The translations under genes and the position numbers were made by a program. The notes under the pieces were generated by a model that did no database searches, was not told where the DNA came from, and saw only the letters and a program-made list of their open reading frames with translations. From Rhodopila sp. (GTDB lineage Bacteria; Pseudomonadota; Alphaproteobacteria; Acetobacterales; Acetobacteraceae), in the NCBI GenBank assembly GCA_031291715.1, contig JARLIN010000431.1:1-37292 (forward strand): a stretch of 37,292 bases of DNA. The letters are read 5' to 3'. Positions 1-37,292 of the stretch are shown here, in pieces. How positions within the stretch are numbered: the stretch's first letter is position 1; each line of letters starts with the position of its first letter.

Positions 1-531
1 CAACCCGTGCGTACCCAGCAGATAGCGCGGCAGCAGACAGGTTCCCTGTGCCGCCAGCAAGCCGGTCGCCCGCAGCAGCCCCGCGGCGCCATAGGCGGCA
101 CCGAACGGACGAAGGGCCTCGGGCGCCGGTGCGCCCAGCGCGGAGGCCGCGGCCACGGCAAGGCCGCCCGCACCGGCCAGCAGCCACGCCCGCCAGCCGG
201 CGAGCGTCTCGAAGTCGCCATAGGCCTCGGTCTCGCGCGCTTCGATGACCGGCAGCAGCAGCGCCGGGTTCAGCAGGCCGCCGGCGATCGCCTCGGACAG
301 GGGCGACGCGACTTCGTGGCGCCGCGCCTCACCCTCCACCACCTCCCGCCACCACTGCAGGCGGATCAGCGCGAGCGGCGGCTCGCTCGCCACCTCCCGC
401 GCCCGGGCCAGTTCATGGTTGAACGCATACAGGGTCAGCAGCGCGTCCCGCCGCTCCGGCGGGGCGAACAGCGCGGTCAGGAACCGGTCAGGGTCGTGGC
501 GGCGAACCAGGGCAGCAATTGCTTCGTTCAT
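1..531 (-). CDS. Squalene/phytoene synthase family protein (NDUFAF6-like), 3' end outside window
   Basis: The minus strand is open from an ATG at 531 to the window edge (177 codons seen, no stop reached), so the C-terminus is missing. The N-terminus reads MNEAIAALVRRHDPDRFLTA and continues with YAFNHELARAREVASEP and IRLQWWREVVEG, the pattern of the all-alpha prenyl-synthase fold in the NDUFAF6-like branch. True phytoene and squalene synthases carry an Asp-rich DxxxD motif after the YAF segment. Here that place reads HELARARE, so the Mg-diphosphate site looks absent; in this branch a non-catalytic or respiratory-complex-assembly role is more likely than terpene synthesis (family knowledge, not shown here). 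It is divergent from the superoxide dismutase gene with about 160 bp between. The plus-strand reading across this region is an antisense shadow rich in Arg, Gln and Pro. Confidence 0.85.
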   Translation of the reverse strand, partial: MNEAIAALVRRHDPDRFLTALFAPPERRDALLTLYAFNHELARAREVASEPPLALIRLQWWREVVEGEARRHEVASPLSEAIAGGLLNPALLLPVIEARETEAYGDFETLAGWRAWLLAGAGGLAVAAASALGAPAPEALRPFGAAYGAAGLLRATGLLAAQGTCLLPRYLLGTHGL

Positions 532-690
532 CCCCCGGGTGGTGACGCGGTTCGCGCGCCGAAGCAAGACTGCCGAGGGCTGACGCATCGGCCAGGCCGG
601 TGGGTTGACGACCCGCCGGGCTGGCCATAGCTAACGGTGCGTTGCCGGCCGCATCCGCGCCGTTCCACCTCAACGCATCTGGAGGATATC

Positions 691-1290
691 ATGGCTTTCG
701 AACTGCCGACCCTCGCCTATTCCAAGACCGCCCTGGGGGCGAAAGGCATGTGCGAGGAAACCCTCGACCTGCACTACGGCAAGCACCACCAGGCCTATGT
801 CACCGCGCTGAACGGCTTCGTGGAAAAGGACGCGTCTCTCCAGGGCAAGTCGCTGGAAGAGATCGTCAAGATGACCACCGGGGACGCCGCCAAGGCCCCG
901 GTGTTCAACAATGCCGGCCAGCATTGGAACCACATCGTCTTCTGGCAGTGCATGAGCCCGACCGGCGGCAAGATCCCCGGCAAGCTGGAAGCGAAGATCA
1001 CCGCCGACCTCGGCGGCGTCGCCGCGTTCAAGGACGCGTTCAAGGCCGCCGGCGTCAGCCAGTTCGGCTCCGGCTGGGCGTGGCTGGTGCTGGGCACCGA
1101 CGGCAAGCTGAAGGTGACCAAGACCCCGAACGGCTCCAACCCGCTCGCCACCGGCGAGGGTAAGGTGCTGCTGGGCTGCGATGTGTGGGAGCACAGCTAC
1201 TATCTGGACTTCCGCAACCGCCGTCCGGACTACCTGCAGAACTGGCTGGATAACCTGGCGAACTACGAATACGCCGAAGCCCAACTCTAA
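691..1290 (+). CDS. sodB: Superoxide dismutase, Fe type
   Basis: This 199-residue protein converts superoxide to oxygen and hydrogen peroxide, probably in the cytoplasm because no signal peptide is seen. The four metal ligands are visible: His28 in LHYGKHH, His81 in QHWNHIVFW, and Asp164 and His168 in LGCDVWEHSYY. Gln77 in FNNAGQHWNH is the outer-sphere glutamine position typical of iron rather than manganese enzymes. Length matches the family (about 190-200 residues). The start at 691 is set by a GGAGG at 681-685 with a five-base spacer and by the usual beginning MAFELPTLAYSK; an in-frame upstream extension to 637 has no such support. It stands alone, divergent from the synthase-like gene and followed by a hairpin at 1301-1334. 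Confidence 0.97.
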   Translation: MAFELPTLAYSKTALGAKGMCEETLDLHYGKHHQAYVTALNGFVEKDASLQGKSLEEIVKMTTGDAAKAPVFNNAGQHWNHIVFWQCMSPTGGKIPGKLEAKITADLGGVAAFKDAFKAAGVSQFGSGWAWLVLGTDGKLKVTKTPNGSNPLATGEGKVLLGCDVWEHSYYLDFRNRRPDYLQNWLDNLANYEYAEAQL

Positions 1291-1300
1291 GGCCGGCCGC

Positions 1301-1334
1301 GATCCTGGGCGGGGCATCAGCCGCGTCCAGGATC
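1301..1334 (+). terminator. Hairpin downstream of sodB
   Basis: GATCCTGG (1301-1308) pairs perfectly with CCAGGATC (1327-1334), and three further pairs including one G-T extend it inward. It begins ten bases after the sodB stop. There is no T-run after it, so intrinsic termination is likely but not certain. Confidence 0.5.
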
Positions 1335-1566
1335 ATGCGGATCGCCCTAAATCTTCGTGTATTTCGCGGTGAATTTGGCAAGCTCGGAACCGGGCTGACG
1401 ACCGCGACTTTCGCCCGCACCACAGCGGAAATCGCATTTGAAATGTCGCGGCCGGCTGTTGGCTGGCATGGCGGATCGTGCCCGATAGTCCCGCATCGGT
1501 TTGGCGGCGGCGGTGCCGGGGTGAAATCGTATGGACGTTCGACGGCGGCGGCTGGTTTCCGGGGGA

Positions 1567-1918
1567 CGATGCGTCAATCCGTGCTGTGGAAAGGTTTGAA
1601 TTTTAACACAAAGGAAGAAAAGCGAGCCACGAAGCACACAAAGAAGGTTCGTGGATTTGATGCTTGCGGCTCCTGATCATCGGAAAGGCGTGCGTTTGCG
1701 ACAGTCGCCGCCAACATGCGAGGCCGACGGGATCAGGGACTGGGTCAGGATTTTGGACAAGGCCGCTTCTTCGCGCCCCGATCATCCAACCGGTCCGCGC
1801 GGAGGCGCCGGCCAGGACGACTTCCAAGAAGCGGCGCATCCTCTTTGTGTGCTTCGTGACTTCATTTTCCTTTGTGTTAAAATTCGGACCTTTCAAACGC
1901 ACGATCCGGCGCATCATC
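1567..1918. repeat. Inverted-repeat-bounded element, MITE-like, about 350 bp
   Basis: The left arm (about 1567-1650) and right arm (about 1838-1918) are imperfect reverse complements over 70-80 bases. Both contain AATTTTAACACAAAGGA (left 1599-1615) followed by CACGAAGCACACAAAGA (left 1628-1644). The core between them (1651-1837) is not recognised. The minus strand is open across the whole element, but the reading matches no family I know. The arm pattern AACAC(A/G)(A/G)AGGA...CAC(G)AAG also occurs in the arms of the element at 28089-28348, which encloses a GxxExxY gene remnant. The element fills most of the otherwise gene-free stretch 1335-2050; in the rest (1335-1566) I see only a possible decayed arm near 1338-1380. 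Confidence 0.7.
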
Positions 1919-2066
1919 CCCGGGGCCGCGGTCCACGAAACTGTCAAAGCCACCCGCGGATTTAAACTCGCACGGGGGAATAGACTTGCCCCCTGCGCCC
2001 GAATTCGTTTATGCTGACCTTGTAACAACTTGTCGTTAGAACAGGTGTTCGTGGGAGGATACACAC

Positions 2067-3398
2067 ATGGCGAGCATAGCCGTATCCAGTGGGCTTTCAG
2101 ACAGTGAGCACAGTGCGCAACTACGCAAGGCGGTGATCGCCGCGACGGTCGGCACCACCATCGAGTGGTACGACTTCTTCATCTACGGCACCGCCGCCGG
2201 ACTGGTCTTTCCAAAACTCTTCTTTCCCAACGAAGCACCGCTGGTCGGCACGCTGGCGGCCTTCAGCACCTACTTCATCGGCTTCGTCGGCCGGCCAATC
2301 GGCGCCGCCATTTTCGGGCACTACGGCGACCGCATCGGACGCAAGGCGACGCTGATCTCCACGCTGCTGCTGATGGGCATCGCGACCTTCCTCGTCGCCT
2401 TCGTGCCCGGCTATGAGTCCATCGGCATCTGGGGCGCCATCATCCCGACGGTGCTGCGCGCGCTGCAAGGTATCGGTGTCGGCGGCGAATGGGGCGGCTC
2501 CGTGCTGATCGCGATGGAATGGTCGCGCGGCCATGGCAGCCGCGGGCTGGTCGCCTCATGGCCGCAATTCGGCGTTCCCTGCGGCCTGTTCCTGTCGAAC
2601 CTGGCGATCCTCGCGTTCAGCGCCTGGTCGGGCGCCGATTTCATCAACTGGGGCTGGCGCGTGCCGTTCATCCTCAGCATCGTCCTCATCGGCGTCGGCC
2701 TGTGGATCCGCCTCGGTATCCTGGAGACGCCGGTTTTCAAGCAACTCGTGGACACCAATAAAATCGAAAGGGCGCCGATCCTGGAGGTGATCAAGAAGCA
2801 GCCGCGCGAAATCATCCTGTCCGCCCTGCTGCGTATGTCCGAGCAAGCACCGTTCTACATCTTCACCGCCTTCGTCTTCGCGTACGGCACCGGCACGTTG
2901 AAGATGTCGAGGGAACTGATCCTGGCCGCGGTGCTGGTCGCCTCATGCCTGTCGTTCATCACCATTCCGCTCTGCGGGCATATCTCCGACCGGATCGGCC
3001 GGCGGAAGATGTACCTGATCGGCGCGGCAACGACCGGGCTGTTCGGCTTCCTCTATTTCGGCATGCTGGATACCGTGGCCCCGGCCGCGGTGTTCATCGC
3101 GATCGTGCTCTCGCTGATCCCGCACGACATGCAGTACGGCCCCCAGGCCGCGCTGATCGCCGAGGCGTTCACGCCGCGCCTGCGCTACAGCGGCGCGTCG
3201 CTGGGCTACCAGCTTGCGTCCGTCATCGCCGGCGGCCCGGCACCGCTCATCGCGACCGCGCTGTTCGCGGCGTTTCACACCGGCTACGCCGTCGCGGTCT
3301 ACATCGCCGCCTGCGCGGTGATCAGCCTGATCGCGACTGCTTTGATGCCAGACTATACCGGCAAGGATATCTCGGCGGAGTATGACGCAGGCATATAG
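2067..3398 (+). CDS. MFS transporter, metabolite:H+ symporter (MHS) type
   Basis: This 443-residue inner-membrane protein is a secondary transporter of the major facilitator superfamily with about 12 predicted membrane segments. The start VGTTIEWYDFFIYGTAAGLV and the loop FGHYGDRIGRKATL are hallmarks of the MHS branch (ProP, ShiA, KgtP, citrate carriers), which moves small carboxylates or osmolytes with protons. A second loop, GHISDRIGRRKMYLIG, starts the C-terminal half as expected for this fold. The substrate cannot be told from the sequence. GGGAGGA at 2053-2059 gives a good ribosome site eight bases before the ATG. It appears monocistronic: a strong hairpin follows the stop at once (3421-3441). 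The terminal residues YTGKDISAEYDAGI are hydrophilic and cytoplasmic. Confidence 0.92.
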   Translation: MASIAVSSGLSDSEHSAQLRKAVIAATVGTTIEWYDFFIYGTAAGLVFPKLFFPNEAPLVGTLAAFSTYFIGFVGRPIGAAIFGHYGDRIGRKATLISTLLLMGIATFLVAFVPGYESIGIWGAIIPTVLRALQGIGVGGEWGGSVLIAMEWSRGHGSRGLVASWPQFGVPCGLFLSNLAILAFSAWSGADFINWGWRVPFILSIVLIGVGLWIRLGILETPVFKQLVDTNKIERAPILEVIKKQPREIILSALLRMSEQAPFYIFTAFVFAYGTGTLKMSRELILAAVLVASCLSFITIPLCGHISDRIGRRKMYLIGAATTGLFGFLYFGMLDTVAPAAVFIAIVLSLIPHDMQYGPQAALIAEAFTPRLRYSGASLGYQLASVIAGGPAPLIATALFAAFHTGYAVAVYIAACAVISLIATALMPDYTGKDISAEYDAGI

Positions 3399-3420
3399 GT
3401 GGCACGATCGCGGAGACGTG

Positions 3421-3441
3421 CGGGCGCCTGTCAGGCGCCCG
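3421..3441 (+). terminator. Perfect 9-bp hairpin after the MFS gene
   Basis: CGGGCGCCT (3421-3429), loop GTC, AGGCGCCCG (3433-3441). It lies 23 bases past the MFS stop and upstream of the chosen start of the TPR gene. No T-run follows. Confidence 0.55.
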
Positions 3442-3513
3442 TCAGGCCCGGGGATGCGAGGTCGAGGCCGAGATTGTATGGGTGGACCGCGACGATCTGA
3501 ACGGACACATGCC

Positions 3514-4023
3514 ATGCTCAGCCTGAACGACCTGCGCGCCCAGCGCGACAACCTGGAACAGGCCATCGAGGCCCGAGAGCGGCAGCTTGGGGCCGATCAT
3601 ACGGACCTCGCCAACGATCTGCGGGACCTCGGCCGCCTGTCGCATGAACTGGGCGACGTGATGGACGCGCAGGCGCAGCTCCAGCGAGCACTTGCGCTCC
3701 ACACCGAAGCGCTTGGCGCCGAACATCCGGAGAGTGCGACCGATATCAACCACCTGGGCCTGATCCTGCACGATATCGGCGACCTGGAAGGCGCCCACGC
3801 CGCTTTCGAGCGCGCATTGGCGATCGACGAAGCAGCGCTTGGCCAGGACCACCCGAGCGTGGCGCGCGACGCCAACAACCTGGCCGGCGTGCTGAAGGAT
3901 ATGGGCGACGGATTTTCCGCGCGAGAGGCTCTGGACTGGGCGCTGTCGATCTACATGAAGACCCTTGGGCCAGATCACCCGACGACCCAGACGGTGGCGC
4001 GCAATCGGGCCGGACTTGGGTAA
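3514..4023 (+). CDS. Tetratricopeptide repeat protein (kinesin-light-chain type repeats)
   Basis: This is a 169-residue soluble protein made almost wholly of 42-residue TPR units of the kinesin-light-chain/TPR_12 type. The repeated signature is LG.DHPD.A...N.LG..L...GD...A...F.RAL.I.E: see ALGAEHPESATDINHLG, then ALGQDHPSVARDANNLA, then TLGPDHPTTQTVARN. Such repeats form a helical superhelix for protein-protein contact; no enzymatic domain is attached, so the partner is unknown. I chose the ATG at 3514 (MLSLNDLRAQRDNLEQ). The frame is open back to 3382, but that extension overlaps the MFS gene, runs through the hairpin at 3421-3441 and has no repeat-like sequence. It has no clear operon partner. 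Confidence 0.8.
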   Translation: MLSLNDLRAQRDNLEQAIEARERQLGADHTDLANDLRDLGRLSHELGDVMDAQAQLQRALALHTEALGAEHPESATDINHLGLILHDIGDLEGAHAAFERALAIDEAALGQDHPSVARDANNLAGVLKDMGDGFSAREALDWALSIYMKTLGPDHPTTQTVARNRAGLG

Positions 4024-4256
4024 GATGTGAATCCTCTCCATCGGGATGGCGTCATACCGCGGGCCCCGGCGAAATCGGCAATGCGCTGAGTGCACGGGTT
4101 ACCCGTTGCCGCGTGCTAATCCACGTTTCGTCCGATTGGTCGATGGCAGGAACGTCATTCATTCCGCGATCTCCTGACATTTTGCCCGGATGCCCTTGAT
4201 TATTTTCCTACAGACCCATTATTGCCCGAACCGATTTCAGCCAGCGCGGCCCCCCT

Positions 4257-4736
4257 ATGTCCCTCCAAGACGTTCTCTCACGACAATTTCTCGCCTTCCA
4301 CACCGCGATCATCGACGACTGCGACCGAGCCGCCCGTCCTGACCGGACAGATGCCATGACGCTGCGCCTGCGCAACAACGCGTTGGCACTGGCCAGGATG
4401 CAGCTGTCAATGCTGGCCCTGGCCAGGGCCGAACCTGCCCAGCCTGTCATTGACGCGCCTCCCCCGGCCGGCACTGGTCCCCAGGTCATGCCGGGGCAAG
4501 ACGAGGCGGCAACAGCCTGCCCGAATGCGCCTGAACCGGACCCGGAACCGGCCGAACCTCTCCCCCTGCCTGATCACCTCCCGAGCGGCGACGCGCTGTC
4601 CCGGTTCGTCTCCCGCCGCCTGGAACCGGACGAGTCCCCGCACGAGGTCTGGCAGCAATTGCACGAAACCGAGCACCGAAAACGCCCGCGCAACCCAGCG
4701 TTACCCAGGGCAGGCTTCCGATCGCCGCCCGACTGA
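4257..4736 (+). CDS. Hypothetical protein, Pro/Glu-rich C-terminal half
   Basis: I do not recognise this 159-residue protein. Residues 1-60 look helical (FLAFHTAIIDDCDRAARPDR, then LRNNALALARMQLSMLALAR). A stretch rich in Pro, Ala and Glu follows, then a charged tail containing SGDALSRFVSRRLEPDESPH. No signal peptide or membrane segment is seen. No convincing ribosome site precedes the ATG at 4257. It lies 35 bases upstream of hisG on the same strand and may be cotranscribed with it. The 233 bases before it (4024-4256) hold nothing I can identify. Codon use fits the neighbours, which favours a real gene. Confidence 0.55.
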   Translation: MSLQDVLSRQFLAFHTAIIDDCDRAARPDRTDAMTLRLRNNALALARMQLSMLALARAEPAQPVIDAPPPAGTGPQVMPGQDEAATACPNAPEPDPEPAEPLPLPDHLPSGDALSRFVSRRLEPDESPHEVWQQLHETEHRKRPRNPALPRAGFRSPPD

Positions 4737-4771
4737 TGTAAACGCCGCCCCCACTGTAAGCCGGAGCCTGC

Positions 4772-5467
4772 ATGACCGCCCCGTTCCCCGCGTCCTCCCT
4801 TGGGCCGGACGTGACGACGCCGCTGATCCTGGCGCTGCCCAAGGGGCGCATCCTGTCGGAATGCGGCCCCCTGCTCGCGCGCGCCGGCATCGTCCCCGCG
4901 CCCGACTACGCCGACGAGGACAGCCGCCGGCTGCGCTTTCCGACGGAAAACCCGATGCTGGACGTGGTGCGCGTGCGCCCGTTCGACGTCGCCACCTTCG
5001 TCGCCTTCGGCGCCGCCCATATCGGCATTTGCGGCGCCGACGTGCTGATGGAGTTCGACTACCCCGAAGTTTACGCGCCACTCGACCTCGGGATCGGCAA
5101 GTGCCGCGTCTCCGTCGCCGAACCGCGGGAGACCGCGGGAAGCGATGATCCGTCGCGCTGGTCGGAGGTCCGGGTCGCCTCGAAATACCCGAATATCGCT
5201 CGCCGTCACTATGCCAGCCGCGGCATCCATGCCGAGGTTGTGCACCTGAACGGCGCGATGGAACTCGCCCCCGGCCTGGGGCTGTGCCGGGTGATCGTCG
5301 ATCTGGTGCAGACCGGGTCCACCCTGAAGGCCAACGGCCTTGTGGAGACCGAGGTCATCGCCGGTGTCACCAGCCGCCTGATCGTCAACCGCTCCGCGCT
5401 GAAAACCCAGCCCGAGGCCGTCGGCGCCTGGATCGCGCGGTTCCGCGCGGCACTGGACCAGGCATGA
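4772..5467 (+). CDS. hisG: ATP phosphoribosyltransferase, short form
   Basis: This 231-residue enzyme catalyses the first step of histidine synthesis, joining ATP and PRPP to give phosphoribosyl-ATP. The family core is visible: ILALPKGRILSE near the N-terminus, FGAAHIGICGADVLMEF, VASKYPNIARRHYASRGI, and the PRPP-binding loop VDLVQTGSTLKANGL. The length shows the short HisG form, which lacks the C-terminal regulatory domain and normally needs the HisZ partner for activity and feedback control; hisZ is not in this window. A GGAG lies a few bases before the ATG at 4772. The stop overlaps the hisD start (ATGA at 5464-5467), so the two are translationally coupled. Confidence 0.96.
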   Translation: MTAPFPASSLGPDVTTPLILALPKGRILSECGPLLARAGIVPAPDYADEDSRRLRFPTENPMLDVVRVRPFDVATFVAFGAAHIGICGADVLMEFDYPEVYAPLDLGIGKCRVSVAEPRETAGSDDPSRWSEVRVASKYPNIARRHYASRGIHAEVVHLNGAMELAPGLGLCRVIVDLVQTGSTLKANGLVETEVIAGVTSRLIVNRSALKTQPEAVGAWIARFRAALDQA

Positions 5468-6765
5468 TCCGCCTCTCCGTCAAAGATGCGGACTTCGAGA
5501 CGCGGTTCACCGCGCTGCTGTCCCAGGCGCGCGAGACGACCGAAACCGTGGACCGCGCCGTCGCCGACATCATCGCCGCCGTCCGTGCCCGCGGCGACGA
5601 CGCGGTGATCGACTATACGGCGCGCTTCGACCGCCAGACCCTGACGGCCGATCGGCTGCGCATCTCCGCTGCCGAGATCGAGGCTGCCGTGGTGTCGATC
5701 CCCGCCGAGCTGGCCGCCGCGTTGGACCTGGCCGCCACCCGCATCGAGGCCTTCCACCGTGCGCAGTTGCCGCAGGATCTGCGGATGACCGACACCGCCG
5801 GGGTGACGATGGGCATGCGCTGGACGGCGCTGGACGCGGTCGGGCTGTATGTGCCCGGCGGCAAGGCGGCCTACCCGTCATCCGTGCTGATGAACGCCAT
5901 CCCGGCCCGCGCCGCCGGGGTTGGTCGCATCGCCATGTGCGTTCCCACACCCGACGGCGTGCTGAACCCACTGGTTCTCGCCGCCGCCCGCCGAGCCGGC
6001 GTGACGGAAATCTACCGTATCGGCGGCGCTCAGGCCGTGGCGGCGCTGGCCTACGGGACCGCTACCATCGCCGCGGTGGATCGCATCGTCGGCCCCGGCA
6101 ACGCCTATGTCGCCGAGGCCAAGCGCCAGGTGTTCGGGCGCGTCGGCATCGACTCCATCGCCGGCCCGTCGGAGGTGGTCATCCTCGCCGACGCCGACAA
6201 CGACCCGCGCCGCATCGCCGTCGATCTGCTGGCCCAGGCCGAACACGACGAGGCCGCGCAATCCATCCTGATCACCGACAGCCCCGCTTTCGCCGATGCG
6301 GTCGCCGCCGCGGTACTGGCCGAACTGCCGACCCTGCCCCGTGCCGCCATTGCCGGCGCGAGCTGGGAGGCACATGGCGCGGTCATCCTGGTGGACGACT
6401 GGGCGCAAGCTGTCGCCTTGGTCGATCGGCTGGCACCCGAACACCTGGAACTCATGCTGCGCGACCCTGAGGCGATGTTTGGCCGGGTGCGCCATGCCGG
6501 CGCGGTGTTCCTGGGCGCGTTCTGCCCGGAAGCGGTCGGCGATTACGTCGCCGGCCCCAACCACGTGCTGCCGACGGGACGCACCGCGCGGTTCGCCTCC
6601 GGTCTGTCGGTGTTCGATTTCCTGAAACGCACGACCTTCGTGTCCGCGACCCAGGCGGCGCTGGACCAGGTCGGGCCGGCAGCGGTGGCACTGGCGGAAG
6701 CTGAGGGTTTGCAGGCGCACGCACGGAGCATCGCCTTAAGACTGGGGAACCCTTCCCCGGCGTGA
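5464..6765 (+). CDS. hisD: Histidinol dehydrogenase
   Basis: This 433-residue enzyme catalyses the last two steps of histidine synthesis, oxidising L-histidinol to L-histidine with two NAD+ and a zinc ion. Family motifs are in order: GLYVPGGKAAYPSSVLMNAI, RIGGAQAVAALAYGT, VGPGNAYVAEAKRQVFG, IDSIAGPSEVVILAD, the zinc-site segment DLLAQAEHDEAAQS, the catalytic Glu-His in LAPEHLELM, and GPNHVLPTGRTARFASGL near the C-terminus. Length is normal (about 430). The ATG at 5464 overlaps the hisG stop by four bases. Neither infA nor any other usual downstream partner follows directly; instead a 490-bp repeat-rich gap and an accessory block begin here. Confidence 0.97.
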   Translation: MIRLSVKDADFETRFTALLSQARETTETVDRAVADIIAAVRARGDDAVIDYTARFDRQTLTADRLRISAAEIEAAVVSIPAELAAALDLAATRIEAFHRAQLPQDLRMTDTAGVTMGMRWTALDAVGLYVPGGKAAYPSSVLMNAIPARAAGVGRIAMCVPTPDGVLNPLVLAAARRAGVTEIYRIGGAQAVAALAYGTATIAAVDRIVGPGNAYVAEAKRQVFGRVGIDSIAGPSEVVILADADNDPRRIAVDLLAQAEHDEAAQSILITDSPAFADAVAAAVLAELPTLPRAAIAGASWEAHGAVILVDDWAQAVALVDRLAPEHLELMLRDPEAMFGRVRHAGAVFLGAFCPEAVGDYVAGPNHVLPTGRTARFASGLSVFDFLKRTTFVSATQAALDQVGPAAVALAEAEGLQAHARSIALRLGNPSPA

Positions 6766-6783
6766 TAATCGGGCGAGGCTTGG

Positions 6784-7000
6784 TTATACTGGGCCGCGTT
6801 GACACCGACTTTCTGTCGATTCCCTCCACGTCATGCGCGGACTTGATCCGCGCACCCGTTGCACCTCGGTAAGTGGCTATTCATCAATGAATTGGTCCGG
6901 CACGGATGGCCGGATCAGGTCCGGCCATGACGATCTTGGCGGCCATGACGGCCATGACGACCATGACGGCCGGTGCGTCAGTCTTTGCGCAAGCTGGTAT
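6784..7000 (+). repeat. Dispersed repeat, copy A (about 195-215 bp, REP-like)
   Basis: This is one of three copies of the same intergenic repeat in the window (others at 20849-21042, inverted, and 26444-26639). A 38-base core at 6857-6894 is identical to 26514-26551 and differs from the inverted copy at 20932-20969 in three places. It is flanked by two palindromic hairpins of the GGACTTGATCC / GGATCAGGTCC type (6838-6853 and 6909-6927). The right part has several GGCCATGAC units in near-tandem (6924-6970). It sits directly after hisD. No protein is encoded. Confidence 0.85.
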
Positions 7001-7035
7001 TGTACCAACCGGCATTACCCCCGACCCTCTATTCT

Positions 7036-7118
7036 CGTCATGGTCCGGCAACAGTCCGGGCCATCCGCCGCGGCACGGTGCAGGTTCAGATGGCCCGGAC
7101 TGTCGCCGGGCCATGACG
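7036..7118. repeat. Second REP-like palindrome pair (29-bp inverted arms)
   Basis: The 29 bases at 7036-7064 (beginning CGTCATGGTCCGGCAACAGT) are the reverse complement of 7090-7118 with two mismatches, leaving a 25-base loop. The stem could act as a bidirectional terminator between hisD and the convergent cytochrome gene. The right arm and following bases (GGGCCATGACGAA...GTGGGTTA) recur in part at 14572-14612. Nothing else is seen between 7119 and the cytochrome stop at 7258. Confidence 0.75.
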
Positions 7119-7257
7119 AAGGGGGGCTTCCCGTGGGTTAGTCTTTATGGCGCTCGGTATTACATCAAATCCTTCGCCAGCACGGCGCCTGCCTGTCAGC
7201 AAGCGCCGTGCCGTGTGAAACGACACATCCGGGGCCGCAACGGCCGCGGGCGCAGCC

Positions 7258-8520
7258 CTACTTCACCACCTGCGCCAACCGCTCGCGCAACTTCCGGGCC
7301 TCGTCGGCCGTGACCGGCGCGGCCGCATTTCCCCAGCTATTGCGGATATAGGTCACGACCGCGGCGACCTGATCGTCGGTCAGCCGCCAGCCAAACGCCG
7401 GCATCGAGGGACCGGTCGGCGCCGCATCCGTGGCGGCGGCGCGCCCGCCCTGTAGCACGACACGCACCAGGCTCTCGGGGTCGGACTGCTGCATCAGGGG
7501 ATTTCCCGCCAGGCTCGGGAAAAGCCGCGCCACGCCCTCGCCATCGGCGCGGTGGCACGCCTGGCAGCCATCCATGTAAATCGCCGCCCCGACCTGCATC
7601 TGCGGATTCTCCGCCGGCAGCGGCTGTGGAGTCGACGCCGCCTCGTGGCTGCCCAGCGGATGCTTCAGATAGACAGCGATCGCCCGCAAATCCGCCTCGG
7701 GCATTAGCGTGGTGGAATTCTCCACGACCTCCGCCATCGGACCCGAGGCCGCGCCATGCGCATTGCGGCCGGTTTGCAGGTATTCGACGATCTCATCGTC
7801 AGACCAGCTACCGATGCCCGTGCGATTATCCGCGGTCAGGCTAGGCGCGTACCAGCCCTGCAGGTCACCGCCAGCCAGCGGCCGGGAGTTGCGCTCCCCA
7901 CCCAGCATGTTCCTGGGGGTATGGCAGGTGCCGCAATGGCCCAGCCCTTCCGCCAGATAGGCACCACGATTCCATTCCGCCGACTGACCCGGTTGCGGCT
8001 TGAACTCGGTTGGCTTGAAGAAGAGCGTGTTCCAGCCAAGCATAAGCATGCGGATATTGAATGGGAACGGCAACGAGTCCCGATTCACCTCGCTCCTGAC
8101 CGGATCGAGCGACTGGAGGAACGCAAAGATCGCGTCGGAATCCTCACGCGTGACCTTGGTATAATCTGTGTACGGAAAGGCCGGATAGAGATGCGTCCCA
8201 TCGGGCCGAACGCCCTCGTGCATCGCGCGGTAGAAATCATCGGCCGACCAGTTGCCGATACCGGTTTCCTGGTCCGGCGTGATGTTGGCGGCGTTGATCT
8301 TGCCGAAGGGCGTGTCGATTGACCGGCCGCCCGCGAAACCGTGCGAACTGAAGCCGGCATTCCCGGATGCGCTGCCGGCCTGCGTGTGGCAGGCAACACA
8401 ATCCCCCACCGTGGCCAGATAGCGGCCACGCTCTACCTGATCGGGATGGTCCGGCGCCGCGAAAGCAGGCGCGGCGGACAGGACGGCGGCAGCGACCGCC
8501 GTGGCGAAAAGCGCGCGCAT
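7258..8520 (-). CDS. Triheme cytochrome c subunit of a membrane-bound GMC-type dehydrogenase
   Basis: This 420-residue protein has an N-terminal signal peptide (MRALFATAVAAAVLSAAPAF) and three CxxCH heme-attachment sites: CVACH (residues 41-45), CGTCH (near 188) and CQACH (near 312). It fits the cytochrome c subunit of gluconate-2-dehydrogenase and related alcohol/sugar dehydrogenases, passing electrons from the periplasmic flavoprotein to ubiquinone. The ATG at 8520 shares its A with the stop of the flavoprotein gene (TAATG), so the two are translationally coupled; an in-frame extension to 8679 would run through the flavoprotein gene and is rejected. It is the last gene of a three-gene minus-strand operon. 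Confidence 0.93.
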   Translation of the reverse strand: MRALFATAVAAAVLSAAPAFAAPDHPDQVERGRYLATVGDCVACHTQAGSASGNAGFSSHGFAGGRSIDTPFGKINAANITPDQETGIGNWSADDFYRAMHEGVRPDGTHLYPAFPYTDYTKVTREDSDAIFAFLQSLDPVRSEVNRDSLPFPFNIRMLMLGWNTLFFKPTEFKPQPGQSAEWNRGAYLAEGLGHCGTCHTPRNMLGGERNSRPLAGGDLQGWYAPSLTADNRTGIGSWSDDEIVEYLQTGRNAHGAASGPMAEVVENSTTLMPEADLRAIAVYLKHPLGSHEAASTPQPLPAENPQMQVGAAIYMDGCQACHRADGEGVARLFPSLAGNPLMQQSDPESLVRVVLQGGRAAATDAAPTGPSMPAFGWRLTDDQVAAVVTYIRNSWGNAAAPVTADEARKLRERLAQVVK

Positions 8521-10286
8521 TATGCTTGCACCAGCGGCCGGCCGGCGTTCTTCAGGTACTGGTTCGTGATCCCGTCCGCCGCCAGATAGGCGAGCGCACC
8601 GACCGTGCCCGTCGGATTGTAGCCGGCGTTCTGCGGAAAGGCGGAGGCGCCGAGCACAAAGAGGTTGGGCACATCCCACATCTGCGAGTACCTGTTGATC
8701 GCGCTGGTGCGGGGATTGTCGCCGATGATCGCGCCGCCGGTGTTGTGCGTCGTCTGATAGGGCACGACGTTCCAGCCGGCCTTCTTCGGCGCGGCATTGA
8801 TCTGCTTCGCGCCCATGGCGCGCATGATCGGCACCATCTTCTCGGTGAGATAGGCCGACATTTTGACCTCGTTCTCATGGTAATCGAACGTCATGCGCAA
8901 CAACGGCCGGCCGAGCCGGTCCTTGTAGGTCGGGTCGAGATCCAGATACGCGTCGCGATAGGACATGACGCTGCCCTGGCTGCCGAGACCGGTCGCCCTC
9001 AGGTAATTGTCGACCGTCGCCTTCTTCCACGCGGCGCCCCAGCGCGGCGTGCCGGGCGGCACGGGACGCGCGGTGATCGGACGGGCATTGTACGTGGTGC
9101 AGGCGATGTTGGCGCCGCCGACAAAACCCAGGCCGCTATGATCGAAGACGTCGGCCTGATAATCGTCGCAGGTCATGCCCAGCGCGCCGGCCCCGGCAAA
9201 CGAGTTAAAGAGCTGGTCGTCGAAGAAGCCGGTCACCGAGGAGTTGCACTGATAGGCGTAGTTCTTGCCGATCACCCCTTCCCCGGTGCTGGGATCATAG
9301 GGGCGGCCGATCTTGGAATGCAGCAACAGCCGCACATTCCAGAGCTGCCAGGCGCAAAGCAGCACCATATCCGCCGGCTGCTCCCATTCCTGTCCAAGCG
9401 CATCGACATAGACGACGCCCGTCGCCGTTTTGCCGTCCGGCGAAAGCAGGATGCGCGACACCTCACATTCCGTGCGCGCCTCGAAGCCCGGATGACGCAT
9501 CAGGACCGGCAGGACCGTGGTCTGCGCGCTGGCCTTGGAGTAGTTTGCGCAGGCGAAACGTTCACAGAAGCCGCAATAGGTGCAGGGGCCCATCGTGACG
9601 CCCAAGGGGTTTGTATAGGGCTGCGACATGTTCGCCGAGGGCAACGGAAACGGGTGCATTCCCAGTTCGGTCGCGGCGCGGCTGAAAAGGCTCTGCGCAT
9701 GCGCCATCTTCATCGGCGGCGTCGGGTAGGGCCGCGAGCGCGCCCCCTCGAACGGATTACCGCCGGCCTGGATCTGCCCCTTCAAGTTCCCCGCCTGCCC
9801 CGCGATGCCGCAGAGATACTCAAACTTGTCGTAGTATGGCTCCAGTTCCTCGTAAGTGAGGCCCCAGTCGGCAATAGTCATTCCTTCGGGGATCATGCCC
9901 GCGCCATACCGTTCCGTCAGATGCGAGCGGAGACGGAAATCGCTCGGCATGAAGCGCCAGGTGTGGCCGTTCCAGTGTACGCCCGCGCCGCCGACACCAT
10001 TGCCGGGCAGGAAGCTACCCCAGTTGCGGATCGGCAGCGCCCGCTGGCCCGAATGGTTGCGTGCCGTCACCGTGTCCTGCGACGGCCGCGAAAAGAGTTG
10101 GTTGCGGACGCCGTAGCGCAGCTCGTCCGGTGCGGTGCCAATATTGAAGTCCGTCGAAGTGTCGTGCCAGGGGCCGCGCTCGAGCGCCACCACATCCAGT
10201 CCGGCCTGACAGAGCTCGTGGGCAAGAATCGCGCCGGTCCAGCCCAGGCCGACGATCACCGCATCCTTGCGGGGCAAACGGCGCAT
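8520..10286 (-). CDS. GMC-family FAD-dependent oxidoreductase, large subunit (gluconate 2-dehydrogenase-like)
   Basis: This 588-residue flavoprotein oxidises a sugar, sugar acid or alcohol in the periplasm. The N-terminus has the FAD-binding dinucleotide fold: AVIVGLGWTGAILAHELCQA then LDVVALERG. A Cys-rich stretch, CTYCGFCERFACANYSKAS, is the sort that carries an iron-sulfur cluster in FAD-dependent glucose and fructose dehydrogenases. The GMC C-terminal active-site segments are present: TTHNTGGAIIGDNPRTSAIN and NAGYNPTGTVGALAYLAAD. It has no signal peptide of its own and probably rides out with the Tat-signalled small subunit. The start at 10286 (MRRLPRKDAVIVG) overlaps the preceding stop by one base (TGATG). 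The substrate is inferred from family likeness only. Confidence 0.92.
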   Translation of the reverse strand: MRRLPRKDAVIVGLGWTGAILAHELCQAGLDVVALERGPWHDTSTDFNIGTAPDELRYGVRNQLFSRPSQDTVTARNHSGQRALPIRNWGSFLPGNGVGGAGVHWNGHTWRFMPSDFRLRSHLTERYGAGMIPEGMTIADWGLTYEELEPYYDKFEYLCGIAGQAGNLKGQIQAGGNPFEGARSRPYPTPPMKMAHAQSLFSRAATELGMHPFPLPSANMSQPYTNPLGVTMGPCTYCGFCERFACANYSKASAQTTVLPVLMRHPGFEARTECEVSRILLSPDGKTATGVVYVDALGQEWEQPADMVLLCAWQLWNVRLLLHSKIGRPYDPSTGEGVIGKNYAYQCNSSVTGFFDDQLFNSFAGAGALGMTCDDYQADVFDHSGLGFVGGANIACTTYNARPITARPVPPGTPRWGAAWKKATVDNYLRATGLGSQGSVMSYRDAYLDLDPTYKDRLGRPLLRMTFDYHENEVKMSAYLTEKMVPIMRAMGAKQINAAPKKAGWNVVPYQTTHNTGGAIIGDNPRTSAINRYSQMWDVPNLFVLGASAFPQNAGYNPTGTVGALAYLAADGITNQYLKNAGRPLVQA

Positions 10287-11050
10287 CAGATGCGCCCTCC
10301 CGCGCCGTCGGCCATCGGCGGTCCCCATGCCGGCCGCCCCTTCAGCCCCACCGGAGGCAGTGTGTAGCGCTGGTTCGGATGCGCGATGACGTCGCGATAA
10401 TCGTAGCGGGCACCCGGGAAGCCGATCATCTTCCAGCTCGCCATGCCCTTGTTGCCCCCGTAGATCGGATCGGCGAAGTAGCCTTCCATGACGTTGCCGT
10501 AGATCTGCTCGAACAGAACCTTCCCGCTGAAACCGTCCATCTTTGCCTTACCCTTCTCCAGCTCGGTCAGCAGCCGGTCCTGCTCCTCGCCGCTCAAGTC
10601 CTGAAATTTGCGGTTGTTGAAGGCGTGCGCGACATAGCTGGCCAGGGCGCGCAGCCCGTCGCGATAGATCTGGCGCGGCGTGAGAGGCAGCTGGTATCCC
10701 TGTGTCGGCAGGGGATCCGACGGAAAAGGCCCCTGCATGTACCAGCCGTCGAGCTGGCCGTAGGGGCCGGCCAACTGGCGGTCGATGAAGATGGCGCAGC
10801 CCGCGTCGCGTCCGCCTGGCCCTAGTTCGTCCATAGGAATGATGCGGTCCGCGATGGCTTCGATCATCGCCGCCTCTTCGGCGGTGAGGAACAGCCAAGG
10901 ACCGGGGCTGGCAATACTGTCGGGGGGATAAACCTCACCGGCTTTCCAGGGCATCGCGCCACGGTAGTCGCGGGCCCAGCCAGGCGAGCCCAATGCGATC
11001 AATGCACTTGCCGAGAGCAAGGCACGCCGTCTCGTCATACCACCTCGCAT
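10286..11050 (-). CDS. Gluconate 2-dehydrogenase subunit 3 family protein (Tat-exported gamma subunit)
   Basis: This 254-residue small subunit begins with a twin-arginine signal (MTRRRALLSASALIALGSPG), as expected for the partner that escorts the folded flavoprotein through the Tat system. The body shows the family pattern: LFLTAEEAAMIEAIADRIIP, the acidic turn with Asp and Gly, then IFIDRQLAG and a C-terminal WKMIGFPGARYDYRDVI. The start at 11050 follows GGGAGG with a six-base spacer; a second ATG at 11038 would put the Tat motif nearer the N-terminus. It is the first gene of the three-gene operon. Confidence 0.92.
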   Translation of the reverse strand: MRGGMTRRRALLSASALIALGSPGWARDYRGAMPWKAGEVYPPDSIASPGPWLFLTAEEAAMIEAIADRIIPMDELGPGGRDAGCAIFIDRQLAGPYGQLDGWYMQGPFPSDPLPTQGYQLPLTPRQIYRDGLRALASYVAHAFNNRKFQDLSGEEQDRLLTELEKGKAKMDGFSGKVLFEQIYGNVMEGYFADPIYGGNKGMASWKMIGFPGARYDYRDVIAHPNQRYTLPPVGLKGRPAWGPPMADGAGGRI

Positions 11051-11483
11051 CGAGCACCTCCCATGGAAATTAAATCGTCAAAGACACCACATAGTGTCGT
11101 TACGAATATCATGACATGCGTCCGAATCATATACGCCACCGCAAAAATGTCACCTATGCAAATTTTGCTCGGCAAAGGTGGCTCAAGCCCTCACATCGAA
11201 CCGGATCCGAAAGACAAACGTCACCTCTAATCAATTTTTCGACGCACATTCACCAGCCATAACCCGCCGTTACACGGGATCTCGGCCGATTTGCCGAACG
11301 TCTCTGACCCGGAGGCGAATCGGAACCGCAAGCGCGTTCGTGTGACAAATTCAACGTTCTGGTCACCCATTTGGTTATTAATTACTATCAGAACAACATT
11401 GCACGCCGATTGACGGACGAGTGCGATCCATGGTTCGGAATGAATATTCCGCAGCCGAGAACGGCGCCGAATTTCAAAGGAAA
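11051..11483. promoter_or_regulatory. AT-richer divergent intergenic region
   Basis: This 430-bp stretch separates the minus-strand dehydrogenase operon from the plus-strand SMP-30 remnant and is visibly richer in A and T than its surroundings, so it probably holds the operon promoter. Short symmetric sites are present: GCAAATTTTGC (11158-11168) and ACACCACATAGTGT (about 11084-11097). I cannot assign -35/-10 boxes with confidence, and no convincing gene is seen. Confidence 0.45.
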
Positions 11484-11971
11484 ATGCCTATGATTGCCAG
11501 ACGAAAGCTCTTTGGCGGCGCCCTGTTCGGCACCATGGCCGCCGTCTCCGGCGTGAGGCCATACGAGGCCCGCGCGACGGAAGACGGTGGCATCCAGCCA
11601 AGCATGAACTTCTATCCCGCGCCGCGAACAATCATGGGGGTGTCTATACAGAGATGCCAGAGAAATTCCGCCGGAAGGGCGTGATTACCGAGTGGTCCGC
11701 GACCAACCGTGGCGGCCCCGCCGATAGCTTCCTCGAAGGCATCACGCTTGATCTGCACGGCAATATGTACGTCGTCGACGTCCCGTTTGGCCGGCTGTTC
11801 AAGATCTCACCGTCGAAGGAGTGAACGCAGCTCGCGGAATGGGACGGCGAGCCGAATGGCATGGCGCTGCATCCGAATGGCAAGTTCTACATCGCTGACT
11901 ACAGGAAGGGGTTACTCACCTTCGATCCCGCGACAGGAAAAAGCCATCCCGAAACCGCTGTCATTGATTGA
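11484..11971 (+). pseudogene. SMP-30/gluconolactonase/LRE family protein, decayed
   Basis: A Tat-type signal (MPMIARRKLFGGALFGTMAA) opens the frame, which breaks near 11640. Restoring one G in the run after ATCATG would join it to the downstream frame that reads TEMPEKFRRKGVITEWS, then DSFLEGITLDLHGNMYVVD and VPFGRLFKISPSKE. A TGA at about 11822-11824 interrupts the next conserved segment where relatives have Trp; reading resumes as TQLAEWDGEPNGMALHPNGK and ends after FDPATGKSHPETAVID at 11971. Only about half of the normal beta-propeller (about 300 residues) remains. Functional relatives hydrolyse sugar lactones, which would suit the neighbouring gluconate-dehydrogenase-like operon. The damage is one frameshift, one nonsense codon and a 3' truncation. 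Confidence 0.8.
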
Positions 11972-12072
11972 CGCCTCAACGCCAGTATTCGATGCTGACC
12001 CCGCGGCCCGGTTACGCCGCCAAGACCAGCCCCGCGCCGTCAGAGCGCGGGCGACACAAACAGGGAGGAGTC

Positions 12073-13371
12073 ATGGGCTCCATCGAACCGATCGAGACCG
12101 CGAGCGTCGATGAGCTGCGCGCGTTGCAACTCGCCCGGATGCGGGACGTGGTCCGCCGCGCCTACGATCAGGTCCCGCACTACAGGAAACGCTTCGACGC
12201 GGCCGGCGTGCATCCGGACGACCTTCTCCGCCTAGAGGACATCGTCAAATTCCCGCTCACCGCCAAGGATGATCTGCGGCAGAACTATCCGTTCGGCATG
12301 TTCGCCGTCCCGATGGAGCAGATCGTCCGCATCCACGCCTCCAGCGGGACCACCGGCAAGCCGACCGTCGTCGGTTACACGAAAAACGATATCGAAACCT
12401 GGTCGAGGCTGATGGCCCGCTCGATCCGCGCCGCGGGCGGCCGCGCCTCCGACAAGATCCATGTCGCCTATGGCTACGGTCTGTTCACAGGCGGACTCGG
12501 CGCCCATTACGGCGGCGAGTACCTCGGCGCGGCCGTCATTCCGGTCAGCGGCGGCTTCACCGAACGGCAAGTACAGATCATCAACGACTTCCGGCCCGAC
12601 ATCATCATGGTCACGCCCTCCTACATGCTGGCCATCGCCGATGAGTTCGAACGGCAGGGCCTCGATGCCAGCAAGTGTAGCCTGCGCCTCGGCATCTTCG
12701 GCGCCGAACCCTGGGGCGAAGGCATGCGGGCCGAACTCGAACAGCGCCTGGGGCTGGAGGCGCTCGACGTCTATGGCCTGTCCGAGGTCATGGGTCCCGG
12801 CATCGCGCAGGAATGCGCCGATTCGAAGGACGCCCTGACGATCTGGGAGGACCATTTCTTCCCCGAGATCATCGACCCGGCCACCGGTCACCCCGTCGCC
12901 GATGGGGAACCCGGAGAGTTGGTGATCACCACGCTGACCAAGGAGGGCATGCCGGTCATCCGCTACCGCACCCGCGACCTGACGCGCCTGCTTCCGCCGG
13001 CGACCCGCGCCATGCGGCGGATTGACCGTATTCGCGGACGCAGCGACGACATGCTGATCATCCGCGGCGTGAATGTCTTTCCCTCAAATATCGAGGCGGT
13101 ATTGGCGAAGGAAGAAAGACTGGCGCCGCATTACCTGCTGGAACTGCGCCGGCCTGGAAGCCTGGACGAACTCGACGTCGTCGTGGAGACCCGTGCGGCG
13201 CTGGGCGGCAAACTGAGCGGCGCTGAACTCGCCGAACTGGAACAGCGGGCCGAACATCTGATCAAAGTATTCGTCGGTATTACAACCAAGGTGCGCGTGG
13301 TCGAGCCGGGGACGCTCGAACGCTCGCAGGGCAAGGCGAAGCGCGTCCTCGACCTCCGGCCCAAGGACTGA
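12073..13371 (+). CDS. Phenylacetate-CoA ligase family protein (PaaK-like)
   Basis: This 432-residue adenylate-forming enzyme activates an aryl-acetic acid, or a similar acid, to its CoA thioester with ATP. The P-loop is HASSGTTGKPTVVGYT (residues 88-103). Further PaaK features are VYGLSEVMGPGIAQECADS, FFPEIIDPATG, GMPVIRYRTRDLTRLL, IDRIRGRSDDMLIIRGVNVF and the C-terminal LERSQGKAKRV. Length agrees with PaaK (about 430-440). The ATG at 12073 follows GGGAGGAG at 12063-12070; an in-frame extension to 11968 runs into the SMP-30 remnant and is not supported. The next gene, a DpgC-like dioxygenase, starts five bases after the stop, so the ligase probably makes its substrate. Whether the acid is phenylacetate or a hydroxylated form cannot be told. 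Confidence 0.93.
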   Translation: MGSIEPIETASVDELRALQLARMRDVVRRAYDQVPHYRKRFDAAGVHPDDLLRLEDIVKFPLTAKDDLRQNYPFGMFAVPMEQIVRIHASSGTTGKPTVVGYTKNDIETWSRLMARSIRAAGGRASDKIHVAYGYGLFTGGLGAHYGGEYLGAAVIPVSGGFTERQVQIINDFRPDIIMVTPSYMLAIADEFERQGLDASKCSLRLGIFGAEPWGEGMRAELEQRLGLEALDVYGLSEVMGPGIAQECADSKDALTIWEDHFFPEIIDPATGHPVADGEPGELVITTLTKEGMPVIRYRTRDLTRLLPPATRAMRRIDRIRGRSDDMLIIRGVNVFPSNIEAVLAKEERLAPHYLLELRRPGSLDELDVVVETRAALGGKLSGAELAELEQRAEHLIKVFVGITTKVRVVEPGTLERSQGKAKRVLDLRPKD

Positions 13372-13376
13372 CGCAC

Positions 13377-14567
13377 ATGGACCCGACATTCGACAACCGC
13401 TCGGCGCGCGAACACTTCCTGCGTGAGCACGTGGAAGCGGTCTATGCCCGGCTCACCAATGACTTCACCCGCTTCGTGCGCGTCGAGGACCTAGTGCATC
13501 ATGCCGCCGAGGCCTATCCGGGGCTGGTGCCAACCCGCGCACAGCTCGCCGAGGAGGCCAGGCGGAAGCTGAAGGAAAAGAAAGGCCTGGAAATCGACCA
13601 GGGAATTCTGGTCGCTCACATCCTGGGGCACCCGCGCTGCGGCACGCATCTCTGCCACGCCATGCTGCTGCCCCGGCCCGAAACGGCGGCCGCACTCGCC
13701 ACCCTCGACGCCCAAGGCTACGTCGATCTCGGCCCCGTGCGTGTGGAGCGCCATGACCGCGCGGCGCACCTGCTGAGCACCAATCCGCGCTATCTGAACG
13801 CCGAGGGCCAGGAGACCATCACGGCGATGGAAATCGGCGTCGATGTGGCGACGCTGGACCCCGGCACGGATATCGCGGTGCTGCGCGGGCAACCCGTCGA
13901 ACATGCCAAGCACGCCGGCCGACGCATCTTCGGCAGCGGCATCAACCTGACGCATCTTTATCACGGCACTATCCCGTTCCTCTGGTACCTCCAACGCGAA
14001 CTGGGCTTCGTGCACAAATACCTGCGCGGCGTCGCCACGCCCGAGATAGTGCCGGACGACGTCAACGGCGCCGGCATCGAAAAGCCGTGGATCGCGGCGG
14101 TCGAGGGGTGGGCCATCGGCGGCCACTGCCAGATCCTGCTGACGACGGACTACGTCCTGGCCGCCGACGATGCGTTCATGACGCTGCCCGCGCGCAAGGA
14201 GGGCATCATCCCCGGCGCCGCCAATCTGCGCCTGCACCGCTTCACCGGCGACCGGCTGGCAAGGCAGCTGATCCAGGCTGAACGGAGGCTGCAATGCGAC
14301 AGCCCGGAAGGCCGGCTGATCTGCGACGAGATCGTCCCGGCCGCGGACATGGACTCCGCGATCGACCGTACCGTGTCGATGCTGACCAGCGCCGGCGCGG
14401 TCGGCGCGATCGGCAACCGCCGCGCCTTCCGGGTCGCCGTGGAGCCGCTGGACCTGTTCCGCCGCTACTGCGCCGTCTATGCGCGGGAGCAGGCCGCGTG
14501 CCATTTCAGTCCGGCACTGATCCGGAATCTTGAGCAGAACTGGGGGGCTGGAAGCAGGGCGAAGTAA
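13377..14567 (+). CDS. DpgC-like (aryl)acetyl-CoA dioxygenase, crotonase superfamily
   Basis: This 396-residue protein has the two-part build of DpgC, the cofactor- and metal-independent 3,5-dihydroxyphenylacetyl-CoA 1,2-dioxygenase of vancomycin-type pathways: a helical N-terminal region (1-80) and a crotonase core. Recognisable segments are HPRCGTHLCHAMLLPRPE (85-102), DLGPVRVERHDRAAHLLSTN (117-136), RRIFGSGINLTHLYHGTIP (182-200) and the crotonase oxyanion region AVEGWAIGGHCQILLTTDYV (241-260). It would convert an arylacetyl-CoA to the corresponding aryl-glyoxylate using O2, releasing CoA (family inference). No DpgA, B or D homologue is nearby, so a catabolic role is more likely than antibiotic synthesis. 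It is coupled to the upstream ligase by a five-base gap. Confidence 0.87.
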   Translation: MDPTFDNRSAREHFLREHVEAVYARLTNDFTRFVRVEDLVHHAAEAYPGLVPTRAQLAEEARRKLKEKKGLEIDQGILVAHILGHPRCGTHLCHAMLLPRPETAAALATLDAQGYVDLGPVRVERHDRAAHLLSTNPRYLNAEGQETITAMEIGVDVATLDPGTDIAVLRGQPVEHAKHAGRRIFGSGINLTHLYHGTIPFLWYLQRELGFVHKYLRGVATPEIVPDDVNGAGIEKPWIAAVEGWAIGGHCQILLTTDYVLAADDAFMTLPARKEGIIPGAANLRLHRFTGDRLARQLIQAERRLQCDSPEGRLICDEIVPAADMDSAIDRTVSMLTSAGAVGAIGNRRAFRVAVEPLDLFRRYCAVYAREQAACHFSPALIRNLEQNWGAGSRAK

Positions 14568-14571
14568 TATT

Positions 14572-14612
14572 GGGCCATGACGAATTTGCAACGCCTGTGG
14601 GTTAATCTCTCC
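14572..14612 (+). repeat. Partial copy of the 7.1-kb REP-like sequence
   Basis: GGGCCATGACGAA followed by GTGGGTTAATCTCT resembles 7109-7140. It lies between the convergent dioxygenase and OPT genes. A self-complementary GCCGGCCGGC lies further on, near 14629, and may help terminate transcription. Confidence 0.5.
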
Positions 14613-14656
14613 GCCGACTGACATAAGCCGGCCGGCAAGCCAACGGTCCCGCCCCC

Positions 14657-16270
14657 TTACCGCCGCCGCCAGAGATTGGTGCCGGCCGAACTGAAGAACG
14701 AGAACAGCGCGTCCCCTGCGATCACACCGCCGGCGAACACTTCCATCACCGTGCGGCCGTCAGCCCCGCGAGCAGAAAGCCAGAGCTGGCGGCAGACGAT
14801 GCCGACGAGCACCGCCCAGCCGGCCAGCGGGGCCGCGATCAGCAGCCCGGTGGCGAACAGCACGCCAAGCTGGCGCCGCTGGCCGCCAAGCAGTTGCAGC
14901 AGCGCCCCCGGAATAGCCCAGAGCAGCATCGACATCGCCGCCGGGCCGGTTATGCCGGCCTTGATGGTGGCGGCGTAAACGCGATCGACCGGCGGAATCA
15001 GGTTCTGCGCGAAATAGCCCTGCCAGCTCAGGCCGACGACCACGATCGCCACCAGGAAGGCGGCCATCGCGGCATAGAGCTGCTGGCGGCGGCCATCCGC
15101 CTCGAACGCGGCACCATGACCGGCGCGCAGCATGAAGCCGGCCTTCAGGTCGTAGCCCATATCCGCGAAAGCCGGGCCCGTGGCGGCGGAAAATCCGACC
15201 AGCAGGGCCAGGGCGGGGACCGGAAAGCCGATCAGCACGCCGATCAGCAGCGTGATCAGGGCGATCGCGAAGGCCGGGAACCATCCGGAATGCATCGCCG
15301 CCAGCCCGACCAGCAATTCATGCACGAAGGCGGCGAACGCGGCGTAGAGCACGAAGGCGATCAACATGCCGATCGAAAGGTCGCTCATGAGCCCGCCGGC
15401 CAGCGCGATGCCGATCGCGATGCATAGATAGCCGGCGAAGCCGAAACCGAGCGTGCGGCCAACGCTGCGTGTGCCTACCCCGCTCGCATCGGCCTCGGCT
15501 TGGGTGTCGCGCCGGCAGATCACCACGCCCACCTGCAGCAGCGCCATCACCCCGGCACCGATCATGAAGCCATGCGGCACCAGGGCGGCGTTCAGATCAC
15601 CGCCCGGGAAGATGGATTGGAACGCCGGGCCGGAAAACAGGATCTTGGAATAGCCGCGCAGCAGCAAACCCACGCCGAACATCGCCAGCGCCCAGACATT
15701 GCCGATGAACGCAATGCCGAATGCCGACATCGGGATTCCGAACCACGAGCCGACAGCGCCCACACAGACCCCCACCCCAAGTATTGCCGCCTTGCGGCCG
15801 CCTTCGTCGCCGGCGCGGATCGCTTCCGCCGCCGCCACGCCGGGTGGCCAGGCGCCTTCGGCGGGGAACACCTTGCTGTCGAACATGCGATACAGCAGGA
15901 ACGCGTCCAGCAGCATCGCGCAGGCCACGCCCGCGAACATCGGCAGGATCAGATCGGCACGGCCCAGCACGAACGGAATGCCGATCGGCAGCAGCAGGCT
16001 GTTCGCCGCGCCAAAGGTCGCGGCCGAGATCGCGCTTTGCGCCAGATTCTGCACATGCACGGATCGGTAACGACGGAACAGGCTCAGCGGGATGCGCGCC
16101 AACCCGATCGCCGCGAGCGCGCCGACCAGGGCGGTGTTGGGCGTCACGCCCAGCGTGGTCAGCAATTGCAAGCCGATGATCGCCCCGAACACCGACAAGA
16201 TCAGTACCAGGATCAGCGTCGCCGGCTCGAACAGGCGCGGGTGCACCTCAATGTCCGGAATCTGGTTCAT
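14657..16270 (-). CDS. OPT/YSL family transporter
   Basis: This 537-residue, strongly hydrophobic inner-membrane protein has roughly 14-16 predicted membrane segments. It begins MNQIPDIEVHPRLFEPATLI and contains PVPALALLVGFSAATGPAFA and the conserved DMGYDLKAGFMLRAGH segment, typical of the bacterial OPT/YSL branch. OPT carriers take up oligopeptides, modified amino acids or metal chelates with protons. The ATG at 16270 overlaps the aroM stop by four bases (ATGA), giving a coupled aroM-transporter operon. In context the cargo is probably the substrate of the DUF917 and hydantoinase-type enzymes encoded divergently at 18.1-20.7 kb, but the sequence does not identify it. Confidence 0.87.
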   Translation of the reverse strand: MNQIPDIEVHPRLFEPATLILVLILSVFGAIIGLQLLTTLGVTPNTALVGALAAIGLARIPLSLFRRYRSVHVQNLAQSAISAATFGAANSLLLPIGIPFVLGRADLILPMFAGVACAMLLDAFLLYRMFDSKVFPAEGAWPPGVAAAEAIRAGDEGGRKAAILGVGVCVGAVGSWFGIPMSAFGIAFIGNVWALAMFGVGLLLRGYSKILFSGPAFQSIFPGGDLNAALVPHGFMIGAGVMALLQVGVVICRRDTQAEADASGVGTRSVGRTLGFGFAGYLCIAIGIALAGGLMSDLSIGMLIAFVLYAAFAAFVHELLVGLAAMHSGWFPAFAIALITLLIGVLIGFPVPALALLVGFSAATGPAFADMGYDLKAGFMLRAGHGAAFEADGRRQQLYAAMAAFLVAIVVVGLSWQGYFAQNLIPPVDRVYAATIKAGITGPAAMSMLLWAIPGALLQLLGGQRRQLGVLFATGLLIAAPLAGWAVLVGIVCRQLWLSARGADGRTVMEVFAGGVIAGDALFSFFSSAGTNLWRRR

Positions 16271-16932
16271 GACAGCACCAGATCGATCGCGTGCGCCACC
16301 AGCCGGCGCGACACCAGCACCGGCCGTCCGGAAGCCTGCTTCACCACCTGCCGCATCGCCTCGGAGTAGCCGATGCAGTGCATCACGATGATGTCGGTGT
16401 CCGCGAGGGAGGCAGCGGCTTCGCGCAAGGCAGCCTCGTTACCCGCCAGATACGGCGAGGCACTGGCGGCCTTCGTCTCGACACCGGGAATGCCGTGGAA
16501 CTCCTCGATCTGCACCGCATTCGGCAGCAGGATGCCGATCCGTTGGGCGCCGTAGGCCAGGCCTTGCACGAAATGATCGACCGTGTGCTGCGGCTCGATG
16601 AACGGTGTGCGCAGAGTGAAGCGGGAGAACTCGCCGGTGCACAGCAGCACCAGCAGGTCGAAGCCGCCTTCGTCCAATTCCGCCAGGATCTCGTGCAGCC
16701 GGCGGTCGATCGCCGGCTTGCCCAGCAGCACCTCGCGCCCGTCGCGCAGGCGGGAGACCAGGCGCTCCTCGCCCGGACGTGGGGCCAGCGCGGCGATGGC
16801 GGCGTCGTCCAGCCCGTCCAGCGCACCGCGCTCGGTGACTTCGAACCGCACGCGGGTTTCCGCCAGGATATCCGGCATCACGTCGCTGCGCGGCGATTGG
16901 CCGATGGTGACGAAAGCAACGCGCGGCAGCAT
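16267..16932 (-). CDS. AroM family protein
   Basis: This 221-residue soluble protein belongs to the AroM family, related in fold to Asp/Glu/hydantoin racemases. It begins MLPRVAFVTIGQSPRSDVMP (the TIG..P..DV.P signature), then has FDLLVLLCTGEFSRFTLRTP and a C-terminal IIVMHCIGYSEAMRQVV with the Cys that racemase-like members often place near this point. The biochemical role of AroM is unknown even in E. coli. A GGAG lies about eight bases before the ATG at 16932. It is first in the aroM-OPT operon, and a perfect 8-4-8 palindrome lies 57 bp upstream of its start. It is a paralogue of the AroM half of the neighbouring fusion. Confidence 0.9.
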   Translation of the reverse strand: MLPRVAFVTIGQSPRSDVMPDILAETRVRFEVTERGALDGLDDAAIAALAPRPGEERLVSRLRDGREVLLGKPAIDRRLHEILAELDEGGFDLLVLLCTGEFSRFTLRTPFIEPQHTVDHFVQGLAYGAQRIGILLPNAVQIEEFHGIPGVETKAASASPYLAGNEAALREAAASLADTDIIVMHCIGYSEAMRQVVKQASGRPVLVSRRLVAHAIDLVLS

Positions 16933-16983
16933 GGCTGGCTCCGATTTGGCGATGACGGTCCTACGATATGCTGCCTATCCGGC

Positions 16984-17009
16984 GGGCAACATACGTGCCG
17001 CCACGTATG
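16984..17009 (-). promoter_or_regulatory. LuxR-box-like palindrome next to a candidate -35 of the aroM-OPT operon
   Basis: CATACGTG-CCGC-CACGTATG (16990-17009) is a perfect 20-bp inverted repeat, the length and symmetry of a LuxR-family dimer site. On the minus strand it is directly followed by TTGCCC (16984-16989), a fair -35, with a weaker TATCGT at 16963-16968 (15-bp spacing). The layout fits an activator bound just upstream of -35. The adjacent AroM-LuxR protein is the obvious candidate (inference). Confidence 0.6.
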
Positions 17010-17052
17010 CCGACTGAACTGTCGGCGGGAAATTGCCGTGAAACGCGGCAGA

Positions 17053-18033
17053 TCAGGCGCCCGGCGTGTGGAGGATCAGGACACGGCGGATCAGTTCGGC
17101 GGGGGAGGCCGCCTCCAGCTTGCTCATTGCCCGTGCACGATGGATTTCCACCGTGCGATGGCTGATCCCGAGCCGACGGCCGATCAGCTTGTTGGCCTCG
17201 CCATCCAGCACGCCGCACAGCACCTGCCGCTCACGTGGCGTCAGCGGCACGGCCGGGGGTGGGAGGCGATCAATCAGCGCCTCGCCTCGCAGCGGCGCGG
17301 ACGATGCGCCGATCGGCGCGACGCTGGGTGCGGGGGCCAGTTCGGTCAGGTGCAGCCGCATCGCGCCGGCGATGATCCTGCGCGCCGTGACCACCGGCTT
17401 GCCTGTGGCGGCTGCGATGCGGCGGGCATTCGCCTCCGTATAGCCGACCGAGTGCATCAGGATCAGCTCGGCCTCGCCCAGCCGGGCTGCCGCATCTTCC
17501 AGCCGCGCTGTGTCCCCGGTGGCGGCGACCGCGCGGGCGTTCTGGATCAGCGTGCCATGGCCGGGCATCTCGGCCTGCTGCGCCAGCGGATAGATCACGC
17601 CGATCCGGCAATCCCCCACCACCAGGGCGGCGATCCAGGCATCAACAGCGCGCTGGCCATGCACCAGCGGGGTACGGAGCGAAAACGGCTGGAAGACGCC
17701 TGTCGTGATCAGCACAATCAGGTCGAAGCCGGCGCCATCGAGGCGGTTCAGGAGTGCCCCCAGCCGGTCGACAACGAAGCCGGCTTCCACCTCGACATGG
17801 CCGCCGTCGCGCAGGCGGGTGTAGAGCCGCCTGTCCCGCGGCCGCCCCGTCCGCAACGCGATCTCCGCCGGCGTCAGCCCGTCGAGCGCGCCGAACTCCT
17901 CGTAATCGGCCGCGCCGTCCAGCATACCCATGATGTCCGGCACCACATCCGGGCGCGGCGCCTGGCCAATGGTGACGAAGGCGATGCGGGGCGCCGTGCG
18001 GGGTGTGGCGTCGCGCTCGCCGCCACGGGGCAT
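17053..18033 (-). CDS. AroM domain fused to a LuxR-type helix-turn-helix (putative regulator)
   Basis: In this 326-residue protein, residues 16-228 form an AroM domain (RIAFVTIGQAPRPDVVPDIM; FDLIVLITTGVFQPFSLRTP; LILMHSVGYTEANARRIAAA). After a Pro/Ala-rich linker comes a complete LuxR/FixJ-type DNA-binding domain (264-320): LTPRERQVLCGVLDGEANKL, IGRRLGISHRTVEIHRARAM, SKLEAASPAELIRRVL. The natural reading is a transcription factor whose AroM part senses a ligand. It lies between the aroM-OPT operon and the divergent DUF917-hydantoinase operon, so it probably controls both. I chose the ATG at 18033; the frame is open to 18159 but that would overlap the divergent DUF917 start. The exact start is uncertain because no strong ribosome site is seen. 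Confidence 0.88.
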   Translation of the reverse strand: MPRGGERDATPRTAPRIAFVTIGQAPRPDVVPDIMGMLDGAADYEEFGALDGLTPAEIALRTGRPRDRRLYTRLRDGGHVEVEAGFVVDRLGALLNRLDGAGFDLIVLITTGVFQPFSLRTPLVHGQRAVDAWIAALVVGDCRIGVIYPLAQQAEMPGHGTLIQNARAVAATGDTARLEDAAARLGEAELILMHSVGYTEANARRIAAATGKPVVTARRIIAGAMRLHLTELAPAPSVAPIGASSAPLRGEALIDRLPPPAVPLTPRERQVLCGVLDGEANKLIGRRLGISHRTVEIHRARAMSKLEAASPAELIRRVLILHTPGA

Positions 18034-18081
18034 CCGTAAGGGCTCGCCCGTATAGGCGTCCGGCAGGGGCGCCGGTAACGT

Positions 18082-18097
18082 CCCGATCGAAATCGGG
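18082..18097. promoter_or_regulatory. Palindrome in the divergent regulator/DUF917 intergenic region
   Basis: CCCGAT-CGAA-ATCGGG is a perfect 6-4-6 inverted repeat ending 13 bases before the DUF917 start and 48 bp from the regulator start. It could be an autoregulatory operator or a hairpin near the DUF917 ribosome site. It does not share sequence with the 16990-17009 palindrome. Confidence 0.45.
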
Positions 18098-18110
18098 TCG
18101 GGACCAGCGG

Positions 18111-19211
18111 ATGCGGCAGATCGAGCGGGACGAGTTGGAGCCATTGGCGACCGGGGCATGGATCCTGGGAACCGGGGGCGGAGGGTCTCCCTACCTCTCT
18201 TATCTCAACATGCGCAAACTCTACGCCGAGGGCACGCGGGTCAAACTGATGGACCCGGCCGACCTCGCCGATGACGCGCTGGTCGCGGTGGTTTCCAACA
18301 TGGGGGCGCCGCTGGTCGGCCAGGAACGCCTGTCCGATCCCGCCTTCGCCGCCAAGCCGGTGCGGATGATGGAGGAATATCTCGGCCGCCCCTTCACCGC
18401 CGTGATGTCGGTGGAGATCGGCGGCGGCAACGCCTTCCAGCCGCTTTTGGTGGCGGCGATGACCGGCCTGCCGGTGGTCGATGCCGATGCCATGGGCCGC
18501 GCCTATCCGGAAGCGCAGATGACCAGCTTCGCCATCGCCGATCTGCCGATGTTCCCGCTGACGCTCGCCGACATCCGCGACAACGAGGTGATCGTCGCCC
18601 GCGCCGCGAGCTGGAAATGGATGGAGCGGATCAGCCGAAAGGTGTGCACCGAGGTCGGCTCGATCGCCGCCACCTGCAAGGCGCCGCGCACCGGCGCCGA
18701 GGTGAAGGCGCACGGCATCCTCTACACCACCACGCAGGCGATCGCGCTTGGGCGGGAGGTGCGCCGCGCCCGCCATGCGCATGAGGACCCGGTCGCCGCC
18801 ACCCTGGCCGCCGCGAAGGGCAAGCTGCTGTTCCGCGGCAAGGTCTCCGACGTGCAGCGCCGCGCCACCGAGGGCTTTCTGCGCGGCAACGCCCGGATCG
18901 ATGGTATCGACGACGACCGTGGGGCCCGCTTCGAGGTCGCGTTCCAGAACGAATACGCCGTCGGCTGGCGCGACGGCCGGGTGATCGTGACCACGCCCGA
19001 CCTGATCTGCGTGCTCGACAGCGTCTCCGGCGAGGCGATCGGCACCGAGAGCCTGCGCTACGGCCAGCGCGTCAGCGTGATCGCGCTGCCGGCCCCGGCG
19101 ATCCTGCGCACGCCGAAAGGGATCGCTCATGTCGGCCCGCGCGCCTTCGGCCATGACACGGACTACGTGACCGTCTTCGGCGACGGCGCAGCGACGGAGC
19201 AGTTTTCATGA
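18111..19211 (+). CDS. DUF917 family protein (S-methyl thiohydantoin desulfurase-like)
   Basis: This 366-residue protein matches the DUF917 family in length and sequence: LATGAWILGTGGGGSPYLSY near the start, then VSNMGAPLVGQERL, VEIGGGNAFQPLLVAA, VVDADAMGRAYPEAQMTSFA, and a C-terminal VTTPDLICVLDSVSGEAIGT. Members sit next to hydantoinase/oxoprolinase genes and are thought to act on cyclic amides or thiohydantoins; the reaction here is unknown. I chose the ATG at 18111 (MRQIERDELEPLATGAW), which agrees with the family length; its ribosome site is weak. The last four bases overlap the next gene (ATGA at 19208-19211), so the two are translationally coupled. Confidence 0.9.
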   Translation: MRQIERDELEPLATGAWILGTGGGGSPYLSYLNMRKLYAEGTRVKLMDPADLADDALVAVVSNMGAPLVGQERLSDPAFAAKPVRMMEEYLGRPFTAVMSVEIGGGNAFQPLLVAAMTGLPVVDADAMGRAYPEAQMTSFAIADLPMFPLTLADIRDNEVIVARAASWKWMERISRKVCTEVGSIAATCKAPRTGAEVKAHGILYTTTQAIALGREVRRARHAHEDPVAATLAAAKGKLLFRGKVSDVQRRATEGFLRGNARIDGIDDDRGARFEVAFQNEYAVGWRDGRVIVTTPDLICVLDSVSGEAIGTESLRYGQRVSVIALPAPAILRTPKGIAHVGPRAFGHDTDYVTVFGDGAATEQFS

Positions 19212-20740
19212 GGCGCATCGGGATCGATGTCGGCGGCACCAACACGGATGCGGTGCTGATCGACGGCAGCCGTGTCCTGGGCGCGGTCAAGACCAACACC
19301 ACCGCCGATGTGCTGGGTGGCGTGCGCACCGCGCTGGACAAATTGCTGGCGCAGACCGCGGATGATCCCGGCACCATCGCGGCGGTGGTGATCGGCACCA
19401 CCCATTTCACCAACGCGGTGATCGAGCGGCGCGCCTTGCAGCGCGTCGGCGCGCTGCGCATCGGCCTGCCCGCCAGCGCCAGCCTGCCGCCGTTCATCGA
19501 CTGGCCCGAGGATCTGGCCGCCATGGTGCGCGGCGAAGTGCATATGGTGGCCGGTGGGCATGAATATGACGGCCGCCCGATCGTGCCGCTGGACCTTGGC
19601 GCCATTCGCGATGCCGCACGCCGCATGGCCGATGCCGGCCTCACATCCGTTGGCGTCACCAGCGTGTTCTCCCCCCTGACCGCCGAATGTGAGCAGGAGG
19701 CCGGGCGAATCCTGGCCGAGGAGATGCCGGGGGTCGCTATAACCCTGTCGCATGAGCTGGGCCGGATCGGGCTGCTGGAGCGCGAGAACGTCACCTTGCT
19801 GAATGCCTGCCTGCAGGACCTGGCGCAAAAGACGGTGGCCGCGTTCACCGAGGCGTTGCGCAGCAGCGGCCTCACCGCTCCGCTTTACCTGACGCAGAAC
19901 GACGGCACCATCATGCGCGCCGAGACCGCCAGCCGCTTCCCGGTCTGGTGCTTCGCCTCCGGCCCGACCAACAGCATGCGCGGGGCGGCCTTCCTGTCCG
20001 GGCTGGACGACGGTGTTGTCGTCGATGTCGGCGGCACGACCAGCGATATCGGCTACCTGAAGGGCGGCTTCCCGCGTGAGGCCAATGCGGCGGTGGAGAT
20101 CGGCGGCGTGCGGACGCTGTTCCGGATGCCCGATCTGCTTTCAATCGGGCTGGGCGGCGGCACGGAGATAAGCGCCGACGGCAGCCGCATCGGCCCGCGC
20201 AGCGTCGGGTTCCGGTTGCTGCAGAAGGGCCTGCTGTTTGGCGGCGACACGCTGACCGCGACCGACATCGCCTGCGCGGCGGGCCGCACCGATCTTGGCG
20301 ATCGGTCTCTGGTGGAAGGTTTGTCGCCCGGGCTCGTTGCGCGCACGCTGGCGCGCATGGGCGAGATGATCGCCGAGGGCGTCGATCGCATGAAGACCGA
20401 GGCCGGCGATGTGCCGTTGCTGGCGGTCGGCGGCGGCAGCTTCCTGATCCCCGACGAGGTCGAGGGCTGCAGCGAGGTGATCCGCGTGGAACACCATGCG
20501 GTGGCCAATGCGGTCGGGGCCGCGATCGCCCAGGCGAGCGGCGAAGTCGATCATATCTTTTCCAATCTGACCCGCGACCAGGCCGTCGCGGCGGCGCAGA
20601 CCGAGGCGGAAAGCCGCGCGGTCGCCGCCGGCGCACGGCGGGAGAGTCTCAAGCTGGTCGAGTTGGAGGATATCCCCCTGTCCTACCTGCCGGGAGATGC
20701 CCGCCGGGTTCGCGTCCGGATGGTGGGTGATATCGGCTGA
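19208..20740 (+). CDS. Hydantoinase/oxoprolinase family protein, HyuA-type
   Basis: This 510-residue protein has the actin-like ATPase fold of the hydantoinase A/5-oxoprolinase family, which opens cyclic amides (hydantoins, 5-oxoproline) with ATP. Motifs are RRIGIDVGGTNTDAVLIDG (phosphate loop, 2-20), VVIGTTHFTNAVIERRAL, LLERENVTLLNACLQDLAQ, the second phosphate loop VVVDVGGTTSDIGYL, SIGLGGGTEI, and LLAVGGGSFLIPDEV. At 510 residues it is the short type seen beside DUF917, not the 690-residue HyuA that pairs with HyuB. No HyuB-like gene is present. It ends the plus-strand operon; no clear terminator follows, but a tandem repeat starts 17 bases later. Confidence 0.92.
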   Translation: MRRIGIDVGGTNTDAVLIDGSRVLGAVKTNTTADVLGGVRTALDKLLAQTADDPGTIAAVVIGTTHFTNAVIERRALQRVGALRIGLPASASLPPFIDWPEDLAAMVRGEVHMVAGGHEYDGRPIVPLDLGAIRDAARRMADAGLTSVGVTSVFSPLTAECEQEAGRILAEEMPGVAITLSHELGRIGLLERENVTLLNACLQDLAQKTVAAFTEALRSSGLTAPLYLTQNDGTIMRAETASRFPVWCFASGPTNSMRGAAFLSGLDDGVVVDVGGTTSDIGYLKGGFPREANAAVEIGGVRTLFRMPDLLSIGLGGGTEISADGSRIGPRSVGFRLLQKGLLFGGDTLTATDIACAAGRTDLGDRSLVEGLSPGLVARTLARMGEMIAEGVDRMKTEAGDVPLLAVGGGSFLIPDEVEGCSEVIRVEHHAVANAVGAAIAQASGEVDHIFSNLTRDQAVAAAQTEAESRAVAAGARRESLKLVELEDIPLSYLPGDARRVRVRMVGDIG

Positions 20741-20757
20741 TATCCTCGCCGCTCTCC

Positions 20758-20841
20758 ATGTGCGGGGACAACCGCCCAATGTGCGAGGACGACCCCCCAA
20801 TGTGCGGGGACGCACCGCCCAATGTGCGGGGACGACCGCCG
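20758..20841 (+). repeat. Tandem repeat, four units of about 21 bp
   Basis: The unit ATGTGCGGGGACGACCGCCC varies slightly: 20758-20778, 20779-20799, 20800-20821 and 20822-20841. The array starts just after the hydantoinase stop and runs into the inverted repeat copy B. The units are contiguous without spacers, so this is not a CRISPR array. Confidence 0.85.
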
Positions 20842-20848
20842 TTTGTCA

Positions 20849-21042
20849 GACCAGCGAACGCAAAAACTAACACGCCGGCCGCTGTCCCATCGCCGTCTTG
20901 GCCGGACTTGATCCGGCCATCAGTGCCGGATCAAGTCACTGATGAATAGCCACTTACTGAGGTGCAACGGATGCCCGGATCAGGTCCGGGCAAGACGCGG
21001 AGGGGACCGGCGAAAAGTCGTTGTCAACGTGACCTGGTATCA
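20849..21042 (-). repeat. Dispersed repeat, copy B (inverted)
   Basis: This is the reverse-orientation copy of the repeat at 6784-7000 and 26444-26639. The core is 20932-20969, with three differences from the other two copies. Both palindromes are retained: GGCCGGACTTGATCCGGCC (20900-20918) and TGCCCGGATCAGGTCCGGGCA (20972-20992). From 21043 to the IclR stop at 21182 I see nothing further. Confidence 0.85.
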
Positions 21043-21181
21043 GTCACACGGAAAGTGAGCGTGGACGACCTGAGCCTCGCCAGACCATCTTCAGGCTGAC
21101 TGTGCAGCCGGAAAGTGGTACATTTCTTTATTTAATCACATGATTCACGCGCTCCGGACGTTCCGCCCACGCGATCATGCT

Positions 21182-22009
21182 CTAGGTTTTCCCGCCAAGC
21201 GCCTGCGAGACCCGCGCCGCGCGGCCGTGCAGGTCTTCCCCGATCTTCGTGAGGCCGACGCGCCGCATCTGCTCGCTGACACCGACGACGACCAGCGCGT
21301 TGATTGATCCGTTCGGCATCCGGACGGGTGCCGCGACGATGCTCACGCCGCGGATATACTGCCCGTCGTCGATGGCATAACCCGCCAGGCGCGCGGCATG
21401 CACCTCCGCGCGCCACGCCGCCAGCGTCGGGGGAACGTCCCATCGCAACTTGCTGAAGCGTGCCTGAATCTCCGCCCAGGGGTGGCTGCCGAACGCGGCG
21501 ACGCAGCGACCCGTCGCGCTGATGAGCGCCGGGAATCGGCTGCCGATGTCCACGTGCACCCGCAACGGTGAATCGGCACGCGCGAGGGCGACGACGACCA
21601 TGTGCTCCAGCCCGCTCGCCTCGACAGCGATCGCCGTCGCGCCATAGGTTTCCGCCAACTCATCAAGGTCGGGCTGAACCGCCGCCGGAAACGTGTGCTG
21701 GCGTAACGCCGAACGCGCCAAAGCAACGAGCCCCGCGGCGACGCCGTATTTCTTGGTCGCCTGATCCACCGCCACGAGATGCTCCGCGACCAGCACGCGC
21801 AAAATGTGCAGGCACGTACTGGGCACGAGGTCGAGCGCCCGGGCGATCGCATGCACGCCCAGCGGTTCGTCGCTCCGCCCCAGCAGGCGAAGGATCGCGA
21901 TCCCGCGCGAGAGCGCCGGAACCTGCCTGATCCGTGCTGCCTTCTTCGCCGGCTCGGGCTGCGCGGAACGATCCTTGGCCGAAGCCTTCTGTTTCTCGAT
22001 CGCGTTCAT
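21182..22009 (-). CDS. IclR family transcriptional regulator
   Basis: This 275-residue regulator has an N-terminal winged helix (LSRGIAILRLLGRSDEPLGV, HAIARALDLVPSTCLHILRV) and the C-terminal ligand-binding domain of the IclR family (LDELAETYGATAIAVEASGL, LISATGRCVAAFG, GYAIDDGQYIRGVSIVAAPV). A basic, Lys/Ala-rich extension of about 35 residues precedes the DNA-binding domain. I chose the ATG at 22009, which follows AAGGA by four bases; a TTG at 22024 is a weaker alternative. It is divergent from the periplasmic binding protein gene (about 140 bp apart) and probably controls it together with the acyl-CoA synthetase operon at 26.2 kb, whose promoter has a similar palindrome. Confidence 0.92.
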   Translation of the reverse strand: MNAIEKQKASAKDRSAQPEPAKKAARIRQVPALSRGIAILRLLGRSDEPLGVHAIARALDLVPSTCLHILRVLVAEHLVAVDQATKKYGVAAGLVALARSALRQHTFPAAVQPDLDELAETYGATAIAVEASGLEHMVVVALARADSPLRVHVDIGSRFPALISATGRCVAAFGSHPWAEIQARFSKLRWDVPPTLAAWRAEVHAARLAGYAIDDGQYIRGVSIVAAPVRMPNGSINALVVVGVSEQMRRVGLTKIGEDLHGRAARVSQALGGKT

Positions 22010-22010
22010 A

Positions 22011-22024
22011 TTGTCCTTATACAA
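22011..22024. promoter_or_regulatory. Candidate IclR operator overlapping its own translation start region
   Basis: TTGTCCTTATACAA is an imperfect palindrome resembling the perfect TTGTCTATAGACAA at 26300-26313 (10 of 14 positions). It overlaps the iclR ribosome site, which would suit autorepression. The same intergenic region holds GCAACGTTGC (22059-22068) and two GACAACA motifs (22073-22079, 22094-22100), the second within TTGACAACA, a nonamer also present at the 26.2-kb promoter. Confidence 0.4.
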
Positions 22025-22151
22025 CGCCGAACGTTACCAGCGCCAGAGCGCGTTGGCGGCAACGTTGCTTCAAGACAACACTAGCATCTCCTTGACAACA
22101 AACCTTGGTGACGCTCAGCTACCATAAAAATCAGATCCTGAAGGGGGGAGC

Positions 22152-23387
22152 GTGAAAACAATGAACACGTCCGGAGTCATCACACGCCGCATGGCGCTCG
22201 GCGCGGCCGCCGCCACGGTGCTCGCACGTCCCAGCCTGATCCGGGCGCAAGCGGCGTCGGCCCCAGTCAGAATCGGACTCCTGAGCGATGTCGCCGGCCC
22301 CTATCGGAATGTAAACGGCCCTGGCGCCAAGATCGCCGTCGACCTGGCCGTCGAGGATTTCGGCGGCAGCCTGTTGGGCCGCCCCATCGAGGTCGTCCAG
22401 GCCGACATCCAGAACAAGCCGGACATATCCAGCGCGAAGGCCCGCGAATGGATCGATAGCGGGTTCAATGTGCTTGTTGACGGCGGTGCCACCTCGTCCG
22501 GCCTCGCGGTCCAGGAGGTCGCGCGCGCCAAGAAAACGATCTACCTCGGAAACGGGCCATCGGCGACCGACCTGACAGGAAAGTTCTGCTCACCCTATGG
22601 ATTTCACTTCTGGGCCGATACGTACTCGCTCGCCAAGGGAACCGGCGGCACGCTCACCAAAGCCGGTGGAAATACGTGGTTTTTTATCACAGCGGACTAC
22701 CAGTTCGGCTACTCGTTGCAGGCGAACACGGAACATTTCATCAAGGCCGCCGGCGGACAGATACTCGGGGATGTCAAGGTGCCCCTCGGCACAACTGACT
22801 TCTCGAGCGCGCTGCTCCAGGCGCGAGCGTCCGGTGCCAAGGTCGTGGGCTTCGCCAACGCGGGCGCCGACCTGCAGAACTGCATCAAGCAGGCCGCCGA
22901 GTTCGGCATCGTCAGGGGCGGGCAGAGTCTCGCGACTCTCGTGATGTTCGTCACCGACGTCGTGGCGCTCGGCCAGGACGTTTGCGAGGGGCTTGTGCTG
23001 ACGAATTCGTTCTACTGGGATCTCACGCCAAAGACGCGCGCGTGGACGGAACGATTCGTCAAGCGGATGGGCCTGCCCCCGACGATGGCCCAGGCCGCCG
23101 ACTATTCCGCCGCGCTCCATTGGATGCGGGCCGCGCAGGCGGCCAACTCCATCGAGGCGGATGCCGTGGCGGCGAAGATGCGCGCGATGCCGGTCAGCGA
23201 CTTCTACCACGACAACGTGCCGGTGCGGTCGAACGGCCAGGTGCTGGACCCGATGTATGTCTGGCGCGTCAAACCGAGCGCCCGGGCGACGCACAAATGG
23301 GACTTCTATGAACCAATCGGAACGATAGAAGGCAAGGATGCGTTCATGCCGCTGGACGAAACGGGGTGTGCGTTGACACGCTCCTGA
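22152..23387 (+). CDS. Periplasmic substrate-binding protein, type 1 (LivJ-like), Tat/Sec-exported
   Basis: This 411-residue binding protein belongs to the branched-chain-amino-acid type of ABC solute receptors. It has a twin-arginine-like signal (TRRMALGAAAATVLARPSLI) with cleavage likely near AQA-ASAPV, then PVRIGLLSDVAGPYRNVNGP, the family's first strand and substrate loop. It continues with NTWFFITADYQFGYSL and ends with a C-terminal lobe carrying VLDPMYVWRVKPS. Members beside aromatic or acyl-CoA catabolic genes often bind aromatic or carboxylic acids rather than amino acids. No permease or ATPase gene is near, so it must share a transporter encoded elsewhere. Start: GTG at 22152, close to the GGGGGGAG, or ATG at 22161 with a ten-base spacing; both keep the signal. 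Confidence 0.9.
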   Translation: MKTMNTSGVITRRMALGAAAATVLARPSLIRAQAASAPVRIGLLSDVAGPYRNVNGPGAKIAVDLAVEDFGGSLLGRPIEVVQADIQNKPDISSAKAREWIDSGFNVLVDGGATSSGLAVQEVARAKKTIYLGNGPSATDLTGKFCSPYGFHFWADTYSLAKGTGGTLTKAGGNTWFFITADYQFGYSLQANTEHFIKAAGGQILGDVKVPLGTTDFSSALLQARASGAKVVGFANAGADLQNCIKQAAEFGIVRGGQSLATLVMFVTDVVALGQDVCEGLVLTNSFYWDLTPKTRAWTERFVKRMGLPPTMAQAADYSAALHWMRAAQAANSIEADAVAAKMRAMPVSDFYHDNVPVRSNGQVLDPMYVWRVKPSARATHKWDFYEPIGTIEGKDAFMPLDETGCALTRS

Positions 23388-23416
23388 ACGCAAGCCCAGC
23401 GCAGGCCTTCAGGGGT

Positions 23417-23479
23417 AAGGGGAACCGCGAGATCGGCGATCCCCTTCCCTTCCTGGCCGGGATATCTCCGCCAGGAAGG
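23417..23479. terminator. Hairpins between convergent genes
   Basis: CCTTCCTGGC (23448-23457) pairs perfectly with GCCAGGAAGG (23470-23479) around a 12-base loop. A smaller stem, AAGGGGA (23417-23423) with TCCCCTT (23440-23446), precedes it. Placed between two convergent genes, this is probably a bidirectional terminator. Confidence 0.6.
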
Positions 23480-23512
23480 TCTGATACCGGAATGTTTCGC
23501 GCGCTTCCGTTC

Positions 23513-24655
23513 TCAACCACGGCGGCTCGGCAGTTCCACGACGCCCGTTCCCAGCACCGAGAGTTCACCGTCCTGGTTATGCGCCGCCTGCTCGATCTCG
23601 ACCAAGTGACGCCCCTCCTCCTCGAACTTCCGAACCACCTTCCCGTCAATGAAAAGCAGGTCGCCCTCTGGATTATGCCGGCGAATCTTGCAGGAGGCCC
23701 GGCGCAGGAACCCGTCGTCGCCCATCCAGTTCGTCAGGTGGTGCGTCAGCCATGAGCAACGTTCCGGGCCATAATCGTAGGCGCCGGGCGCACCAACCAT
23801 CAGGGCGAACTCCGGCTCCCAATGGACGCGCTCGGGGCAGTCGGGGATGCCGAAGCGGTTCGGTATGCCCAGGCCAGGATGGTTGCTCACCTGCCGCCAG
23901 GCCAGCTTGTTGGCGCGGATGTAAAGCCCGCCCCAGCCCTGGGCATAGGCGATGAAACCGGTGACAGTCATCGGCCCCTTTGCCATGGTCGGCAACGCAT
24001 CGCCGACCGAAACGTCCTCCCAATAGCGAGGTGTGGCACCGCGAATCTCTTCGGATTCGTAATGCTTGTAGAGACGTTGGAGATCCTCCTCCGTATAGAC
24101 GCGGGGCGGCCGGCTACGGAGCTCGGTATATTTCGTGCCCTCCTCGCGCGCCTGGTCGCGGTCGGTGCGGAAGCACCAGCTATCGGCCTCGGCCACCAGG
24201 TCGCCGTCGGGATTGAAGAAGTTGACGTGGTAGATCTGCTGCACGGCACGGCCGGCGAATTTCGTATCGTGCTCGATCAGATCCTTCAGCCATGACTCCG
24301 TGGTGATCTCCTGATTGCGGAAGACAGGCTTGTGCCAGGCCCAATCCGCGCCCGCCCACATCGCATGCACGCCGGGGATGCCTCCCACGTAGCCGGACAC
24401 GATCCGGCTCGTGGCGAACAGGAAGCTGGGCAGCGCCACGATGCCGCCGAAGCGGGTTTTCGCCGCATAGCCTGGCTCGCACCACAGCGGATTGTCGTCG
24501 CCGATGCCATGCGCGTAGTGACGGATGTTGTCACGTGTCGCCTCATGGCACCACGGTTCGGCGGTGTTCTCGATCCGCACATTCTTGCGGGCGCGCAGCG
24601 CGTCCAGCGCCTTGTCCGTGATTTTCGGGAAGTGCCGGGTGGGTTCCACGTTCAT
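23513..24655 (-). CDS. MaoC-family dehydratase, double hotdog
   Basis: This 380-residue protein is built of two hotdog halves. The N-terminal half has HYAHGIGDDNPLWCEPGYAA then TRFGGIVALPSFLFA, the pattern of the MaoC dehydratase N-terminal domain. The C-terminal half begins WEDVSVGDALPTMAKGPMTV and contains TGFIAYAQGWGG, a MaoC-like hydratase segment. Such proteins hydrate enoyl-CoA thioesters or act on related CoA adducts; the substrate is unknown. The ATG at 24655 overlaps the synthetase stop by four bases (ATGA), so the two enzymes are coupled. It ends the operon, converging on the binding-protein gene. Confidence 0.85.
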   Translation of the reverse strand: MNVEPTRHFPKITDKALDALRARKNVRIENTAEPWCHEATRDNIRHYAHGIGDDNPLWCEPGYAAKTRFGGIVALPSFLFATSRIVSGYVGGIPGVHAMWAGADWAWHKPVFRNQEITTESWLKDLIEHDTKFAGRAVQQIYHVNFFNPDGDLVAEADSWCFRTDRDQAREEGTKYTELRSRPPRVYTEEDLQRLYKHYESEEIRGATPRYWEDVSVGDALPTMAKGPMTVTGFIAYAQGWGGLYIRANKLAWRQVSNHPGLGIPNRFGIPDCPERVHWEPEFALMVGAPGAYDYGPERCSWLTHHLTNWMGDDGFLRRASCKIRRHNPEGDLLFIDGKVVRKFEEEGRHLVEIEQAAHNQDGELSVLGTGVVELPSRRG

Positions 24656-26226
24656 GCTCTCTCCGCTTTCTTGATTGTGATGGCTGCTTCCTGGTCACGC
24701 AGAGCCTTGCGATTGATCTTCCCGGCGGGGGTCCGCGGCAGATCGGGAACGAAGGTGACGAGGCGGGGATATTCGTGCTGGCTCAGCCGGTTGCGCACGA
24801 ACGCCTGGATGTCGGCGACCGTGGCGGCGTCGGTCGCATGACCAGGGACCGGCACCACGAAGGCCTTCACCACCAAGCCCCGCAGTGCATCCTGCACCCC
24901 GATGGCCGCGGCCGCCTCAACCGCTGGATGCGCGAGAAGCGCGTCCTCTATCTCGACCGCACTCATGGTCCATCCAGCCGAGATGATCACATCATCGGCG
25001 CGGCCGGCGTGGTAGAAATACCCCTCCGCGTCCATCCGGCCGCGATCCTTGGTCGGGAACCAGGCGGCGTGGCGGCGCACCTTGATCTCCCCCAGTTCGT
25101 CCGGGAGGCACCGGGAGCCGTCCGGTCGCTGCACCTCGACCTCCACGCCCGGGACCGGCCGGCCAAGCGATCCCTCCTTGATCGGGAAGTCCGGGGCGCC
25201 GGGGTAATTGGCCAGGACGACACCGATCTCGGTGGTTCCGTACATGCTGCACAGCGGCGCGCCAAAAGCCGCCTGGATGAACACCAAGGTGTCGTGGTCG
25301 ATCGGTTCGCCGGTGAAAGAAAGCTTCCGCAGCGTCGTCCGGTATTCCCCGACCCGGCCGGTGTTCTTCATCATCCGGTAGTGCGTGGCGGCGGCCGATA
25401 GATTCGTTGAACCGTAATCCCGCAGCGCCTTCAGCAGACGTTCGGCGTCGAACTTGCCGGCATAGGCGCCCGTCTCGATCCCGAGCGCCAACGGCGCCAG
25501 GGTCCCGTGCCACAGGCCATGGCCCCAGGCAGGCGAGGACGGACAAAAGAACCGGTCGCCGGGCCGCAGGCCGGTGCCGTACAGGGCTGCGTTCATCACC
25601 ACCACCACCGCACGGTGCGTGTGCTTGATGGCTTCTGGCATTTCCCGCGTGGTGCCCGAGGTGTACTGGAAGATGGCAAGGTCGCTGGAAGCGGTCTGGG
25701 GTTCGTAACGGTCCGGGAACGCCGCCAGCGCGGCCATGAATGCGTCACTCGCCACGACGATGCGCGGGCCGTCCAACCCTGCCAGGGCAGCCGCCTTCTC
25801 CGGTGTCGTCAACAACAGGGAAGGTGTGCAGTCCTGGGTGCGTAGCCGGACGCCTTCAACACCGAACAAGGTGAACAAAGGTACCGCCACGGCCCCACGC
25901 TTCATCGCCCCGAACAACGCGGCGTAGAAGGGTAGCGAAGGCTCCAGCATGATGGCCACACGATCGCCGGGCTTCATGCCCTCGGCCGCCAGCCAATGCG
26001 CGAACCGGGACGACCAGGCCGCCAGTTCCACGAAGCCGATCGTCTCATCCGGCCCCTCGGCGTGCGCGACGCGCAGCGCGATCCTGCCCTGGGTGGCGTA
26101 ACGATCGACGCATTCATGCCCGATGTTCAGCCGTTCCCGATCGCCGTCGAACAGTTCCCATAAACGCTCGGTCGAAAACAGGCGCTGGGCGTCGGCATAC
26201 GCCGTGTAGTCCGTCAGCTTTGGCAT
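24652..26226 (-). CDS. Acyl-CoA synthetase, AMP-forming
   Basis: This 524-residue adenylate-forming ligase activates a carboxylic acid to its CoA ester. Core motifs are the P-loop FQYTSGTTREMPEAIKHTH (about 186-204), LCSMYGTTEIGVVLANYPG, EGYFYHAGRADDVIISAGW and the catalytic-lysine segment LPRTPAGKINRKALRD near the C-terminus. The P-loop carries Arg-Glu-Met-Pro where the common form has Gly-x-Pro-Lys, a variant seen in some aryl and medium-chain ligases. I chose the ATG at 26226 (MPKLTDYTAYADAQRLF); an ATG/GTG frame to 26256 runs through the ribosome site. The promoter with palindromic operator is at 26258-26318. Cotranscribed with the MaoC gene. Confidence 0.9.
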   Translation of the reverse strand: MPKLTDYTAYADAQRLFSTERLWELFDGDRERLNIGHECVDRYATQGRIALRVAHAEGPDETIGFVELAAWSSRFAHWLAAEGMKPGDRVAIMLEPSLPFYAALFGAMKRGAVAVPLFTLFGVEGVRLRTQDCTPSLLLTTPEKAAALAGLDGPRIVVASDAFMAALAAFPDRYEPQTASSDLAIFQYTSGTTREMPEAIKHTHRAVVVVMNAALYGTGLRPGDRFFCPSSPAWGHGLWHGTLAPLALGIETGAYAGKFDAERLLKALRDYGSTNLSAAATHYRMMKNTGRVGEYRTTLRKLSFTGEPIDHDTLVFIQAAFGAPLCSMYGTTEIGVVLANYPGAPDFPIKEGSLGRPVPGVEVEVQRPDGSRCLPDELGEIKVRRHAAWFPTKDRGRMDAEGYFYHAGRADDVIISAGWTMSAVEIEDALLAHPAVEAAAAIGVQDALRGLVVKAFVVPVPGHATDAATVADIQAFVRNRLSQHEYPRLVTFVPDLPRTPAGKINRKALRDQEAAITIKKAERA

Positions 26227-26257
26227 GCCGCGTACATCTCCCCCCCTCGGGGCCACG

Positions 26258-26318
26258 ACTACAAACCGCCGGCATCATGTTGTCAATATGGTCGTTGTAT
26301 TGTCTATAGACAACGACC
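26258..26318 (-). promoter_or_regulatory. Promoter and palindromic operator of the synthetase-MaoC operon
   Basis: On the minus strand TTGACA (26281-26286) is followed after 17 bases by TGTAGT (26258-26263), a good sigma-70-type promoter. Just upstream is GGTCGTTGT (26290-26298) paired with ACAACGACC (26310-26318), with the perfect palindrome TTGTCTATAGACAA (26300-26313) inside. The symmetric site adjoining -35 is a strong candidate for the IclR protein encoded at 21.2-22.0 kb, which has a similar site over its own start. Confidence 0.65.
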
Positions 26319-26443
26319 AAGCATTTGCTTCGACCGACCGCGGGTTAATCTGGGCAACAGCTTCTCCCTTGCCGTCGCCCCCGGGGGCGTTTCGGCCATG
26401 GCGGCCAGGCAACAGCCTTCGCTGACAAACCTTTCTGAAGTTG

Positions 26444-26639
26444 TATTAGGTCACGTTGACGGCGACTCTTCGCCGCTTCCCTCCGCGTCCCGACCGGGCT
26501 TGATCCGGGCACTCGTTGCACCTCGGTAAGTGGCTATTCATCAATGAATTGATCGGGCACGGATGGCCGGATCAAGTCCGGCCACAACGACGATGGGACA
26601 GCGGGCCGGTGTGTCAGTCTTTGCGTCGACTGGTATTAC
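26444..26639 (+). repeat. Dispersed repeat, copy C
   Basis: This is the same orientation and core (26514-26551) as copy A, with palindromes CCGGGCTTGATCCGGG (26494-26509) and GGCCGGATCAAGTCCGGCC (26565-26583). Its last bases supply the TAA stop of the flavin enzyme gene on the other strand (26636-26638). The bases between the operator (26318) and this copy hold GCGGGTTAATCTGGG and no gene that I can see. Confidence 0.85.
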
Positions 26640-27904
26640 AGCCCCCGGAACCCTGTCGGACGGCCAAAATGCGCCCGCGCCACATAGGTCGCCTGGTTAT
26701 TCTGCAGTGCCGAGACATGCGAGTTGTACATCGCAACGTCCCCGAAATACCGCGCCAGACGGCTGCCCTTCCTGGTCGGCGCTGACAGCGAATTCTGGAA
26801 CAGCAGCTCCACCGCCTGCCGCACCAACCCGCCCGCCTGCTGCACCAGCGCCCACAGCCGCAGATTGTCCTCGACGGTGATCGGCGTGCGGTCGCGCTCC
26901 CACCGTCGGCAGTACTCCATGTATTTCGCTGCCGCCCCGTGCAGGATGGTCTCCGCCGCCTCGGTCATCGACAGCGCGAGGCCGAACGGGCGCTGATAGT
27001 CCGCATGATCCGCCCACAGCAGGCTCGGATCGGCCAGCGAGCGGTTCCGCAGCATCAAGGGCTCGAACTCGTCCAACGCGGCCCAGGCGGCGCCGACCAC
27101 CACCGCGACCAGCGAGCAATGATACGGTCCCATCATGCGGCCGAGATACATCGGATTGCCGTGCAGCCGCGTGCCGGGCGTGCCGTTCTCCATCCCGTCG
27201 GGCCGAGCGCCCAGCCAGTCGAGTTGGATAGCCATGTGCGCCGGGACGAAGGCATCGGTCACCCGCGCGCTCTGGGAGCCGCTGGCGCGCATCCCCAGTG
27301 TGCGGTCGCCACCCCAGTCGTCCAGGATTTCGAAGTCGGCGCGCGGCACCACGACCTGGCGCGCGACCGGCGGGCCGTCGGAAGCCTCCAGCATGGCGCC
27401 GCAGAGCAGGTGCGTCGCGTAGGGAATGCCGGAGCAATAGTTCCACTGCCCGTTCAGGACATAGCCGCCCTCGACGGGTTTCAGCGTGCCCATCGCCGCC
27501 GGGCGGTGCGGCGCGATGAAATGTCCGTCAGGGCCGAAGAGTTCGCGCTGTGCCCGTTCCGGCCAGTGTGACCCGACGACCCACGCGTGGGAGGCGCCCA
27601 GGCACAGGCACCATCCGGCGGCAGGATGACCGCGGGCTATCTCTACGATCACCTTGAAATAGGTTTCGAGGCCGAATTCATAGCCGCCGAACAAGCGGGG
27701 TTGGGTGATCCGGTAGAAGCCGGCGTTCAGGAACGCTGCATGCAGTTCCGGCGAGTAGGCGCCGCGTTCGTCGTTGGCGTCCTGCTGCTCGCGCAAAAGG
27801 CCGCGGAGCGCGATGGCGCGTTCGAACAGGCGTTCGGGAGTCATGTCGGGTTCGGGGACCGGGATCGGGTCCGGCCTGGTTTCGGCCGGCATCGTCAGGT
27901 TCAC
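26636..27904 (-). CDS. Acyl-CoA dehydrogenase-fold flavin enzyme, HsaA/class D monooxygenase-like
   Basis: This 422-residue protein has the acyl-CoA dehydrogenase fold, but its order of segments resembles flavin-dependent monooxygenases of the HsaA/HpaB/DszC group: FYRITQPRLFGGYEFGLETY, VEIARGHPAAGWCLCLGASH, VEGGYVLNGQWNYCSGIPYA, LGMRASGSQSARVTDAFVPA, and a C-terminal FGDVAMYNSHVSALQNNQAT. HsaA-type enzymes use reduced flavin from a separate reductase to hydroxylate phenolic rings; no reductase is seen nearby. The GTG start at 27904 follows GGGAG by eight bases; ATG 27892 is an alternative. Its stop lies within repeat copy C, so the extreme C-terminus may have been reshaped by repeat insertion. 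Confidence 0.82.
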   Translation of the reverse strand: MNLTMPAETRPDPIPVPEPDMTPERLFERAIALRGLLREQQDANDERGAYSPELHAAFLNAGFYRITQPRLFGGYEFGLETYFKVIVEIARGHPAAGWCLCLGASHAWVVGSHWPERAQRELFGPDGHFIAPHRPAAMGTLKPVEGGYVLNGQWNYCSGIPYATHLLCGAMLEASDGPPVARQVVVPRADFEILDDWGGDRTLGMRASGSQSARVTDAFVPAHMAIQLDWLGARPDGMENGTPGTRLHGNPMYLGRMMGPYHCSLVAVVVGAAWAALDEFEPLMLRNRSLADPSLLWADHADYQRPFGLALSMTEAAETILHGAAAKYMEYCRRWERDRTPITVEDNLRLWALVQQAGGLVRQAVELLFQNSLSAPTRKGSRLARYFGDVAMYNSHVSALQNNQATYVARAHFGRPTGFRGL

Positions 27905-28088
27905 GTCGGCGACTCCCAGATGTTCACGGGGGGAGGGCTACTGTGCGGTACGCCCCCGGGCATATCAATCGCCGGGGCGGGTGCGCTGGTGCCATGGGCG
28001 ATTTGGCCGATGGGCTGCGGGAACGGGCGATGCGGGCTTGCATCGTCGTTCCGGTGAACCGACGCGGGTCCACTGGGGCGGGAGCTGC

Positions 28089-28348
28089 GAAAGGCTTTCA
28101 ACACGGAGGAAGAACGAGGGTCACCGAGGGCATGGAGAAAAGGGGACCGCGTCACACGACGAAGCGGAGCAGACCGTCCTTCAGGCGGGGCGCATACACC
28201 GATTCGAGCAGCCCCGGCCCGATCGTCCGGTGGACATCGATCGCCAATCCGATGATCCGTTCCGTCAGGTCGCGATGCCGAGGCCCAGCCGATCTCCGTG
28301 GGCCTTTGTGGCCCTCCGTCATTCTCCGTGTTGATTGTTACCAAAGCC
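28089..28348. repeat. Inverted-repeat arms around a GxxExxY remnant
   Basis: The left arm (28089-28137) carries CAACACGGAGGAAGAACGAG. The right arm (28297-28348), read on the minus strand, carries CAATCAACACGGAGAATGAC. These arms resemble those of the 1567-1918 element in layout. Between them lies the shortened minus-strand gene at 28152-28322. In the rest of the 27905-28543 gap (27905-28088 and 28349-28543) I see no gene. Confidence 0.65.
28152..28322 (-). pseudogene. GxxExxY protein (PD-(D/E)XK superfamily) remnant with internal deletion
   Basis: The 56-residue open frame reads MTEGHKGPRRSAGPRHRDLT, then ERIIGLAIDVHRTIGPGLLE and SVYAPRLKDGLLRFVV. The middle part is the conserved N-terminal helix of GxxExxY proteins (TERIIGLAIDVHR.IGPGLLESVY) with the naming motif G-x-x-E-x-x-Y intact. 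The last residues, LKDGLLRFVV, match the family's C-terminus (LKDGI.R.V). About 65-70 residues between them, including the nuclease core, are missing. The frame is still open, so it may be a clean deletion product rather than random decay. Whether it is translated is unknown. Confidence 0.8.
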
Positions 28349-28543
28349 TTAACCGGTACGACCTATCCGGGGAGGCAGCCGCGATGAAGCGCCTGATGCC
28401 GCCGCTCGTGGCGTCACAGCCCCCTGCCCCAATCCGGCCCATGCCCCAGAATTGCAATACCGGGCACACAGGCCGGTAACACGACTTGACCTTCCCCGCC
28501 GCGAACATCATGTTCCCGCCGAATCCACTGAAAAAGAGACCTG

Positions 28544-28762
28544 ATGTCAAAAGAAGACATGATCGAGTTCAGCGGCACGGTGATGGAGCTTCTGCCCAAC
28601 GCCATGTTCCGCGTGAAATTGGACAACGAGCATTCCATCCTCGCCCACACCAGCGGGAAGATGCGCAAGAACCGCATCCGCGTCCTGGCCGGCGACCGGG
28701 TGAATGTGGAGATGACGCCCTATGACCTGAGCAAGGGCCGAATCACCTTCCGGTTCAAGTAG
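28544..28762 (+). CDS. infA: Translation initiation factor IF-1
   Basis: This 72-residue single OB-fold protein occupies the ribosomal A site during initiation. Sequence and length are those of bacterial IF-1: [20 protein letters not shown] at the start, then [20 protein letters not shown] and the C-terminal [13 protein letters not shown]. The start at 28544 is preceded by AAAAAGAG. It opens the infA-maf-RNase E/G-yacG gene string. Confidence 0.98.
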
Positions 28763-28776
28763 CGCGCGAACAGCGG

Positions 28777-29352
28777 GTGAAGCCGCTCCCGCTGGTCCTG
28801 GCCTCCTCCAGCCCGCGACGACTGATGCTGTTGAAGCAGATCGGCATCGTGCCGGATCAGATCGTCTCCCCCGACATCGACGAAACCCCCGCGCGCGACG
28901 AACAGCCGCGCCCGTACGCGATTCGCATGGCTCGCGCCAAGGCGGCCGCCGTCGCGTTCCCAGAACATCTGGTCCTCGCCGCCGACACCGTGGTCGCCGC
29001 CGGCCGGCGCATCCTGCCCAAGGCCGAAAGCGCCGGGGACGTCCGCGCCTGCCTGGCATTGCTGTCGGGTCGCCGCCACCGGGTGATGACCGCCATCGTC
29101 CTGACCGCGCCCGACGGCCGCATCACCGAGCGCCTGGTCGAGAGCGCCGTCACCTTCAACCGCCTGACACCGGACCAGATCGAGCGGTATCTCGCCACCC
29201 AGGAAGGCGAGGGCAAAGCCGGCGGCTATGCCATCAACGGCCGCGCCGCGAGCTTCATCCGCTTCATGTCCGGCAGCCACTCGGCCGTCGTCGGCCTCCC
29301 GCTGTTCGAGACCGCCCAGTTGCTGCGCGGCCACGGCTGGCAGATTCCGTGA
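28777..29352 (+). CDS. maf: Maf family nucleoside triphosphate pyrophosphatase
   Basis: This 191-residue enzyme hydrolyses non-canonical or pyrimidine nucleoside triphosphates to monophosphates. Visible motifs are LVLASSSPRRLMLLKQIG (5-22), the Asp pair in SPDIDETP, LVLAADTVVAAGRRILPKAE with catalytic Asp, and EGKAGGYAINGRAASFI near the C-terminus. Length is normal. The GTG at 28777 begins 14 bases after infA. The stop overlaps the next start (GTGA at 29349-29352). Confidence 0.95.
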   Translation: MKPLPLVLASSSPRRLMLLKQIGIVPDQIVSPDIDETPARDEQPRPYAIRMARAKAAAVAFPEHLVLAADTVVAAGRRILPKAESAGDVRACLALLSGRRHRVMTAIVLTAPDGRITERLVESAVTFNRLTPDQIERYLATQEGEGKAGGYAINGRAASFIRFMSGSHSAVVGLPLFETAQLLRGHGWQIP

Positions 29353-30449
29353 CGGTTTCGATCCGCGTCGCCACCAGCCCCGGCGAGGCGCAGATCGCCG
29401 TCGTCGAAGACAACCGCCTGATTGACTACACCCTGTGGCGCCCAGGCGCGCCCGACGGAGTCGGCGACCTGCACCGCGGTCGGGTGATCGCCCTTGTCCC
29501 CGCCATGGCCGGCGCCTTCGTCGCGCTGGCCGACGCCGAGGGGTTCCTGCCCGACAGCGAGGGCGCCAAGGGTCTGACCGTCGGCACCATCCTGGCCGTC
29601 CGCATCACCCGCGCCGCCCAAGGCACCAAAGGCCCCCGCCTGACCGCCCGGCTCGACGAACCGGCGTCCAGCGGCCCGCCAGCGTTACTGCGCCGCGGCC
29701 CCGACCCCGTCACCCGCCTGGCGGCCCGTTTCCCCGGTGCGCCCATCCTGGTGGACGACGCCGGCGTGGCCGCCGGCCTGCGGCTTGGTGACCGCGTCTC
29801 GGTCGTACCATCGGTCCTCGACGAAGACATCGCCGAGGCGATCGACGCCCTCTCCCGCCCCGTCGTCGAACTGCCAGGCGGTGCGAGCCTGTCGATCTGG
29901 CCCACCCCCGCCCTGGTCGCCATCGACGTGGACGCCGGCGGCACGCTGTCGGGTTCCGGCGGCGCGCGCCAGCGGCATGAGGCACTGAACCGCGCCATCC
30001 TGCCGGCCCTGGCCGAGCAGATCCGGCTGCGGAACCTCTCGGGCGGAATCGTCGTCGATCTGGCGGGCTTGTCGCCGCGCAAACGGGCGGGACTGGCACC
30101 AGATTTGATGGCGGCCCTGGCAAGAGATCCGTTGCATCCCAAATTCCTCGGCTTCACCGCCCTCGGCCTGGCCGAGATCGTCCGGTCGCGGGTCCATCCG
30201 CCGCTGCACGAACTGCTGTCCGGCCCCCTGGCGGCGGGACTGGCGGCCTTACGGGCGGTGATGGGCGAATACAGCCGGGACCTGCGGGCGATGCCGGCGG
30301 TGCGGGCGCACCCCGCGGTGGTCTCGGCGTTACAGGCCGATTCGGCGGCGCTGCCCGATCTCGTGCGGCGTACCGGACGGATGATTACAGTGCGATCGGA
30401 CCCGTCCCTGCCGGCGACGGCCTGGGTGCTGGAGAAGGACCATGGCTAA
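29349..30449 (+). CDS. Ribonuclease E/G family protein, short form
   Basis: This 366-residue protein matches the shortened RNase E/G homologue found after maf in alphaproteobacteria. It has the S1-like N-terminal part (VGDLHRGRVIALVPAMAGAF, then VALADAEGFLPDS) and the nuclease core with the two acidic positions Asp193/Asp195 (LVAIDVDAGGTLSG) and Asp237 (GGIVVDLAGLSPRKR). Full RNase E or G also has a CPxCxG zinc link for tetramer formation, which I do not see, so this is probably not the main RNase E. GTG start at 29349, coupled to maf; the 3' end overlaps yacG by eight bases. Confidence 0.88.
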   Translation: MTVSIRVATSPGEAQIAVVEDNRLIDYTLWRPGAPDGVGDLHRGRVIALVPAMAGAFVALADAEGFLPDSEGAKGLTVGTILAVRITRAAQGTKGPRLTARLDEPASSGPPALLRRGPDPVTRLAARFPGAPILVDDAGVAAGLRLGDRVSVVPSVLDEDIAEAIDALSRPVVELPGGASLSIWPTPALVAIDVDAGGTLSGSGGARQRHEALNRAILPALAEQIRLRNLSGGIVVDLAGLSPRKRAGLAPDLMAALARDPLHPKFLGFTALGLAEIVRSRVHPPLHELLSGPLAAGLAALRAVMGEYSRDLRAMPAVRAHPAVVSALQADSAALPDLVRRTGRMITVRSDPSLPATAWVLEKDHG

Positions 30450-30624
30450 GAACGCGAACACCTGTCCCATTTGCGGCCGGCGCTCATCCGAGACCTATCG
30501 GCCGTTCTGCACACCGCGCTGCCAGGAGGTCGATCTCGGCCGCTGGCTGACCGGCGTTTACCGCATTCCTGGTCCGCCGGCCGAATTGGACGAAGACGCG
30601 CCGCCGTCTTCCGACGCCGTGTGA
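30442..30624 (+). CDS. yacG: DNA gyrase inhibitor YacG, zinc-binding
   Basis: This 60-residue protein has the four Cys zinc ligands of YacG: CPICGRR (CxxC) and PFCTPRCQEVDLGRWL (CxxxC), followed by the acidic C-terminal tail (ELDEDAPPSSDAV). In E. coli YacG binds GyrB and blocks DNA binding by gyrase. The eight-base overlap with the RNase gene indicates coupling. Ends the operon, 88 bases upstream of tRNA-Phe. Confidence 0.96.
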   Translation: MAKNANTCPICGRRSSETYRPFCTPRCQEVDLGRWLTGVYRIPGPPAELDEDAPPSSDAV

Positions 30625-30711
30625 AAAGAGTACCGGAAGCGGCTTGATCACCGCTCGGGGTTGGGTTATGCACCCGCCTCCAACGCGGTCGCCATGTTGC
30701 GGCCGGGCGAT

Positions 30712-30787
30712 GCCCAGGTAGCTCAGTTGGTAGAGCATGCGACTGAAAATCGCAGTGTCGGTGGTTCGATTCCGCCCCTGGGCACCA
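30712..30787 (+). tRNA. tRNA-Phe (GAA), CCA encoded
   Basis: The cloverleaf is complete: acceptor GCCCAGG (30712-30718) with CCTGGGC (30777-30783), D arm GCTC...GAGC, anticodon stem TGCGA/TCGCA with loop CTGAAAA (anticodon GAA), T arm GGTGG-TTCGATT-CCGCC, discriminator A and genomic CCA at 30785-30787. The 3' end is duplicated at 31900-31914. Confidence 0.98.
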
Positions 30788-30789
30788 TT
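30775..30789 (+). repeat. Putative attachment site, tRNA-side copy
   Basis: CCCCTGGGCACCATT is the end of tRNA-Phe plus two flanking bases. The same 15 bases occur at 31900-31914, 1.1 kb away. Such tRNA 3' duplications are the usual scars of integrase-mediated insertion. Between the tRNA and 31129 I see no gene. Confidence 0.55.
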
Positions 30790-31128
30790 CTGGTTTCATT
30801 GGGCTTTTTGGCAGTTTTACTGCTCGAAAATCATTCCTGAAAATCAGCCGGCTTTTGGTCGCGCCCCCGCCAGCGGACCTTTTTCTCCCACGTCGTCACA
30901 CCTGCTCCCGATGCGGCCGTGCCGGCTGCTACAGCACGGCGCCGCTGATGCGAAGCGCATCGCCCTCACGGCGGGAACGACTGCCGAAACCACACGATAC
31001 CTCGATGTGCTCCCTGCCAGGCGCATGGCTCCAATGCTGCACTGCACCATTATCGTGCGGCTCATACGAACCCACCTGTGTCGGCATCGAAGCCGGACAT
31101 CCCGCCCGACAGAAGATGGAGAATTCCG

Positions 31129-31281
31129 ATGAAGAACATGGTCCTTGCCGCTATCGCCGCCCTGAGCCTGGCCGCTGCCGTTGCTCCGGTTGCGAATGCC
31201 GCGGTTTTCCATAACGGCAGCACGGTCGCTGGTGATTCAGTCGCCACGCGGCTGCAGCAGACCGGATCGTATAACCAGTAA
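31129..31281 (+). CDS. Small exported protein of unknown function
   Basis: This 50-residue protein has a clear signal peptide (MKNMVLAAIAALSLAAAVAP, then VANA with cleavage after ANA). The predicted mature part is only about 26 residues and ends in RLQQTGSYNQ. GGAG lies eight bases before the ATG at 31129. I do not recognise the family. A long hairpin follows the stop by 15 bases, so it is a single-gene transcript, and the strong terminator suggests it may be highly expressed. It is too short for most gene finders but is well supported by the ribosome site, signal and terminator together. Confidence 0.72.
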   Translation: MKNMVLAAIAALSLAAAVAPVANAAVFHNGSTVAGDSVATRLQQTGSYNQ

Positions 31282-31295
31282 AGCGGAGCGTCGGC

Positions 31296-31333
31296 CGGCT
31301 GAAGGGCTCTCACAACCGAGAGCCCTTTAGCCG
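31296..31333 (+). terminator. Long hairpin after the small exported gene
   Basis: CGGCT-G-AAGGGCTCTC (31296-31311) pairs with GAGAGCCCTT-T-AGCCG (31318-31333): 16 pairs including one G-T, with a six-base loop. No downstream T-run, but very stable. Confidence 0.7.
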
Positions 31334-31379
31334 GGAAGGCGGCGCCAGCTAACCCCGCTACCCAGACGGACTACACGGA

Positions 31380-31403
31380 GGCCGGGTTGTCCCCGGCCTT
31401 TTT
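31380..31403 (+). terminator. Rho-independent terminator
   Basis: GGCCGGG (31380-31386), loop TTGTC, CCCGGCC (31392-31398), then TTTTT. A classic intrinsic terminator 47 bases after the previous hairpin. Confidence 0.85.
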
Positions 31404-31484
31404 GCTTTTCGGTGGCTACGACAGATGCAGCTCTGCTGCGGGGCCGCAGGCGCGAGCGGCGCCCACAAATAACGAGAAGTTCTG

Positions 31485-31643
31485 ATGCACCGTATCCTCC
31501 TGGCGCTCTTTCTGGGCATCACTGATTTGACGCTGGCTCACCTCGCGTGGGTGTCGATTGCGCGGAGCCAGACTCTGGGTATCTCGGTGCTACTTCTGAC
31601 GATCGTGGCTGCGCTGTGCCATGCCCTGTGGTTTTGGGCGTAA
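31485..31643 (+). CDS. Small membrane protein, hypothetical
   Basis: This 52-residue frame has two hydrophobic stretches, MHRILLALFLGITDLTLAHL and LGISVLLLTIVAALCHALWF, separated by a short polar turn, so a two-helix membrane protein is likely. The upstream GAGAAG is only a fair ribosome site. I recognise no family. It lies in the segment bounded by the tRNA-Phe end duplication. Confidence 0.5.
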   Translation: MHRILLALFLGITDLTLAHLAWVSIARSQTLGISVLLLTIVAALCHALWFWA

Positions 31644-31899
31644 CCCCGCCGATCGACGCGACGCACTGCCCTCTGTTGATGACGGGGCCCATGCAAGATG
31701 TGCGCGGGGTGCATTTTCTGGGGATGGCTGCTCGGCCGGCTGGCCCAGGGGTCACGTGTAAATCACGGCGTCGCGCCCGTTCCCAGATACCCGGCACGGT
31801 GCGGCGCTTCTTCTTGCCAACCTTGTACCGAACGATGAACACGAGGCCCCGGCGACGGTCATTCAAGCACGCCGGCCCCGCTCAAATGCCGCGAGTCGA

Positions 31900-31914
31900 C
31901 CCCTGGGCACCATT
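31900..31914 (+). repeat. Putative attachment site, distal copy
   Basis: CCCCTGGGCACCATT is an exact 15-base copy of the tRNA-Phe end at 30775-30789. The preceding bases CGAGTCGA partly match the tRNA's CGATTCCG, so homology may reach back to the T-loop. In the gene-free stretch 31644-31993 the minus strand near 31770-31866 reads RRGLVFIVRYKVGKKKRRT, which could be a scrap of an integrase arm-binding domain (low confidence). Confidence 0.55.
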
Positions 31915-31993
31915 TCCGCCATCACGATCTCCCGCTAGGCTCCGCCCGAGCGCGTCCGATCGACGAACGGGCCGCCCAACCGGACGGATCGCC

Positions 31994-34270
31994 ATGTCAT
32001 CGATCGCCACCGACCTCGCCGAAGCGCTCAGCACGGTCCGCCGGCCCGGCGCGTTTTTCGTCGCCGGCACGGAAGAAATGCGCGCTCCAGGGCTGGCGGT
32101 CGAGGGCATCGGGCCGATCGCCCTGCCGCTCCTGCCGGTTCAGGCCGAACAGCTCATCGCTGCCGCGGAACGCGCGCCATACGGCCGTGGCGCGGACACG
32201 CTGACCGACGTCACCGTGCGCCGCACCTGGCAGATCCGCGCTGAGCGCGTCCGTATCGAGGGCAAGCACTGGCCGGCGACCCTCCAGGCGATCGTGACCC
32301 GCATCGCCGAGGGCCTGGGCGTGACCGACCCGGTCGAGGCCGATCTCTACAAGCTGCTGGTCTATGACAAGGGCAGCTTCTTCCTGCCCCACCGCGACAC
32401 CGAGAAGGCAGCCGGCATGTTCGCCACCCTCGTGCTGGCGCTGCCGTCGGTGTCGGAAGGTGGCGAACTGATCGTGCGGCACCGGGACCAGGAGGCACGC
32501 CTTCCCCTGACCAGCGACGATCCCTCCGACGTCGCCTTCGCCGCGTTCTATGCCGACTGCGTGCATGAGGTGCTGCCCGTCAACGCCGGATACCGGCTGG
32601 TTCTGATCTACAACCTTCTGCGCCGCGGCCCGGGACGCCTGCCCGAGGCTCCGGACTACGACAGCGAGCGGGAGGCTGTCGCGACACTCCTGAAGAACTG
32701 GGCGGAGGCGCCACGGTCGCCGGAGGACGCCGAACCCGAGAAGATCGTCCTTCCCCTGGAGCATGCCTACACGCCGGCCGAACTCGGCTTCGCGACGCTG
32801 AAAGGCGCCGATGCCGGCATTGCGCAGGTCGTGGTGGCCGCCGCACGACACGCCGGCTGCGAGGTCCATCTGGCGCTGGTTTCCATCGAAGAAAGCGGGA
32901 TCGCCGAATATACGGGCGGCTATTTCCGTTCCCATCGCCGCTGGTCAGGCGACGAGGACGATGAGGACGACGCATTCGAGATCGTCGAGGTCAGCGAACG
33001 CGCCGTATCCGCCGCGCACTGGCGCCGGCCGGATGGCGACCCGTCCCCGCTGACGGTCATTCCCGTCGAGGAAGATGAATTCTCGCCGCCGGAGGCATTC
33101 GACGACCTCGAACCAGACGAGCAGCATTTCCACGAGGCGACCGGCAACGAGGGGGCATCGTTCGAACGCACCTATAGTCGCGCTGCGCTGATCCTCTGGC
33201 CGCGGGACCGATTGCTGGCCGTCATCAACCAGGGCGGGTTGAAAGTCACGCTGCCGTTCCTGGAGGACCTCGCCGATCGCTGGGCCGCAGGCGGCGACGC
33301 GTCGGTCTGGGATCAGGCGCACGATCTGTCGGGGCACATGATCTCGGCCTGGCCGGTGGACCAATGGCAGCCGTATCAGGATAAGGAACGCACCAGCGCC
33401 GGACGGGTGTTGCATCTTCTCGTTCGGCTGGGGGACGCGGCCCGGCTGGAGGCGATGCTGACCGCCATCGCCGCCTGCCATGGGTTCGACAACGGCGATT
33501 GCTCCGATATCGTCGAGGCGTTGTGCCACCTGCCGCCGGAGCGCGCCGCGTCCCTGGCAAAACATCTGGTCGAAGAAACGGCCGAAGTGGCGCTTGACGC
33601 CTGCGGCAATCTGCTTGCCCGGGCCAGCGCGGTCGATCCGGCCGTCGTCACGGGCGCCGCCAGGGCTTTGGTCGCGGCACTGCCGGGCGATCCGTCGCGC
33701 GCGTCGTCGCAGCCGCCGTGGCGCCGCGGCCCCGGCGTGCGACCCGAATTCATCGCCGATCTGTTCACCGCGCTCGGGCGTATCGACGCCGCGCTCGCCG
33801 GCGTCGCGGCCGACCATATCCTTGAATGGCCGCGCACTTACGATTTCGACACCATCCTGGTTCCGGCGGTCCTCACCTTGCTGGCGACGCCAGACACGGG
33901 CGGCCTCGCGGCGGTGCGACGGCTGCGCGTGGCCTGCGCGGCCCATCTCGATGGCCGCATCGCACTGCCGCTCGAAGCCCCGCGCGACTGGCGGCGTGAC
34001 AACACGCTCGGCTGCGGCTGCAAGCATTGCCGGGCGCTAGGTTTGTATCTCGACGATCCCACGCAAAAGATCTGGGTGTTCCGGGCGGTGGAAGCCGATC
34101 GCAGCCATGTGGAGGGGACGATCCGCACCGCGCATTGCGACCTGGACACGACGACGGAACGGCGCAGCCGACCCTACAGCCTGATCTGCACCAAGAACCA
34201 GGCCAGCTACGAACGAAGGCGGGTGCAACGCGAACGCGACCTGGCAGATCGCGAACGGCTGGATGCGTGA
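31994..34270 (+). CDS. Large 2OG-Fe(II) oxygenase domain protein with Cys-rich C-terminus
   Basis: Residues 40-210 of this 758-residue protein form a prolyl-4-hydroxylase-like 2-oxoglutarate/Fe(II) dioxygenase domain. The iron ligands are His133 and Asp135 in FFLPHRDTEKA and His191 in DCVHEVLPVNAGYRLVLIYN, and Arg201 is placed to bind 2-oxoglutarate. The region 230-660 has no motif I know; an acidic insert (GDEDDEDDAFEIVE) and helical stretches suggest a scaffold. The C-terminus has LGCGCKHCRALGLYL (Cys674, 676, 679) and later Cys715 and Cys732, a possible metal site, ending in a basic helix. The ATG at 31994 starts the conserved part; the frame is open to 31547 but that extension crosses the attachment-site copy. 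The substrate is unknown, perhaps a protein. Confidence 0.82.
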   Translation: MSSIATDLAEALSTVRRPGAFFVAGTEEMRAPGLAVEGIGPIALPLLPVQAEQLIAAAERAPYGRGADTLTDVTVRRTWQIRAERVRIEGKHWPATLQAIVTRIAEGLGVTDPVEADLYKLLVYDKGSFFLPHRDTEKAAGMFATLVLALPSVSEGGELIVRHRDQEARLPLTSDDPSDVAFAAFYADCVHEVLPVNAGYRLVLIYNLLRRGPGRLPEAPDYDSEREAVATLLKNWAEAPRSPEDAEPEKIVLPLEHAYTPAELGFATLKGADAGIAQVVVAAARHAGCEVHLALVSIEESGIAEYTGGYFRSHRRWSGDEDDEDDAFEIVEVSERAVSAAHWRRPDGDPSPLTVIPVEEDEFSPPEAFDDLEPDEQHFHEATGNEGASFERTYSRAALILWPRDRLLAVINQGGLKVTLPFLEDLADRWAAGGDASVWDQAHDLSGHMISAWPVDQWQPYQDKERTSAGRVLHLLVRLGDAARLEAMLTAIAACHGFDNGDCSDIVEALCHLPPERAASLAKHLVEETAEVALDACGNLLARASAVDPAVVTGAARALVAALPGDPSRASSQPPWRRGPGVRPEFIADLFTALGRIDAALAGVAADHILEWPRTYDFDTILVPAVLTLLATPDTGGLAAVRRLRVACAAHLDGRIALPLEAPRDWRRDNTLGCGCKHCRALGLYLDDPTQKIWVFRAVEADRSHVEGTIRTAHCDLDTTTERRSRPYSLICTKNQASYERRRVQRERDLADRERLDA

Positions 34271-34282
34271 CGGTCCGGATGC

Positions 34283-34330
34283 GTCTCGGATCTGAGGTTC
34301 GCCATAGTGGGTGAACCTCAGATCCGGGAC
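34283..34330 (+). terminator. 18-bp hairpin after the 2OG oxygenase gene
   Basis: GTCTCGGATCTGAGGTTC (34283-34300) pairs with 34313-34330 (GAACCTCAGATCCGGGAC) with one G-T pair and a 12-base loop. It begins 12 bases past the stop. CCTTATTTT follows some bases later. The near-perfect arms are unusually long for a terminator. Confidence 0.65.
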
Positions 34331-34480
34331 ACCCGCTCCTTATTTTCAGTGCACTGCTTCTGCCCGAAGCGCGCCGCAAGATGCGACGAACTTCGGGGGT
34401 AGGACACAAACGATCGAGTAACTTTTTTGCAGCATTTCGCGTGCTACCCGCCGCCGCGGAACAAGCGGTTTGAAACCTGC

Positions 34481-34690
34481 ATGGCTCGTACGAACTATGA
34501 CCCAGAGGCGCTGAAGCAAAAAGCGGAACTGTGGCGCCTCGAGGCGGCCGCGGCGACGATGGAGGCGGTGCGTGCCTTCTGCCTGGATGAGGCCGCCAAA
34601 TGCGAGCAACGCGCACAACGGTCGCTCTCGACCCCGGTTCTTTCGGACATCCCGAAGTCTGCACCCGTTCCGCCCCCGGCGACAAAATAG
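34481..34690 (+). CDS. Small hypothetical protein, helical
   Basis: This 69-residue protein starts MARTNYDPEALKQKAELWRL. The region 9-50 is a predicted amphipathic helix with Ala, Glu and Lys (EAAAATMEAVRAFCLDEAAK) and the tail is Pro-rich (SAPVPPPATK). It resembles in composition small alphaproteobacterial proteins with a K-A-E-x-x-R-L-A helix, but I cannot name a family. Start choice: ATG 34481 opens the conserved-looking part; the frame is open to 34427. No clear ribosome site. It is isolated between the long hairpin and the convergent peroxidase gene. Confidence 0.55.
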   Translation: MARTNYDPEALKQKAELWRLEAAAATMEAVRAFCLDEAAKCEQRAQRSLSTPVLSDIPKSAPVPPPATK

Positions 34691-34807
34691 GCGGTCTCGC
34701 CATGCTCGTCGTGGCCCCGCAATATCCCGCTGGGGCCGGATAGACCGCCCGTCCCGCGGTGTAGCTTCACCCTGAGCAAGCTTCCCGAGACGTCGGTCGA
34801 TTGACCT

Positions 34808-36043
34808 TTAATGTGGTTCGACCGCCTGACCAGCCCGATACCCGTCCGTCAGCGTCCGCAGGAACGCCACCAAATCGTCAACGTCCGCATCCGACAGAAC
34901 CCGCCGCCCGCCAAAAGGCGGCTCCATATCCACATTCGCCACAAATGCCCGCGGCAGATCGTCGAACTTCCGAACAACCCCATCCGGCCCCGTCGGATAC
35001 CAGGCCCCCGGATCGGCATCCCGCCCGGCGTAGAACGCCACCGCGTCCCGCAGCGAATGAAAAGCGCCGTTGTGGTAGAAACTCTGCTTCAGCGCCACAT
35101 TCCGCAGGCTGGGCGCCTTGAACATCCCGCAGTACTTTACCTGGTCCGCCAGATCCCGCCGCTCCGGCCCGCACAGCCCCAGATCGAAATACGCCGGATC
35201 GGCATTCGCCGGGATCGCCCGGTTCCGGGGCACCCCGAGCGCCACATAGCCGAAATCCGTGAACAGAGGCGCCTGCCCGTCCGGCGTGACCGCGCTCTTG
35301 TGGCACCGCGCGCAATTCCCTTTTTCCGGATCGTTGAAAAGGGCCAGGCCCCGCGCCTCCTGTTCGGTCAACCGGGCCGAACCACGCAGGAACGCATCAA
35401 ACTTGCTGCTGAACGGACTGAATTCCGTGGGAGTCTCCTGATAGAACTCCAACGCCTCGGTGATCGCGGCGAAAGCCTTCGCTGTGTCGGCGAATATTTC
35501 CGCCCCATACAGCGCCCTCATTTCCCCTGCATACGCCGCGCGCGCGACCGCCGCCACGACGGCCGGCCGATCGGCGTTCGCCATTTCATTTTTGTCCAAC
35601 AATGGCAGGCCGGCCTGATCCCGCGCCCGGTCCACCCGCCCGTCCCAGTCGCGGCCGCCGGTCGGTCCCTGATCGACGCTCTCGTCCCCCTCCTCCTCGG
35701 ACTCGGCGTAATGCTCCGTGAACACCGGCGTAAACTGCCCGTACATCAGGCTCGGCACCGCCCGCACGCCGGGGTGCTGGAGGTCCGGCCCACCCATCTG
35801 CACCGGCAGCGCATTCGGCGCCACGAACCCGTGGGCCGGATCGTGGCAGGTCGCGCACGCCATCCGCCCGGAAGCCGACAGCGCCGGGTCGCGGAACAGC
35901 TTCCGACCCAATGCCGCGATCGCCCCGGCCCGCGCGTAGGCCGCCGCGGCCGAGGGCGTCGGGCCCCACGGCAACGCCGGCCCATCCGCGGCAAGCGCCG
36001 GTGTCATCAACAACAGCCCGGCCAACAGGACACCAATCCGCAT
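34808..36043 (-). CDS. Diheme cytochrome c peroxidase / MauG family protein
   Basis: This 411-residue periplasmic protein has a signal peptide (MRIGVLLAGLLLMTPALAA) and two CxxCH heme sites: CATCH (residues 63-67) and CARCH in EKGNCARCHKSAV. Family features are GRKLFRDPALSASGRMACAT, HGFVAPNALPVQMGG, MFKAPSLRNVALKQSFYHNG and the C-terminal DVDDLVAFLRTLTDGY. Such enzymes reduce hydrogen peroxide with electrons from small cytochromes or, in MauG, modify a partner protein. I chose the ATG at 36043, which follows GAGG; an in-frame start at 36076 would spoil the signal peptide. It is divergent from the phosphoesterase gene, with which it may share regulation. Confidence 0.9.
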   Translation of the reverse strand: MRIGVLLAGLLLMTPALAADGPALPWGPTPSAAAAYARAGAIAALGRKLFRDPALSASGRMACATCHDPAHGFVAPNALPVQMGGPDLQHPGVRAVPSLMYGQFTPVFTEHYAESEEEGDESVDQGPTGGRDWDGRVDRARDQAGLPLLDKNEMANADRPAVVAAVARAAYAGEMRALYGAEIFADTAKAFAAITEALEFYQETPTEFSPFSSKFDAFLRGSARLTEQEARGLALFNDPEKGNCARCHKSAVTPDGQAPLFTDFGYVALGVPRNRAIPANADPAYFDLGLCGPERRDLADQVKYCGMFKAPSLRNVALKQSFYHNGAFHSLRDAVAFYAGRDADPGAWYPTGPDGVVRKFDDLPRAFVANVDMEPPFGGRRVLSDADVDDLVAFLRTLTDGYRAGQAVEPH

Positions 36044-36122
36044 CATGGCCTCAGTCTTGGCCGCGTAAGAGCGCATTGGCTACCCGGACCCGCGACGATT
36101 TCATCCAATTGCAACCGACAGA

Positions 36123-36151
36123 CCGCCCGGCTGCCTTATAGTCTCGGGCGG
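36123..36151. promoter_or_regulatory. Inverted repeat in the divergent peroxidase/phosphoesterase region
   Basis: CCGCCCG (36123-36129) pairs with CGGGCGG (36145-36151) across CTTATAG, which could be a -10-like box for the plus-strand gene. It is a candidate operator or 5' hairpin; no further support. Confidence 0.3.
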
Positions 36152-36180
36152 CCCGAAGGGCCGGCGCCAGAGGATTCATC

Positions 36181-37292
36181 ATGCTGAAACTGACTGCACT
36201 GGCCACCACGGCCGCCCTGCTTGCGGCCGCGCAAGGCCAGGCGGCAACGCCGAACTATGCCGACATCCAGACCGTCGTCGTGATCTACGCGGAGAACCGC
36301 AGCTTCGACAATCTCTATGCCACCTTCCCTGGCGCCAACGGCCTGGCCGAAGCGAGCCGGACCTCCATCGTTCAGCTCGATCGGGACGGCAAACCCATGC
36401 GCGGCCTGCCGGCGATCTGGGGCGGCACCGGCAACAAGGTACTGGAGGGTGCGCCGGTCGCGCCGATCGGCCTGACGCAAGGGCAGACCGCGACCTTCCT
36501 GAACAGCTTCAACCACCCGTACGACGTCGCCGCACTCTACAGGACAGGCGCTCCAGCCAACGCCGATCCGCTGCGCTATACCAACCGCGACCTGTATCAC
36601 CGGTTCTATGAGAACCAGATGCAGATCAACGGCGGCGCCAATAACATGTTCGCCGCCTGGGCCGACTCGGGCGGGATGACCATGGGGTATTTCACCCCGA
36701 ATCCGAAGAAGGACCTCCCGCTCTGGGATTGGGCGCATCAGTACGTTCTGGCGGATCATTTCTTCCAGGGGGCGTTCGGCGGCTCCTTCCTTAACCATTT
36801 CTTCCTGATTTGTTCCTGCGCGCCCTACTACGGCCATGACGGACTCAACCCGAACGGCGGCGCCAATCCCAGCCTGTCGGCGGTGGAGGCCGACGGCGTG
36901 ACCCTGACGCCCGCACCGAACTCACCGGCTTCCGCGCTTGATGGGCCGCCGGTATTCAAGCTCAGCGGCAACCTGACGCCGGATTACTACGCGGTGAACA
37001 CGATGCTGCCGCCCTATCCGCCCAGCGGCAACGCCGACGCGGCACAGCAGACGGTGAACCTCAAATCGGCCACCACGCTAGTGCCGCAGACCGAGACGAC
37101 CATCGGCGACCTGCTGACCCAGGCGAAGGTGGATTGGGCCTACTACAGCGGTGCCTGGGATTTCGCGCTGTCCCATCCGCCCTTCGCGGCCGGCTCGTCC
37201 AAGGCCAGCCCCAACTTCCAGTATCACCACCAGCCGTTCAACTATTTCGCCGCGTTCGATCCCGCGACCCCGGAGGGCAAGGCGAACCGGGC
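36181..37292 (+). CDS. Secreted phosphoesterase (acid phosphatase AcpA/phospholipase C family), 3' end outside window
   Basis: The plus strand is open from ATG 36181 to the window edge (370 codons). A signal peptide (MLKLTALATTAALLAAAQGQ, cleavage near QAA-TPNY) is followed by TVVVIYAENRSFDNLYATFP, where Glu38-Asn39 of the ENRSFDN motif mark the metal site of the PF04185 phosphoesterase family. YVLADHFFQGAFGGSFLNHF is the next conserved block. Members are acid phosphatases or phospholipases C acting in the periplasm or outside the cell; which one cannot be told, as the C-terminal metal ligands lie beyond the window. AGAGGA six bases before the ATG is a good ribosome site. Confidence 0.9.
   Translation, partial: MLKLTALATTAALLAAAQGQAATPNYADIQTVVVIYAENRSFDNLYATFPGANGLAEASRTSIVQLDRDGKPMRGLPAIWGGTGNKVLEGAPVAPIGLTQGQTATFLNSFNHPYDVAALYRTGAPANADPLRYTNRDLYHRFYENQMQINGGANNMFAAWADSGGMTMGYFTPNPKKDLPLWDWAHQYVLADHFFQGAFGGSFLNHFFLICSCAPYYGHDGLNPNGGANPSLSAVEADGVTLTPAPNSPASALDGPPVFKLSGNLTPDYYAVNTMLPPYPPSGNADAAQQTVNLKSATTLVPQTETTIGDLLTQAKVDWAYYSGAWDFALSHPPFAAGSSKASPNFQYHHQPFNYFAAFDPATPEGKANR

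What the first reader, a model, noticed from the sequence alone, without database searches (positions are those of the whole stretch)
14657..20740. AroM-LuxR fusion regulator inside an OPT carrier / AroM / DUF917 / hydantoinase block
Seen: residues 16-228 of the 17053-18033 protein align by eye with AroM (TIGQAPRPDVVP, ITTGVFQPFSLRTP), and residues 264-320 are a full LuxR/FixJ-type DNA-binding domain. A second, stand-alone AroM is coupled to an OPT/YSL carrier on one side, and DUF917 is coupled to a short HyuA-type enzyme on the other. Known: AroM has no settled function and is related to Asp/Glu/hydantoin racemases; DUF917 and HyuA relatives act on cyclic amides. Inference: the AroM domain binds the imported substrate or a product and switches both operons, which would give AroM a sensing role, with the stand-alone copy as enzyme or co-sensor.
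Basis: partly seen in the sequence, partly recalled or inferred. Interest (0 to 1): 0.82.

Follow-up and report, generated by a model that had tools for sequence, protein, structure and literature searches.

The report
Dead racemase turned gene switch
A bacterial regulator seems to have been made by fusing an enzyme-like domain of unknown function, now stripped of its reactive residues, to a DNA-binding domain, and it probably switches import and breakdown genes for a peptide-like or hydantoin-like nutrient through a palindromic DNA site.

Summary
The fusion is real: window 17053-18033 (-) encodes AroM (PF07302, 5e-46) plus a LuxR/FixJ-type HTH (GerE, 4e-17). It is no assembly error: I kept 22 non-redundant full-length fusions, which form one side of a branch on the AroM tree (SH-aLRT 94). 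Two results go further. (1) None of the 22 fused AroM domains has either cysteine of the racemase pair; of 37 stand-alone AroMs, 30 have both and 7 only the second. The fused copy is thus probably a dead sensor and the stand-alone copy an enzyme. (2) An 18-bp palindrome, ATAcGkG-N4-CmCgTAT, derived without the window, has its two best hits in the 37 kb in exactly the two promoters proposed: 16991-17008 (AroM-OPT) and 18036-18053 (DUF917-HyuA). In relatives, 22 of 23 held-out hits of about 13 bits or more lie before system genes. Caution: 3 of 17 control loci with other LuxR-type HTHs also carry such palindromes, so the site may belong to an HTH type rather than to this family alone. Best reading: a one-component regulator with a new input domain. 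Ligand, binding and sign are untested.

The parts
17053..18033 (-). AroM-LuxR fusion regulator (326 aa): AroM domain res 17-223, low-confidence linker about res 236-245, LuxR/FixJ-type HTH res 263-316
   Evidence: Pfam; AF2 model; Foldseek
16267..16932 (-). stand-alone AroM (221 aa) with both racemase-type Cys (LLCTG, MHCIGY); likely enzyme
   Evidence: Pfam; alignments; AF2; Foldseek
14657..16270 (-). OPT/YSL-type carrier, 4-base overlap with AroM
   Evidence: Pfam PF03169
18111..19211 (+). DUF917 (now S-Me-THD_N/C, thiohydantoin-desulfurase-like)
   Evidence: Pfam; NCBIfam (116 bits, cut-off 450); start codon
19208..20740 (+). short HyuA-type protein (Hydant_A_N + first part of Hydantoinase_A), 4-base overlap with DUF917
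   Evidence: Pfam; PDB relatives N-methylhydantoinase 7hk5 and 5-oxoprolinase 6yra
16991..17008 (.). predicted operator 1, ATACGTG-CCGC-CACGTAT (perfect arms), centre 68 bp upstream of the AroM start codon
   Evidence: PWM without window sites 20.8 bits, rank 1 in window; de novo EM without window 21.3 bits; sequence
18036..18053 (.). predicted operator 2, GTAAGGG-CTCG-CCCGTAT, centre 66 bp upstream of the DUF917 ATG and 2 bp upstream of the fusion's ATG
   Evidence: PWM 14.5 bits, rank 2 in window; EM 14.3 bits; sequence

Best explanation
A one-component transcription regulator made by fusing a racemase-fold AroM domain to a LuxR/FixJ-type DNA-binding domain. The AroM part lacks both catalytic-type cysteines but keeps the fold and much of the conserved core, so it probably binds a substrate or product without turning it over. 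As a dimer the protein binds the 18-bp palindrome ATAcGkG-N4-CmCgTAT in front of AroM-OPT (import plus stand-alone AroM enzyme) and in front of DUF917-HyuA (ring or amide cleavage), most likely activating both when the imported compound is present, and limiting its own expression through the site that abuts its start codon. Shown by sequence: fusion, conservation, one group on the tree, absent cysteines, palindromes and their positions. Inferred: ligand binding, dimerisation, the pairing of this protein with this site, activation, and the ligand class (peptide-derived cyclic amide, hydantoin or diketopiperazine-like).
For: Domains: window; 6 of 6 further fusions scanned carry AroM + GerE above cut-off. 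Cysteines: 0 of 22 fusions have either Cys (SS 16, TS 2, MS 2, SA 2); 30 of 37 stand-alone have both, 7 of 37 only the second. The two AroM Cys align with the Cys pair of Asp/Glu racemases (weak: probability 12.7%, E 0.0023). Folds match hydantoin racemase, arylmalonate decarboxylase, maleate isomerase and allantoin racemase. One side of a branch, SH-aLRT 94. Linkage: DUF917 14 of 22, divergent and adjacent 12 of 22, short HyuA or HyuAB 20 of 22, stand-alone AroM 13 of 22, SBP_bac_5 or OPT 19 of 22 within 8 kb; within 1.5 kb, DUF917 or HyuA in 19 of 22 (distances) against 0 of 17 LuxR-HTH control loci of about 3 kb. Palindrome: EM without the window scores 50.8 against 40 shuffles (mean 35.6, sd 2.7, max 44.2); its top two window hits are the two promoters. 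Held-out hits of about 13 bits or more: 21 of 21 before system genes in the 24 loci; with the frame-split copy L086, 22 of 23. In the 21 fusion loci, 25 hits above 13 bits (9 of them training sites) against 1.2 expected from shuffles. L090, a second OPT-AroM/DUF917/HyuA locus of a genome whose fusion lies 0.33 Mb away, has sites of 18.0 and 13.3 bits.
Against: No binding, expression or ligand data. The palindrome is not exclusive: 3 of 17 control loci with other LuxR-type HTHs (L024, L027, L031) hold 5 hits of 14.2-15.6 bits where shuffles expect 0.24, so related LuxR-type regulators may read the same kind of site, and one of them could act on these promoters. Further hits outside system promoters: one inside HyuAB of L086 (13.6 bits), C109 of the own genome (13.2), L099 1.4 kb from an AroM without fusion (13.1). 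Sites in 3 of 21 loci are weak (L039 11.9, L080 9.5, L084 10.3 bits), a level at which shuffles give 14 hits per 415 kb. L089, with a broken piece of the fusion, has no site above 9 bits. In 8 of 22 fusions no DUF917 lies within 8 kb. Branch support of 94 is just under the tool's star threshold and the tree is unrooted. Operator 2 lies 2 bp before the fusion's ATG, leaving no room for a ribosome-binding site. An IclR gene (21182-22024) is near. E. coli-type AroM also lacks the first Cys.
Confidence: 0.77

Rival explanations
1. The fusion is the regulator of the block but a repressor released by ligand rather than an activator.
For: Operator 2 abuts the fusion's start codon; in G358, G280, Shinella, Ketogulonicigenium and L040 the site centre also lies within 16 bp of the estimated fusion start, typical of autorepression.
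Against: Distances from site centre to the estimated enzyme or importer starts are 52-130 bp in 25 of 30 pairs (the rest 176-211), which leaves room for an activator box upstream of a -35 region; LuxR/FixJ-type regulators are mostly activators (recalled).
Confidence: 0.25
2. The palindrome is mainly the site of another regulator (another LuxR-type protein or the IclR) and the fusion controls something else.
For: No direct pairing of protein and site is shown; other LuxR-HTH loci also hold such palindromes (3 of 17); the own genome has further LuxR-type HTHs close to this one; an IclR gene lies 0.4 kb beyond HyuA, and IclR genes neighbour some AroM operons (L054, L056; L106, L107).
Against: Nine longer loci with AroM but no fusion (L054-L056, L087, L088, L104-L107) have best scores of only 6.4-10.7 bits (for the four plasmids the host chromosome was not checked) and 12 of 13 shorter ones stay at 11.0 or less, while L090, whose genome has the fusion elsewhere, has 18.0. 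That palindromes also occur near related HTHs fits the fusion's HTH as their reader.
Confidence: 0.15
3. The fused AroM domain is still an enzyme with another mechanism, so the protein is a bifunctional trigger enzyme.
For: 37 positions are invariant between 8 fused and 5 stand-alone AroMs; arylmalonate decarboxylase, a near fold match, works with one Cys (recalled).
Against: Neither cysteine is present in any of 22 fusions, while the second is present in 37 of 37 stand-alone AroMs.
Confidence: 0.1
4. Gene-prediction or assembly artefact joining two genes.
For: The genome is a draft in 545 contigs; one relative (L041/L086) is split between frames.
Against: 22 uninterrupted full-length fusions.
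Confidence: 0.01

Closest known systems
BzdR (shikimate-kinase-like effector domain + HTH), PMC3602430 (abstract and section list seen)
   Same: An enzyme-derived domain serves as effector-binding part of a transcription regulator; loss of enzyme activity was part of the proposed path
   Different: Different enzyme fold, HTH at the N-terminus, different pathway
LuxR solos and other one-component GerE-HTH regulators (search listing only)
   Same: N-terminal sensing domain plus C-terminal GerE HTH; palindromic site
   Different: Input domain is AroM, not an autoinducer-binding domain
AroM / DUF917 / hydantoin racemase / OPT genes near cyclodipeptide oxidases, PMC11055893 (passages seen)
   Same: The same enzyme and carrier families are reported enriched together; AroM predicted racemase-like
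   Different: The word LuxR does not occur in its main text; no nitroreductase among the 8 window proteins scanned
Asp/Glu/hydantoin racemase superfamily (2eq5, 2vlb, 2xed, 5lfd)
   Same: Fold of the AroM domain; the window's stand-alone AroM has the Cys pair
   Different: The fused domain lacks both Cys and carries an HTH

Membership tests
AroM family (PF07302) | match to the curated profile above cut-off | tested here: met
   157.3 bits against cut-off 23.8, res 17-223
LuxR/FixJ-type (GerE) DNA-binding family | match to the GerE profile above cut-off | tested here: met
   62.2 bits against 23.5, res 263-316
LuxR quorum-sensing regulators | autoinducer-binding domain at the N-terminus | tested here: not met
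   no such Pfam hit; AroM occupies the N-terminus
NarL/FixJ two-component response regulators | receiver domain | tested here: not met
   no receiver-domain hit
Asp/Glu/hydantoin racemases as active enzymes, fused domain | two catalytic cysteines | tested here: not met
   0 of 22 fusions have either Cys
Asp/Glu/hydantoin racemases, stand-alone AroM | two catalytic-type cysteines and racemase fold | tested here: met
   LLCTG and MHCIGY present; best Foldseek match 2eq5; activity not tested
S-methyl thiohydantoin desulfurase (NF058532), DUF917 protein | equivalog score cut-off of 450 bits | tested here: not met
   116.4 bits; same superfamily only
One-component regulator controlling its own locus | binding of the protein to promoters of neighbouring genes | tested here: inconclusive
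   sequence level only: palindromes in both window promoters and in relatives' promoters, but similar ones near other LuxR-type HTHs; binding not tested

The most novel reading that the evidence does not exclude
AroM-LuxR proteins are an undescribed alphaproteobacterial regulator family in which a racemase-like enzyme of the same pathway was duplicated, lost both catalytic cysteines and became the ligand sensor of that pathway. The sensor and the stand-alone AroM would bind the same compound, so ligand screening of the dead copy would reveal the substrate of the orphan AroM family.
Probability: 0.6. Interest if true: 0.82.

Novelty: new variant of a known kind. Interest (0 to 1): 0.74.

Why it matters
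AroM is named after an E. coli gene and has no settled function; PMC11055893 calls the family experimentally uncharacterised. A regulator that uses a dead AroM as sensor gives a direct route to its ligand (binding assays on the sensor) and hence to the role of AroM, DUF917 and the short HyuA proteins. It also adds a natural case of an enzyme becoming a gene switch, with a stand-alone AroM nearby in 13 of 22 loci, the window included, a candidate operator and a predicted regulon.

Tried and rejected
Assembly error or frameshift: rejected. A third AroM in the own genome (C15): it is an Asp/Glu racemase-type protein (PF01177 174.6 bits, AroM 25.8). Third genome match of the IUPAC pattern (C109:245-260; 13.2 bits): it lies before a frame I recognise from recall as HpnK-like; probably unrelated, not tested further. 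AroM profile against PDB sequences: no relative at E 0.001 or better (best 0.09). Literature: searches (listings only, open-licence PMC) showed no title or abstract on an AroM-HTH fusion; PMC11055893 is the paper I found that links AroM, DUF917 and OPT. Recent horizontal transfer: 18 of 18 listed same-genus genomes lack a match at 1e-20, but block GC (0.67-0.69) is near the rest of the window (0.60-0.69), so composition gives no support.

For the motif EM, G280 and G688 were left out as near copies. The first EM run, from which the nine training sites were taken, included the window; the run did not. One search scanned the 21 fusion loci plus L040, L042, L090; L086 and L089 were scanned later.
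Full report
Observation. The frame at 17053-18033 (-) is one uninterrupted protein of 326 aa. Its neighbours are a stand-alone AroM and an OPT carrier read in the same direction, and DUF917 (now S-Me-THD in Pfam) and a short HyuA read divergently. Both pairs overlap by 4 bases. The window is the whole contig C205 of a 545-contig genome.

The fusion is conserved. Full-length matches occur in 8 of 384 other genomes of the window's class, 7 of 394 other genomes of its order, 6 named or MAG records such as Tistlia, Acidisphaera, Rhodovarius and Roseomonas (L041 and the contig-edge pieces not counted), and 6 plasmid records of Shinella, Neorhizobium and Ketogulonicigenium, where the three looked at are annotated 'AroM family protein' or 'hypothetical protein'. 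The window's class is Alphaproteobacteria, inferred because genomes of its own family (G696, G485, G523, G601) share contig lengths with Acidisphaera, Rhodovarius, Roseomonas and Neoroseomonas records. In 369 genomes drawn from another class of the phylum (that of the unnamed G1071) there was no fusion; the one match is a stand-alone AroM. All 18 listed genomes of the window's own genus lack a match at 1e-20, so distribution is patchy. After removing duplicates, edge pieces and one frame-split copy I kept 22 fusions in 21 loci. Six of them, scanned with Pfam besides the window's, all show AroM plus GerE above cut-off.

Neighbourhood. Within 8 kb of the 22 fusions: DUF917 14 of 22 (divergent and adjacent in 12), short HyuA 13, short HyuA or full HyuAB 20, stand-alone AroM 13, dipeptide-type SBP_bac_5 17, OPT 3, SBP_bac_5 or OPT 19 (families of the queries). 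Within 1.5 kb DUF917 or HyuA stands in 19 of 22; 17 control loci of about 3 kb with a LuxR-type HTH but no AroM had 0 of 17. Two layouts exist: divergent DUF917-HyuA with a separate AroM-importer operon (window type), and fusion followed by AroM and/or HyuAB and a peptide importer (Roseomonas type, no DUF917 within 8 kb). Four plasmid AroM operons without a fusion nearby carry DUF1177 with peptide importers, peptidases or Asp/Glu racemases. This points to a peptide-derived substrate but does not identify it.

Dead enzyme domain. In a 59-row alignment 30 of 37 stand-alone AroMs have Cys at both racemase-type positions; the other 7 have only the second, and all come from one family (f199), one of whose genes is 71.7% identical in DNA to annotated E. 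coli aroM. None of the 22 fusions has either Cys: Ser, Thr or Met at the first position, Ser or Ala at the second (first seen). hhalign places the two AroM cysteines on the two conserved cysteines of Asp/Glu racemases, with low probability (12.7%, E 0.0023). AF2 models (fusion pLDDT 83.7, pTM 0.68; stand-alone 92.8, 0.88) match hydantoin racemase 2eq5, arylmalonate decarboxylase, maleate isomerase and allantoin racemase, and the fusion model also matches FixJ/VraR/NarL-type regulators through its HTH. Thirty-seven positions are invariant across 8 fused and 5 stand-alone AroMs, so the pocket may still bind a ligand. On a tree built without the two Cys columns the 22 fusions are one side of a branch (SH-aLRT 94; unrooted) next to alphaproteobacterial stand-alone AroMs: a single fusion event with loss of both cysteines is the simplest reading.

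Palindrome. By eye, then by a palindromic motif search, regions upstream of the fusions share an 18-bp inverted repeat, ATAcGkG-N4-CmCgTAT. With the window left out (19 sequences) the search gives a log-likelihood ratio of 50.8 against 40 dinucleotide shuffles with mean 35.6, sd 2.7, max 44.2, and its two best hits in the 37-kb window are 16991-17008 (21.3 bits) and 18036-18053 (14.3 bits). A matrix from nine relatives' sites gives the same two (20.8 and 14.5 bits; third place 11.1). Their centres lie 68 and 66 bp upstream of the AroM and DUF917 start codons. In Roseomonas-type loci, not used for the matrix, the site has moved with the target: it sits between the fusion and the AroM/HyuAB operon (L079, L081, L082, L083). 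Of hits of about 13 bits or more not used in training, 21 of 21 in the 24 loci lie within -30 to 300 bp of an estimated start of a system gene; the frame-split copy L086 adds one before HyuAB and one inside HyuAB, 22 of 23 in all. In the 21 fusion loci there are 25 hits above 13 bits, 9 of them training sites, where shuffles predict 1.2. Nine longer loci with AroM but no fusion reach at most 10.7 bits and 12 of 13 shorter ones at most 11.0, the exception (L099, 13.1) lying 1.4 kb from its AroM. L090, a second OPT-AroM/DUF917/HyuA locus in a genome whose fusion lies 0.33 Mb away, has 18.0 and 13.3 bits.

Results against. Three of 17 control loci with other LuxR-type HTHs hold 5 hits of 14.2-15.6 bits (expected 0.24). 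So this kind of palindrome is probably read by several LuxR/FixJ-type proteins with a related HTH. That fits the fusion's HTH as reader of the sites, but it means that another such regulator could share them; I did not place these control sites relative to genes. Three fusion loci (L039, L080, L084) have only sites of 9.5-11.9 bits, which chance can give. L089, with a broken piece of the fusion, has none above 9 bits. C109 of the own genome has a 13.2-bit hit with no known link. Related loci are not independent, and the first motif run, which picked the nine sites, included the window.

Mechanism. Most likely the imported compound, or a product of AroM or DUF917-HyuA, binds the dead AroM domain; the dimeric HTH then binds the palindrome and activates import plus cleavage genes. 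The site touching the fusion's own start codon suggests autoregulation. Shown: anatomy, conservation, absent cysteines, palindromes and their placement. Inferred: ligand, dimerisation, that this protein binds this site, and sign.

Known or new. The enzyme and carrier families are reported enriched together near cyclodipeptide oxidases (PMC11055893, passages read), where AroM is called racemase-like and uncharacterised and LuxR is not mentioned. Enzyme-derived regulators are a known kind, with BzdR as a model (PMC3602430, abstract read). None of my searches (open-licence PMC only, listings) showed a paper on an AroM-HTH protein. I file it as a new variant of a known kind: a one-component LuxR/FixJ-HTH regulator with a new, dead-enzyme input domain.

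Noticed in passing
window 18080-18104: A second inverted repeat (CCCGAT-CGAA-ATCGGG inside GTCCCGA...TCGGGAC) between operator 2 and the DUF917 start; could be a hairpin or the site of another regulator (sequence).
   Followed up: no
L024 2125-2156, L027 974-991, L031 1850-1867 and 2338-2355: Palindromes of the same form near other LuxR-type HTH genes without AroM; this may be a site class shared by a wider group of LuxR/FixJ-type regulators.
   Followed up: partly
L092-L095, L097-L099: E. coli-type AroM lacks the first racemase-type Cys but keeps the second.
   Followed up: partly
L048 8890-17335: One genome (G342) carries two diverged AroM-LuxR fusions 6.4 kb apart, one beside AroM and DUF1177, the other beside DUF917-HyuA.
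   Followed up: partly
L106 4405-9014: A Klebsiella plasmid typed as conjugative carries an OPT-DUF1177-AroM-PepE-Asp/Glu racemase gene row between transposase genes.
   Followed up: no
L104 5963-8713: A Paenibacillus plasmid has dipeptide ABC-DUF1177-AroM genes directly beside phage structural genes.
   Followed up: no
L113 1105-2193: The own genome has a second, more distant DUF917 protein on contig C403, with no palindrome above 7 bits on that 4.3-kb contig.
   Followed up: partly
L035 5859-7917: In Acidisphaera a nitroreductase and a luciferase-like monooxygenase stand divergent to the fusion, where other loci have DUF917.
   Followed up: no
L041 7602-8950: The Falsiroseomonas tokyonensis fusion is split between frames (frameshift or sequencing error).
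   Followed up: no
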